Positions 1 to 64,000 of a stretch of 64,000 nucleotides of DNA are shown here, one piece after another (position 1 is the first letter of the stretch; each line of letters opens with the position of its first letter). Location of the stretch: positions 2,108,001-2,172,000 of the forward strand of contig CP099850.1 in the NCBI GenBank assembly GCA_030062745.1, in the 5' to 3' direction. This DNA is from Capitulum mitella. Taxonomy: Eukaryota > Arthropoda > Thecostraca > Pollicipedomorpha > Pollicipedidae. The translations under genes were made by a program, and so were the position numbers. Under the pieces are notes generated by a model, which was given only the letters and a program-made list of their open reading frames with translations, did not search any database and had not been told where the DNA came from.

Positions 1-189
1 GGCAACAATATAACTTCTTTGTATACTATTCGGGCACGTTCGATAGTAATTTAGACAACTAGCTTAGCATTAACAAACATTCGTTTTTTAGACCTTTCTG
101 CACCCCTGGTGAGGATTAACAATCCAGTACAGGTCTGGTCCGCTCTTGTAACTATGCCTTCGATCATGGTAAGTTATCCCCATCTCAAA

Positions 190-780
190 GGCAGGGTATA
201 ATGACATTAGTTCTGAAGCCTGGCAAACCAAAAGAATTCATCGACAACTGGCGTTCAAACTCTCTCCTTGCTATTACTAAAAAGTATTGTCAAAAGAAAT
301 CTTGAATTGTCTCAGAAATGTTCTGCATGGCCTCTTAGACCTTTGCCAAAAAGACTTTATGAAAAACAGGTACACTGGAGAGTGCAGTCGGATAGTTTAT
401 GATATTGTATGGGACTCGAAAGACAGAAGAAGGTCCTGGTGAGGTGAGGTCCTGTGATTTATGCAATCTCGTCACTTGTAAGCGCGAGATCCTTATGCTT
501 TTGGCAGATTACCGCAGCGTTTTCGACTCAGTTAGTCTTAATTTTATGATGGAAGCTCTCGGTATTTTTTCAACTTTGGCAAGGATATGCAGAATTGAAT
601 CAGGGTTTTATTGCAGGCAGACTCTTCGTGCATAGCTCAGAACAAAATGTCGATTGGTTTCTTCCCGATCGAAAAAGACTGCAGGCAAGGGGATTGTTAT
701 TCCCCACTGCTTTCCATAAGACGAGTCTAAATTCTCGCAGTCATGATTCGCAACAACGCAGAATTAACCTGACACCGCCT
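190..780 (+). pseudogene. L1-like non-LTR retrotransposon, reverse transcriptase fragment
   Basis: Broken pieces of a LINE reverse transcriptase can be read across several plus-strand frames. Near 207-275 the frame gives LVLKPGKPKEFIDNW followed by LLAI, matching the conserved block 'P..GK...NWRPISLL' of L1/Tx1-type elements. Near 497-570 a second frame gives LLADYRSVFDSVSLNFM, corresponding to the first catalytic-Asp motif. Near 745-768 a short IRNNAELT stretch matches the region after the palm. Frameshifts and stops separate the blocks and the second catalytic motif (YADD) is not seen, so it cannot code for an active enzyme. It may continue left of the window. The clade is inferred from motif style only. 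Confidence 0.7.
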
Positions 781-945
781 GGGACGTTTTCACACCCGCG
801 GCTGTCCTGGGGTTGTCCGAAAGGGCGCCCCCTGTTATCTCAGGATCTCACCGTCGGATGTAAACTGACCTGCCACCAGTCGATAGCCCTGATGCTTGCA
901 ATTCAGAAAATACTATGTCAGCCCTGGTCACGTGACTGATGACGC
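766..945 (+). repeat. Dispersed repeat, copy 1 of the family also at 19568
   Basis: This ~180 bp stretch aligns with 19568-19745 over its full length: shared blocks include CACCGCCTGG, CTATCTCAGGATCT, CCACCAGTCGAT and AGCCCTGGTCACGTGAC. The second copy is the left end of an element with matching inverted ends, so this one is probably the left end of a related insertion. Its right end is not found nearby. Confidence 0.75.
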
Positions 946-2560
946 CACAGGCCACGTACAACGCACGGCACCACGTCAGAAAATAGATTAGCGGTAAAAG
1001 TGTACCGGATGATGGTAGTGGGTTCCGTGGAGCACATTTGTGAGATTTTCGTTTTTAGAGGTCAGTTTAGGTCGGTGACCCAGGATGGCCTCATATGACC
1101 TTGGGTGGCCTTGGTGGCAGAAATTTAAACCGTGAGGCATTTTTGGATGCCAAATTCCGACTCAGTGCCAGAATTTACCCCGGCATACCACAAAATAGGA
1201 TATCTGACACCGGGAAATTACATTAAACTGTGCTGAATGTATATTACAATTAAGCTGTGCTGAAACACCAATTCAAGTACAGATACTGGCACAATCATTT
1301 GTTGTGTGCATAAAACTCCTCGATAAGGAAACGTGGTACTTTAAGTCGTGCCAAACCTTCCTTCAGACTATCAGGTGCCTGGAAAAACAGCAATAAAATC
1401 ACAAGAAAACAGACTTGTTGCTTTTTCCATTTAGGATGAAGGACCGGCATTGAACGAAAAAAACACTAAACTGGGACATAGAGGCAAATTTCCATCCGCT
1501 GCGCAAAGCCAGAGGTTTCTCCGGGTAACGAAGCATGAGTCTGTGGCCTCGGCCTTTTCCCGGCGCATATGGGATCCGAGGGAGGGGGGGAGGTCGTCAC
1601 GTGGCAAATTCTCCCCGGACGAGCGGCCGTATTCGGCCGCACACCAAAACGGCAGGCAGGTGATGGTGCGGCCCGCGAGGGACTGTGCGTCACGAGAATA
1701 GCCGCCAACGCCGTCCGGCTCGGTGATTTCGAAACGCTGGGGTGGTGGGGCCGGGTAACCACGGCAGTATTTGCCGTGGAATGGCTCCGAGCGTACGCGG
1801 CTCACCGGCAGCAGGTATGACTGCTGAGGGTTGGGAGGACCTCGATACCACGTTCCAGGTATTCTTCCATGAGGCCTAAGGAAACGACTAAGTAACTGAA
1901 ATCCCATACAGAGCCCTGAATAATTGTGATGAATCCCCAGCCATGCCCAAGGTTACGATTCTTTCAACAGAACTGATCAACCGTGGTGCTCGGTCCTGCA
2001 TTGGTTACTGCTGACGCTGATTGGATCGATCGATGGCCAAGCCAGTCAGTTCGGGATGCCAGGGTTACTGATCCCTGGTCGAGGAATCACTTTCATTTGC
2101 GTTAATCTTTCCCGAACACAATGGTGTACTACACATAGCACGGTCGAGTTGTGAAAGAAATATGCAAAAATCAACAAGCTTTCTTTGATCAGTGTAGTTA
2201 CAGACTTGCATCATCGAACGCTGTTCTTATCCTTGCTGGTGTGAATATATTTACGCAGCTGCACAGCCGATAATGCGGAGAAATGGAGGGTAACGAGGAC
2301 ACAGGATGAAACGAAAAACGGCTGTGTCGTGTCAGCAAGCGGTGCTGCCTGCCGGTCGACTGGTCAGGGTTCATTTATCCCACTGCCGTCAGTTTTCCAG
2401 GTGGCCGAATCGGATCAACGCGTCTTCGGTGGCCGGCTTAACGCATTTCTTGGTCGTGGTTAGGGTGGGAGGTGGAGGGGGAGTTCTAAGCTGTCTGATG
2501 TAATTCGCTGGGGTGAACGTTTTCTGTGCGAAGCCCATAAATGACGATACGGTCCTCATT
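946..2560. other. Gene-free stretch; one unassigned open frame
   Basis: No known gene is recognised. On the minus strand 1431-1907 is open for 158 codons in a GC-rich patch, with a usable splice-acceptor-like CCCAACCCTCAGCAG (minus strand, near 1820-1835). Overlapping frames on both strands are open over the same bases, as expected from GC-rich composition, so coding status is doubtful. The rest holds scattered GGTCA/TGACC words and nothing else that I can name. Confidence 0.35.
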
Positions 2561-2634
2561 GTTCCCTGTGAAATGAGTTCCCTGTGAAACAATGTTCCCT
2601 GTGGAACGAAACTCATTGTTCCCAGTGAAACACC
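2561..2634 (+). repeat. Short tandem repeat of GTTCCCTGTGAAA
   Basis: Four imperfect units beginning GTTCCC(T/A)GTG(A/G)AA occur at 2561, 2577, 2594 and 2618, spaced 16-24 bp. This is a small local duplication with no visible gene context. Confidence 0.7.
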
Positions 2635-2639
2635 TTGCT

Positions 2640-3210
2640 GACACAGGGCGTGAGGCTGAAAAAGGAAAGAAAGGCTTACTAGCTATTTTTCTTTTAACAA
2701 TTATATTAAAACATAAATTCCTAATACAAATTCCTACATATAAGCTGACATTAGGTCACACGGTGTTTTCCGTTTGCTTCTGACTGTCCTGGCTTTTCTG
2801 ACTGGGACAGGACACTTCCGGGGCAGGTGCAGAGGCAGCCATGAGCAAACGAAGAAAATGCAATCTTGGATCAGACCATGGAGCAAACGGGTGGTGTACA
2901 CATCGGTTTATTATGTCAGATACCCAGAAAAACACCGCTGCTTCTATTCTGCGGCATGGCAGGAGCCATAAATCAGCCTCATCAACAGATGTGCATCGTC
3001 GGATAAGCGCGTTCCAGGCAAATGTCCTCCCAGCTGACCCAGACGGCTCGGGGGCATGTGCGTGTTTCGGCCGTTTCCAGACATGGCGACAACGCACGTA
3101 AAATGCACAACATTCTCCGCGCTGGAGTAGTCATAACACACCGCCGTGCCACTTCCACAATACCTTACAAACGAAAACATGTGCCGCTGCGAAGAAAGGT
3201 GCGTGTGCAT
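2640..3210. other. Gene-free stretch next to BEL/Pao remnant
   Basis: Several short overlapping open frames but no recognisable domain. If the BEL/Pao element were intact its integrase would lie here on the minus strand, but I see no HHCC or DDE-like pattern. Confidence 0.4.
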
Positions 3211-3550
3211 TCAGGGCAGTTCACTGAGCCAAACCTTACACAGCGTGAGCGCATTAGCTGGTAAACTTCTGGTCGTGGAATCAGCAGGGTTGTCCTCACC
3301 AGCACAAGGCGACCAGTGAAATGGAAAGTAAAAGCTGGGTCTCAATGACGCGATTAGAGATGAATTGCTCCTGGCGCTGTGGGCTGTCCTGATCCAACTC
3401 AGCCAAAACAGCTGCGATGTCTCATCTGAAAGCCCTCTAGCCTCACTCACCTGTCCAGAGAGGATCCAACCACAGGCGGCCTACTGAGGCACGTGTCCCG
3501 TTTCCGCCGCTCTACACCTCGCCCCGCCAGCTGCGAGAAGCTGTCCAGCC

Positions 3551-3717
3551 CAGGGGCGTAACGGGCGTCGTCAAGCTGAAATCTCCTTTAAGCCACCTTG
3601 TTTTCGGGTTCCCGAAATTTTAATTTATTTTCATTTCTGGCTTGTAAAGCAACGTTGGATTTTCAAGTCCAATGAAGCCATTTCCCCCTAGCTCCCGCCC
3701 TCTTGACTACGCCATTG
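3551..3717. mobile_element. hAT-like MITE inserted in the BEL/Pao protease-RT junction
   Basis: The ends are CAGGGGCGTAACGGG and, as reverse complement of the right end, CAATGGCGTAGTCAAG, giving an imperfect terminal inverted repeat with core GGCGTA. The interior shares CTTGTTTTCGGGTTC with the element at 4769-4951. Possible GTCCA target duplication at the flanks. It interrupts the retrotransposon just after the end of the protease-side reading frame. Superfamily is inferred from the terminus style only. Confidence 0.55.
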
Positions 3718-4768
3718 GTCCAACTCCATCAGGATATTAACGGTCCGGAGGCGGTCATGTTCGTAGTTGTTCGTCAGCTCGAGATAAGTGAAGGGTCTCA
3801 GGGGGCTCAGGTAGGAGGTAGGAGAGGTAGGAGGAGAGCTCAGGTAGGAGAGGCCGGAGACGTGTCCAAGTGGTTGGTAACTGAATGGCTCGAACAGTTT
3901 CAGCTGTGGAAGAGGACAAATTAGCTGCACAAAGCTGAATGCCAGACACATTCCTCTCGTCACAGGACGGCCCTGTACCACCGAAGGCAACATATGTCAA
4001 CTTTTGTACTCCTTGTCTTCTAGGTCTAACAAGTTTCACAAGAACTCCAGAGCCATACGTCCTGTCAGACCCGGTGTCAAACAGAGCCGTGGCACGTTCT
4101 GGAATGCCTTCTTCTCTCCGTAACAGACCACGAGCGGTCAGCAACATACCAATTGGGCCCCGCCCAAATGGTATGATTAGGTCGCATGACATTGTCTCTG
4201 GGCACACTTTGGACATCCGCCCTTCCCGTTGAGCATAAAAGCACATGATCCCTGACAAAACCCCTGGCACTCATCACTGTCATCACAGCATACGCCGCAC
4301 TCGACTAGGTGGTCTTTTCCAATGTACACGAAACACTGACCAGCTCGCCTCACCCTATGCTGAGTTCCTCGCAGCAGTCCCGTACATTTAGCCGGCTGAT
4401 GAGGCCCGCGACGTAAACCGCATTCTGCACGTGACGGGTCCTGCAGAGCGGCAACAGAGGCAGAGCCAGCAATCCTCCGCTCCGACCGTCCTGGTGCGGC
4501 ATACGCCGACAGCTGGCTCAGGCGCAGGAGCTCTCAGGCTGGCGAAGGCGCCGGACCGCTCACCGTTGTCGATTTCCTTCCTCAGAAAGGTCGTCAGCCG
4601 CCCAAGATCGCTCTCCCTCTCGGTATTCTTGGACCCTCTCTATCCTAATCTCAGCTGAAAGCTTTGATAGAATAAATGGTGTCAGAATGCCACCATGCTA
4701 ACACTTCCCATACCTCCAACTCCCGACACCTCCAGGCTTCTGATTGAGCAACAAGGTGGTTCTGCAGA

Positions 4769-4951
4769 CAGGGGCGTAGCCACTACTTCGCCAAGGAAAA
4801 AGCCTGGACAAACCTAAGACCGCTTCAAAGTTGAAAACTCCTCTGATTTGGACCACTTCGTTTTCGAGTTCGGGAAATTTTTAATCAAAGAAAAATTTAA
4901 TTTTCGGCCGCAAAGGAGATGCTACCTTTTTCTCTCCCCGCTATGCCCCGG
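4769..4951. mobile_element. hAT-like MITE, second copy, inserted in BEL/Pao gag
   Basis: The left terminus CAGGGGCGTAGCCAC pairs with a right terminus whose reverse complement begins GGGGCATAGCGG. CTGCAG lies immediately outside both ends and may be part of a target duplication. The interior matches 3551-3717 (CGTTTTCGAGTTCGGGAAAT against TGTTTTCGGGTTCCCGAAAT). Reading through it, the gag similarity resumes on both sides, which supports insertion after the retrotransposon was in place. Confidence 0.6.
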
Positions 4952-5450
4952 CCTGCAGTACCTGGAGGCTACTGCAGACTATGGGTGCAAACGACAGGAG
5001 CTCATGAATGGAGGAAAACATGATTATTATTGATTGTTCCATTCCTGATTATTCCACTCCTGTCAAAAATGACCTTGAAAATATCGCTGGTCACTTGTAG
5101 ATTCACCGGTACGAGGCAGCCCTCCCACACTCTGACTCGCCTCATTCTTCAGAGAAGGCTTGAAATATGTCAACTTAAGCATTTTTGCAATACCAGAGAC
5201 ATCAGTAAACACATAAAGGAGCATCAGAAGGCGAACTAATTCGAAGCATCTCCAGATAATGTTGACATGTCAATCTCGGACAGTTTCAGAACATGAGCGC
5301 TATCACATGCACCACTGTGAACTACTGGTTTTGTTTGAAATGCTTGCAGAACCGTTTTAGTCTTGACTGCCTTAGCCACAGAAGTCAGCAACCTCAGCAA
5401 TGTCTGGTTCGAGAAAATCACCACCCTACCACCACCCATCACCTACCAGC

Positions 5451-6954
5451 TCAAGCTCTACAGCAGAGTGAGCATCATCTAAGGCAGCGGGCACGAGATC
5501 AAACTCACGAGGGTGGTGCTGAAGATCACAGCGATAAAAACTTTTTGACTCACCAGAATCCAGGAATTTTCCTGCTGCCCTGGACAGACAATCCTTGGCT
5601 GTTATCCGGACACTCTCAGAGCTCACTAGGCCACAGCTCATCTCGGGCTTCGCCACCAAAAATTATTGCGCGGTCTGAACACAGCACTAAAACGCGGCGC
5701 GCCTTCCAAGATTTAACCCTCGCCAGACGAGGGGGTGGATCCCACTCCTAAACAGTGTTTCCGAGGCAACGGCAAAGCGACGAACGAAAGCGCCGAGAAA
5801 TCTGGCAAAGGTGACGATACATTCATTGCATATATTTAAAAAGATGCCCTAGGCCATGTCAGGTCACCGAGCTATGACGTCATTACTGAAGGCCCGCAGA
5901 GCGGTTTTTGCTCCAAATATCTTTTTTTACTGTTTTGGGGTAATAGGTATGCATAAATGACCGACGGCGGGCATGAAATCGGTTCAGAATGGCATTCCAC
6001 ATGCAAACAAGTTACTTCAGATAAATCGATGACCTTTTCAAGGTCAAACGAGACCAATGACCTAAGATGACTCTGTTCACTTTAAAACGGTCCTATGCTA
6101 ATTTCGCGATGAGTGCAATGCGATAATAGAGACGATTTTAGGTCTTTTTGGCCCCAAATGTGTCGTTTTTGGCCCCGAAAAATGGACTTAAAGTAAAGTA
6201 TAAAGTTTGGCATGGACTAGGTCACTGGTTGGTCTGATTGGGTCGAATGGGGAACCGCTGGATTCCATGGGTACACAGCTATCGATTCCTCTTCGGCCCG
6301 TGGTGCTAGCCCAGTTAGGGGCCAAATGGCGAGGGGAGGTGTCTACGACCACCTCCACTTGTCATCGGTGCACGTAAATGTCTCCCCCGTCCGGCGAGGG
6401 TTAATATCCACCTGGCCTATAAGGGGCAAACAAAAATCGGTAGCAGAGGATGCAGTTTTCTCTGCTGCGGTCAGCTGACCGGGTCGGGGTGTTGGCTTCT
6501 CAATTCGGTCTCACAGTCTCTTGGGCTCAATCATCTAGCGTCTTGTGCCAAGTCGTGTGTCTCGTCAGCCGTCTGTCGGTGGTCTGCCGGCCTCGGTTGC
6601 GGTTGCGTCAGTCGGCCCGGCCGGCGGCTGGTGGATTCCTTCAGGCCACGTGGGTCACGTGACGGACCTTTTCCCGCGTAACGTCCGTTAGGGAACTACA
6701 TCGGCAAACAGGCCATTTACTGACACTTGGCGAGACACAAGACTTGACTCAAGACTGGACACCTGAAGCCAACAGTCTGTCCGTCCTAACTCACAACCAG
6801 ACATGGCTGGAGACCGAGCACCCAGAGTCGCCGAGTGGCGATTGGAGAACCGACAGCGACATGCGGTGGGGTGTGTGACGTAATGGCCCACCACTATTTT
6901 CCCCGACACGGTCACGATAATGGCGTCTGAGCGTGTGCCAGCGGGGTGGAACAA
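5451..6954. other. Gene-free stretch with TGACC/GGTCA words
   Basis: No gene recognised. Around 5426-5659 the minus strand is open next to the gag piece and could be more of that element. From 5840 to 6240 there are repeated GGTCA/TGACC words resembling those at 38.0-38.3 kb, and a doubled TTTTTGGCCCC at 6148-6175. A short open plus-strand frame at 6450-6662 shows no domain. Confidence 0.4.
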
Positions 6955-7018
6955 CGTGCTATATATACATAACACTAAATATATATAGCACTATATATAA
7001 TATATAGTGCTATATTTT
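6955..7018. repeat. AT-rich perfect hairpin
   Basis: ATATAGCACTATATAT and its reverse complement ATATATAGTGCTATAT lie next to each other, giving a long AT-rich cruciform-capable palindrome preceded by a third related block (GTGCTATATATAC). Confidence 0.7.
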
Positions 7019-7190
7019 TAATGGAACTGCAACCTGCAGGTGTTTCGACTAACATTCCTCTGTAAGTAGCAAGGACATCCCGCATTGTATTTATTGTTTT
7101 CCTACAACAATGTGAACTTTACGCGTGAGACAGGTCGAATTCCGGACCATGACCCAGTTCTGCAATGAAAATTTTTGGCGATGCGCAGGG

Positions 7191-7191
<1 letters not shown>

Positions 7192-7229
<38 letters not shown>
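7192..7229. repeat. (AT)n microsatellite
   Basis: An uninterrupted run of about 19 AT units. Confidence 0.95.
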
Positions 7230-7233
<4 letters not shown>

Positions 7234-7609
7234 AGCGTAGTCGGCAACTAAGCTTCGTAACTGGCTAGAACACATTGAGAGGAACGTCCGCAGTCCCGTG
7301 TAGTGTGATACCTCAATGGTCAGCAAATGGTTAACCATCGGGCGGGAAACAACGGCAGCAATGAAATGTTCCCTGGTCCATTTAGCCATTATTTATTACG
7401 GTCCTTCCGAAATGAAAATGATTTCATTGCAATGACCAAACCATGACTTCCATCCTTCGGTGGGAACTGTTCTCAGTGACATATGCCATACATTGAAAGG
7501 AGTCTTTTGATAGAATGTGCACCGGTATTTAAGGTAATTCATTCGTGTCTACATGCTTGTGCACACGAAAAATCATTTCAACTTATTTTTACTGACTGTG
7601 ATGTCGCCT

Positions 7610-7820
7610 TGTCTAGCTGACTGGGAAGACGGGGTGGGGCGGAGAACGAACCGAGGGCCCGACATTCAACTTCCTCCCAAATGCGAGTTTCTCAATCGAT
7701 TTAGTCCACTTTGCTTTGACCGACGGTAATTTTTATTTCTCATTTTTTGGGTTACCATTTACCAAATAACAAACTATATTGCCCTCGTTAAAACCAGCAG
7801 AAAATATGGGGGCCAAATCA
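7610..7820 (-). repeat. Dispersed repeat, inverted copy of 17327-17700
   Basis: The stretch GTTTCTCAATCGATTTAGTC at 7685-7704 is the reverse complement of GACTAAATCAATTGAGAAAC at 17621-17640. Further blocks match in collinear inverted order: GGGGGCCAAATCACC against GGTTGATTTGGGCCCC, and the CCGAGGGCCC/GGCTCGGCCC region. Family unknown. Confidence 0.6.
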
Positions 7821-8574
7821 CCTTTGTAGGGCTAAGGTCTATATTAATGTGGGTCATGGCCCTCATAAAAGACAACAAATCGACACCCCTGCCTTTAGGC
7901 ATACAGGCATTTTGCATGGTTCAGACGGATCCCACTGCATTGTTCACACAAGTCTAAAAAAGACGATTACATTTATTAACAGCCATCGCACAGGTCCAGA
8001 GCCCGACAGGCACACGCAAAGCCGTCGCGACGAACGTTTTTTGCTTCCCAAACAGCCTGAGCAAGACACCGAAGAGCACAAACGACGACATGACGCCATC
8101 CTTCCGCCCGACAGCTGCAGGAAAAGTAGTTGTACGACTTCTTCACGCCACATCTATGTTCATAAATCAGTCAGGGTAATATAGTCGTTATTTTCGTGTT
8201 CTGGAGTACACAAGGGTTGCATTCTTTGCTACTTTCCATATTTTTCGAGACCTATCGCGATTTCTTCTTTGACGGTATACCAAGTAATATAAAACGGCCA
8301 TTGATAAAAAGCGTCATAAAAACGTTGGCATGCGAAACGGTGAAACTCAGCCTTATCACGCAGATACACACCATACAAAATTCACAGTAGCTATATATGT
8401 CTGTTTTTCTGGTGTCGTAATTTTGCCTGGTCTTCAAGCTCCTCTTGTCGTCTCTTGTCAGAACAGAAGAATCAAAATAACTAATTCTCGTAAACAATCT
8501 AGAAGGCAGTTCGAAAGTCGAAAAGTTAATAGCTGAAACGTCAAGTTTTCAGGCATAGGTTCAGAAAGTACTAT
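7821..8574. other. Gene-free stretch
   Basis: An open plus-strand frame of 111 codons (7849-8184) has a low-complexity, charged composition and no recognisable domain. I see no other feature. Confidence 0.4.
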
Positions 8575-10065
8575 AATGGACTCTGCTCACATGTCGATTG
8601 ACTGTGGGTCACCTTTGCCTAATCTCGACCGCCTCCCGTCCTGTTCCGCGATACCGGCTTTCTCCGTTGCTATCATGGACGACGGCATGGTGTTCAGGCT
8701 TGCCTTGCGCTGGAAGAAGTGTCGTGTGGGCGCTGACTTGTCGTGCTTGATGTCGGCGATGGTTTCTTTCATTTGGATTCCTTTCGGTCATACACTTCCT
8801 CCTATGTTGCTGCAGTCACACGCTGTTTCATATACATACCGCCGCTTTGACGCTGGGTGAGGCCTGCTTGTCCTTGGCCTTTACAAACTGGTTGCGTATG
8901 CGAACGGATGACTTCGTAACACATATGCCATGGCGACGGAACAACTTCTGTATTATTTCGCCCAGGCCACGGACATAGGGAGGAACACGAATATGCCATC
9001 GTCTTGTCTTCTTTCCGTATTTACGCCCGGGGTTGATTGCTGCGTTCATTTTTCATGGCATGTCGAAGAGGCCACCAGGGTATCCATTTGATTTGAAGAT
9101 GTTCTTGGTTATGGCAAGTTCTTGTTTCAGAATTATCTCCATGTTGCATAGCAGACGGCCCATGTCTGCCATGTTCTTGATTGCACCATTCTTCATACCG
9201 TGGGGGTGGATGGGGTCATTTTAGCGACACGTTTAATATAGTGGGTTCCGCTGTATTGGGTTATTCACTGAGGTTCGTAGATGTAATCCACGTTTCTTTA
9301 TCGAAGCGTTTAGAAAAGTAAGCTGAACGATCTCTTTTTCGGTGGCGAACTTAATCGCGGGACAAAAACCATGAAAAAGTGTGTGAAACTCATCCAAGAC
9401 AGGTCTGCCGTGCGGCCATGTAACAAATGTGTTGTCCGCGTACCTTTTCCCCATCTGTGGTTTAAGTGCAGCTGCATCGAGGACAGTTTCCTCTAAACGC
9501 TCCGTAAAGTCATCAGCAAGAAATGCAGATAGACTATCCCCTTGGGTTCGCTTCTTTGTTGATAGGAATTTCCATGGCACTGGAAATACTGGCAGTCCAG
9601 GCGAACCAGTACGTTTTTTCAAGGCTTCAGTGTCACTCTCAGAGCCCTCAAAGAGCGTACAGCCTTCCGATAACTTTGGACAGAGTACCTGAACAACTTC
9701 CTCCAGTCACTTTTCTAAAAAGGGGAACCACATTATAACAGGCCATGATGCCTGACTTACAAAGGATAACTTCCTTTACCTGTTGTGCAAAGGAAGCGGA
9801 TGTTTACGGCGAGCTTTGTTTTCCACAGAGCCGGACTCTCAATCCCTGTAGAGTGCGTTGTTGTTCCATTTGCTGGGCGGCCGTCCACACTTGTCATGGA
9901 CGTCGGGGCCTCGTGGCTGTACATTTGAGAGTGTGAAGAGGGACACAGGGACACAGCTCTCTTGATGAATTCCTGGCAGTCGGTACACACGTGGACAGGA
10001 TGAGCAACTTCACTTAACCTTCTTAGCAAAGTTGTCCGACATTGCTTTTGTTCTTTGGACTGTAT
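8575..10065 (-). pseudogene. Penelope-like element (RT plus GIY-YIG remnant)
   Basis: Minus strand, high to low. 9757-10040 contains CTDCQEFIKRAVSLC and HSQMYSHEA, corresponding to the 'H..NS.DF' and 'SYDV.SLFTSVP' blocks of Penelope-type reverse transcriptases. 9233-9622 continues with GDSLSAFLADDF.ERLEE, then KRYADNTFVTWPHG (catalytic motif at 9431-9442), CPAIKFATEKEIVQLTFLN and the thumb. 8828-9049 has YVRGLGEIIQKLFRRHGICV followed by RNQFVKAKDK, the linker ahead of the nuclease. 8587-8791 retains pieces of the GIY-YIG nuclease tail in two frames. The second catalytic Asp of YxDD is Asn here, and several stops and shifts are present, so it is dead. It ends ~440 bp downstream of the receptor gene's stop codon. 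Confidence 0.85.
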
Positions 10066-10090
10066 CAACGACCAGCTTGACTTGCTTTTC

Positions 10091-10096
10091 TTTATT
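10091..10096 (-). promoter_or_regulatory. Possible polyadenylation signal of the GPCR gene
   Basis: TTTATT on the plus strand reads AATAAA on the minus strand, about 400 bases beyond the receptor stop codon. The distance is plausible for a 3' UTR; there is no transcript evidence. Confidence 0.3.
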
Positions 10097-10500
10097 TGGC
10101 CCGATCTCTCCGATCTTTGCCCATTTTTCTTTCATTGTCTTCTTCCTTCCTCTTTTTAAGTCTTCTGTCGGGTCTTCCTTAACTTCTGGTGGCTGCGAAT
10201 CGGCCCTTCATTGTTTCACGTGTCACTGTTTTTTCTACTGTTTGGTATCAATAACCGTTTTCTACTACATACCACGACACAGCAACAGGTCTCGAAATAT
10301 GTGGACAATAACAAAAATGTAACTCTTGTGTACTCCGAAAAACGAAAGTAGCACAAGTCGTGGTTTGAACGGCACAGCCAGCAGTCGACACCGCCTGCGC
10401 CGGCCAGTTTTCACGGTCGGAGGACGCCGCCTCCTGGTGACGACGCAGCCGCCGAACACTGAGCGGCGGACATTGAGCTCGGCTTTCCGGCTCACGGCGG

Positions 10501-11739
10501 TCACACGAGCGTGAAGTTGGTGTTGCCGCACCCCTTCGGCGAGACGTAGAACTTGTCGACGTGGACCGGGCGGCGAGGGCACCAGGCGGCCGGCTCGCGC
10601 AGCAACGAGCGGAACGCCAGACGGAACTGCTTGCTCATCAGGCAGTAGAGCAGGAAATTGACGGCCGAGTTGATGAGCGCCAGGATGTCGAGCAGTTCGC
10701 CGACGTGCTGGTAGCAGGTGCGGAAGAAGCGATCCTGCAGGATGCCCGAGAGCAGCGCCAGGATCCCCTGCGGGAACTCGGTCAGCAGGAAGAGCAGCAG
10801 CACGGCCACCAGCATGCGGGTGGTGCGGTCCGTCTGGCGCGTGCCCTTCAGCAGGTGGTGGTCGGCGTTGGCCGTCTTGGGGCAGCTGCTCAGCAGCCGC
10901 TTCTTGCGCCGCTTCGTCTCCAGCAGGACCCCGATCAGCCGCACCGAGAAGTAGGTCAGCGCCAAGCAAGGCGCCAGCTTGATGAGCACCGAGTAGAGCC
11001 AGAAGTTGGCCCGGTTCAGCAGGCCGTGGTGGCGCCGGCCGATCTCGCTGATGTCGATCGAGTAGAGGACGTCGTCGCCGCCGGCTGGCTGGCTGTGCAC
11101 GGCGAACGTGAAATAGGAAGGGATGCAGATGATGGGAGAGGCAATGTAGATGCCTATGATGACGGCCGTGGTCCGCCTCATGTTGCAAAAACGTACAGCC
11201 ACGTCCGGCCTCACAATCGACAGATAGCGCCACATCGCCAGCATGACCGTCATGAAGATGGACACCGTGTGGAAGACCTGGGCGAAGTGAGCGTGAAAGA
11301 GGACGTAGATAGCTGCCCAGTGGGAGAAGATATCGACCGCTTCATTGATATAGTGCTGGAAGGCGAACGAAATGTACTCGAGCATGACAGCCATATCGGC
11401 CACTGCCAGGCCGGTCAGGATGACATTCGTCGGCGACACCATGTCTTTCCGCATCAGGACTACGATGTTGAGCACGTTGGCGACGAATCCGAAGATGCAG
11501 ACAACAAGGGCGAGATAGCCGTGAAGCGGCCGGTACGTGTCCCGCAGCCAGCGCACCCCCTCGCCGCAGATGTCGGCGCTCTGGGTTGTCGCCGTGTCGC
11601 CCAGGTCGTCGAACTCGCCGCTTCGGTTGGTGAACGCCTCCCAGTCGCCGAGCGTCAGGTTCAGCCGCTGCAGCATGATGTTGAGGAACGCCTGGGCGTC
11701 CGTCCTCACCTCCGTGTTCATCGACATGTCTAACAGCAT
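10501..11739 (-). CDS. Rhodopsin-family GPCR, myosuppressin/DMSR-type neuropeptide receptor
   Basis: One uninterrupted 412-codon frame, ending TGA at 10501. It encodes a seven-helix plasma-membrane receptor. TM1 lies near residues 73-95 with GFVANVLNIVVL; TM2 near 105-128 with LAVADM; TM3 ends in WRY (170-172) in place of DRY; TM4 near 190-212; TM5 near 245-270; TM6 near 308-332 with FLLTEFPQGI; TM7 near 345-368 with NSAVNFLLY in place of NPxxY, followed by helix 8 (SKQFRLAFRSLL). The FLLTEFPQGI and NSAVNFLLYCxMS blocks are typical of arthropod myosuppressin receptors and nematode DMSR receptors, which bind FMRFamide-related peptides; the ligand is inferred. N-glycosylation sites are at N27 and N38. 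I chose the first ATG at 11739; two later in-frame Met codons (residues 5 and 7) are alternatives. Codon use is much more GC-rich than the surroundings. Confidence 0.92.
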   Translation of the reverse strand: MLLDMSMNTEVRTDAQAFLNIMLQRLNLTLGDWEAFTNRSGEFDDLGDTATTQSADICGEGVRWLRDTYRPLHGYLALVVCIFGFVANVLNIVVLMRKDMVSPTNVILTGLAVADMAVMLEYISFAFQHYINEAVDIFSHWAAIYVLFHAHFAQVFHTVSIFMTVMLAMWRYLSIVRPDVAVRFCNMRRTTAVIIGIYIASPIICIPSYFTFAVHSQPAGGDDVLYSIDISEIGRRHHGLLNRANFWLYSVLIKLAPCLALTYFSVRLIGVLLETKRRKKRLLSSCPKTANADHHLLKGTRQTDRTTRMLVAVLLLFLLTEFPQGILALLSGILQDRFFRTCYQHVGELLDILALINSAVNFLLYCLMSKQFRLAFRSLLREPAAWCPRRPVHVDKFYVSPKGCGNTNFTLV

Positions 11740-11758
11740 CAAGGGTGGCTGTGGCTAT

Positions 11759-11775
11759 CCTGCGGGAGAAAGTCG
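11759..11775 (-). other. Candidate 3' splice site in the GPCR 5' UTR
   Basis: On the minus strand GACTTTCTCCCGCAG|GAT lies 20 bases before the start codon: a pyrimidine tract followed by CAG. It would place the whole coding region in one exon with an upstream non-coding exon, common in GPCR genes. The upstream exon was not located. Confidence 0.45.
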
Positions 11776-13874
11776 GAGGTCAAAGTCGAGATGTCAGGTG
11801 TGAACTTTAACCGGAGGTGGCCTCGGGAGGGAAATACACCATGCCTGCAGCGGGCTGAGCAAACAAAACAGCATCAGCCTGGTCAGTTCTTTAGCCAGAG
11901 CCACATGGACAGCCTACAGATTACGGCATCGCGTGACGACGACGCAGTTCAAGATCGCCAGTTAGAGCGGAAGCACATCGCCACAGCAGTGTCAGTCGAC
12001 ACGGTATAGTGCCGATGGTAAATGTGGCACGACATCAGACCGAACAGCACTCCGCCATCCGACTGAACAGCATCATCTCGCCGGTTTATGTGACACAACA
12101 CTACTAGCGAGGAGGCCCAACACGAACAACTGAGGAAGACCGCACTGTGTGGCGCGATAGGCTACACGACATCAGCAGGTCCGGCACTGCAGCAGAGCCA
12201 GTGTCGCGAAAGCACGGGCAACAGCTCCTTCGGGAGTCAGAGCAGCATTTCGGACAGTGTGCCACCGTTGCGTCAACTGCGAAACGCATCGGTGGCCCAG
12301 GCACTACTGTTTAATGCATGCTTTATTGTTGAAGCATTTGCCCACAACCACACGCCGATTGACAATGAATGGTAATGACTGGCCGCGGGCCCAAAGAAGC
12401 AGAACTCTTCTATTTGGATCGACCTAACACACCACAGCTGTCATCTGGTTTGTTGTTGGCAACCGGCATTGAGTTTCAACTCTGCGCTGCCTGCCATGGT
12501 GGACCAAATCGCATGCTCTAATAATGCATTCATAGGCCATGCCCGTAAAGCCGAATCGGTTCGACGGGAGTCCTATGGTATATTTGGTCCATTTTTAAAA
12601 TACAATTTGGCGAGTGCAAGTGTTTTCGTCAAAAACATCTCGCAGTTTGATGAACAGATTGTTTCACGATTTCATTTACTAGGAATGTTTAATAATCTCA
12701 TTCAGTGATATTGTTGCCAGCGGTTCGGGTTTCACCATAATCCCAGATATCGAGTAAGCAATGTGGAAAAGCGTGCTAACGACCAGCTTCTTGTGTCTTC
12801 GGTTCATTGGGACTACTGCTACTGATGATTTAAGGTCAGCTTTTGTGTCAGTTGCTATCCACAGGTATCCCAGATTTTAATCAGGCATCTGAATGACTGC
12901 TAGCATGACGAGCCTGACTGCCATTGTGTTCTGGACCACATGGGCCATCCAGTGCACTCAAACTATCTGACAGTGTGAACCGGACTATTTCAAAAGCTCC
13001 GATTCGGGAGGGGGGAGGATCTAGAAAATATGACAGGAAAGTAAATAACACTGCAGAACAGAAGGTATTGCGCACAACGGTCTGCTTGTTTTCTTTCTTG
13101 GACTCTTATTCGCCATTATGAAGCAGTTGCCAGTCGCACTATTCGACTAATTCGCCGCTGTGAAAACGGCCGACTGGTCCAGCTCACTGACGCAAATTGT
13201 TTTAATTGGTCCGGTAGAAGGGATGGAGAGAATAACTGATACAACGTAAATGAAAACACAGAATACGAGGCTATGACAGAACGGTGCACTAATTTTTTTT
13301 CTCTTGCCCCTCATTCCGCTGTTAGAAACATTTGTCCCTGGGACTTTTTCGTAGGACTTTTCGATTTATCATCGCTGCGAAAATGGCTACTGATAAGTTT
13401 TAACAGTCCACTGTGCGGATATGCCTATGATCAAAATTCCAAAACATAACAACAATTATTCTCTAAGTCGTTTCGCGAATATAACGATCCCTCATCAAAC
13501 CCAAATATTTCCAATCTTGCTGAGCATCTGAGGCCTTTCTTTTTTGATTTAGCCTTTCCTTCTCTCAATCACGGTGGCATGCTACAGGAGAAAATAGACT
13601 GCATTCTCTAGTGTGTGTCACTGGATTTGAGCTGCACTGCAACATATCTGGCATCGTTAGGAGCTCCAGTACATCGAGCCAGATTCCAATAACCCTGGCT
13701 GCAAGTTCAGGTTGATGCTGACATTGGCATCACATCTGAAAAAATTGCCACCTCTGACGTTATTGTTTTCCGATTAATTGGAAAATACACCAGAAAAGAC
13801 ATAAAAAAGTTTGCCGCCCTTTTCAATAAACATATCTTGAATAAAACCTCCTTCCAGCTCGGATATATATGTAT
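11776..13874. other. Gene-free stretch upstream of the GPCR gene
   Basis: This should contain the promoter and any upstream exon of the receptor gene, but no clear TATA box, initiator or donor stands out. Short open frames on both strands lack recognisable domains. Nothing repetitive was noted apart from poly-T at 13292-13301. Confidence 0.4.

Positions 13875-13936
<62 letters not shown>
13875..13936. repeat. Compound (CA)n(TA)n microsatellite
   Basis: A run of ACACAC passes directly into ATATAT of about 22 units. Confidence 0.95.
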
Positions 13937-13937
<1 letters not shown>

Positions 13938-14039
13938 TAACTGGAAACGACAGCATGATTGGTGTTAACGGCCTTCTCGGATAAGTTTTTGATATTTCGT
14001 ACAGAAAGAAATAAAGCATTTCCTGTATTGCAGTTATAT

Positions 14040-15010
14040 ATATGACATTCCCGTAGATATCAAGGACCTAGACAGTTTAAACTTGTTGAAAACGAAACTA
14101 CGGGGGAATTCCAGCTTGAGCTTCACCACCGACGAAAGTCTAGCGTATAAAATCAGCTTCCTGAATGTGGCGATTGACAGCTCAGACAGGCGCCTTGTCA
14201 CCAGCGTACGCCAAAACCTTCCGACGCCGGAAGTTGTCTCAACGGCGACAGCGAGTGCCCCAGCCGCTACAAGACGAGCGTGATCAGAGCCTGCGTCCAC
14301 CGCACTCTAACCATTGCTCCTCGTGGATTCCCCTGGATCAAGAGCTCCGAACAGTCCAGCAGATACTAGTCAACAACAACTAACCCATGCAACTCATCGA
14401 TAACGCTATCAACAAGGCCGTCTCTAAACATCACAACCATCATGCAACACCCAAGGATCATACTGCGACTACTCACAAGCTCTTTTACAAGAATACTATG
14501 TCTTCCAGTCACAAGGTGGACGAGAAGGTTCTCCAAGACATTATTAACCGAAACATCAAGACCAGAAACCCGAAAGATAGGCTCAAACTCATCATTTACT
14601 AGAAAAATCCTACGACATCCTCCATCATCCTGAGAAACAGCACGTCCGAAGACCCTGTTGTGCTGAAACAGTCCAACGTTATCTATTTTTACAAATATCA
14701 AAAAGGAGACTGCGCAATCCTTAAAAACTACACGTAGGACACACCGCGACATCCGTCAGCAGACAAGTGACCATGCGCTCGCAAAGCGGTGGCCCGCTCA
14801 CGCACACCGAGCGGATCCACCCGAGGAACTAACTAGACGATACATGATTAATAATCGGAGAGCCATCGCAACCGATGACAGACGACGACTCCAAATACTG
14901 AAAGCTGTCTATATACGCGATTTGGGCCCGACCATCAGCAGTCCAGTCAACGCCCGGGGCACCCTGCAACTTTCTGACGGTGCTTCGCTGGGACGACGGA
15001 TTTAGATTCT
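14040..15010 (+). pseudogene. Second Penelope-like element, RT C-terminus plus GIY-YIG
   Basis: Plus strand, several frames in order. 14080-14165 gives LLKTKLRGNSSLSFTTDES, then ISFLNVAIDSSDRRLVTSV, the RT thumb pattern 'L.FT.E....I.FLD'. 14250-14273 gives SECPSRYK. 14330-14420 gives SSWIPLDQEL and QQILVNNNYPMQLIDNAI. 14575-14735 gives DRLKLIIYY and NVIYFYKYQKGDC, leading into the GIY-YIG domain. 14725-15000 gives VGHTATSVSRQ, TRRYMINNRRAIA, and RRLQILKAVYIRDLGPTI, ending in TLQLSDG. The element is 5'-truncated and frameshifted but more collinear than the copy at 8575-10065, and belongs to a clearly different lineage. Confidence 0.85.
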
Positions 15011-15570
15011 CGCAGGCCAAAAATACCAAGAGCTGTGTGATTTATGAATGTGTTTGACCAACGTTTTCATCTAATCGCGTGTTTGAACTGCCTCACTGTA
15101 TGCTTGAAAATGCTCTAATGTAGGATGAAACGCTGAAAATATATACCAAATATCTGCTATGCTCCATTCTTTATGCATGAATATTACAATTATCTTGAGG
15201 AAACACGGCCCAGTAACAAAAAAAATTATACGAAATGTTGAGAACTTATCCAAATACGTTGTCAGCGCCAATCGAGCTGTTGTTTTCAATGAACATTGTT
15301 TGAAGAACAATCTGCTTCCATAATATTGGAATATGTATTTATGTAAGTTTGGACGAGCTTTTATTCAAGACAGATTTCATTCCAAAATAACGGCAGATTC
15401 CATTTTCATGTCTTTTCTGGTGTATCTTGCAACTAGTCGGGCATTTCTCGTTAAATCAAAGCTTAGATTTGAAATAGGATGTACAAAATAAGTCATGTAT
15501 TAACGTTGCAGAAATGCCCTTTTCCATTCTGCGAATTACCTGCTGAACAATGGAGTACAGTATTTCTATC
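15011..15570. other. Gene-free stretch
   Basis: AT-rich with no recognisable gene or repeat. Confidence 0.4.
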
Positions 15571-16594
15571 TCGCGTAAACCTTCGAGAAATGTAATAGGT
15601 CTTACATATTTTGAGAAAGTTTATGCCAATGACAAGCACTGACTGAGAACACGACGATGCTCAGGACATGTAGTGACAACATACATCTTTACGTACATGA
15701 AGCCCTTTTTACATGCGTGGAACGATAGCTATCACGAAATGTTTATAAAATGTTAAAAGCACAAGATATGGTCAGCATTCGGGCTTATTGCCTTATTCAG
15801 GACAGATGCCTTCAATGTTTTTTTAAGGATTTGTGTCCTGAAGAAAGGCTGACCATGTCTTTGTTTCTAACGTTTTTTAAACAGCCTGCCATTTTAAACT
15901 CGACGGCGTAATGCACGCTGGAAATGGAGTTAACAGTTGGTCACAGAACGCCATCTAATTTACGAAATAACAAAGTTCAGGCAGCTCCCAAAAGCCCCCG
16001 TGTCATACAACTTTATTTATTTATTTAAGTTGGGCCTTAAAAAAGTATGTTCGTGTATCGTGGTAGGACGGTTCCTTTCAGACTTATCCTGTTAAAAGCG
16101 ATTGCAGCCTTGACTCTCAACAGCTTTCTTATTGTCGTTTTTTCGACGGGGCGAGCTGTCATCAAACTCCTTTGTTAATTGTAAATTGTTAACATTGATT
16201 TGTTACTTGTATTGTCACAAAGACGCTCAATTATTAACATTAACAAAACTTTCTCATCTGTGGAATTCAAATAGATAGGTATCGCGGTGCCACACGTTAG
16301 ATTTGAACAATTACATACAAGGTTATGCGCAATGAATATAAAACTACTTTCTTTCTTGATATTTCTTAACAGCGAAAATTCTGTGTTAGGTTTCAGCAGG
16401 CCAGATAAAAGTCAAGGCTATTCCTAAACTGAATGTCACTTTGCATTTTTGTATAAAAAGGGCTTCATGTACGTAAAGACGTATGTTGTCACTACATGTC
16501 CTGAGCATCATCGTATTCTCAGTCAGTGCTTGTCATTGGCATAAACTTTCTCAAAACATGTAAGACCTATTACATTTCTCGAAGGTTTACGCGA
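15571..16594. mobile_element. Foldback element with 142 bp terminal inverted repeats
   Basis: The arm 15571-15712 (starting TCGCGTAAACCTTCGAG, ending GAAGCCCTTTTTA) is the reverse complement of 16453-16594 with only about four differences. About 740 bp of AT-rich spacer without a coding region lies between. Flanking bases (TTTCTATC left, CTTAAGTT right) show no target duplication, so either the ends are not the true termini or this is an inverted segmental duplication. Confidence 0.8.
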
Positions 16595-16921
16595 CTTAAG
16601 TTATATCAGAAGTCGTTATATGAGTCAGAAGAATACAAAACTTGGGAAACTAAATGTCAAGAGGAGGAATTAAGATTTCATCAAAAATTAAGGATGAGAA
16701 TTAAAAACTAAGAATTAAGAAATAGGAATAAAGAGTAAAAATTAAGGCTCAGCGTTCCGTGGAACCAGAATTTCCAGCCCTATCCACAACACACAACTTT
16801 CATTTGGCCACCTACGTGCCAAATGCAAGCTGCGCATGGTAAATGGTTAGATTATAAATAAATTAAGGCCTTCCAATACAACTAGCATCGAATCCCTCAT
16901 TTACACCCACACTCCCACAAA

Positions 16922-17165
16922 CATTGTTTACTTCCGCCTTTGCGCAATTACGCTGGCCACCCTCGGCAAACGTAGCCAGATCATTCGGACTAACTGATCA
17001 CCTGGTTAACTAGAGTATTTCTATCGATTACGGTTGAAATGATGGAAAATCTGCCAGCGTAGCATATTTCCGCGGACCTTAGCGCGCGGGCAAGCTGGTA
17101 CACTTAACAAAGATTACTGTCAGTGCCTGGTTATAAATAACTTAGATTACAATTCACCGCATACC
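16922..17165 (+). repeat. Dispersed repeat, copy inverted at 44150-44375
   Basis: Blocks CTTCCGCCTTTGCG, GCTGGCCACCCTCGGCAAAC, GTAGCCAGATCA, ATCGATTACGG and GATTACTGTCAGTGCCTGGTT recur in the same order on the minus strand at 44150-44375. The flanking bases do not match. Probably an uncharacterised transposon or SINE-like repeat. The region from 16640 to 16745, just before it, is rich in AATTAAG words. Confidence 0.7.
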
Positions 17166-17326
17166 TATCTGTCAGACTACTCCCCGTGAAAGAGTTCGTA
17201 TCTTTGTGGATTAGGACACACAGCCTTTTGAGCTCAGGTGTCTACGGTCTTGTATCAAGTCCGATGTCTCTTTAGGTAGAGGAGTCGATTTTCATTTTTT
17301 TTTGAGAGAACCCTGGCCCGTCCATG

Positions 17327-17700
17327 GTTGATTTGGGCCCCTCCAATGTTGCTTTGGCGCCAAATATTTTCTGCCGGTTTTGAAGGGATATGAGTAACAG
17401 TAATAAAAAGAACGGAATATATGAAAGAAATGTATATATACTATATATACTATATATACTATAAATATATATATACTGATATATATATATATATACATCT
17501 ATTACGATAAATGTTTATCATTTAGCGTTTATTCTTTAACGTTTACTGTTTGCTGAAATCTATTATTTGATAAATAATGGGGAAAAAAAATTATTTATTT
17601 CTTTTCGCCAAAATATAATGGACTAAATCAATTGAGAAACCCACATTTAGGGGGAGGTTAGGCTGTTGTGCCCCTGGCTCGGCCCTCCAGTCATTTACAG
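17327..17700 (+). repeat. Dispersed repeat containing a (TA)n microsatellite
   Basis: Plus-strand counterpart of 7610-7820. Between the two conserved halves sits a TATATACTATA-type microsatellite (17432-17496), absent from the other copy. Confidence 0.6.
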
Positions 17701-18405
17701 AAATCAGCACCCCTGTCGTCAGCACCTTTTTCGGACAAGCAATGAGGTTATCGGCCTCATTGCTGAATACTTACGACATCTCTGGACCTCTCAGTGGCGA
17801 TTTTTTCTCCTTTCAACGATCATTTTTACCGTCGGAAAGAGGCTGCCACTTGGTCTAATTGGTACGTGTCTGCCACTGGGTCCCACCTGTGCCAAACATT
17901 TTCATGTTTCATTCCACCTATGCCAAACAAAACGAAGTATTTGCATGTTTCGCCTTGAAAAATATGGCTTGAAAAATGTTCCCAGGAGTTCCAGCTCATT
18001 TTTGCCGATTAATGTCTTAAAGAATTGCTCTTATGGGTTATACATGGAAGAATGACTCTTTTTCGCGTACAATCAATCGCTCGATCCACGCCAGTCCTTT
18101 TTTCATTTCCAAAATGGCAAGCATCCCAATATAACGTTTACAAAAGAGGACGAGAAGGACGGTACTCTTCCTTTGTTAGACATTTTGCTTCATAAGGGTG
18201 GCGGCAAGCTATGAACCTCTGTGTACTGTAAGCCCATTTTTACGGGTCTTGATACCAGTTTTTTCAGCTTCGCTCCCATTATCCTAAAGAAGTGTGTGGT
18301 CAGGTCTGGTCAAATCTGGACAAATGACGTCAGGCCAAGCGTTTCGTGTTTTCAGCCCGACCTCAACATACCAATTTTTCATACGGAAGTACATTTCCCG
18401 AGGAT
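17701..18405. other. Gene-free stretch
   Basis: A plus-strand frame of 129 codons (17666-18055) is open but shows no recognisable domain and overlaps the repeat above. Nothing else noted. Confidence 0.4.
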
Positions 18406-19050
18406 CTTTTTCAAAAGCATACTTACAGAAAAATAGCCAGAATTGGGTTGGCGGAGCACTTCACTGCCCGACTGCCATTACAGGCCACGGAATGAAAAAA
18501 AAACTGCGACTTTGTGCCCAATTCGCAAGTTGTCGTTACGTCGGCAGCGGTTGTTTCTATGCCGCATCGGCGCGGCATGCTGCGGGGCAGGCCATATCTA
18601 AAGGCTTGTGCAGTACCAAAACCTCGAGATATGGCATAATGCATTTACAATCCTATTGTTACATAGCACACAGCATTACTGCATTAAAGATAGTGGCTTC
18701 AAGCATATCTTATTGTTCCAACAGTGTTGTTCAAAAGCATGAATATCAGATGATATACCCACTGAAATTGATAATTATCTGGACATTTCATCTGGCATTC
18801 GTGCTTAAGAGCAACACTTTTGAAGCCTCGAGATATGACATTCACCTTTAGCCTTAGTTTCCGGAGCATGCTCGCGCCGATGCGGAATAGAAACAATCAC
18901 TGCCGACGTAACGATAACTCACGGATTTTGGATAAAGTCGAGCTTGGTTCTCTTCTTTCTGTGGTCCGCAATGGCAAGGTGGCAGTGCGCATGCTCTGTT
19001 AATCCACTTCTGGCTATTTTTCATAAGTATGCATACTTGCCTTGTAAGGA
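18406..19050. mobile_element. Foldback element, ~640 bp imperfect hairpin
   Basis: Left arm from AGCATACTTACAG and AAAAATAGCCAGAA pairs with the right arm near 18990-19050 (read in reverse complement as CATACTTATGAAAAATAGCC). Further paired blocks are CGTTACGTCGGCAG, TGTTTCTATGCCGCATCGGC and the CTCGAGATATG region. Near the centre GTGTTGTTCAAAAGCATGAA (from 18724) pairs with the reverse complement of 18800-18821. The left arm carries an extra ~70 bp relative to the right. The symmetry centre is about 18770. Confidence 0.75.
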
Positions 19051-19209
19051 TATGCCGGTGAAATGGCATACATAGCAAACAGATGATCACAAGCCGGAAC
19101 TTAAGATGATCAACAAAAAGCAACCCTCCCAAGGCTGGCAAAAGTTAATGGCCGACATCGGCGTGGGTTTAATTTGCCGCTAATCGGGACGGAAGGTAAT
19201 TTTGGACAG

Positions 19210-19550
19210 TCTTGTGCTTGATTCCAAGTCAAAGAAAGTCCATTTCGAATCTGACTCATGGTTTGTTTACTCTATTCTGATTCGGATTCAACGTGGTTTT
19301 CCAAAGCTGGATCAATTCAGACTCCTACTGAAAATTAAGTGACAATTTCGGGATCGATTCCATTAAGATTTCCGATTTACATGAACCCATTGGAATCAGT
19401 TCTAATTCTGCTTCCGTGGTTGAACTCCGACTCTGATTCCGGCGCTTCTCGGTCGAATCGATTCCAATTTTGGCTCTGGACGGAATGGAATCGATTCGGG
19501 TGTCCATTATGAGTCCGATTGAATCGATCACAAGTCCGATTCTGTGGGCT
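19210..19550. repeat. GATTC/GAATC-rich tract
   Basis: Over ~340 bp the words GATTC, GAATC, GATTCC, GGAATC and ATCGATTCC recur more than a dozen times at irregular spacing on both strands. It is a degenerate palindromic simple repeat (core GAATCGATTC) with no reading frame. Confidence 0.7.
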
Positions 19551-19567
19551 TGGCATTGCCCGGATGT

Positions 19568-20850
19568 GTTAACCCGGCACCGCCTGGCGTGTTTTTGCAC
19601 CCTTGACCGCCTGGGGGTGTCAAAAAGGGTACTCCCTGCTATCTCAGGATCTAACCGTCAGATCTGAACCGGTGTACCACCAGTCGATTGCAATGAGTCT
19701 TGCGGTTCAGCAAATAACATGTTAGCCCTGGTCACGTGACAGATTAAGTCAGAGCTCAGGTAAACACATCACACGACGTCGGCAACACTGACATCGGTTT
19801 GTGCATCATATCATCGGCGAAAGCAAACGAAAAGTCACGGTCTTCTGCATCAGAAGCATGCCAAAATGTTAAGAAATGTCTGTTCAAGGTCAGCTTAGGT
19901 CAGATGAAATGCTGGTCTTACTTTACATGCAAAATATCGATACCCGCTCGCTGCCGTTTGGATTCGCGTGACAAAAAGGACAGAAGTAAGACATTCTGAT
20001 GACCAGTTTTACATTAGCTGCCCGTCGCCCGGTCAAGGTCAGTTCAGGCCAGGTCAGATAAGGTTGCATTACTTTTCCTGCCAAAGAGCAATAATTACTC
20101 GCCGGAATTCTTAATTGCGTGAAGCACGGAACTGAAACGACATCTCGTGGTAATTAAATCTGCTCTGTCTGTTCCTTATTGTGTCAACGTCAAGCCAGGT
20201 CAGGAGAAATAGTCATTTTTCTTTCTTGACTAAGAACAACAATTACTCTCTGCTGCTACTAAGTGAGCTTCATTTATTTCTTTTTTTATTAACCCTGAAA
20301 GATCTTCATTTGTTCCAGCTAAATGTTGCATTTCATTTCGTTTTGACATCTACCTATGACATGACCTGACATGACCTCACGCTGCATTTGGTAAACCTTA
20401 CCAAGAGGCGCATATAGGTTTGCTTGTCTGGCTTGAACGATGCGGAAGGTCAGCGGCAAGCAGTTCTATCACCCAGAATGCAAATCAGTCCAATTGTCAT
20501 GATGCATATGACCTAGCGTAAACTCTCATGTTGGCGTGTGACGGTCGGATATCCTTTTGGGGACCGTAACCTATGTAAATCCAAGTAATTCATGCATTCG
20601 CGAATATTACCAAAAAAGAGTCATAAAAACGTCACCGCTAGAAAAGGAGAAAACATGCCTATAAGAGTTCACTTCTGACGTCATGTCTCTATCACCTGAC
20701 CAGGCATGGATATGGTTTGACATCATGATATGGAAAATTGATTGATGAACACATGTTGAAAATTTGGTTGGACTGGCTCTGATGGTTCAGTATTTATTCA
20801 GCAAAACCAAAGGGATGCCCTATTTGACATCCCCAGGCGGTGCCGGGTCA
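19568..20850. mobile_element. Terminal-inverted-repeat element with ~150 bp internal repeats
   Basis: The left end ACCCGGCACCGCCTGG is matched exactly in reverse complement at 20833-20848, and homology continues inward as CCGCCTGGGGGTGTCAAA against CCGCCTGGGGATGTCAAA. Inside, three degenerate units of ~150 bp begin at about 19885, 20033 and 20186, each opening with CAAGGTCAG or CAACGTCAAG and a GGTCAG pair. No transposase frame is seen, so it is non-autonomous. Its left 180 bp recurs at 766-945. Confidence 0.7.
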
Positions 20851-23800
20851 AGCGAGGAGGTGCGGGAACCACAAGTGTTTTCCTGCACGCAGCTGAAATA
20901 GGATTGGCTAAGAGAATTCCGGAGGCGATTGATCACTTAACCATCGCATTGGTGGGGGCTCCTAAGAACATCCCCCCTCCGTTTTTCGCTTGCTGCGTAC
21001 AAACAACTTAAGTCAGACGCACCGAACTTTTGGTACCTGCTCCTGATTGAGAATGATTGAGTCTGTTGTGGTATGGAGTAAAAACGCTTTTGACCTATTG
21101 AAACTCGTTGCAATTATTCCTGAAAAGTCCCATGACGTTTGACTGCTTGGCGCGGCCAAGAATCCATCCCGTCAGCCGGCGCGTGGTCATCTTCCGGTTA
21201 TTCTGGAAACCACAAAACTTGTTTAAACCCAATAAACCGTTTGCCATTCAGATAGCAATGAAATGTGAAATCGAATGGTGTGCGGTTTGTAAGGTTCCCT
21301 GCCATAATAATAATGAGTACGCAATACCAAAGCCAAGATATGATAGTCATTGTCGATAGATCGTAACAATTTAACAAGAACATAAAATAGGAAAACAACC
21401 ATTATCGTCTCTTGCATGTCTAATACTGCGCTGCGCGTCTGGTGACTCCAAAATCCGAGATATGATCCAAAATATGAGATAATATCCAAATACTGGGATA
21501 TTTTTTGAACACTATTTCATGGGGCGTCTGTTGGCACCAAAATCAAACAACTGCAATACAAATGTGGTCTGTGTGCACTGTGCACTGCTACGCGGCTAAC
21601 GGCACCCGAAAACGCAGTCAAACGCCGCAGCCGCCAACCACGCGGCCGACGACCAGCCGTGTTTCATACACATAATGACGGAAATGTAAACCTCAACAAC
21701 TCAAATTCGGCTCCGAATATCATCTTTGAATTCTGAGACCGATCATTTTAGACAACAATAATGATGTGCACCAAATTTCATGCGATTCTGATCAGCAGGT
21801 CAAAAGAAAGTGGACTGAAACCGTCCCCTCCCCTTCCTCCCTCTGTCACAATGAAGCCCACCGGTGAAAAAGTGGCTCGGTCCTCCTCAAATGCAATGGT
21901 TAAAACCTTTTAAATTGGAAAAGCTGCAAATGGTGTCCAAGAAACTTCAAAACATTCCTAACTCCCGTTGACCGTAAACGAAACAAGCCATCGCTTTTTC
22001 TGATTCCTGTGTAAATATCGTTGAGTAGTTTCCTGCCTGTTTTAGCTTTACAGCGTACAACGGACACGAGTGCTAAGTACGCCAGAGCATTATTAATGGT
22101 TGCCGAGGACTTCTTCATTGCACGCAGTGCATGTCAGATATATAAGCATATGCGTGCTTGGCATATTGCTTGCATGCATATGCTAAGCCTTTTCGGGCTC
22201 GAGGTTCTACACCAGAGGAGTTATCTGAATACTAAAATGGGTCATGCAAAGGTCGTGAAAAGTTAGTGGCCGCCGAGCGATGACCGGAACCCGGACCGTG
22301 GCAGTCGTCTGCGTGCCCCTCCGGGCGCTCCACAAGGAGCCGAGATCGGCTCGTGGTGGCGGCCACCTCTCCCAAAGGAGTTCAGCAGCGGTAGAGCACA
22401 ACGGTGCACGCGACTGAAATGACTCGAAAGCGCTGGTCATCTGCCAGCCAAAACACATATTGCAATGATGCCGACGTAGCAGGAACTGTGGGGAGCCTCA
22501 TCGATCATACATCTAGTTATGAGCACTGCAGTGGTGGTGGACAGGATGCTGCATAATGGCTACAAAGCTGCAAGTCGCTCAGCGCTCGTGCTCCTAAAAA
22601 GAAATGGAAGACCGAATTCAGACCTTTTGACTGCCGCGTGGCGACGGTAAAGCCAAATGCCCAGGAGTTCCCCAATCTCTCCGAAATCCGTAGGGGAGAA
22701 ATGGGCGGCAACTTTTTGATGATTTTAGTTACGCGTTTCCCAGGGTAACGTTAAGAAAACAAGCACAGAAACCACCAGCCGAGTGAGCCGAACGGTCTCG
22801 TCATAACCTGGTTTCTGATAATTTCTCCCGGGACCGAAGTTTACCACAGCCGTTACTCTTTGTGCCTGGTCTGCGCTCAAGTCTGCGTGGGGCCCATTTC
22901 GCACTGAATCCACCATAGATCAAGTGCCTAGGCTCTGTTGGTTCAGTGGAGATGAGGCTTTCTCAAAGTCATAGGGTTTCTACTGATCTGGCTAACTCAG
23001 TGCAGGTAATTTTATCGCACTCTTCATTTGTTGCACAGGGATGGAAAGCATGCATGCGTCAACTTAGAACAAAACTAAAAACCTCCATCTCTACTGGCCT
23101 GGCCTTGGCCATTCACGTAGTTCCCTATTGGTCTTTAAAGAGCTTAGGCAGACTGGCCCCGAAACCATTCAGAGTGCAGGGCTACAGCTTGTGCTATGTA
23201 CCATTGTGCTATGTGCCATTATCGAGCCCCTAGCGTTCACAGTCAATCGTTTCAGGATTCATAAGGATCTTCTGCGCTTCCAAATCGCAAAACAAAATGG
23301 TTCCCAAGATTAAAGCAATTCTTAATAACCAGATCCCAAGAATATTGCAGAATGCGTGGAGAAGGGATCTGTGTATGAGACATCCCGCCGGCTATCCTTG
23401 AAAGCCTTGATCGATTTCAAGGAAATGGAGCAGCTAGTTAACAGTCTTGCCTTCCCAACAAACGAGGAATATTTCAAACGTGGTTTAGTTCACTGTGATG
23501 AAGTAAATCGTATGAATTGTTTGGTTTCTATTTTTTTACGTGAAACATTTCTCTGCTGACGATGACGAAGCTATGAAAATGCTACGATGACTTCTCACCA
23601 ACCTTGACAAGTTAAACGCTGAATGATAAAATGGCGTGTGTCGAAATGGCGTATTTGATAGGGGAAGAAACACACAAATTCAAAGTGAGGGAAAGTTAGT
23701 GAAGCCGCGCTAGACATCGTTTTAAGTTGCGACAGGTGACTTACATTGATGTGCTGAATAAATTGGTCGGTTTATTCCGCTTTGGTCAAAACTTGACGTC

Positions 23801-25835
23801 ATCGTCACTGAAAACTGTGTAGGAAACGATATGGCGGATTTAAAGTCAAGAGGAACAGAGCTCAGTTACACGACTTCAGGTGACGTCCAAAACATTCAAA
23901 GTTCAATTCAGTTCAAAGTTTATACATGCTTCACATTTTCCATGTGCTTCTCTTTTCATGATTGCAACTTCAACTTCGGTTCCAGTAAGTTCCCTTTAAT
24001 AGGAATGGATTTATGACGTGAAAATCAGATTTGCTTGGAAATAACAATACTGAAAGCTTTTGGTACACTCATTACAAACATGCCATTAACTGGTATTTTC
24101 ATTCAAGTTTTAATCCAATACAAGTGAACTCAAACATAGATATGTGAGCAGTGCATTCAAACGCATGTTACTAATCTAAGAGATTCTGACGTCGCATGTA
24201 AGCAGAGGATAAAACGTAACACAATTTTCGGGACTGTTTCCGTCCCCGCTGTTTTTCTTTCCACTATATCCGGGGAGATTTTTACCACACTTCCTTCATT
24301 GCGCTGATCAGGTTTTGTAGTCTGTGGGTAGTAATTCGTAGCACCGTTATCGCAGCGCAAGCCGATATTTGCACCCATGGCACTCGTGTTCTCCATGGGG
24401 CCGCCTCATAATGACTGCAAGGTCCACCAAACTGTTGAATGCGCGTGGTTTTCGCGACCGCCGCTCGCTGTCCTGCCAGCAACATTTTGCGCGCATCTTC
24501 AGTCATTTATAGAGCAACTGCTTCTGCGTCAGGCTAAGACAACTTTGAAGCCCACGCCATTGCGTTCTATCAGCAAACGATAACAGTTTGTGGGCAAAAC
24601 AGCAACAAGGCAACAAAGTAGCAAAACAACGAAAATGAAAAAATGCTTAGTTGTCCATTACACATTTTCAAAATAGCCGTTTTGTCACCTGCTTTCAGGC
24701 GATGTTTCCGTGCTTTTAGAAATGCTAGGGCACGGAGTTCAATTTAAGCCTACATATTTTGTTCTTTATTAACAATGACATGCTCAGTAATTTATTGTTT
24801 GTTAGCAACCTTCCAGTAATTTATTTTTCCGTCTTATTTTCAATAATCAATTCCCTGACCCTGTCATATGGCTGAGGTTTTCCTGAGACCAACTACAGGC
24901 TTGCAAGTGACTATCAGAGTTTGAAGTAAGTGCTTGGAGTACCCTATGCTGGATGATGGAAGTCGGCTGTTCACACCTATTTTTGCTCTTCTGATAGTGA
25001 CATTGATTTTAATGATAATGCGGATTGTACGAGAAAGTAATTCAACTCACAAGCTTTTGTTTGAACCCTGGCTCGTCAACATCGGTTCCATAGACTGGCA
25101 CATATCGGGAGGTTGGTTGAAACGGCCTTACTTCTCTTGCATTTCAAGCGAAACCTACCGTATCAAAACAGGGTTAACCCGGCAGTTGCTGAGTATTTTG
25201 TCACAATGCGCTTGATGGGGGGGGGGAAGCCTTAGACGTTTCCGTTCAATAACACTAAAAGCAATGGACCCATTCGGCTTATCTGAACGACGGTTGATAG
25301 CCTTCAATGATGCGACTCAGGGTATGCCATATTTTTACGTAAAGATTACAACTGGGGTCTCAGGTGACTTCGAACGTCAGAACTTGACCAATTTGGGGCA
25401 CGCCGTATTTCGTGTGCAAACCCGGATAGTTACAGACATAAGACCAAAGAATCGGGCAAGGTAGGCAAAGGATGGCAACCAACGCCTGTCTGAGAAGAAT
25501 TATGCCAGAAGTCAACCTAAGTCAAGGGTCCAGTCGTATGATGGTTTGAAGTGTGCTTAAATTAGAGCAAAGACGCCAATTAACGGAACGGAACTTCAGC
25601 AAAAGCCCCTAAATGCTCGTGTCTGGACCAAAAGATATCTAAACGGCTGTCACAGATGATGTCGCCAACCGTTAAGCCTTCCTTTCAGCTGTCTTCTTTT
25701 GCGAACCGTATTTTTGAAAACACTGGAGGTCTGCGGAACTTAAAAGAGCTTCGTTAGGAAACTGTAAAGATGAATGCATGGAAATGACCGGACAAACGAG
25801 TGTAGAATATTTTCATTGCATGCGCATAAAAGGAA
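20851..25835. other. Gene-free stretch of about 5 kb
   Basis: No known gene, RNA or transposon domain is recognised. Open frames of up to 95 codons (for example 22946-23233 and 24934-25215, plus) match nothing I know. A run of ten G lies at 25218-25227. Composition is ordinary. Confidence 0.4.
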
Positions 25836-25839
25836 AACC

Positions 25840-25990
25840 AGGTCATTCAAGTGCTGCAGGCCTTAGAACAGAATGATTGAATTCAAAAGCTTAAGAGGAA
25901 AACTACCTCATTCCAGATGGTATGCGGGACATAACGGAAATACTCTAATTCAAAAGCGTGGAGGAAAATCGGCTAATTCAAGCCGTTACC
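25840..25990 (+). repeat. AATTCA-core hairpin repeats, second cluster
   Basis: Contains CGGCTAATTCAAGCCG (five-pair stem around AATTCA) and diverged relatives (CTCTAATTCAAAAGCG, CTACCTCATTCCAGATGG). The last, with the following GGTATGCGG, aligns to CCATCCAATTCAAGATGG plus GGTATTCGG in the array at 57.4 kb, so the two clusters are homologous. Confidence 0.65.
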
Positions 25991-26435
25991 TCTGTCGTGC
26001 TTTATTATGCTGGTGGTAGAAAAAATGATGCGTGGTTATTACAGATAAGGGTTTTAATCATTGGAAAAAATCAGCATTTTTGTCATCGCTGAATTCAGCG
26101 ACAACAACTACCTTGTCAGCGTTTTGAGCTGGAAGCCTCAGCTCAGGGCTGCCAGTTCTCTGTCAGAACTGTTAACAAAGGGATTCTCAACCAACAATCA
26201 TGTTTGTTTGTCTGGATGTTTGTCTATCTCGCAAACGAATTGAGGTCTGCATGTGAAGCCGATGATTCGCGATGTCTTGTACCATTATATGCTACTCTCT
26301 AGATGTCCGTAAACTTGTATTGTATTGTAATATTATAGTCAACAACAAGCGCAGTCGCCCCATTAACTGACGCAATCAAATATTAAAAGCAGAAGTTGAA
26401 ATACGATGGAGTCATAGTAGCATCACCTATTATCA

Positions 26436-28649
26436 TCACCTATATTAATACGCGGTTGAAATTTTCAGGTACATCATGCTCGGCTCTCACGCGGTGTGCA
26501 CACAAGCCATCAGCACCAGTAGAAACTGCGCAATCGGGAGCGTGGCGTAGGCCATGTCGCGTTTTTTCGGAAGTTTCCAGGTTCTTTCAAATTCGACAAA
26601 CAAAAAACTACGGTTTCGCCAGGGCCGTATCGCCGGCCAAATCGCCCGCAGGCGGTCGTGCGGCCAAACCGCCAACGAGTCACGGGCAAATTTGGTGTCG
26701 ATCGAAGCGCGTTGCAAAACTGGCACCAACCACATAACAAGATGTTATGTGGTTTTGCTCAAAAATGCCGAAAAATGCCCGGAAATGCCCGAAAATTGCC
26801 GAAAACGTTTCGGCCAATCGTGTTGTCACGTGACCGTAGGTGTCAGCTGACTATCGCCTCGGCGGTGGCATGGCGTCCCCTATTTAGCGCGGTGGAAAGT
26901 GGCTCCGAAAGACAAGTGATTTTTCGCCGTCAGTGTCGCGCGCAACGGCATCCGAGGTGCTTTGATAATGTTCACCGTTCAATTGTGCGTGGAATTCGGG
27001 TGTTTTTCTTGCGGAAAAGTGCAATGACCATTTCAAAAGTCGACTGACAGAAGGTCGTGTCGGTCTGTCCGAGGGCGGTTTTGCCACACGGGAAATGGTC
27101 GGCTACAAGAGGACATATTAAACTCCGAGTGCCTGATGGTGCCACTTTGAACAGACACAGGAGCACGCACGCTGTCTTCTGGTATGCTTTTCGCCGATGA
27201 AATCTCACTGAAAACAGTAGAAAAGTACAATGTTGCATTGGGCCAGTGCGCCACTATGGCGCTACTTGAAATAGGTTGTACAAAATTACCGGGGCGCCGT
27301 GGACAGTTGAAAGTGCTTCTCAGAGACGGAATGGCCAGCAGTGTTTTTTGTGGTGTGCGTTGTGAGGGGTGAAACGTGTTTGAAAGGAATAAAAACGTAC
27401 AACAAAGGTTGTGTTTGCGCCACTTTTGCCCCCGCATGGATAAGGTGTTATATTGAAAAACGCGGGCAAGATGGAGGTGTGAAACCACTTTGGAAAGACA
27501 GAACATGAGGTAAGCTTTATTTTGGCACGCATTTTCGTAGGTTTTCCGTTTTCTTTGGCGATGGCACATACCAGAGGCATAAGCGTAACCAAGGTTCGTA
27601 GACCTCCTCTGTGCAAACTCAAATGCTCATGACGTCATTGGAAACCTACGGGTGCCGTAGGACCGCTTTTCGATGCAATTAGTAAGAAAATGTCTCGAAA
27701 ATATTGCACGCCAATACAGTCAAGTCAGTTTTGGTGCAGTTGTATTTCACTGCTGAATTCTGCGTGGAGACAAGGTTTGTATTTAAGACTCCGCTGTGCA
27801 AACGCAAATGCTCATGACGTGATTGGAAACCATCGGGTGCCGCAGGACCGCTCTTCGATGCAATTGATAGGAAAAGAATGTCTCCAAAACATTGCAGGCC
27901 CATACAATATAATATAGTCGATTTTGGCGCAGCTGTTGAATTTTGCGTCGAATTCGAGGCTTTTTTTCAGAAAAGTGCAGTGGCGAATTCAAAAGTGGAC
28001 TGCAAGAAGGTGGTGTCGGGCTATCCCAGGGTGGTTTTGCGACACGTCAAATCGACAAGAGGCTCAAAGTGCTTCTCAGAAAAAGAACAGCCGGCAGGCT
28101 GTCATTTGGTATGTGTTGTGAGGGGTAAAACGTCCTGGCCGAGGTGTTTCGCGGCCTGCAGGCGGGCCCGGACCCGGCCATAGCTGGCCATTGTTGAACC
28201 TGCTAACAGAGCTCTCGACGCGCGCGGTCGCCGGCGCCGTCCCGGGCCTGGCCGAGGTGGTGCACAACCTGCAGACTGGCCCGACCGAGCCATAGCTGAT
28301 CAGCACAGGGAATCAGCGACATGGGATAATAGACGTAAGAAATGGAGACTGGTGTTGGTATCACATATGGAGACAAGGGAGCTGGGATAACGGCCTGGGA
28401 CAGAGAACCGCGACTGGGGACCAGGGAACAAAACTACGGCCATTTAGATGCGTACCCACTGCAGCGGCGCTCGCAGTCGGCGTATTTGCTGGTGCGTTGC
28501 TCAACCTGTTAACAGAGGTCTTGACGCACGCCGATCCGGGCCTGACCGAGGTGGTGCAATAAAATACCACCGGAGGTTTAATTCTTTTCTTAATTAAAAA
28601 CCAAAGGCGTACTCAACATTGCCGCGGGGACGCGGCATGACCGCGCTAG
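26436..28649 (+). mobile_element. Helitron copy A (non-autonomous)
   Basis: Begins TCACCTATATTAATACGCGG after an A and ends with the 3' hairpin GCCGCGGGGACGCGGC (28621-28636), 13 bases, then CTAG. These are the Helitron 5' TC, subterminal hairpin and CTRR terminus. Copy B starts at the next base. The interior has a 9 bp stem-loop (26730-26752), ATGCCCGGAAATGCCC-type short repeats at 26760-26806, an internal duplicated segment (26985-27095 resembling 27940-28050), and GC-rich ~112 bp repeats at 28138-28262. The long open frames (up to 178 codons, minus) show no Rep or helicase motif and are probably not coding. Confidence 0.9.
26730..26752. repeat. Conserved internal stem-loop of the Helitrons
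   Basis: CCACATAAC and GTTATGTGG form a perfect 9 bp stem. It recurs at 28943-28965 (same AAGAT loop) and at 31150-31170 (loop AAA). The stem is intact in the diverged copy while the loop has changed length. Confidence 0.7.
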
Positions 28650-30856
28650 TCACCTATATTAATACGCGGTTGAAATTTTCAGGTACATCATGCTCGGCTC
28701 TCACGCGGTGTGCACACAAGCCATCAGCACCAGTAGAAACTGCGCAATCGGGAGCGTGGCGTAGGCCATGTCGCGTTTTTCGGAAGTTTCCAGATTCTTT
28801 CAAATTCGACAGACAAAAAACTACGGTTTCGCCAGGGCCGTATCGCCGGCCAAATCGCCCGCAGGCGGTCGTGCGGCCAAACCGCCAACGAGTCACGGGC
28901 AAATTTGGTGTCGATCGAAGCGCGTTGCAAAACTGGCACCAACCACATAACAAGATGTTATGTGGTTTTGCTCAAAAATGCCGAAAAATGCCCGGAAATG
29001 CCCGAAAATTGCCGAAAACGTTTCGGCCAATCGTGTTGTCACGTGACCGTAACTGACTATCGCCTCGGCGGTGGCATGGCGTCCCCTATTTAGCGCGGTG
29101 GAAAGTGGCTCCGAAAGACAAGTGATTTTTCGCCGTCAGTGTCGCGCGCAACGGCATCCGAGGTGCTTTGATAATGTTCACCGTTCAATTGTGCGTGGAA
29201 TTCGGGTGTTTTTCTTGCGGAAAAGTGCAATGACCATTTCAAAAGTCGACTGACAGAAGGTCGTGTCGGTCTGTCCGAGGGCGGTTTTGCCACACGGGAA
29301 ATGGTCGGCTACAAGAGGACATATTAAACTCCGAGTGCCTGATGGTGCCACTTTGAACAGACACAGGAGCACGCACGCTGTCTTCTGGTATGCTTTTCGC
29401 CGATGAAATCTCACTGAAAACAGTAGAAAAGTACAATGTTGCATTGGGCCAGTGCGCCACTATGGCGCTACTTGAAATAGGTTGTACAAAATTACCGGGG
29501 CGCCGTGGACAGTTGAAAGTGCTTCTCAGAGACGGAATGGCCAGCAGTGTTTTTTGTGGTGTGCGTTGTGAGGGGTGAAACGTGTTTGAAAGGAATAAAA
29601 ACGTACAACAAAGGTTGTGTTTGCGCCACTTTTGCCCCCGCATGGATAAGGTGTTATATTGAAAAACGCGGGCAAGATGGAGGTGTGAAACCACTTTGGA
29701 AAGACAGAACATGAGGTAAGCTTTATTTTGGCACGCATTTTCGTAGGTTTTCCGTTTTCTTTGGCGATGGCACATACCAGAGGCATAAGCGTAACCAAGG
29801 TTCGTAGACCTCCTCTGTGCAAACTCAAATGCTCATGACGTCATTGGAAACCTACGGGTGCCGTAGGACCGCTTTTCGATGCAATTAGTAAGAAAATGTC
29901 TCGAAAATATTGCACGCCAATACAGTCAAGTCAGTTTTGGTGCAGTTGTATTTCACTGCTGAATTCTGCGTGGAGACAAGGTTTGTATTTAAGACTCCGC
30001 TGTGCAAACGCAAATGCTCATGACGTGATTGGAAACCATCGGGTGCCGCAGGACCGCTCTTCGATGCAATTGATAGGAAAAGAATGTCTCCAAAACATTG
30101 CAGGCCCATACAATATAATATAGTCGATTTTGGCGCAGCTGTTGAATTTTGCGTCGAATTCGAGGCTTTTTTTTCAGAAAAGTGCAGTGGCGAATTCAAA
30201 AGTGGACTGCAAGAAGGTGGTGTCGGGCTATCCCAGGGTGGTTTTGCGACACGTCAAATCGACAAGAGGCTCAAAGTGCTTCTCAGAAAAAGAACAGCCG
30301 GCAGGCTGTCATTTGGTATGTGTTGTGAGGGGTAAAACGTCCTGGCCGAGGTGTTTCGCGGCCTGCAGGCGGGCCCGGACCCGGCCATAGCTGGCCATTG
30401 TTGAACCTGCTAACAGAGCTCTCGACGCGCGCGGTCGCCGGCGCCGTCCCGGGCCTGGCCGAGGTGGTGCACAACCTGCAGACTGGCCCGACCGAGCCAT
30501 AGCTGATCAGCACAGGGAATCAGCGACATGGGATAATAGACGTAAGAAATGGAGACTGGTGTTGGTATCACATATGGAGACAAGGGAGCTGGGATAACGG
30601 CCTGGGACAGAGAACCGCGACTGGGGACCAGGGAACAAAACTACGGCCATTTAGATGCGTACCCACTGCAGCGGCGCTCGCAGTCGGCGTATTTGCTGGT
30701 GCGTTGCTCAACCTGTTAACAGAGGTCTTGACGCACGCCGATCCGGGCCTGACCGAGGTGGTGCAATAAAATACCACCGGAGGTTTAATTCTTTTCTTAA
30801 TTAAAAACCAAAGGCGTACTCAACATTGCCGCGGGGACGCGGCATGACCGCGCTAG
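28650..30856 (+). mobile_element. Helitron copy B (non-autonomous), tandem to copy A
   Basis: Same ends as copy A, with its terminal hairpin at 30828-30843 and CTAG at 30853-30856. It is nearly identical to copy A along 2.2 kb. Differences I could see include loss of 7 bases near 29050, a one-base shorter T run near 28775, a one-base longer T run near 30173, and single substitutions in the first 200 bases. This level of identity points to very recent duplication or rolling-circle concatemer formation. Confidence 0.9.
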
Positions 30857-31485
30857 TCACCTATATTAATACGCGGTTGAAATTGTTAGGTACATAATGC
30901 TCGGCTCTCAGTGGGTCTGCAGACAAGCCAATTGCACCAGTAGAAACTGCGCAATCGGGAGCGTGGCGTAGGCCATGTCGCGTTTTTCGGAAGTTTTCAG
31001 ATTCTTTCGAATTCGACAAACAAAAAACTACGGTTTCGCCAGGGCCATATCGCCGGCGACATCGCCCGCAGGCGGCCGTGCGGCCAAACCGCCAACGAGT
31101 CACGGACAAATTTGGTGTCGATCGAAGTGCATTGCAAAACTGGTGTCAACCACATAACAAAGTTATGTGGTTTTGCTCAAAAATGCCGAAAAATGCCTGG
31201 AAATGCCCGAAAATTGCCGAAAACGTTTCAGCCAATCGTGTTGTCACGTGACCGTAGGTGTCAGCTGACTATCGCCTCGGCGGTGGCATGGCGTCCCCTA
31301 TTTAGCGCGCTGGAAAGTGGCTCCGAAAGACAAGTGATTTTTCGCCGTCAGTGTCGCACGCAATGGCATCCGAGGTGCTTTGATAATGTTCACCGTTCAA
31401 CTGTGCGTGGAATTCGGGTGTTTTTCTTGCGGAAAAGTGCAGTGACCATTTCAAAATTCGACTGACAGAAGGTGGTGTCGGGCTG

Positions 31486-31884
31486 GGTTAATCCTTTAGA
31501 AGCGTGCGCCATAAACCAAGCACACTGGATGACACATATACGGCGCGCGTGGCAAAAGGAGACGTCAGCTGTTGCGAGAAACAACAACATTATGCACTGG
31601 AGCTCCGGGGTCGTGGATCACCTACTATTCGCTAACCTAACCTAACCTAACCTTACCTTACCTAACCTAACCTAACCTAACGTAACCTAACCTGACCTAA
31701 CCTAACCTAACCTAACCTAACCTACTGTGTAAAACAAGAGCGAACAGTAGGTGATCTACGACCTGGAGCTCCAGTGCATAATGTTGTTGTTTCTCGCAAC
31801 AGCTGACGTCTCCTTTTGCCACGCGCGCCGTATATGTGTCATCCAGTGTGCTTGGTTTATGGCGCACGCTTCTAAAGGATTGCC
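31486..31884. mobile_element. Mutator-like foldback MITE with telomere-repeat loop
   Basis: Two ~145 bp arms, starting GGTTAATCCTTTAGAAGCG on the left and, read in from the right end, GGCAATCCTTTAGAAGCG, are about 98% identical inverted copies. GTCGGGCTG flanks both ends (31477-31485 and 31885-31893), a 9 bp target duplication. Copies A and B have the uninterrupted site (near 27055-27075), confirming insertion. Long inverted arms, G-starting ends and a 9 bp duplication are typical of Mutator-like (MULE) non-autonomous elements. There is no transposase. Confidence 0.85.
31632..31724 (-). repeat. Interstitial telomere repeat (TTAGG)n
   Basis: About 18 units of CCTAA, a few mutated (CTTAC, CGTAA, CTGAC), run through the loop of the hairpin element. 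TTAGG is the ancestral arthropod telomere unit. Confidence 0.9.
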
Positions 31885-32814
31885 GTCGGGCTGTCCGAGG
31901 GCGGTTTTGCCACACGGGAAATGGTCGGCTACAAGAGGACGTATTAAACTCCGAGTGCCAGATGGTGAGCCGAAACCACTTTGAACAGACACAGGAGCAC
32001 GCACGCTGTCTTCTGGTATGCTTTTCGCCGATGAAATCTCACTGAAAACAGTTGAAAAGTACAATGTTGCTTTGGGGCATTGCGCCACTGGCGCTACTTG
32101 AAATAGGTTGTACAAAATTGCCGGTGCGCCATGGACAGCTTAAAGTGCTTTTCAGAGACGGAATGGCCAGCAGTGTTTTTTGTGGTGTGCGTTGTGAGGG
32201 GTGAAACGTGTTCGAAAGGAATAAAAACGTACATCAAAGGTTGTGTTTGCGCCACTTTTGCCCCCGCGTGGATAACGTTATATTTGAAAACGCGTACAAG
32301 ATGGAGTTCTGAAACCACTTTGGAAAGACAGAACATGAGGTAAGCTTTATTTTGGTACGCATTTCCATAGGTTTCCCATTTTCGGTTCAACACAATTTCC
32401 CTCATCCTTCGGAACCACGTCGCGTGTTGCGTGGGTGACATTAGGTTTAAGAAGTCCTGGCTAACACAATAAAGTCGATTTTGGCCATGGCACATAACAG
32501 AGGCATAAGCGTAACCAAGGTTAGAGACTCCTCTGTGCAAATTCAAATGCTCATGACGTCATTGGAAACCTACTTGTGCCTTAGGACCGCTTTTCGATGC
32601 AATTAATAAGAAAAGAATATCTCGAAAACACTGCACGCTAATACAATCAAGTCAGTTTTGGTGCAGTTGTATTTCACTGCTGAATTCTGAGTGGAGACAA
32701 GGTTTGTATTTAAGACTCCGCCGTGCAAACGCAAATGCTCATGACGTCATTGGAAACCAACGGGTGCCGCAGGACCGCTTTTCGATGCAATTGATAAGAA
32801 AAGAATGCTGAAGA

Positions 32815-33126
32815 TTGAACAGAACGGTGCTGACCCCGTCCGACACCGGAGGCCAGGTCACCTTCCGTCGCCGCCAGTTCCCGGTGCGCCTGGGCTTCGC
32901 CATGACGGTGAACAAGGCGCAGGGACAGACCTTCGACATGGTGGGTCTGCACCTGCGCCGTCCAGTGTTCACCCATGGCCAGCTATACGTGGCGCTGTCT
33001 CGTGTTCGCAGGTTTGCAGCTCTACGCGTCAACATCGCCGAGGGCCAGCGGCAGGGTCGCCTGCCGGGCGGCGGCTCATGGTACAACCAGAACGTGGTGT
33101 ATCACGAGCTGCTGCCCATCTACTAA
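32815..33126 (+). pseudogene. Helitron helicase (Pif1-like) C-terminal fragment
   Basis: A ~100-codon frame ending in TAA. It contains FRRRQFPVRLGFAMTVNKAQGQ with the helicase motif TVNKAQGQ at 32905-32928, then RRPVFTHGQLYVALSRVRRF with motif VI (YVALSRVR) at 32986-33009. These are the last conserved motifs of the Pif1-type helicase in Helitron Rep/helicase proteins, where the family has well over 1000 residues. The HUH nuclease and most of the helicase are missing and a stop lies just upstream in frame. The sequence is GC-rich and well preserved, so the parent element was probably active recently. It belongs to copy C. Confidence 0.9.
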
Positions 33127-33600
33127 CGACGTACCCGACGTGGCAGGCATGGGAAGTGTATTTGGCGGTGTTTGGCGGTGTACGACGTGTATAGAATTGT
33201 AATTTATCATATACACTGATATATGTATGCATGCATGCGCTGTAATTTGCATATGTGTTACTGTGCCGTTGCCGGCAGGAATTACGGCATTTCCAGTGTC
33301 TCGCGGTGCATTCGAATGGTATGCATTTCGATGGGTTGGACGTCTTGCGTGATGTGTATGACATAATTCATCGCATATCACTGCGTTGTTTTGTTTCCAT
33401 TCGTGTCCCTGCATATCGTAATGAGTGAATAAATGTTTAACAAAACTGCAGTAGTTTTGCGCAACATGCTACCAAATGATATGGCAGCCCTGTGACATCA
33501 GGTATCCATGAAGGATTCCTTTCGAGCCTTGTAACTGCTATTTATGGACCGATTTTCAAAATTCTTTTCTTAATTAAAAACCAAAGGCGTACTCAACATT
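33127..33600. other. Helitron copy C 3' region
   Basis: Non-coding tail after the helicase stop. It includes a tandem GTGTTTGGCGGTGT at 33162-33180 and an AATAAA at 33430-33435 that could serve as the polyadenylation signal of the autonomous parent. Confidence 0.5.
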
Positions 33601-33699
33601 GCCGCGGGGACGCGGCATGACCGCGCTAGTTAAGTGAACATTAAGGCATAGCACAGGAGTAAGTTTGCAGATATGACCCTACCAAGTTCGAGAAGCTGT

Positions 33700-36008
33700 T
33701 CACGTTTGACTTGTAAGAGAGCGCAGTGGACGTAAAAAAAAATCGACATTCCTAAAAGAGTTCAAGAAGGTATTGCACAGAGTGAGTATAAGAGTGAACA
33801 GACTACGCTGGACGGTATTCACCCGAGCAAAAGGGATGCTCCACAACACAAGGGTACGCGATGGACGCCGCGGCACAGCCAAGCCGAATGCTGGCAGCAG
33901 TTCAGGGCTGTCCAGGCTCGCATGGTGAACATCGTACAGAAACATGAGGTCACATTGCGGAAAGCAAGACTTCGGACTGCGCGCGTTAAAGTGGGCCCGG
34001 AGAGTGACGTAATCTGTGCTGGCGAGAGGTTTATTCGAAATAAAAGCCAGCCATACCAGGAATTTGTGCTGTATGCGCTCAAGTCGTTTCATATGAGTGA
34101 CAGCAGTTTCAGCCCATACAACACAGCCGTATGCAAGCGTGGAACGAACATAGGCGTACAAGGCACATAGCATAGCCTTATGATCGAAAGGGGCTCTGAT
34201 GTGATGTCTGGATAACTGCATGCTGCGAATGACAAGGCCAAACATGCGATTCGCCTTGGCTATGGCTGAGTCGATGTGGTGAGCAGAAGTAAGCTTTGTG
34301 TCTAGTAGAACACCCAGATCCTGGGTCTCGGTGCGACGCTTAAGAGCGGTCTCGCTCAGCGTATATGTGGCTAGGATTGGGGATTTGCGTGGTGAGAAGG
34401 ATATTACGTGGCATTTCGTAGGATTTAATTTTAGGTGCCATGTACGCGACCAAGATGAGAGGCGGTTAATGTCTGCATGAAAGGCGTCAGTGTCGGCCGG
34501 AGACGAGATGCGTTGGTAGAACTTGATGTCGTCGGCAAACATGATGCAGTTGCTCTGGATGAGGACAGGTAAGTCGGAGGTGAAGCAGGTCAAAAGAAGT
34601 GGGCCACATATCAAGGGCGACTCGTTGCCTGCGGCTGGTCAATGAGTGCGCACGTTCTGTGACGTTAAAAGATGCTTTGATCTTGTGAAGTAGCGGCGAG
34701 TGATTTACGTTTGGCCATGAGAAATCGGTGTAAATGGAATCTGTCGGCACACCTTCATGGATCGAGTCCCAGCTATGTTCAAAGAAAACTGTTTGGCTGG
34801 ATACACAGGAACCTTTTGATAAGGAACCGTGCTGGCTTGGTGGGAGTGATGGTATGCAGTGTTCCGGAAGGGAATTGCAAACTATTTTTTTTCAAAAATT
34901 TTGGAGCAGAGAGGGAGAAGAGAGATGCAGCGATAGTTGCCAGGATCATTTTGGCGGCCCTTTTTGTAAACTGGAATAATGATGGCGTCTCTCCAAAGTT
35001 GGGGAAAAAGCCTTGAGTAGCCGATAATTTGCAAATAGTTTCGAGTGGTATCGCCAGCTCTGAGGGACACTCGTTACACCGAATGCGGGAGCTTAGTCCG
35101 TCTGCTCCTCAAGCCTTGTTTGCCGATGCTTAACAGCAAAATTTCGACCTTATCAGGGGAAACGGTGAAGATGTCTAGGATCGGCGAATGGCAAACCGGA
35201 GCATCAGGCCGTGCGTTCACACGCGGGTCTAAAAATTTGACGCTAAACGTTGCACTGAAAATGTTAGCACAGTCAGTGGGATTCGAATGTGTCTGGCCGC
35301 TGTGCACGTCGGTAGCCGGACGGTGCCAGAATGATTTAAGGGATCTGATGAATGACCAAAAACGCTTGGGGTTATCACGAAAACTGCGAACGAAGCGCGA
35401 AAGACATTCGCCGCATTTGGTGTTGGCAACGCGTTTGAAGTCGGAGAAGCTCTGGAGAATGCCTGGTAATTTTCTGAGGAAGGTGTGAACTTTCTGAGAC
35501 GGTGTGCAGTGTTCTTGTTACTAAGTGCGCGTTAAACGTCCCTGTCGAACCACGGGGGAAATCGACGGCAGCGGGAGACAATGGGCACGTAGTCCGCGAT
35601 GGCAGCAGTTACAAGATCGTAGGAAATTTCTAAGGCGGCGTCTACGTGCAAATGAGATAAAACACCGCAAGGCAAACACCTCAGAGCGGCATGAAAACCA
35701 ACAAAATCCGCAGTACGGTAATTAAAAGCTCTTGGTCTGGATACTTTCGGAACAACAGGTACGCGTACATAAAAGCGAGAGAAGGTTCCACGGTGGTCAG
35801 AATCAAAGGTACCATCGCTAACAGTCATTTCGATTTCACCTTCACGAGGTAAAACTACGTCAAGTATGACGTCACCTGTCGTGGGAGAGTGAACTGACTG
35901 GGTTACACCATGAGTGTCCAGGCCGTCTAAAAATTTGTCAGGCACCGTAAAAGGCAATTTGGAACATACATTCATATTCGTTTTTAGCACACCGCCGATT
36001 TTGCTCAA
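33700..36008 (-). pseudogene. Jockey/CR1-type LINE: endonuclease C-terminus and reverse transcriptase
   Basis: Minus strand, high to low. 35532-36008 gives the end of an apurinic-type endonuclease domain with TGDVILDVVL and the catalytic SDH (35793-35801). 35074-35307 gives ANIFSATFSVKF and FTVSPDKVEILLLSI, the pre-RT region. 34882-35070 gives LWRDAIIIPVYKKG and DPGNYRCISLLPLCSKIFE, RT block 1. 34487-34750 gives IYTDFSWPNVNHSPLLHKI, the damaged first-Asp block. 33700-34614 is a 304-codon open frame with FADD (34528-34539), LKLNPTKCHVISFSPRKS and TQDLGVLLDTKL. Two or three frameshifts break it. The 5' end is truncated near 36008, where satellite repeats begin. The 3' end is cut by the Helitron block. 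Confidence 0.88.
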
Positions 36009-36049
36009 TTATCATGTCTGATCCAACTGGCCGTGCAATTTCCGAATCT

Positions 36050-37210
36050 GAGTTTTTTCCTCTTAGTTTGGCCGTTTGATCCTTAGAGGCCAAACAATTC
36101 AAGTTAAGGTCAACGATGGAGGCAAACATAGCAGTCGACCTACGGCTCAAAACTCTACAAATCAGGTATCACACCAAAGAGGGAAGAGTCTGCAACTTTG
36201 ACAACCCAAAAGGCCAGGTTCACGATCCGTCCTCAATGTCCTAATCAAGGTCCAAGGATGGGAATAAACATAGCCGCTGACTCTGGCACCAAACTGTAAA
36301 AATGAGGTATGAAACTAAAGAGGGGAACCGTCCGCAACTTCGGCAGCCCAAAAGCAAAGGTTAAGATCTATCGTTAAGATCCTAGACAATGTCAAAAAAT
36401 GGGATGAGTCATAACCGTTTCCAGATGAGGTATCACACCAAAGAGGGGAACAGTTCGCAGCTTTCGTGACCCAAAAAGTCAAGTTCAGGATCCGTCGTCA
36501 AGGTTTTAATGAAAGTCAGAGGATGGGGACAAACATGGCCACCGGCCTACGGCATTAAACTGTAAAATGAGGTATCACATCAAAGAATGGAGCCGTTCGC
36601 AGCTTTAGCAACCCAAAGGGTTAAGATCAAGGTCCGTCTTCAAGGTCCTGAACAAGGTCAAAGCCATGACTGCACATTCTATTCTATGTTTGCCCTCGTC
36701 CTCTGACGCTGATTAGGACCTTGAGGACGGACCTGACCTTGACTTTTTTGGTCTTCAAGTTGCGAGCGGTTTATCTCTTTCGTGTGATGCCTCATTTGTA
36801 CAGCTTGGTGTCATAGGTCGGCGGCTATGTTTGTCCCAATTCTTTGAGTCTGATTAGGAACTTGGCGGCAGGCGTTGATCTTGGCCTTTTGGGTCGGACC
36901 TTTTGGGTCGTCAAAGTTGCGGACGGTTTCCTTCTTTGGTGTGATGCCTCATTTATACAGTTGGGTACCACAGATAGGCGGTTATGATTCTCTCCGTCCT
37001 TTGACCTTGATTACGACATTGATAGCGGACCTTGTCCTTGACCTTTTGAACCGTCAAGGCTGCGAACGGTTCCATTCTTTGGTACGATACCTCATTTGTA
37101 GTGTATTGCAACTGGTCGGCGTCCATCCTTGTACCAGTCCTTTGATCTTGATTAGGACCTTGACGATGGAGCATGAACTTGACCTTTTGGGCTATCAAAT
37201 TGCGTAAAGC
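36050..37210. repeat. ~141 bp satellite arranged as an inverted pair of arrays
   Basis: Four units in plus orientation (anchor GAGGTATCACACCAAAGAGG near 36164, 36305, 36428 and 36571) are followed by three to four units in opposite orientation (anchor GTGATGCCTCATTT near 36785, 36943 and 37088). The orientation switches near 36670-36690. Each unit contains AAGGTCC and AAGGTCA words. The array abuts the truncated 5' end of the LINE. Confidence 0.85.
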
Positions 37211-39860
37211 AGCCAATTTTGAGTAACTGTAGACACGGCGCCGTGCCTCAACTTATGCACGTCGTGCCTAGAGAAGGGTCGGTGCATAAGCAGGCCGTGC
37301 CTATCTCTTGACTCCAAGGAATCAAAGAAAAATAACGTTACGAAATACGGAATCTCCGACACCAAAACCTGTGAAGACAGTAATAGCTGAACACTTCACA
37401 TATACATGATGGTTTCTTACAGCTGTTCCAGTTGTATTTAACTCAAAATTATCGCGGATGTACTTGCATGACGCTAAACTATTGGGCGGTGACCAGCCGT
37501 TTCGCGAAAAGCTAGAGCTGTACAACTGACGGTGAGTGCAAAGACTCGGTACGTGTTTTTCGACCAATGGATTCAAGGAACGACGTCATTACCAAAAAAT
37601 AAACGCACTCAGAAATGGAGGAAATTTACGATACATGGATAATCTGATGACGGAAAAATATGCATGAAATATGGAGCCATTGCCCACAAAAAATGTAAAG
37701 TCACTTCCATATCAATGACACTCATTGACATTGAAAGAGATATGATGGATATGGCTTTAATTTTTCAGAGCACTGATTTCGAATGTCTTGCATGTTTTTC
37801 ACTCATCAGATTATCCACATATCGCAAATTTCTCCCAATTTCCCTAGAGGATGTTTACTTTTTACTGATGGCGTCATTCCTTGCATCCGTAGGTCAGAAA
37901 ACAGCGTATATTTGTGCATACCACCAGTTGTAACAACAGCTCTAGCTTTTTAGGAAAGAGGTGTCGCAACATTGCATTCATGTGAATGGATCTAAAATCC
38001 GAAATGGGTGCCCTGAAAATTAAATCCACGGCTATCATAGCTCGTCCGGGGCCAACCAAGGTCAATGACCTCGTTTGACCTTAAAACGTTCTCTAAGCAC
38101 GGCTAAGATAGTCTTAGTTGGCTTCATGATCCAAGAACATTGGATGTACCTGCTTTCGTTAACAAGTGGAGAAAATATACATGTAAGATCTGGATGATAG
38201 TGGTTCCACTGATGATAAGATGTTATGGCCTTTGACCCTTGACCTTTTAGGTAAAATAATTTGAAGCTGAGTGGAGGTACAATGCACAAGGAGAGCACTG
38301 CGCACACCAAGCTGTAGCATATTCAGATAAACGAAAGGCGCGAAATCAACTAACATTCGCCAAATAGCCTCAGGACATGTTTGTCATGCGCCGCTTGGCA
38401 TTGCATAGGTTGAGACATCTAAAGAGGTTGGAATTTGCAGTTTTTTTGCCACGCTTATTGCAGGCACTATAACACTTGCTGTGCTACATTTTCTCGGAGA
38501 TCAGTGGGCAGAACATGGTTGAACTCGAAAAGACTTCATTTGATATGGCCAGGTCCAGTCATCGCGAGGCCAAAGGACCAGTTGATCCATATAAGGAAGC
38601 TGGAACATTTCCGCGCCTAATTACGCTAATCGCACTTTTCTGTGACGATCCGTGTCTGAGTTCTGGGCATTTGAATCATGCAATCTCTGCAAAAACCGGT
38701 GACCTTTCATGACCTGCAACTTTGACCTCAAAGTTCATCCAGGCTTAGAAATCGGTGGTGTCTGTTTTTCACAGGTGCTACGACCCTACCCAATGTCATT
38801 CAAGTCGGAACGGATCGGGGCAACTCTTCCGCGGCTTCACGTGGAATGACCCAGATGAAACGGTGTGGGTGAAATTGAAATTGCAGACGAAAGTGAAATT
38901 GCGCTAAAGTAAGTTAGGTTTTAAAGCATGTATACGTTATGAGAAGTTCAAAGATTCGGGGCAGGTGACCGAACCGTCAGTAACCCAATGATAGTCTGAC
39001 GAGGCTCTTACCACCAAAGAACAGTGATGTACCTGGAATGGGGTTCCTTCGTGGGAACAAGGGTGACTTATCATCTTAGATTATTTGCTAATTGGATATC
39101 GGCGGTCTCGAGTTCTCGCCCCGCTTGTCAGTGAACAGGTCCGCCTGGAGCAATTCGCAGCTGAAACTATCGCAAGAATAATTTTGAACCTGACAGGAGA
39201 GTGATCACCGTAGCATAGCCCTTATTGCATTCTGCTACGGTCTGGGGCCTTTGACGTCAGTCGTCAGCCCACAGGCACGCTCCCGGAGTCAGCTATCGTC
39301 TCTCAAGAGAGCGCTCACGTGAAAAGCTGACCAACCGCCGTTGCCAATGGAAATGAACAGCAAGGGCCATGACAAATTATGCGACGGGCACATTATGGAA
39401 TTTGCCAATTCAGGGTGTTATTCTAAAACAGCGGCCGAACGGGGGCTCGTGTACATCAAGGCATCGCTCGCTCTCCTCACCCGGCGTGGCCCGCCGCGAG
39501 AATCATTGCGCTTTGAGTCAAATTAGGTGACAAAGGCACACATTGAAATACACTGAGGTATCATGCCAAAACGCCGGCTAAACGTATGCTCGTTTACACA
39601 AGGCTTCGCTTGTTTCCCCTGCTCGGCGTTGAACTGTCACCCGAGAGTCATCGTGTCTCGGCGCGCGACCATCTGTTGACCGGTGGTGGTGGAAAAAGAG
39701 GCCCCTGCCGAACCTTTCCCCCTCACCCTCTCAGTTACACGCGTTCTCCCGAGCTGAGGAGTGCATCGAAGTAACCCGATCGACGTTGACACTCGCCGAC
39801 AGAATGGGTTCACGTATCAATGCATTCGTTAAAGCTGGGAATTAGGATTCGGATGATTTG
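37211..39860. other. Gene-free stretch with TGACCT words
   Basis: No gene recognised. GTCAATGACCTCGTTTGACC at 38060-38079 and CCTTTGACCCTTGACCTT at 38230-38247 are examples of a dispersed TGACC-rich pattern also seen at 6.0, 20.0, 54.6 and 56.3 kb. Confidence 0.4.
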
Positions 39861-41442
39861 AATTCGGCCGAATATTCAGATTCGGCGAATGCTCATACCT
39901 GGATTTCAAGATTGGAGTATTCTGTGAATATTCTATTGGTCACTTTTCCGACCGAATATTACCCGAAAATTCGAGTGTCAACCAAAAACTCAAGTACTCT
40001 TTTGCATTTCGCCGCAAACCTGACGAAATATAGGGCCAAGTGCATAGCCAAGCGGAACGCTAATCAAGGCGTTGCTTACCTTTGTTTTGGCTTCTGTACA
40101 TCATTATGGGTGAGAGCAATGCTGAGAATGACACCACTATAATATTTTCCGCCCCTTCCCTACTGTGACACAGATCTACCCATCGTTTTTGATGGGGAGA
40201 TGAGCAGCCTCGAGAATAATTTGACATTTGTTCGGTGTCTGGCGACGACGGGCATAGATGCCACGTCGGAATCAGTCAGTGAATGAAGCCAGGCACTGCC
40301 GTAAAGTTCATAAGGTCCTGCTTATTTTCCTCCTCATTTTTGTCTTTTAAGACAAAAACAGGGAAACGGGTGGTATCGCGATACGTTAATTGGCATTTCA
40401 CGTGGAATAAGCTTTTGCACATTGCTGATTTTCCACTATCACGGGCATATACTAGTTCGAAATCGATGCGAGAAACTGCGGCATTGGGAGTCCCTCACAG
40501 AATACCATTGCGACTAAAGTTAGAAATTTTTGCATCGCGGAATAAATTTTTGAAGAAATGAGAAGAACGGAAATCACAGTTGGAAGTTTTTGCACCGCAC
40601 CGACGCTGACACTCTCCAGCATGACTGGTGGTGGTCTGCTTCCTCTTCCCATCTCTGTTCTCCTCTCCGTCTTCTATCGTCACGTCCGTCTCCGTCGGAC
40701 TCTCCCCGTCTAATTCTGTTCGTCTACCTGCTTTCGCTGCAGCCACCTATGTGCTGCATCCCTTCTCTCCCTCCCCCCATACCGGGGACGCACACATAAT
40801 TATTTCCGAGGGTGGGGACCGGAGCTGAATAAGTGCGAAATGTTTAACATAGCGACCGCCCATCTCACGGCTTCCACTTCTCCTTCCTACTCACTTTTCC
40901 TTTGTCACGTCTCTTTCTTGTGAAAATCTATTTCCCCTTCCAAGGGGGGATCCCCCCTGGATGAGCCTTTGCCCCTCTCCGCCCCCCATGTCTGCTGTCC
41001 TCCGCTTGCTGGGCGCGTCTCTCCCCCTTCCTGTCCGCCTCCAGTGGCGCCGCCTCGCTGTAGACCATCCTAGCCTGTCGCTGACGCTTGCCAGCTTTTT
41101 CCTGTCAGCTTCACTCGTACCAGAGCGAGCCATCACTTTTTCGTACCATATAAATTACATAGTGTAACTATATAGAAAGGTTAAGGCAAAGGCATTTGAG
41201 AACCATATAAAGAGGTAGACGCAAAGGCGTATAGCGATATGGAAGTTACACGCAGTACTGGTAGCCCTTTCGAGATTACTAAATCACTATGGACGCATTT
41301 GCATTTGATGCCAACTGTTCTGCATATTTTGCATTTGAAGTGGCACAGACGCAAAAATTGCAACTTGTATTCATATGTAAACGTGTCAACATGTGCCTCG
41401 TTATATACAGATACATAAAGAGTATATTTTATATATACTCTC

Positions 41443-41445
<3 letters not shown>

Positions 41446-41478
<33 letters not shown>
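41446..41478. repeat. (TA)n microsatellite
   Basis: About 16 TA units, preceded by other TATATA-containing runs from 41425. Confidence 0.95.
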
Positions 41479-41479
<1 letters not shown>

Positions 41480-41810
41480 CGTAAATATGTATATTACTAT
41501 ATATATGTATACTTGATTAAGAGCTTTTTGCGAGATAGCACCAAACCAAACGGTACAACAAAATAAATCCATGACGACCGTTTGATACTTGCCTTTGCTA
41601 AGCTTGCGATTTCAGCATGGGTGTTGTCGAGGCAGCATTTGGTGTTGTTTTCCCCAGGTACTGATTTGACTCGACAACCAGATCCTCTCGAAATAGCTTT
41701 CGGTTCATGATACAACACTGCTCAAACTTTTTAAGCCGGTACATACTCTTCGTTACGTTTTCGAATGTGTTTTCTTACCAGAATGGTTCCAAAGCCATGG
41801 CCTGATTAGG

Positions 41811-41943
41811 TGTGACCCTGTGACAATCAGCTCGTCTAACACCCTACTATCTTTCTTGCTCTTGTTCTTAACTACAGGGTCAGCTGTCGAGAACTGAATG
41901 TCCGAAAGGACAAAGAGAAGTCTGCAACGGACTCAGATCAGCA
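41811..41943 (+). repeat. Direct repeat, left copy, flanking the right foldback arm
   Basis: TGTGACCCTGTGACAATC, CTTGCTCTTGTTCTTAACTA, CAGGGTCA and GAACTGAATG(T/C)CCGAAAGGA recur at 43024-43172. The pair brackets exactly the right arm of the giant foldback. Confidence 0.8.
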
Positions 41944-43023
41944 ATTACGTTATAAGTGAGGTGAGAGGGGCGGTCGGTATGTTAAACATTTCGAGCTTAT
42001 TCATCTCCGGCCCCCGCCCTCGAAAATAATTATGGGCGCGTCGCCGGTATGAGGGGAAGGAGGGGAGGGGGCAGGACAGAGGTGGCTGCAGCGAGAGAAA
42101 GCAGACGAACAGAACTGGACGGGGAGAGTCCGGCGGAGACGGGCGTGACCAGAGAAGACGGAGAGGAGAGCAGAGGTGGGAAGAGGAAGCAGACGGCAAC
42201 AGCATGTACGGAAGAGGTGACCGTCATGGCTCTGAGAGTTGACTGTGTTATTCCAACGTTTAACAAGTGCTCCCCAGACGAGCCAGAGTGAGAGTGGCCA
42301 CCAGGGCTGAACAGTGTCAGCGTCGATCTGGAGAGTGTCAGCGTCGACGTGGTTACCGTGATGCCTGATTTGAGTCGCCAGGGTAGTCTGTGAGGGACTC
42401 CCGACGCCGCACTTTCTCGCCTCGATTTCGGACTAGCACATGCCCGTCATAGTGCAAAACCTGATACCACGCGCAATGCCAGTCAATGTACTGAGATACC
42501 ACCTGTTTCCCTGTTTTCATCTCAACAGACAAACACTGAAGGGAAAATATAGGCAGTGTCATATGAACTTTACGGCAGCCTCCAGCTTCACTCTTCGACC
42601 GATACCGACTCGTCGTCTATGTCCGTCGTTGCCAGAGGCGGAACAAATGTCAGATTATTCTCGGGGCTACTCATCTTCCCACTAAATATGATGGACAGAT
42701 CTGTGTTACAGTAGGGAGGGGGCTGAAAATATCTTACTAATGTTACTCTCAGCACTGCTGTCGTCCATAATGATGCATGAAAGTCAAGACAACGATAGGC
42801 AGTTCCTTGATTAGCATTTGGTGTGATTTTGCACTTGGCCCATATAGTTCTTTAGATTTTGCGGCGAAATGCAGAGGAGTATTTGAATGTCTGGCTGACA
42901 TTTGATTATTCGGCGAATTTCCGATCGAATCCAAAATCAATGGAATATTCACGGAATACTCCAATCTTGGAACCGAGACAAACCAAACAAAACCAAAACC
43001 GCCGACTCCGAACATTCGGCCGT

Positions 43024-43172
43024 GTGTGACCCTGTGAAAATCGGCTCGTTTAATAATCTAATACCTCTCTTGCTCTTGTTCTTAACTACAGGGTCATGGG
43101 GTCTGGAAAAGGTCAAGAACTGAATGCCCGAAAGGACAAAGAGAAGTTACAACGGACTCCAATTAGCAGTTA
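43024..43172 (+). repeat. Direct repeat, right copy
   Basis: Second copy of the repeat at 41811, slightly longer because of a ~14 bp insertion after CAGGGTCA. It starts within a few bases of the outer end of the foldback arm. Confidence 0.8.
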
Positions 43173-43189
43173 GGCTACACGCGAGGTCA

Positions 43190-43562
43190 AGTCCGCGCCA
43201 ATTTGCAAGGACTGAGAGGCGCCCCTCCGAAGCGCAGCGGACTGGGTGACACCCCAGTCAGCAACAGGGCCGAACGACCTGCGTCCTCAGTTGGGTGGGG
43301 GGGGGGGGACGGCGCCGCTGCTCGCCGGTTCTCGGCGACAGATCGGGCGGGGTCGCTGACTCGGGCACGCCGAGCCTGAGTCGTCGCGTGGGACGCCGGG
43401 GCCGCGTCGCCGGCGGTACTCCGGAGTCGGCGCGGTGCTCCAGAGTCGGCCGCCGAACTCTGAGCCGGCGGAGCGGGCTGCCGCGCCCGAGCGAGGATGG
43501 AAATGGATGCCCGGGAGCGTCCGCCGAGCGGGCCGCCAGATGGCGCCGCCGGAGCAGATGGG
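43190..43562 (-). other. GC-rich candidate exon with strong splice acceptor
   Basis: On the minus strand CTGTTTTCTCCGTTATT followed by CCGTCCAG gives a strong pyrimidine tract and AG at 43565-43563. From 43562 one frame stays open to a stop at about 43190, rich in Ala, Arg, Pro and Ser without a recognisable domain. A second frame is also open. It could be a terminal coding exon, a non-coding exon, or just a CpG-rich island. Confidence 0.3.
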
Positions 43563-43619
43563 CTGGACGGAATAACGGAGAAAACAGACATTAGCCTCGT
43601 TAACAACGCACAAGACATT

Positions 43620-45630
43620 AGCTGGCTACCTATGTAGTCAGTTGGCCGTTTTTCTAGACTCCATCGGACCTTTACCGAACATGGCTATATGATGTGAAGC
43701 AAAGTAGATTTCAATAAAAGGTATCACAAAGAGCAGACCCAGGAAAAATCGTACTGAAAAGTTATATTAGCCGAATCTTGCAAGATTTTTTGGCTGCAAG
43801 TAATGTACATTATTCTAATTATTTGAGATGGCGACCATGATTTTCTGCTTGAGTTAGAGTTGCATTTTTCATGTTAGCGTTCGTGGTGAAAACAAACGTT
43901 TGCCAGGGTTTGCAAAAAATTTTTTGGAGTAAACCAAGCTAATCATAGCGTACAGCTATGCTGTCTGAAATATATTTGTGTTCCTAATTGTGCCCTTCGT
44001 CTTCGGCATCGGTTTATCATGCACAAAAAGTTTCACCCTGGAATCAGCTCTTTCTTATGTACGCTGATTGGTCGTTGTGCTTGCGTTTTTGTGGCGTTTT
44101 TATAGCACATATACGGCCTCATTTGGAGAGTAGTCTGATCAGCAATGGGTAGGTAATTGTAATGTTAGTTGTTTACAACCAGGTGCTGACGGTAATCTTC
44201 ACTGAGTGTGCCTGTTATCCGCACGCCAAGGTTTCCGTAAAGACTATGCTTGCAGATTTCCCGTCGTTTGATCCGAAATCGATAACAATATTCTAGCGAC
44301 CTCGGTGGCCAGTTGGTCTGCCTGATCTGGCTACGTTTGCCGAGGGTGGCCAGCGGAATCACGCAAAGGCGGAAGCAGACGAAGTTTGCTTGGGAAGTGG
44401 ATATAAAGAAAGTTTTCAATGCTTGTTGTGCTGGAAGAACTAAATTTGTTTTTAATCGGCCACGCTCAGCTATAAAAATCGTGTTTTATCGCCCTACTCC
44501 ATTTCTCTGTACGGCATTCCTGACATCGCGTCTGCTAGCTACCAAGGTGGCCAAATGCGAGTTTTGCGTTTTGAACAGTGCCCTTGTGAAGAGAGGTTAC
44601 CCGGAGATATGGGAGAAGAAGAGAGGGGAGCTGAGTAAGGAGAGGGTTGGCATGACTCACTTTGAAATACTTTCTAACAACTGAGTTGTTTTGCCATTTG
44701 CGTGGAGTATCGGTATCAAATCTGAATCAGACACACTAGTATCGCGGGTGATAAGGCACATATATAATCCGCTTTGCGAACTCTGTTCCAGCCATTTTAT
44801 CCAGGACCGAAAAAGGACGTTTGCCATGTCAATGAATTACTGAACCGAGGGTGTTTCCACATTCTGTTAAATTAACTTATGAAACGAGTTCAGGTTGCTT
44901 TGCTTACATTCGGCAGCAGCCACGACATGAAGCACAGTTACTACTGCGTCTCATTTTTAACGTCACCCGCGAATGTTATCGTTAAGTGAGATGAAGACCT
45001 TGCATGCTGTTCCTTGTACTTCTCGTCGCTGATTCGTTATACAAAGGTGGACACAAAAGACCGACAGTCTCCCATGAAAACAAAGTCAGCCGGAAGACTG
45101 CTTACAACTGCCGGCTAACTGAGAAGGCAGGCACTAAATTTGACTTCATTGAATTATATGTCTGGATAGACATAGGTATGACGAAGACAGCACAGTGGCA
45201 AAAATAAACATATACCCTTCGTTGCTATGCATTATACATGGGTATTAAGGTGGTGCATTTTTGACAGTTTTTTGAAAATTGTAACTTATTGAAATTTTTA
45301 CCGTGATTTGGTTCATTGCAAGCATACATAACAGTTCTGAACTAAACTGTACAATATTGAGGGGTCGCGCATCGACCTTGAAAACGTTCGTTTCTGGTCA
45401 TATTGGGCCCAGTAATAATTTCTGACTGAACTGAGATGATTGATCATAAAACAATATTTTCAGAGTCCTCTCAATGAAAGAAGTCGTCTCATGTACTTCA
45501 TAAGTTCGTACGACACGCGGTGTAAGAGTTATACCCACCTAGAAACTGACCTGTGTTCGACTCACGCATATGCAGCTGGCCGGACACTGCGTTGCTATTC
45601 AGCGAGAACGATGACCATCTCTTTATTGAT
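43620..45630. other. Gene-free stretch with one dispersed repeat copy
   Basis: 44150-44375 is the inverted copy of the repeat at 16922-17165. A plus-strand frame at 45004-45207 opens with a hydrophobic MLFLVLLVADS that resembles a signal peptide, but it has no recognisable domain and may be chance. Nothing else noted. Confidence 0.45.
44150..44375 (-). repeat. Dispersed repeat, inverted copy of 16922-17165
   Basis: Reverse complement carries GCTTCCGCCTTTGCG, GCTGGCCACCCTCGGCAAAC, GTAGCCAGATCA and GATTACCGTCAGCACCTGGTT in the same order as the copy at 16.9 kb. The intervening part is better preserved here. Confidence 0.7.
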
Positions 45631-45635
45631 ATTAT

Positions 45636-47174
45636 TTGTGAGGTGTGCCGCCCTCGTACTCCGGGGGGCTGCACGCGCCTCTGTGCGCCGCCAGCGGGTT
45701 GTGTTGCAGGTGCCGGCGGCGGCGGTGACGTTGATCGGCCAAGGAGTCTGAGTAGGGCTCGGGAAGAACGCTGGGGACCGGTGGACTTCAGAGTAGTGGG
45801 TAGGAGTAGTGGGATGAGTAGGTAGGTAGGATCTCAAAGTACAGTGGGCAGAGGGGATAATGCGAAGTGTGTCACCCTGGTGTTCCCTAGGAGCCGAACG
45901 AGCGTCGGGTGGCGGCGGTCCGCAACATTAGTTTTCTGCTCGTGTCAGTCGAGTTTTGCGATCTGTTCGTGTGGGTTGCGGTCTGTATGGGTCTGTGGAA
46001 CAACTAAATCGATTGGTCCTTATCTGATAAGTGTAGCGTTTATAATGGATAAACAGAAGACAAGTAGGAGTGGCTAGAGTGACGGCTACCAATTCGGCGA
46101 AAGAGCAACGCTTGAAAGCGCCAACAACAACACCACCTTCTCTAAGGCCAGCCGCGGACGTATTCGTAATTGTTTAGCCGTCTTCATCGATCGGTGGCGT
46201 CAGATTACCAACCACGCGCCGAGTTCTCCAGTATTTCCTCCATGCCAACTAGGGAACTTCTGACAAGAAGGCCACGTTGGAAGCCACGGTGGAAAATGTT
46301 CTACGGTGGAACATGGCGTGTATAGAGACGGTCGAGACAGAATTACGATAGACAGCTGGTGAGATGATGAATGAGAACGACAAAGTGTTCCTTGCTAAGA
46401 GACAACGGCAAGTCTCAAGGTAACAATCTAGTGCATCATTGACTCTCTTTTTGCTTTTCTGCAGCGAGCGACAATCTTCCCAGAGTACTACCAGCTTTCT
46501 TTCGCAAGTCGCGTTTCCGCTGTGGCTTTGAACGCGGTCTTCTTGTCAGAAGCTCCCTGAATGACATGGAGGGAGTGCTGGAGAACTCGGCGCGTGGTTG
46601 GCAATCTGGCGCCACAGATCGAGGAAAACGTTTAATTAAGAATATGTCCGTGGCTAACCTTAGAGAAGGTAGCGCTACTGTTGGTGCTTTCACACGTTAC
46701 TCTGTCGCCGAATCGGTAGCCTTTAGAGTCTTCCCTCCCTTGCTTGTTGTCTGTTACTCATTGTGAAGGCCATACTCATCAGACAAGGACCAATCGTCTT
46801 AGCTGAACCACCGCCTCTTGCAGACCCCAGCCCACACGAACAGATCGCAAAACTCGACTGGCGCGAGCAGAAAACTGGTGCCGCGGGCCGCCGCCGGACG
46901 CACGTTCAGCTCCGGGGGAATGCTAGGGCAGCACACCTTGCACTATCCCCTCTACCTGTTACTACTACGAGGTCCCACCTACCTATTTATCCCCCTACTC
47001 TTACCCACTACTTCAAGGTCCATCCGTGACCACCAGTCTCCCCAGCCCCACTCAGACTCACCGGCCGAACAATGCCTCCGCTACCCCCGGCGTCGGAAGG
47101 CAAACCGCACGTGACGCACAAAGGCGCGTGCAGCCCCCGGCTACGAGGCTCGTACGGGGGTGGCACACCTCCAT
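45636..47174. mobile_element. Large foldback, two ~660 bp inverted arms
   Basis: The left arm 45636-46300 and the right arm 46505-47174 are diverged inverted copies. Paired blocks include GGGGGCTGCACGCGCCT at the outside, the GTAGTGGGTAGGAGTAGT region, GTTTTCTGCTCG, CGATCTGTTCGTGTGGG, GATTGGTCCTT, TTCTCTAAGG, ACCACGCGCCGAGTTCTCCA and CTTCTGACAAGAAG near the ~200 bp centre. No transposase is seen. Confidence 0.8.
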
Positions 47175-49228
47175 GTTAGTTTCTGTGGCACATAACATAG
47201 CACTCAGTGGTACCCCTCAATCAACAGATTTTTAACGCCCCTGCTGTCATACCAACACCATGCCAACTCCTGGTCGTTTCTGGAGATGATATTCTTGTTT
47301 TAGGCACTAAGTCAGGTGTATGTTGAGAGTGAGCCGAATACAGGTCAGCTCCCAGGTGGGTGTAACTTCTAAACCACATATTCTACGAACTTAGGAAGCC
47401 CAAAAGACGGCTCTTTCATCGGGAGGATTCAGAAGATATGGTCACATGATCAGTTATCTCAATTCAGTAAGAAGTTTTTAATGGATCCAGTTTGACCAAA
47501 AACTAACGTTTTCAAGGTCGATGCGCACGACATCTAAATTTTGTTCAGTTTTGCTAAAAATTGCTGCGTGTGTTTCCAATGAGCTAAATCATGGGAAAAG
47601 TTCAAGTCATCACCACAATAAAAAGATCCAAAATCCGCTACAGTCATGGACATCCATAAGCGACTGTCTCACTAGAGAACTGTTGTCCCTAAGAACTGGC
47701 CTCGATCGCAGTCGGAGAGTCGGGTGTTTTCCTGATCTCTGTATCTATACTGGAGAACTCTTTTTGACCATAAGGCTTCACCTACAATTAATCTGCATGT
47801 GGACATTATCTTGAAGCAAGGAAATGCCAGACTCATAAAGCCGGAGAGGTTTAAGACCGGCGTTTGCAAACATCTTCATTGGTATGCTACCAAATGGGAA
47901 ATCGTGGCACAGGATATGCTATTCATTCAGTCAAGCGTAACACTAACGGGTTTCCGATGATGAGGAAGGAGACAATAATTGTCAGCCACAATTCTGCATG
48001 CGCGGCCTCCATTGTTTAAATGATGCTGAGCTGCACAGGGAGGATGTCAGTTGGAACGAGACGATATGACATCGTTTTACTTCAGGCTGGATGTTTCTGG
48101 TTTTGGAAGATGAACTAATATCTACCACTGGCTTTCGTAGAAAAAGCAGCGTACGTCGTTAAAGAAAGCGGAGCGCGTTGTCCAAGACATGGCGAGAAGC
48201 GCCATTTTTTGTCTTATTAAGCACTGTTCTGTTCTTTTTTTGCAGCCACAGAAAGAGGTCATTTAACATTCACGTTAGACGACGAAAAAATGATTGAATA
48301 ATTTCCATTTGTTCTTGTCAACTGCATCGTGAAGATAGGGATAAATGGATGCGTCGAATAGATGTGAATATGTGAGTAGGTATCAATAAATGTGGTCTAA
48401 ATGAACGTGGTGAATGAGAAAGAAAAAGTTTTCGACCGATTTGTTGTGGGCAACAACTGTGTAAACCATTTTAAGATGTTCTAAACGGATGTTTCCAACC
48501 CTTTTTGAAGGACTGAAACTGAACAAATGAAATTCGACATTTGAAATTTGACAAACAAATGGACTGAAATCTTTCACATTAAGCCATTTCCCAGATAAGA
48601 CTGTCCAGTGGGGTCCCAAACCATGAAGGTAAACGACAAAACATCTTTGCGCATATATGCTCATTTGGCATTAAACCTGCTTTTTATCACCATTCGACGT
48701 AGATGACCCTTTCTGCAGCAATTCAGATATATTCCAATTTTCGAATGCCCGTTTTTAATACGTAAACTTTACATCCTGTCAAGAACAGTTATCCCAATAA
48801 CGCGCAGAGAACATTTTTCGTTTTGTTTTGTTTTGTTTTCGCCTTCCTTATTTTTTGATTCGCTATTGTTAAGGTGAATGTGTAAAATTACAGCCAAAAG
48901 TGGACGGTCTAGCCTTTAGTGTCACGAAAAATACTAAGTGTGCCAAGACCCGGCGATTTTTATTTGCGAATAAGGCAATCGTTGCTTACAAAAAAAAAAA
49001 ACTGTTACGACCGCTGCACCATTGTATTTCTCGGTAGAAACCACAAATAAGATAGAACTTTAAAAGCTCATGACATTCTGTGCTCATAATTCGGCGATAA
49101 CCAGTCTTCTGTAAAAGAACAACACAAAAAAAAACAAGGAATGCACAACCAAAAACACAACCAACACCAAACACACACCACATCAGCGGCCCTTGCTCAG
49201 GTCTCGTGCGCGGAAAAAGCGTCCGAAA
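47175..49228. other. Gene-free stretch
   Basis: No gene or repeat recognised. A minus-strand frame at 48383-48664 (93 codons) has no known domain. A TTTTG run lies at 48822-48838. If the minus-strand exon at 49.2 kb is real, this would be intron. Confidence 0.35.
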
Positions 49229-49234
49229 ACTCAC

Positions 49235-49499
49235 CCGAGCCAGTTCCTGCCCGTTTCGGCGCACCACCAACCTGAGCGTGCACGTCGCACCGTCGAGAGC
49301 ATCACACTGGCCTCGGCCGGCCGCGCCGGGGGACGGCCTCCGTCGGCCTCTGCGCGCGTCGTCCGTCGCCGCCGACGTGCCGCCGACGGCCGTGACGGCA
49401 GTGTCACGCGGAGCAGTCCGCCGGCCGGGCAGGTGCAGACGAGAGGAGCTGCCGATGGCGGTCCTGCGGGACTGTGCGAAACTCGTGGTCCGGGGGCTT
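49235..49499 (-). other. GC-rich candidate internal exon
   Basis: On the minus strand an AG (49501-49500) precedes and a consensus donor GG|GTGAGTTTT (GTGAGT at 49234-49229) follows an open GC-rich block. One frame reads CDALDGATCTLRLVVRR then NGQELAR up to the donor, which looks protein-like but matches no family I recognise. Another frame is open too. The donor is strong, the acceptor tract weak. It may belong with the minus-strand first-exon candidate at 52.6 kb. Confidence 0.35.
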
Positions 49500-49509
49500 C
49501 TACCATAAT

Positions 49510-50570
49510 AATCATGCCAAAATACTAAATATACCAAAATGATACCGAAAAAGATACCAAATGTACCAAAATGTGGCCTTATGGGCCGTATCACAAACGA
49601 GGGAGGCTGTGGTTTTTACAAACATGGAAGTACTAGGCGTCGCCGCTTACTTTGCTCAGCGGGGTTTCTGAACTTCTGCAAACCCTTCTACCTGACTAGA
49701 AGCTGTTGCCAAAGTTATTTTGCTCTATCACTTTTGAATGAATCGGCCGACTGATGTACAACTTTATCAGTGTACGTTTAGTGCCCTCAACTAATAAATG
49801 CCCAAGTCTCATTTCGGATAAGTTTAAAATAAAGTGATCTTTCCATTGATCTTAGTGGTGATATTTCTATTATACTGGTAAAGAGACTTCTGGATTATTT
49901 TTGAACGCTAGCGCTGTCCGCCCAGCTGTTAACAAGGTTTTATGAAAGGAACTTGAAAATGGCGTGGTTTGCTACGTTTTATCCGGTTTTTCGACATTTG
50001 ATTAAGAAACTTATGCGCAAAAACCTTTTTACTACTCAGAAATATTGTATTACCGGTCAATGATAAGCATTCTCAGTTCTATCTCATTATGCACTTAAAC
50101 GTCATAGAAAATGAGGTCAGGCTTTTTAAGTGCTGATGCGCAATATTTTAAACCAATCGGTTACGTCGATCAAAAGCAACTGTCGAAAAAACCAGCTGTA
50201 GCAGCAGCTTTTGTCGGTGTAGTACTTCGTTGAGATGCCAGTTTCGATTAAATCTGCCTGTTGGCCAGACGGGGCTCAAAACGAAAGCAACGTTTTCTAC
50301 AGTCCTATGAGTGAGAGGGTACATGGGCAAGCAGCTGCACAAGTTGTACAGCGTATGACTGCATTCTTAAATGTTAAAAGCGACCATTTTGCAATGTTGC
50401 CCGATGGCAATGGACACGTGGCGTGGGTTTGCCACTGCACGCTGTTATATCATTTTGTGTTCTACATCTGTGAGATGATGCCCATTCCTAGTCGTTCTTA
50501 CCCTGTATCGCCGATAAAGGATCCCGGCTAATGGTCGAAAATAACGAATAACGGTAACAAGAACGTAACT
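49510..50570. other. Gene-free stretch
   Basis: ACCAAAATG-type words repeat at 49507-49570 (ATACCAAAATGATACC and similar). Nothing else noted. Confidence 0.4.
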
Positions 50571-50575
50571 AACCG

Positions 50576-50660
50576 TGATCGGTAGCTCAGTTGGTAGAGA
50601 GTTGGTCGGTCCGTCTTGGCAAGGCGGGTTCGAGTCGCTTCGGCGCTCGATATTTGGCCC
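50576..50660 (+). repeat. tRNA-like sequence, probable SINE head or tRNA pseudogene
   Basis: A perfect pol III A box, TAGCTCAGTTGG (50583-50594), is followed 32 bases later by a near-consensus B box, GGTTCGAGTC (50627-50636). The D arm can fold. The anticodon stem and the acceptor stem do not pair, so this is not an intact tRNA. A tRNA-derived SINE is the likeliest explanation; its tail is not defined. Confidence 0.6.
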
Positions 50661-52010
50661 GCGAGTCAGCTGGTATTTGGCCAACGTAGGGTCAAGCTGC
50701 CTACCACACGGTACTGTCGCACTATTGGCGGCACGTTAACCTTTCGCCACAAAATCAGTTGCTACCCGGAATTGCGCGATTGGGTTTAGGGGTCGGAGTC
50801 CACACAACAAGTTCTGCTGAGCACAGGCTCCGATCCCTGACATCACCCTTTGAAACCAGTCGAATCCAGTTCGTTAAGGAATGATAAGAAATGATAGCAG
50901 CGTCTGCTTCCTTGCGGCGTGGCTCCCAAACCGGGGCATTTGGCTTTGGGTACAAACGAGGGGCTGTACATTGAGCTTCATCCCGGTGGCTTTCCAAGTC
51001 GCGGCGATTTCTGAATCGCCAGCACTACACTCAATCCTTGAAAACGTTCAGAAACGGCCTTTTCGAATTGCCACTGTTTGCGCGAGGCACCTGCCGACGC
51101 ATTGGAACGTGCTGAGAGCCACGCGATTACTGGTTCAATGCCTGCTCTAAGTTGGCACATTTCAAACTGATCTAATACTTGATTCCCGAGCAAGCTTGTC
51201 GAACCGAGACAATGTTTGACATCGTTCGTTTTACATATATCTCGTTTTACATGTTATCTGTCTTGGGAAAAAAATCGCTAAAGACAGGCCACAGCGCGGC
51301 AAAAATTAACGGATGCACTGGTGGCGACTGAGGCCTTTAGAAAACGTCACGGGCCTCCATGGTATGGTTTCCTGGCTTTACCGAGCGTTCAAAAACAAAC
51401 CTTGTAGAAAGAAGGTTTAAGACTGAAAACATCGCTCCGGAACAGGAATATGCACAGCTTGTAGGCTGAGATATTGTGGATGCCAATGAAAAAATGATAC
51501 ATCTTGTGAGTTTCATGGTTCGGCACTTAGTGCCTATGAAGTTATTAGCGTGTAGAAGGAGTTATTAACTGGGCGGACCGCACCACCCAAGCTGATTTTT
51601 TTCCAAGTTTAAAGTAAGGCTTATCTGGACTTGGCCTTACTTGCAATAATGCATTTTTGGTACTTTTACGAATCGTTACCACCTGAAGGGATGTGAAAGG
51701 AAGCATTGTGACATTTTCCTGTACTTTGCTAACGCAAGAAAGTAGAATGGCCAAACAGTGGCGACGTCAGGAGTCAAGACTAAAGTATTAGCATGACTGC
51801 GATTTACGATACGTCCTGAAATTTCCAAATCGGTGCTTAGTCTTACGCTTATGCTATGACTCCATACCGTGTACTATATGTCAGGATTATGCCATTTTGT
51901 TCAAATAGCGGTATACATTACAATATACATCAGTAGCATTGCCAGGAGCGCAAGACGTAGAGAGGGAAACGTTTGCTACTTTCTCGCCTGTTTACACGTC
52001 CAGATTAATT
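50661..52010. other. Gene-free stretch
   Basis: No recognisable gene. The first ~100 bases may be the body of the SINE. Short open frames only. Confidence 0.4.
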
Positions 52011-52018
52011 AGGTCCAA

Positions 52019-52238
52019 GCATGGCCGTAGCCAAGGGAGGCCAAGTAGGCCATGGCTCCCGTTGGGAAGGGGAGGGAGGAATTTAACGCCTGTTTACGCA
52101 CTAAAAATGAAAATGAATACGTATTTTGGAAACTCGAAGATTAAGCGGCCGAAATGCTGAAAACCCTTCAGCTCCAAGGATGGTTATGTTTGGTCTGGCC
52201 CCCTTCATTGTGAAATCCTGGCTACTTCTGTTGGTGTA
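52019..52238. mobile_element. Third MITE related to the CAGGGGCGTAGCC family
   Basis: Left end GGCCGTAGCCAAGGGAGGCC; the right end read in reverse complement is CAGAAGTAGCCAGGATTTC. A further partial end, GTGTAGCCAGGACCC, lies at 52304. The TIR style matches the two copies inside the BEL/Pao element, with a different interior. Confidence 0.45.
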
Positions 52239-52558
52239 AACGGACTCAAAATAGGTGTTGTGACCCAGGACGCATTTCGTTGGGAATGGCGACTACCAGT
52301 AGTGTAGCCAGGACCCTAGGGACATTTTTTACCGTTTATGACATGTCTCTGGTCATGGCATGAACGGCAGCGTGGCATTTCGCGCTATGAACGAGCACGG
52401 ATTAAGTCTCCCTGGATCCGCCCACGGCAACGTGCTGACCTGACTATCTGATTCGCACGGCAAGAAGAGACTCTTATACGCACAGCGGCACCGACTGCTC
52501 CGTTTCGCCAGCATAGTGCGTGGTGCGCCGGCTCTCCTGGTCCGCATTATTTACTCAC

Positions 52559-52800
52559 GTGCGGCCGCGCTGGAGAGCCTCCAGCCGCTCGCCGCACGCC
52601 CGGCTGGCACGTTGATGGGTCACGTGCCGGCCGACGCCGGACCCTCTCGTCACCGACAACGACAGCCCGGGAGATGACGGCGGGCTGGCGCAGCTCTCAG
52701 CTCGCAGCTCCTCTGGCCGGGGCTGTTTCGGGGAGGCTGCTGCCAATCGCCTGCCAATGAGGAGAGCAGAGCGGAATGTGATGCACGCAACCGAAAGTAA
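52559..52800 (-). promoter_or_regulatory. CpG-rich promoter and first-exon candidate
   Basis: A CpG-dense island. On the minus strand, two ATTGG (inverted CCAAT) boxes lie 11 bp apart (52743-52747 and 52754-52758), followed by a GC-rich segment and then a consensus splice donor CAC|GTGAGTAAA (GTGAGT at 52558-52553). This is the arrangement of a housekeeping-type promoter with a short first exon reading toward lower coordinates. No clear initiating ATG. Confidence 0.4.
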
Positions 52801-53789
52801 GCTAACACGCGATGATCCTGAGTACACTAACCTGCTTCTGAGATACATTTTTAGCTGACAGACAGGTGATGCTGTATTCGAAAAGAGCATAGAAATAGAT
52901 AAGTAATGTCTAGTACTGGAACTTAAAATAGACGGCTACGTAGGAACGTGAGAACGGAATTCAATCTATGCCCAGAAATACCGGGTAATTAAACTCTTTC
53001 CGGGCTTGACATTTGTGTTATTGAACATCAGATCTGGAAACTCTGCTTCAACTGAAATGATGCATCCGCACCGTTGCGTGTGAGGCATGCTATAGCGAAG
53101 GATGAAATATTTCGATTAGTTCAGAGTGGCTCCTCGAGATGACTTTCCTGGGCGTAATTTTCCGCACACTTCACCGCAATGCTGCATTTCCTCCCACCTC
53201 ACGAGGTCCCGTAAGATTGACTCAATTCGATTTTTAACTCTCGGTATCCGGCATTCCACACCTAATAAGTAAATTATGTTTTGCACTCTTCATTTAACAA
53301 TGACTGGTTGTTGCGGCCTTGATCGGGTATATGTAGATTCGCATTGTTTGGATTTAGTGGCCAGCTTTATCCTTCGGCGTACAAAATTGCGTGACAAACT
53401 GGTTTTGAACGAATGGCGAACAAAAACGTTCCCATGCCGGAGAAGTCTTTGATACGCTGTATCAAGCCTGCATCAGACGCCATCACGCCATTTATTCTCG
53501 TGATGGACGGGGTGCTTCTTCACAAAAGGTGACAAAAGAACAACCAAAAACAAATAGCACTTAAACGCAGTTTTGGACATCGCAACAAGCACGCGAAGCA
53601 GTTTGGAGCATACAGCGCCTTTTTAGATTTTTATGTGGAAATGATTGGATTATGGCTCCTTATTGTTTGGAAACTTGGGAACTGGTTTTTAAATTTTGGT
53701 GTTACGTATTTTCGGTAGAGTCGCACAAATTTCGGCCCAACCTGTCGGCGAGCGGATACAGGGCTGGACGTCGGTACGTTGCAAGCTCC
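52801..53789. other. Gene-free stretch
   Basis: No feature recognised. Confidence 0.4.
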
Positions 53790-54560
53790 AGACAGGTTGA
53801 AAACTTTAACCCGTAAAGTGCTGGGATTTTTTCTAAGACGCCTAGTGCTAGAGGAAGGGATCAGTTTAGACCTTCCCACTATCTCGTTAACGAAACCACG
53901 TAGAAAGACGCAGTTCTTACCAGTATGTAGCCCCATCCCTCTGTTTTTCGAAAGCATTTCGGGATGTATACTTCTATCTCGTGGTGACTCAAAAGACGTC
54001 AAAGTCATGGTCTCGCGCATTTTTCGTAGAGGTCTTGGTTTTGGTCCTCTGGAGACAAAATGGTTACAGCAAGACCATTAAAAGTATTGCCAAACGAAAG
54101 ACGACATACACAGAAACAAAATGGTGCGTGGGTATTTCAAGGCCAAAGTCAAGGTCATGGCGGAAATTGACCTAAGCTTTGACCATCTTCTTGTGCGTTG
54201 GGGTATTACGCTGATACATCGCATTAGATGTTTTTGATGCATGATTCAGCATGAAAGCCAAAATCCGTTACACCGTTGCGTCTTGAATGACCTTATTTGA
54301 CCATGAGATCACTGTCCATACATTACTTACAAGACGAGATTGTAAAATCTCATAACAGGAAAAAATTCGTGAGGTACACACTGAGTCTGGCATGCGAACC
54401 CTAATTTCCTTCTGCTTATCACAGGCTGAGTGATAGTGATGACCTACCCCAAAATAAAAACTTGACATTTGACGTTGGAGTACATCATGGCCATTTTCTG
54501 CGACCATCGGCTATGTTTCATGGTGACAGAGGCTAGATCATTCCCTTCATGTCAACGAAT
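53790..54560 (+). repeat. Dispersed repeat, copy collinear with 63340-64000
   Basis: Blocks AAGGGATCAGT, CGTTAACGAAACCACGTA, ACCAGTATGTA, GTCTCGCGCATTTT, GAGACAAA and TTGAATGACCTTATTT follow in the same order and spacing at 63354-63850. No coding sequence common to both. Confidence 0.75.
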
Positions 54561-55200
54561 TAAGCACAGATCCACTATAATACCATACAACCTGTGTACC
54601 GAAGCTCATATTTCCTGCTCTTCTGACCTGACCTGACCTTATATTGACTTTAATCTTTATAGATGTTTAGGAGACATTGTGATGAATCACATAGGTTATG
54701 GGTTACGTTTTTGCATGAAATTCTCGATTCCAGAGCTGCAGTTATTATTTTTTAGTTTTGACCTTGACCTGGCCTGATGACTTTATCTCATGCTGCCCAA
54801 ACTAATTTCATATCTTTGCAATTTCTATACATCCATGTCAAGTGTTTGCCTTTTCTGACATACGAAATCTAACTTCCTCCTGCTTATCACGAGCAATACT
54901 GGAGACTTTATGCGAAATCAAAACTTCACATTTGACCTTGGAACACATCAAAGACTATTTTCGGTGACCTCCGGTTACGTCACACGAACTGCGTACCGAA
55001 GCTCAAACTTTATGCTGTCCTGACCTGACCTGACACTGACTTCAGACTTTGTAAACGATTAAAAGACATTGTTGTGAGTCATATAACTTAGGGTGTTTGG
55101 TCTCGGATAAACAAAATTAAATTCTAGAGCTGAAAATATTTTTTCAGTTGCCTCCTTGGATGGGCCTGATGACCTGATCTCATATCGTCCAATCTTCTTT
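54400..55200 (+). repeat. Degenerate tandem dimer, ~400-465 bp unit
   Basis: CTTCTGCTTATCACAGG (54409) recurs as CTCCTGCTTATCACGAG (54876). GTACCGAAGCTCATATTT (54597) recurs as GTACCGAAGCTCAAACTTT (55002). GGCCTGATGACTTTATCTCA (54773) recurs as GGCCTGATGACCTGATCTCA (55164). Contains (TGACC)3 runs. Confidence 0.7.
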
Positions 55201-55240
55201 TTATATTTCTACCTAGATATACTTATCTCAAAAACTGGGT

Positions 55241-56640
55241 TTTTGGCAGTCGTTTAACCCGCATCCGACTGACAGTCGACGCCGATCACGTTCGACTAAA
55301 GGAGCGGTTGACCGCCTCCCCCTCTAACTCACGAACGGCTACTCGCACGACAAAAAAATAAGCACACCGTTGGAAAACACGTGACAAGTAGAGCTCGAAA
55401 CTGGTCCCATTTTTGGTTTTGGATAACATGTAAACCATTTACTCCCTATTTAAGTTTTCTCACAGCAGACTGCATGAAACCGAGATTGGGCTTGGATCTC
55501 AAAAGGCTAAAAGGCACCAACGAACAGGTAAAAATCCGCAGATGTCGATGCACCCCTAGTTTCTCCGATATATCTAATATATAGGCCAAAACGTTCAAAT
55601 AAAGACACGACGATTTTCCCGCCGACTGCCGGCGGGTGCTGTAGCCGAACGCGGTATGAAATTAGGTAATTTTGGAGTATCTTCATTTTCGCGATATGGG
55701 CCTTTTCATGCAACATTTCTTAATTCCATTGGTACTTGTGATGGTTTCTCATGCTTATGTTTCGGAAAAATTCATTTGTTATCGTCTACACAATGGCGCA
55801 ACTTTATTCAAGAGAGTCTGTTTATTTCCAAAATAAGCAATTTTTGAAACTTTCTTGAACTTCTCGGTATTACTTGCAACTGCGCGAGCCAGTTCTGCCA
55901 TTTTCCACCCGTTCTGAGTAATTCATCGCCGATTTCGACGAAGTTGCATTTTGGCTCATAACAATTATTCATGACCTGACCTCAGGCCAATGGCTAGAAG
56001 TTTTTGATACTTCGTTCATTGACGGTAAAGAGATGTGTGCATCACTCACACTAGAACTGTTGTAAAATTTCCGCCAAATTCCGAAAAAACGGTGGCATAT
56101 TTGGAAAATGGGGTTAACCATACATTAATGAATCGGAAGTTTTCCAAAAATCAAAGTGTAGAAGTGTTACATTCATTAACATCTGTAATCCCTAGAATTC
56201 ATATTCTGTTGTCATGTTTCCCAACAAAGTTACAGGGCGCTAATCTTTGTCAAACATAGGTCCGCCTGACCTGGCCTAGGTCAGACACCTAACTTGACCT
56301 GAGGTCAAAACTTTGAAACAAGGTGCAAAAATGATCAAGCAAAAGGTGCACAAAGTTTCGTGGCCCTGCGTTCGTTCGTTTACTCGCAATCTTGAAAAAC
56401 CCTAAGGCGGGGAGGTCAACCGCCCCCCTCCCAGTCGCGATGAGTCAGTCTTGCCCCTGACCCAGTCGCGATAGGTCAGGGTAAAGACTGTTACTGTCAT
56501 CCCATTTTTGAGCGTTGGGGGTCTCATAGGAAATTGAACAAAATGGAAAATGGGGCTTAAGAATGACGGACACGTTAAAACAAAACAAAAAAGAAAAACG
56601 TAACCATGGAGGCAAGGAGGCAGGCACACGGCAGGCGTGC
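55241..56640. other. Gene-free stretch with AGGTCA/TGACCT words
   Basis: No gene. 56262-56312 packs several half-sites (CTGACCTGGCCTAGGTCAGA, CTTGACCTGAGGTCAAA). GCCCCTGACCCAGTCGCGAT and CCCAGTCGCGATGAGTCAGT near 56430-56475 are a short duplication. Confidence 0.4.
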
Positions 56641-57330
56641 TCTTTCAAGCCCTGCTTGGCTACTGGCCTCAACTTTCTCCCGGTAGGTGCCTCGAACAGG
56701 CTGCTCCCGAAAATGACCAGAGACCGTGAACTTACAATTTTTAAAGGGCCTCGCGGAATAGACCCGACCGACCACCCTGGTACAGCCTTCTCACCCTGCT
56801 AGGGGGCCCGGCTTCCATCTGGCAGAGGGCCGTCTCGCGTCGGTTACTCTCAACTGTGATCCAGCGACTAGGACCTCACAATTTTCAAGGGGCCTCACAT
56901 AATTAATGGACCGGGGTGTTCTGCGCTAAACCGGGGTTCAAAACATGCTAGGGCCTCCCGCTTAGGCGCGAAAGAGGGTAATGCCGATTGCATTCCGAAG
57001 TAAACCAGACCTAGAGAACGTGAAGATCTCCGATGGCCCAGCTGGCCTTCGCTAAACCAGAGTCCGTTTCTCGAGAGGAGCGCCATCATCCGTCCGATAG
57101 AGGGCCTTGTAACAGTTACACTCAAAAGTAACCCAGAGATCGGGAATTCACAGTTTTTAACGGGCCTCGCGGCATGGACGCGACAGGCCTGCCCTGACAA
57201 AGAGTTCGGACCATGCTGGGCATGCAGGGGGCACCGGCTTTCATCCGAGAGAGGGTGTCGCTGACCGCCTAGCGCCCGTCTAAAGACTCTCTGGTGTGGG
57301 CTGCATGTTTTATGGACACTAGAGGTCCGC
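56640..57330 (+). repeat. ~140 bp satellite, first block
   Basis: Units anchored on AATTTTTAAAGGGCCTCGCG occur near 56738, 56880 and 57150, with a degenerate unit between the last two. Each also has a CCAGAGACC-type and a GGCTTCCATC/GAGAGGG block. The array resumes at 58190. Confidence 0.75.
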
Positions 57331-57411
57331 GACACTTAAATGGGCTACGCTCGGCTCAGGAGAAAAGGAAGGAGGAATAGGTGGGAAAATTCAGGGGAAG
57401 CAGGCGCAGAA

Positions 57412-57735
57412 TGCTACAATTCAGCAGCATGAAAGGAAAACCATCCAATTCAAGATGGTATTCGGTCCTAACTGAGAATGCAACAATTCAGCAACATAAG
57501 AGGAGAACCATCCAATTCAAGATGGCATACGGGTCCTAACCGAGAATGCTACAATTCAGCAGCATGAAAGGGAGAACTAGCAAATTCAAGCTGGTATCGG
57601 TGAGGCAGGAGCTCCAATTCAAGAGCACAAGGAACGCTCCAATTCAGGCGCGCTGGGATAGGAATGAACTAATTTCCAGAGCGGCAGTTCAGCCAGTAAA
57701 GAGACCTCCCATTCAAGAGGCCAAGGAGAGGGCAA
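57412..57735 (+). repeat. Array of short hairpins with AATTCA core and varying stems
   Basis: Three ~64 bp units (near 57412, 57476 and 57545) each hold two small hairpins. The series then continues with irregular spacing. Cores and stems: ATGCT/AGCAT around ACAATTCAGC; ACCATC/GATGGT around CAATTCAA; ACTAGC/GCTGGT around AAATTCAA (one G-T pair); GCTC/GAGC around CAATTCAA (57610); GGC/GCC around AGTTCA (57683); CCTC/GAGG around CCATTCAA (57705). The stem sequence changes from hairpin to hairpin while pairing is kept and the core is conserved. Confidence 0.8.
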
Positions 57736-57978
57736 AAGGAAATTCCCGAGCCTCGCGGACTAACATTTTTCTTTATACGTCACTCCACATCACTGCACTG
57801 CCGCACACCATCACTGACAACGAAGTTCCGTATTGAGACGTCCGAACAGTTTGAGCGCCAGACAGGAAGAGAGAGAGGACGTGTTTACACCAAGCTTACA
57901 TAGCGCGATCGAAAGAGGTCAGGAGATAAAGGGGAGACGTATTTTGGGGACAGCACAAACAGTAAAGGCAAATAGAGG

Positions 57979-58175
57979 TGGCCGGCCGGGTCCGGCGAGA
58001 CGCGCGAAACCGCCGGCGCAGGGCCGCCGGTCGGTCGACCGGGGCGTCGCGGCCCCACGCGGAACAAAGGCGGCGCAAACACAGATGGTCGGCCGTATCT
58101 GGCGAGACGTGCCGGACCGCCGGCGCAGGCCGATCGGACCGGCCGGCCGGGGCTTCGCCGCCCCACGGACAGGGC
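57979..58175 (+). repeat. GC-rich ~106 bp tandem duplication
   Basis: GGCCGGGTCCGGCGAGACG, ACCGCCGGCGCAGG, ACCGGGGCGTCGCGGCCCCA in the first unit recur as GGCCGTATCTGGCGAGACG, ACCGCCGGCGCAGG and CCGGGGCTTCGCCGCCCCA in the second. Frames of ~150 codons are open on both strands only because of GC-rich composition. Confidence 0.75.
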
Positions 58176-58189
58176 GCTGCACGACCGAC

Positions 58190-58800
58190 GGCAGCAGAGT
58201 GTGCCTTGTCGATTATGCTCAGAAATGGTCCAGAGACCAGGAACAGACGGTTTTTGAAGGGCATCACGAAATGGACTCGGGTGGCCTGCGCTGAACCAAA
58301 GTTCGGATCTTGGAGGTTGTTCTAACTCCCGTCCGTAAGAAAGCCTCGTACAAACAATACTCAAAAGTAACTAAGATAACGGAGATTTAAATCCCTAGGG
58401 GCCTCGCAGAACAAACCCAAGTGGCCTGCGCTGAACTAGAGTCAAGTCAACCCCACCCTGCTCGAGGGCCCCGGCTTCCGTTCGTGAAAGGGCTTGACGC
58501 CGTTTATACCTAAACGCAGCCTGAAGACCGGGGATGTCGGGGACTTTTTAGGGACTTCACAGAATAAACACGAGTGAGCTGGGTCCACAGCTGGAAAAAA
58601 ACGAACTGAAAATACATTTATCCTTCCCCCAATCATATTTTGGAATCCTCCGCTTATGCTCTCGATTACCAAGGTAATTCGCGTCTCATTCGGACACACC
58701 GGTTGTCGCGGGGAACGAAGAAACGTCAGCATTGCCCGAGCACGAACCGAGGCCAGAAATGGGTCTCGTATTCTTTACACCTAACTGCGATCCAGAAACC
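58190..58800 (+). repeat. ~140 bp satellite, second block
   Basis: Units near 58246, 58384 and 58540 carry GGTGGCCTGCGCTGAACC(A/T) and GGGGCCTCGCAGAACA-type blocks related to the first block at 56640. The ~870 bp between the two blocks (hairpin array and GC-rich duplication) looks inserted or locally amplified. Confidence 0.7.
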
Positions 58801-59084
58801 ACAAAACCATGATTTCTTTTGCCCCCCACTCCCCTTTGCGTACGTCTTTTGGCTTTAACGTTTGGCTATTACACTCCCAAGCCACAAAGTTACAAAAAAA
58901 AAGTCGGACGAGGTACATGGTGGCGCAGTCACACGCGCAGTCACACACGCACACACACAATCAGTCGATACGAACAGTGCGGGCCGAAATACCTCGAGGT
59001 CGGTTTGCCCCTGGGCCCAATAATCAATCAGGAAACAGTACAGGAGACATGAATAGCACCACGGAAATAAAAAAAATAAACAAT

Positions 59085-59920
59085 GACGCGGTTATCAGTG
59101 AAAGATTATCCCTTTATGAGCAGCCGTTTCAGTGAAGTTTTAAAACGTTCAGGTGGAGCGTCAGACATACCATGAGGTAAATGGTTGAGACCTGTCACAG
59201 CGCGGTGGGCAAAGCGCCATTTGCCGGACTCTGATCTTGAGTAGACTAGGTAGAAGGGCTCGTCCTGGCCGTACTGCGGATACGTAGGTCTTGGTTGTGG
59301 ACAAACATTTCAGCAACTGAGTTCGGCTCGCCGCCAGATGGCACTTTGTGGAGAGACTCCAGGTGCTGCTAGTGACCAGTCCCTCCCCAGACAACCAGTC
59401 CAGATTCTTCAGTAAGTCAGATACGTGATCAAATTTCTTTCGACCAAAAATGACCTTCGCCGAGAGATTTATGATTTTTCTTTTTGAATCCGCACTATGT
59501 TTTTCTTGGTACCATTACGCTAGACCGAAATACGGCATCTGACTTGCGAGAGAACGAGTGCTGACACGAAGGTCTGAACAGGGCGCCGCGGCAGGTCACC
59601 CCACTGGTGCAAAAGGTGCAAAAGGCCGATTAGCATACCGAATCAGCGTCTAGATATGGCCGAAACGGAGGAATCCCAGGAGAGAATGCCATCAGATGTG
59701 ACGCCCAGATTTTTTGCTTCATGGAGGGGTTTCAGCGCTGTGTCTCGGAACTTCACAGATAGATCTATAATACTGCGCAAATTTTGGCGGCTTCCGGAAA
59801 CCATCAACTGTGTTTTTCCACGTAGACCTCGACAGCGTTCGCGCGAAACCATACCTCCAAAAATGAAAGGGTGCGTCCCATTTGCCAAATAAGCGTCGAA
59901 AGAGCAGATTTGCACGTTTT
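59085..59920 (-). pseudogene. CR1-type LINE reverse transcriptase, C-terminal fragment
   Basis: Minus strand, high to low. 59643-59830 gives GKTQLMVSGSRQNLRSI, DLSVKFRDTALKPLHEAKNL and GVTSDGILSWDSSV, the region just after the RT palm. 59400-59640 gives pieces of the 'L.GL.H...LP', 'SQVRCRISV' and 'FGRKKFDHVSDLL' blocks. 59085-59260 gives SESGKWRFAHRAVTGLNHLP and APPERFKTSLKRLL, the conserved C-terminal tail. Frameshifts separate them. The catalytic core is absent, so it is a truncated and dead copy. It belongs to a different family from the LINE at 33.7 kb. Confidence 0.85.
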
Positions 59921-61540
59921 GGGTTCCAATTCCAACAGGAGGCGTTGCGCAGCACAGGGGTGGAACCTATTGAAAATTACGCCTTAAAGTGGACATTTTG
60001 CCGAGAAACTCCTACAGATCCTGTCTTATATGTAATAAAATATACTGGAGGGCAACAGAGGCGTTTTTGATGGACCCCAGCTTTGCGGCAAATCCCACAG
60101 CTCTACCTACTTCCGCCACTGGCACAGTCTTTGACTGGCGCATCGCATTTTCACGAACCGTCCAAGCGTTCCTTCCTCTTGCCCCGGTGCTGCGCACAAT
60201 AAAGATATGTTGATTATCGCCGACTGCTTGCCACACAGAGGACTGCGCACATTCCAGGGAAATCTCCTTCTTTGGTCTGCTGCCAGCGAGCCTGGATCGC
60301 TGGTCGGCTGCCAACAGGCAAGCGTACCGCCTAGTGGCGTCACGTGAGGTGACTGCATGGCTGCAACAGCTTGATTCATGTTCAGGCGAGCGGCCAGGAG
60401 CTCGTGCGTCTCTGTTCGGGCTGGAACGATTGGCCGTCTCCGCTGACAAATGATACACGTTGAGATTCACGTGCGGAAAGCGATAAAACGCCTACCGCAT
60501 TCCTGCAGTGCATCAACGATATGGATGCCCGGCAATATTAGCAGTCGGATGATTTAACTCGCGCGGCGCCCCATCGCCCCTGATTTGATCGCGAAACCAC
60601 TTTTAGTTCAACTGAACTCAGTCCGCCTCGTGCCGCTGCCAATTCTGTGGCTTAACTACTTTTGGTGGCCGCACGACCCGATCACTCACTCGGCGCAGGA
60701 ATACCCTCATTGAGTGATCTCAAATGATGACCGAGCGAAGGTGCTGAAAGTGCGCACTTGCTGTCACGTGGGCGACAGCCGAAATCTCTGGTTCACTCCC
60801 ACTTTGATCCGGCGGTCGGCTGCCCGGCTCATTTCTCGGCCGCAGCCTTCTGCGTTGCAGGGCTCGGGTGGCGGCCGCTTCAGGCGGCACGCCCCGAGGA
60901 AAGAACCATGTCCCGCGTCCGGGATATTCTATTACACGATGCGCACGCGCGAGTGACAGATACGTACACATGTACGTAAAACCCAGTGTAATGTCACCGG
61001 GCCGGTGAATCATTGGAATTAGTAATCATTAGTTCATCTGTTGGTTTGTAGTTACACAGTACGTCCCAGTGCACCATCTGCTCCAGCGGTGCCTGGCGTC
61101 TCGATCACAACTGGTGAAAAGCAGGGGAAATTATATATAACAAAACCCCGTATCGTCAGCATGCGCAGGCTTGGGTAAATGCATCCACTGTCAAAAAGGA
61201 CTGGTGTAACTGCATGCCATTTCAAACAGACCAAATGCACTTTCATACTGGAACATCACATGCCTGAGCCACGCGTTCGGGTTCTAACATTAGATGTCTG
61301 TTTTAGCCGAAGCTGGATGTCATTTACATCATTATGTCTTGGTGTCATGTCGTTGTCATTTACGAATAACCTGTACAGTGCACTACACCATCACGTGTCG
61401 AAAGCTGTCGCGATGCATGCCTTCTGAAACAAAAGTACGGAAAGTGTCCTCTAGGTCTAGGTGGCAAATACAGTGGTCTGTCTGGCACATAAGAATTGGC
61501 ATATGTGATCAGGATCAGTGGGATGATCTTTTCCATGGCT
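59921..61540. other. Gene-free stretch
   Basis: A GC-rich patch at 60780-60920 is open in several frames without recognisable protein. A minus-strand 152-codon frame (60012-60470) has no known domain. Confidence 0.35.
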
Positions 61541-61615
61541 AGAATTGCATATGATCCAGGGACTTACTTGTAAATTGACCAAGGGGGAAGTTGATCAAGG
61601 AAATTGACCAAGGTT

Positions 61616-61648
61616 GGCACCCCTAGCACCGCCGGCTCTAGGGGTGCC
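61616..61648. repeat. Perfect 11 bp hairpin
   Basis: GGCACCCCTAG (61616-61626) and CTAGGGGTGCC (61638-61648) pair perfectly around an 11-base GC-rich loop. Just before it, ATTGACCAAGG-type words repeat three times (61575-61614). Confidence 0.75.
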
Positions 61649-62130
61649 GATACATATGGCGGATGCGAGTCAGCAGCTAAGGTTTAAAAATGTCATTTCA
61701 TTTTTTCGCTTCGACGTGTAAGGGATGCGCGGAGAGTTGGCCCCATGTCGTCTGGGCTTGCAGGTAGCGGGGCACTTTTTGTCATTGCGCCACGCCTTAG
61801 ATGCCACTTTTAGCCATCATGGTGTGTGGTAGTGCGGTTGCGGGGCACGATCTTTACCACCGAACTACCGGATGCCGGACTGAATGCGACACATGGGAAA
61901 GAATCGTTGTATGCGAGCGGTTCGCGACGATGCCAAGCGCACCACGCAGATGGGAGTCTCAGCCTTCCATGCATTCGATTGCCTTTGCCGTACTAAGCGC
62001 TACAGGTTCCCGATTCCCGATTCGTGCATCTTTACACCCCGTATTTAGAATAGATTGAAGCGGTATCCGGTAGCCATTAATCGTCGGTGATCTAATGACG
62101 CGATTACACTGGGCACTCGGATGAACCAAA
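61649..62130. other. Gene-free stretch
   Basis: An open plus-strand frame of 85 codons at 61801-62058 has no recognisable domain. Nothing else noted. Confidence 0.4.
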
Positions 62131-62131
62131 T

Positions 62132-62133
<2 letters not shown>

Positions 62134-62175
<42 letters not shown>

Positions 62176-62195
62176 ATATGGATATAGATATAGAT
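62134..62195. repeat. (TA)n microsatellite followed by (GATATA)n
   Basis: About 19 TA units, then GGATATAGATATAGATATG. Confidence 0.95.
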
Positions 62196-62214
62196 ATGAC
62201 CGCATTTCAGATCA

Positions 62215-63320
62215 CAGGGGCGTCCTTTGAGCCTTTGGAGGCGCCCCTAAAGAGTTCGGAATACCTTTCGGTTCCTTAGGGCGCCCTTCTAGACATCAGG
62301 GCATTTTTGTACCTCAAGGGAGCTATTGGAACCCTTGGGGATGACCCCAACGGCTTAGAAGCTCTTCGGTTTTTTTAAGACGCTCTTCTTACCCTTGGAA
62401 TACGTTTTCATTCGTCAGGGGTGCCCTTTGAGCCACTGGGGGCGTCCCTCCAGGTTTTGGGGAGCTTTGACTCTCGTGCATCTTTATAGTCCTCTAAATA
62501 TATTTTCAAACCATAGGGACGTCCCTTGATTCCTCAGGGATACCTCCCTGGAGCGCCCTTTGGGGCGCCCTTTATTCTTTTATTCTTCAGGGTGTTTTTA
62601 AGACATTTTGCACATATTCTCCGGCCTGCCTGCACATATTCTCCGACCACAGGGACAACCTTTGACCCCTTGGGAGCGCCCTTCAGCGTTTCGGGTACCC
62701 TTTTAATTTTTAAAGTATCGTTCTAGAACTGGGGAATATTTTGGAGGTCAGCGGCGCCCGTTGAACCTTCGGGCATCCCTCCAGAGTTTAAGCTGCCCTT
62801 CTGTTTCTCAGGACGTTCTTCTAGCCTTCGTTACGTCTTCATCTTCAAGCCTCAGGTGCGCCCTTTGGAGGCATCGGGGCGACCTTTCAGCCCTCGGGGG
62901 CGTCCCTGCAGGAGTTTGGGGCGTCCTTTTGTTCTTTAAGGCATCATTTTAGCTATCGAGATGTTTTCAGACCTCAGAGGCGTTGTTTGAGCTCTCGGGG
63001 AGGAGGAGGAGATGAGTGGGTGGAGGCTCTCTGGAATTTGGGGCGCCGTTTGGTCCTCATGACTATTAAGTTGAGTTGAATTGTTGATTTTCTTCCTATC
63101 CTCTGGACATTTTTAGGCCACTTACGTCGTCCTTCGAGGTCTCGGGAACATGATTTCAGGTGCTGTGCCCTATTGCAAGTGAACGGTACTCCCGACATTA
63201 TTTAAATTATCCCCGATATTTCCCCTTCGGCGCCGTAAGAGGATGCCACTACCTGGTGGTATCCCTCCTCTATACGCCGCTGTTACGGTCCTTCAGTGAC
63301 TGGGCGATGAGTCACCGGTC
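62215..63320 (+). repeat. GGGCGCCC(T)-periodic degenerate minisatellite
   Basis: Over ~1.1 kb the block (G)GGCGCCCTTT or a variant (GGGCGTCC, GGGCATTT, GGGTACCC) recurs roughly every 19-25 bases, separated by variable 10-14 base segments that often end in CTCAG, CTTGG or TTCGG. Examples are at 62215, 62280, 62430, 62440, 62550, 62563, 62670, 62753, 62858 and 62922. No reading frame is kept, so it is a non-coding minisatellite. Confidence 0.75.
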
Positions 63321-63339
63321 ATTTCCAGTTTGCGGTAGG

Positions 63340-64000
63340 ATATTTAAGCCATAAAATGTTGGGGCTTTTTCTACTACGTTTAGCGCTAGGGAAGGATCAG
63401 TGTGACCCCCCATTAACTCGCGAACAAAACCACGTAAAGAGACGCGGTTTTCACCAGTATGTATTCACCAGTACATCCTTCCACTTAAAAAAGCGTCTTT
63501 GATTAATACATCTGCCTCGTACGGTTGACTTTCCAGGTGGTCCAAAAGAGGCTAAAGTCAGGGTCTCGCATATTTTGCGAAGAGGGCTTGGCTTTGATCT
63601 TCTAGAGACAAACTGACCACAATAAGGCGTCTAAAAGTGCTACCAAACAAAAAAAAGACATAAAGAGGACCACAACTGCGTGCCTCATTGTCAAGGTCGA
63701 CGTCAAAGTTATGGTGTAAATGGACCATACATTTGACCGTCTTTGTGTTTGCTGGTGCATTGCGCTGAAATATCGCTTTGGATGGTTTGAATGCAAGATT
63801 CAACATGAAAACCCAAAATTGCTATCCTGCTGTGCCTTGAATGACCTTATTTAACCTTGAGATTGTTGCCAATACCTTACTGTGACACTTGGTACAAGAC
63901 ATCATGATAATGTCTCAAAGCACAAAAATGAGGTGAGGTACAGACTGTATCTCACGCGCGAAGCCTAATTTCCTCCTACATGTCACAGGTTGGATGATAG
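63340..64000 (+). repeat. Dispersed repeat, second copy of 53790 family
   Basis: Collinear with 53790-54430 (blocks AAGGATCAGTGT, CAAAACCACGTA, CACCAGTATGTA, GGGTCTCGCATATTTTG, TTGAATGACCTTATTT). It runs off the end of the window, so its right boundary is unknown. Confidence 0.75.

Follow-up and report, generated by a model that had tools for sequence, protein, structure and literature searches.

Results

The Window Element and Its Insertion Site

The genome of Capitulum mitella harbors hundreds of copies of a short hairpin transposon with an array of the telomere-type repeat CCTAA/TTAGG in its loop. We consider it likely that this family, hereafter called family A, is a non-autonomous hairpin MITE moved by Merlin, whose founder possessed the telomere-type array, and that DNA transposons are the main dispersers of such arrays in the stretch of genome that we sampled.

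The copy at the origin of this work lies in the window, i.e., the whole stretch of 64,000 nucleotides analyzed here, which is located within G000:C12; all genome-wide counts given below refer to the complete genome (477 Mb, 16 contigs). Direct reading and an inverted-repeat scan delimit a 399-bp hairpin element at positions 31486–31884, whose arms are 99% complementary over 120 nt (31490–31609 with 31762–31881) and continue over 25 nt at 92% (31609–31633 with 31739–31763), in agreement with the original prediction of a 399-bp element with arms of about 145 bp. From the inverted repeats and the comparison of copies, the left arm (terminal inverted repeat) was assigned to 31486–31631 and the right arm to 31739–31884, all features being given on the + strand. 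The left arm starts with GGTTAATCCTTTAG here and with GGTAATCCTTTAG in most copies; the left end of the window copy reads GGTTAATCC, one base longer than the GGTAATCC of most copies, and the outer end of the right arm reads GGCAATCCTTTAG on the minus strand. The telomere-repeat loop, predicted at about 93 bp, was recovered by a tandem repeat scan as a (CTAAC)n array at 31632–31724 (18.6 units, 93% matches), in the orientation found in 29 of the 30 loci chosen by their terminus (see below); it is followed at 31725–31738 by a short non-repeat part of the loop, with TACTGTGTAAAAC as its first letters. When the element is folded as single-stranded DNA, the predicted structure is a single long hairpin with the array left unpaired (−185.9 kcal/mol versus a mean of −42.7 for 100 shuffles; z = −33; no shuffle as good).

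The insertion left a 9-bp target-site duplication, GTCGGGCTG, readable on both flanks (31477–31485 and 31885–31893). The element sits in a host repeat that the window contains three times (26436–33630), with another copy on C6. Self-comparison of the window indicates that the two further copies in the window run uninterrupted through the site with one 9-mer each, at 27059–27067 (matching ends at 27067 for the left flank and starts at 27059 for the right flank) and at 29265–29273, so that the occupied and the empty sites are both available in the same window, as had been claimed from the letters alone. Each empty site is a single 9-mer, GTCGGTCTG, one base off GTCGGGCTG. At C6:14797256 (L002), the same element occupies the same host repeat, the two loci being 99.7% alike over 1169 bp; since the element is found inside the host-repeat copy on C6 too, it also spreads as a passenger. 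The original prediction names the host repeat a Helitron; for this putative Helitron, three open frames were submitted and gave no Pfam match. Elsewhere in the window, a 417-aa open frame on the minus strand (10504–11754) matches chemoreceptor-type 7TM receptors (PF10324, E 3.6e-33; PF00001, E 1.1e-22).

Family A in the Genome

The ends of family A are of the GGYAATCCTTTAGAAGCG type. Its 20-bp terminus has 370 + 356 genome matches at ≤2 mismatches, versus 0 + 3 for the reversed pattern used as a control, and its loop junction has 193 + 210 at ≤3 mismatches, versus 0. With two ends per element, these 726 terminal matches and 403 junction matches lead to an estimate of about 400 copies. A similarity search, in which 40 of 1049 first-look candidates were scored, provides a lower bound.

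In order to sample copies without regard to their loop, we started from the list of exact terminus matches and used its first 30 loci (L009–L038), a choice biased to young copies. A CCTAA array (≥3 CCTAA) was present in 29/30, always in one orientation relative to the terminus and never inverted; the exception, L037, is truncated. Among 37 distinct two-ended copies, the duplication is perfect over 9 bp in 26 and over 8 bp in 5; the remaining six comprise two copies with 8 of 9 matching positions, one with 7 of 9, one for which no duplication is present as read (L008), the window copy itself, whose extra base shifts the script, and the composite L013. Swapping partners between copies gave a mean of 0.7 identical 9-mers, self-pairings included. 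GG was found at both ends of 34/37 copies. The span between ends ranges from 344 to 448 bp, too small for a transposase gene, and family A is, thus, non-coding; short, present in high copy number and provided with inverted ends and a target duplication, it has the features of a MITE. The element first noticed in the window is, thus, mobile, as was its claimed nature, and each copy constitutes one interstitial telomere-like tract, which is the seeding of the genome that the original prediction had envisaged. That prediction would have turned to a chance capture if other copies had been missing or had lacked TTAGG; we found hundreds of copies, the array in 29/30 and perfect 9-bp duplications in 26/37. 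A single capture of the array is ruled out by the copy number and the conservation of the loop.

Telomere-type tracts inside chromosomes could also be footprints of telomerase-mediated repair or of chromosome fusion, the surrounding repeats being incidental, and the parts of PMC8537989 available to us describe such an origin for the interstitial telomeric sequences of vertebrates. In family A, however, the array occupies one place in one orientation in 29/30 loci, the copies that contain it are bordered by target duplications, and empty sites are available for the window copy. Together, the fixed position and orientation, the duplications and the empty sites refute this explanation for family A, and we regard it as highly improbable for the arrays in general; at most, telomerase-mediated repair could account for the initial gain of the array in an ancestor.

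Variation of the Loop

The arms of family A are nearly identical (median divergence of 1.3% from the majority arm sequence), but the loops vary: the 37 loop strings are all distinct, their lengths are multiples of 5 in 34/37 and a CCTTA variant unit recurs in 28/37, in many of them near the fifth or sixth unit. Near-identical arms with variable loops, lengths in fives and a recurring CCTTA indicate that the founder already had the array, whose changes involve whole units.

Several loci depart from the common arrangement. In L039 and L102, the loop contains 6–9 CCTAA units and about 55 bp of non-repeat sequence beside the array, perhaps an older version of the loop. The loop of L024 contains, amid its CCTAA units, an expanded variant, CCAAA, in about ten units. 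In the composite L062/L013 (about C1:5984350-5985035), two right arms, each followed by an array, precede the left arm, as might result from unequal exchange or from a nested insertion within arrays. Finally, a degenerate array with TTAGGG-like units was seen at positions 2398–2475 of locus L037, beside a module in common with the Merlin locus L117 described below.

According to our proposal, a hairpin MITE would be moved in trans, most likely by a transposase of the Merlin superfamily; the (CCTAA/TTAGG)n loop array of the founder would be copied at every transposition and would then gain or lose whole 5-bp units, presumably through slippage or unequal exchange. Each insertion would leave a 9-bp (sometimes 8-bp) duplication and add to the interior of a chromosome about 35–140 bp that are mostly telomere-type repeat.

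Other Carriers of CCTAA Arrays

Five perfect CCTAA units start at 3044 + 2918 positions of the genome (5962), and the reversed pattern at none. The first 100 start positions correspond to 27 loci at C1:2.54–10.78 Mb, all of which were read and compared, the one at 9162819 as part of L015. All 27 lie in dispersed repeats: 10 in family A, 12 in a family D, 2 in a family B and 2 in an array-plus-module type, plus one mixed locus (L092).

Family D copies measure 1.1–1.3 kb, with ends GGTCAACAGTAAG and GGCTAAAGGTAAG, and their pattern was counted 246 + 238 times genome-wide (control 0). Among the nine copies for which both ends were found by script, two have perfect 8-bp duplications, four match at 6–7 of 8 positions and three have none. 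The left end of family D provides a tie to Merlin, since 273 bp of it match at 73% (E 2e-38) a sequence of the Merlin locus L021 starting 934 bp before the DDE match. Family B (L045 and L049) has arms of about 380 bp and GGTA ends; its 8-bp duplications, GTGCCAGG and GACCTTAC, were identified by eye. Its pattern count is 142 + 125 (control 0), to which a copy contributes at most two ends. Paired ends of family B are commonly separated by about 1.7 or about 1.0 kb, which defines two size classes (e.g., C1:10169215-10170928 and C1:3107311-3108324, respectively). In L057 and L061, the array adjoins a module that is also found beside the array of the Merlin L117. Longer arrays (60 perfect bases) occur at 264 + 193 positions; the first 100 listed make up 35 places, 7 of which could be assigned by coordinates (5 to family A, 1 to family D and 1 to the L117 type) and 28 were not assigned.

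One has to consider here that CCTAA-like seeds lying in unrelated repeats may have expanded independently by slippage, as microsatellites do, without any link to telomeres. Such growth would account for loops that vary in unit steps, for the variant units and the CCAAA run of L024, and for the array borders in family D and in the array-plus-module type, which are ragged and CCTAA-like. It fits less well with a motif that is the telomere unit of arthropods according to the accessible parts of PMC7998251, with the 5962 matches versus none for the reversed pattern (a control restricted to reversed CCTAA) and with the presence of the array in several families, on the sense strand in both Merlin-tied ones. 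For the origin of the array in families A and B, independent growth is a serious rival; overall, we hold it possible rather than likely.

Merlin Transposases and Their Arrays

The Merlin transposase domain PF12762 (DDE_Tnp_IS1595) has 36 genome matches at E ≤ 0.001. The locus L117 (G000:C5:16445900-16448300) contains an intact 306-aa frame (PF12762, E 2.5e-21), and a CCTAA-rich stretch of about 500 bp, holding most of the 71 CCTAA of the locus, begins about 15 bp past its stop codon. L117 is the one copy in which an array was read behind an intact Merlin frame, and the ends of this element lie beyond the sequence read. Three repeats of its bases 2242–2394 follow further 3′ at intervals of about 155 bp (C5:16448319, 16448476 and 16448635), like tandem subterminal repeats. 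In L021, the D-type Merlin, the frame is in pieces; the transposases of L117 and L021 share 58% over 173 residues. In both L117 and family D, it is the sense strand that carries CCTAA.

A similarity search with L117 (best 40 of 1241 candidates scored) returned two relatives aligned over all 2401 bases at 95–96%, another over 1–2036, and 23 shorter relatives that match 1–490 and then resume at 1519–1854 up to 2401, with a gap of about 10 bp in most. The array of L117 spans about 1525–2030, so the match of all 23 shorter copies sets in again either where the array starts or within it. As far as the match coordinates tell (letters were seen only for C2:16586290, which has a perfect 60-bp array), this is what would be expected of copies that lost the gene and kept the array in part or whole.

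Since an intact-frame Merlin and the Merlin-tied family D also carry CCTAA arrays, it appears that these arrays owe their dispersal in the sampled stretch mainly to DNA transposons. The array would most likely stem from an ancestral Merlin that handed it to its non-autonomous derivatives, its length then drifting via slippage; common descent would, on this account, link the arrays of the different families.

In this lineage, Merlin transposons might use the array as a functional module under selection, maintained behind the gene and retained upon gene loss. The array might then recruit telomere proteins or yield a CCUAA-repeat RNA, thereby guiding integration, chromatin or the control of the element, and internal telomere repeats would be largely transposon machinery rather than relics of fusion or repair. 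We regard this as unlikely.

Merlin or Mutator-Like?

Long arms and 9-bp duplications fit MULE and foldback elements, and the MULE criterion is an 8–11-bp duplication. Family A could, thus, be a Mutator-like (MULE/foldback) MITE, the array being an accident of that family, and the original prediction had called for an autonomous Mutator-like partner. The 8–9-bp duplications of family A fit MULEs and Merlin alike and do not discriminate between them. The search for the partner failed: the genome contains one PF10551 match (E ≤ 1e-5) versus 36 Merlin transposase matches, and the 1.5 kb read to the left and to the right of the PF10551 match contain no AATCCTTTAG-type end. Moreover, clean 8-bp duplications (5/37) and GG at both ends (34/37) are as in Merlin, according to the parts of PMC8101967 available to us. 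We consider a Mutator-like origin quite unlikely.

The same parts of PMC8101967 define Merlin (an IS1016-like superfamily; Feschotte 2004, cited therein) by 5′-GG ends, terminal inverted repeats of 24–462 bp and target duplications of 8 or 9 bp. Family A resembles it in all three respects, with arms of about 145 bp, 26 copies with 9-bp and 5 with 8-bp duplications out of 37, and GG ends as counted above, and it shares its genome with transposase genes of that superfamily. Unlike an autonomous Merlin, family A has no transposase gene, and we found no Merlin sharing its ends. Near the 36 Merlin matches, we found no autonomous element with GGYAATCCTTTAGAAGCG ends, the Merlin termini being mostly outside the sequence read; a partner bearing exactly the first 16 bases of family A may exist beyond the first 100 matches listed. 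The near-end pattern GGNAATCCTTTAGAB occurs at 7 places (3 of which are mutated family A copies) versus 4 for its control, thus without clear excess; the near-end pattern GGYAATCCTTTAGAAH occurs at 15 places, known by position, versus 0. All 22 near-end places are more than 60 kb from any of the 36 Merlin matches, both lists being complete. When family A and B copies (including L041, L090, L045 and L049) were compared with L117, none of their arms matched it at E ≤ 1e-4.

With three Merlin features present and a partner with the same ends not found, family A is a candidate member of the superfamily. It has the look of a Merlin MITE and probably works like one, and Merlin would be its mover.

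Discussion

Is TTAGG the Telomere Repeat Here?

TTAGG is called the universal telomere unit of arthropods in PMC7998251, as far as its available parts go. We read 24 contig ends: a CCTAA array in telomere orientation is found at one of them, the left end of C10, the left end of C1 reads N, and 22 have no CCTAA array. The opening array of C10 (G000:C10:1-250, L078) includes CCCAA variants. The left end of C10 is likely a chromosome end, and (TTAGG)n would be the telomere repeat of the species analyzed.

Comparison with Known Systems

Interstitial telomere repeats are usually taken as traces of chromosome fusions or of break repair. Here, such repeats are the cargo of DNA transposons, namely family A and at least two further families, one of them an intact-frame Merlin. 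This changes the reading of such tracts in similar genomes and reveals a route by which telomere-type DNA spreads; it also becomes testable whether transposons gain anything from carrying it.

Among the titles and abstract openings listed in our survey of the open-licence literature, none describes a DNA transposon carrying telomere repeats. The fosmid data of PMC7998251, in the parts available to us, do not link transposons and telomeres, and the main text of PMC8101967 contains no word beginning with “telomer”, whereas L117 has a long CCTAA array behind its gene. The interstitial telomeric sequences attributed to double-strand-break repair in the accessible parts of PMC8537989 are also telomere-type tracts inside chromosomes; the tracts reported here differ in that transposons carry them and that target duplications border the insertions.

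A link between mobile elements and telomere repeats is also seen in the telomeric retrotransposons, namely SART/TRAS, HeT-A, the bdelloid Penelope-like elements and MoTeR. These are found at or in telomeres and move by reverse transcription, whereas family A is a DNA transposon that brings telomere-type repeats to internal sites. In structure, family A is alike to MITEs with an internal microsatellite and to foldback elements, which are short, non-coding and present in many copies, with a near-complete palindrome and internal tandem repeats; its internal repeat, however, is telomere-type TTAGG.
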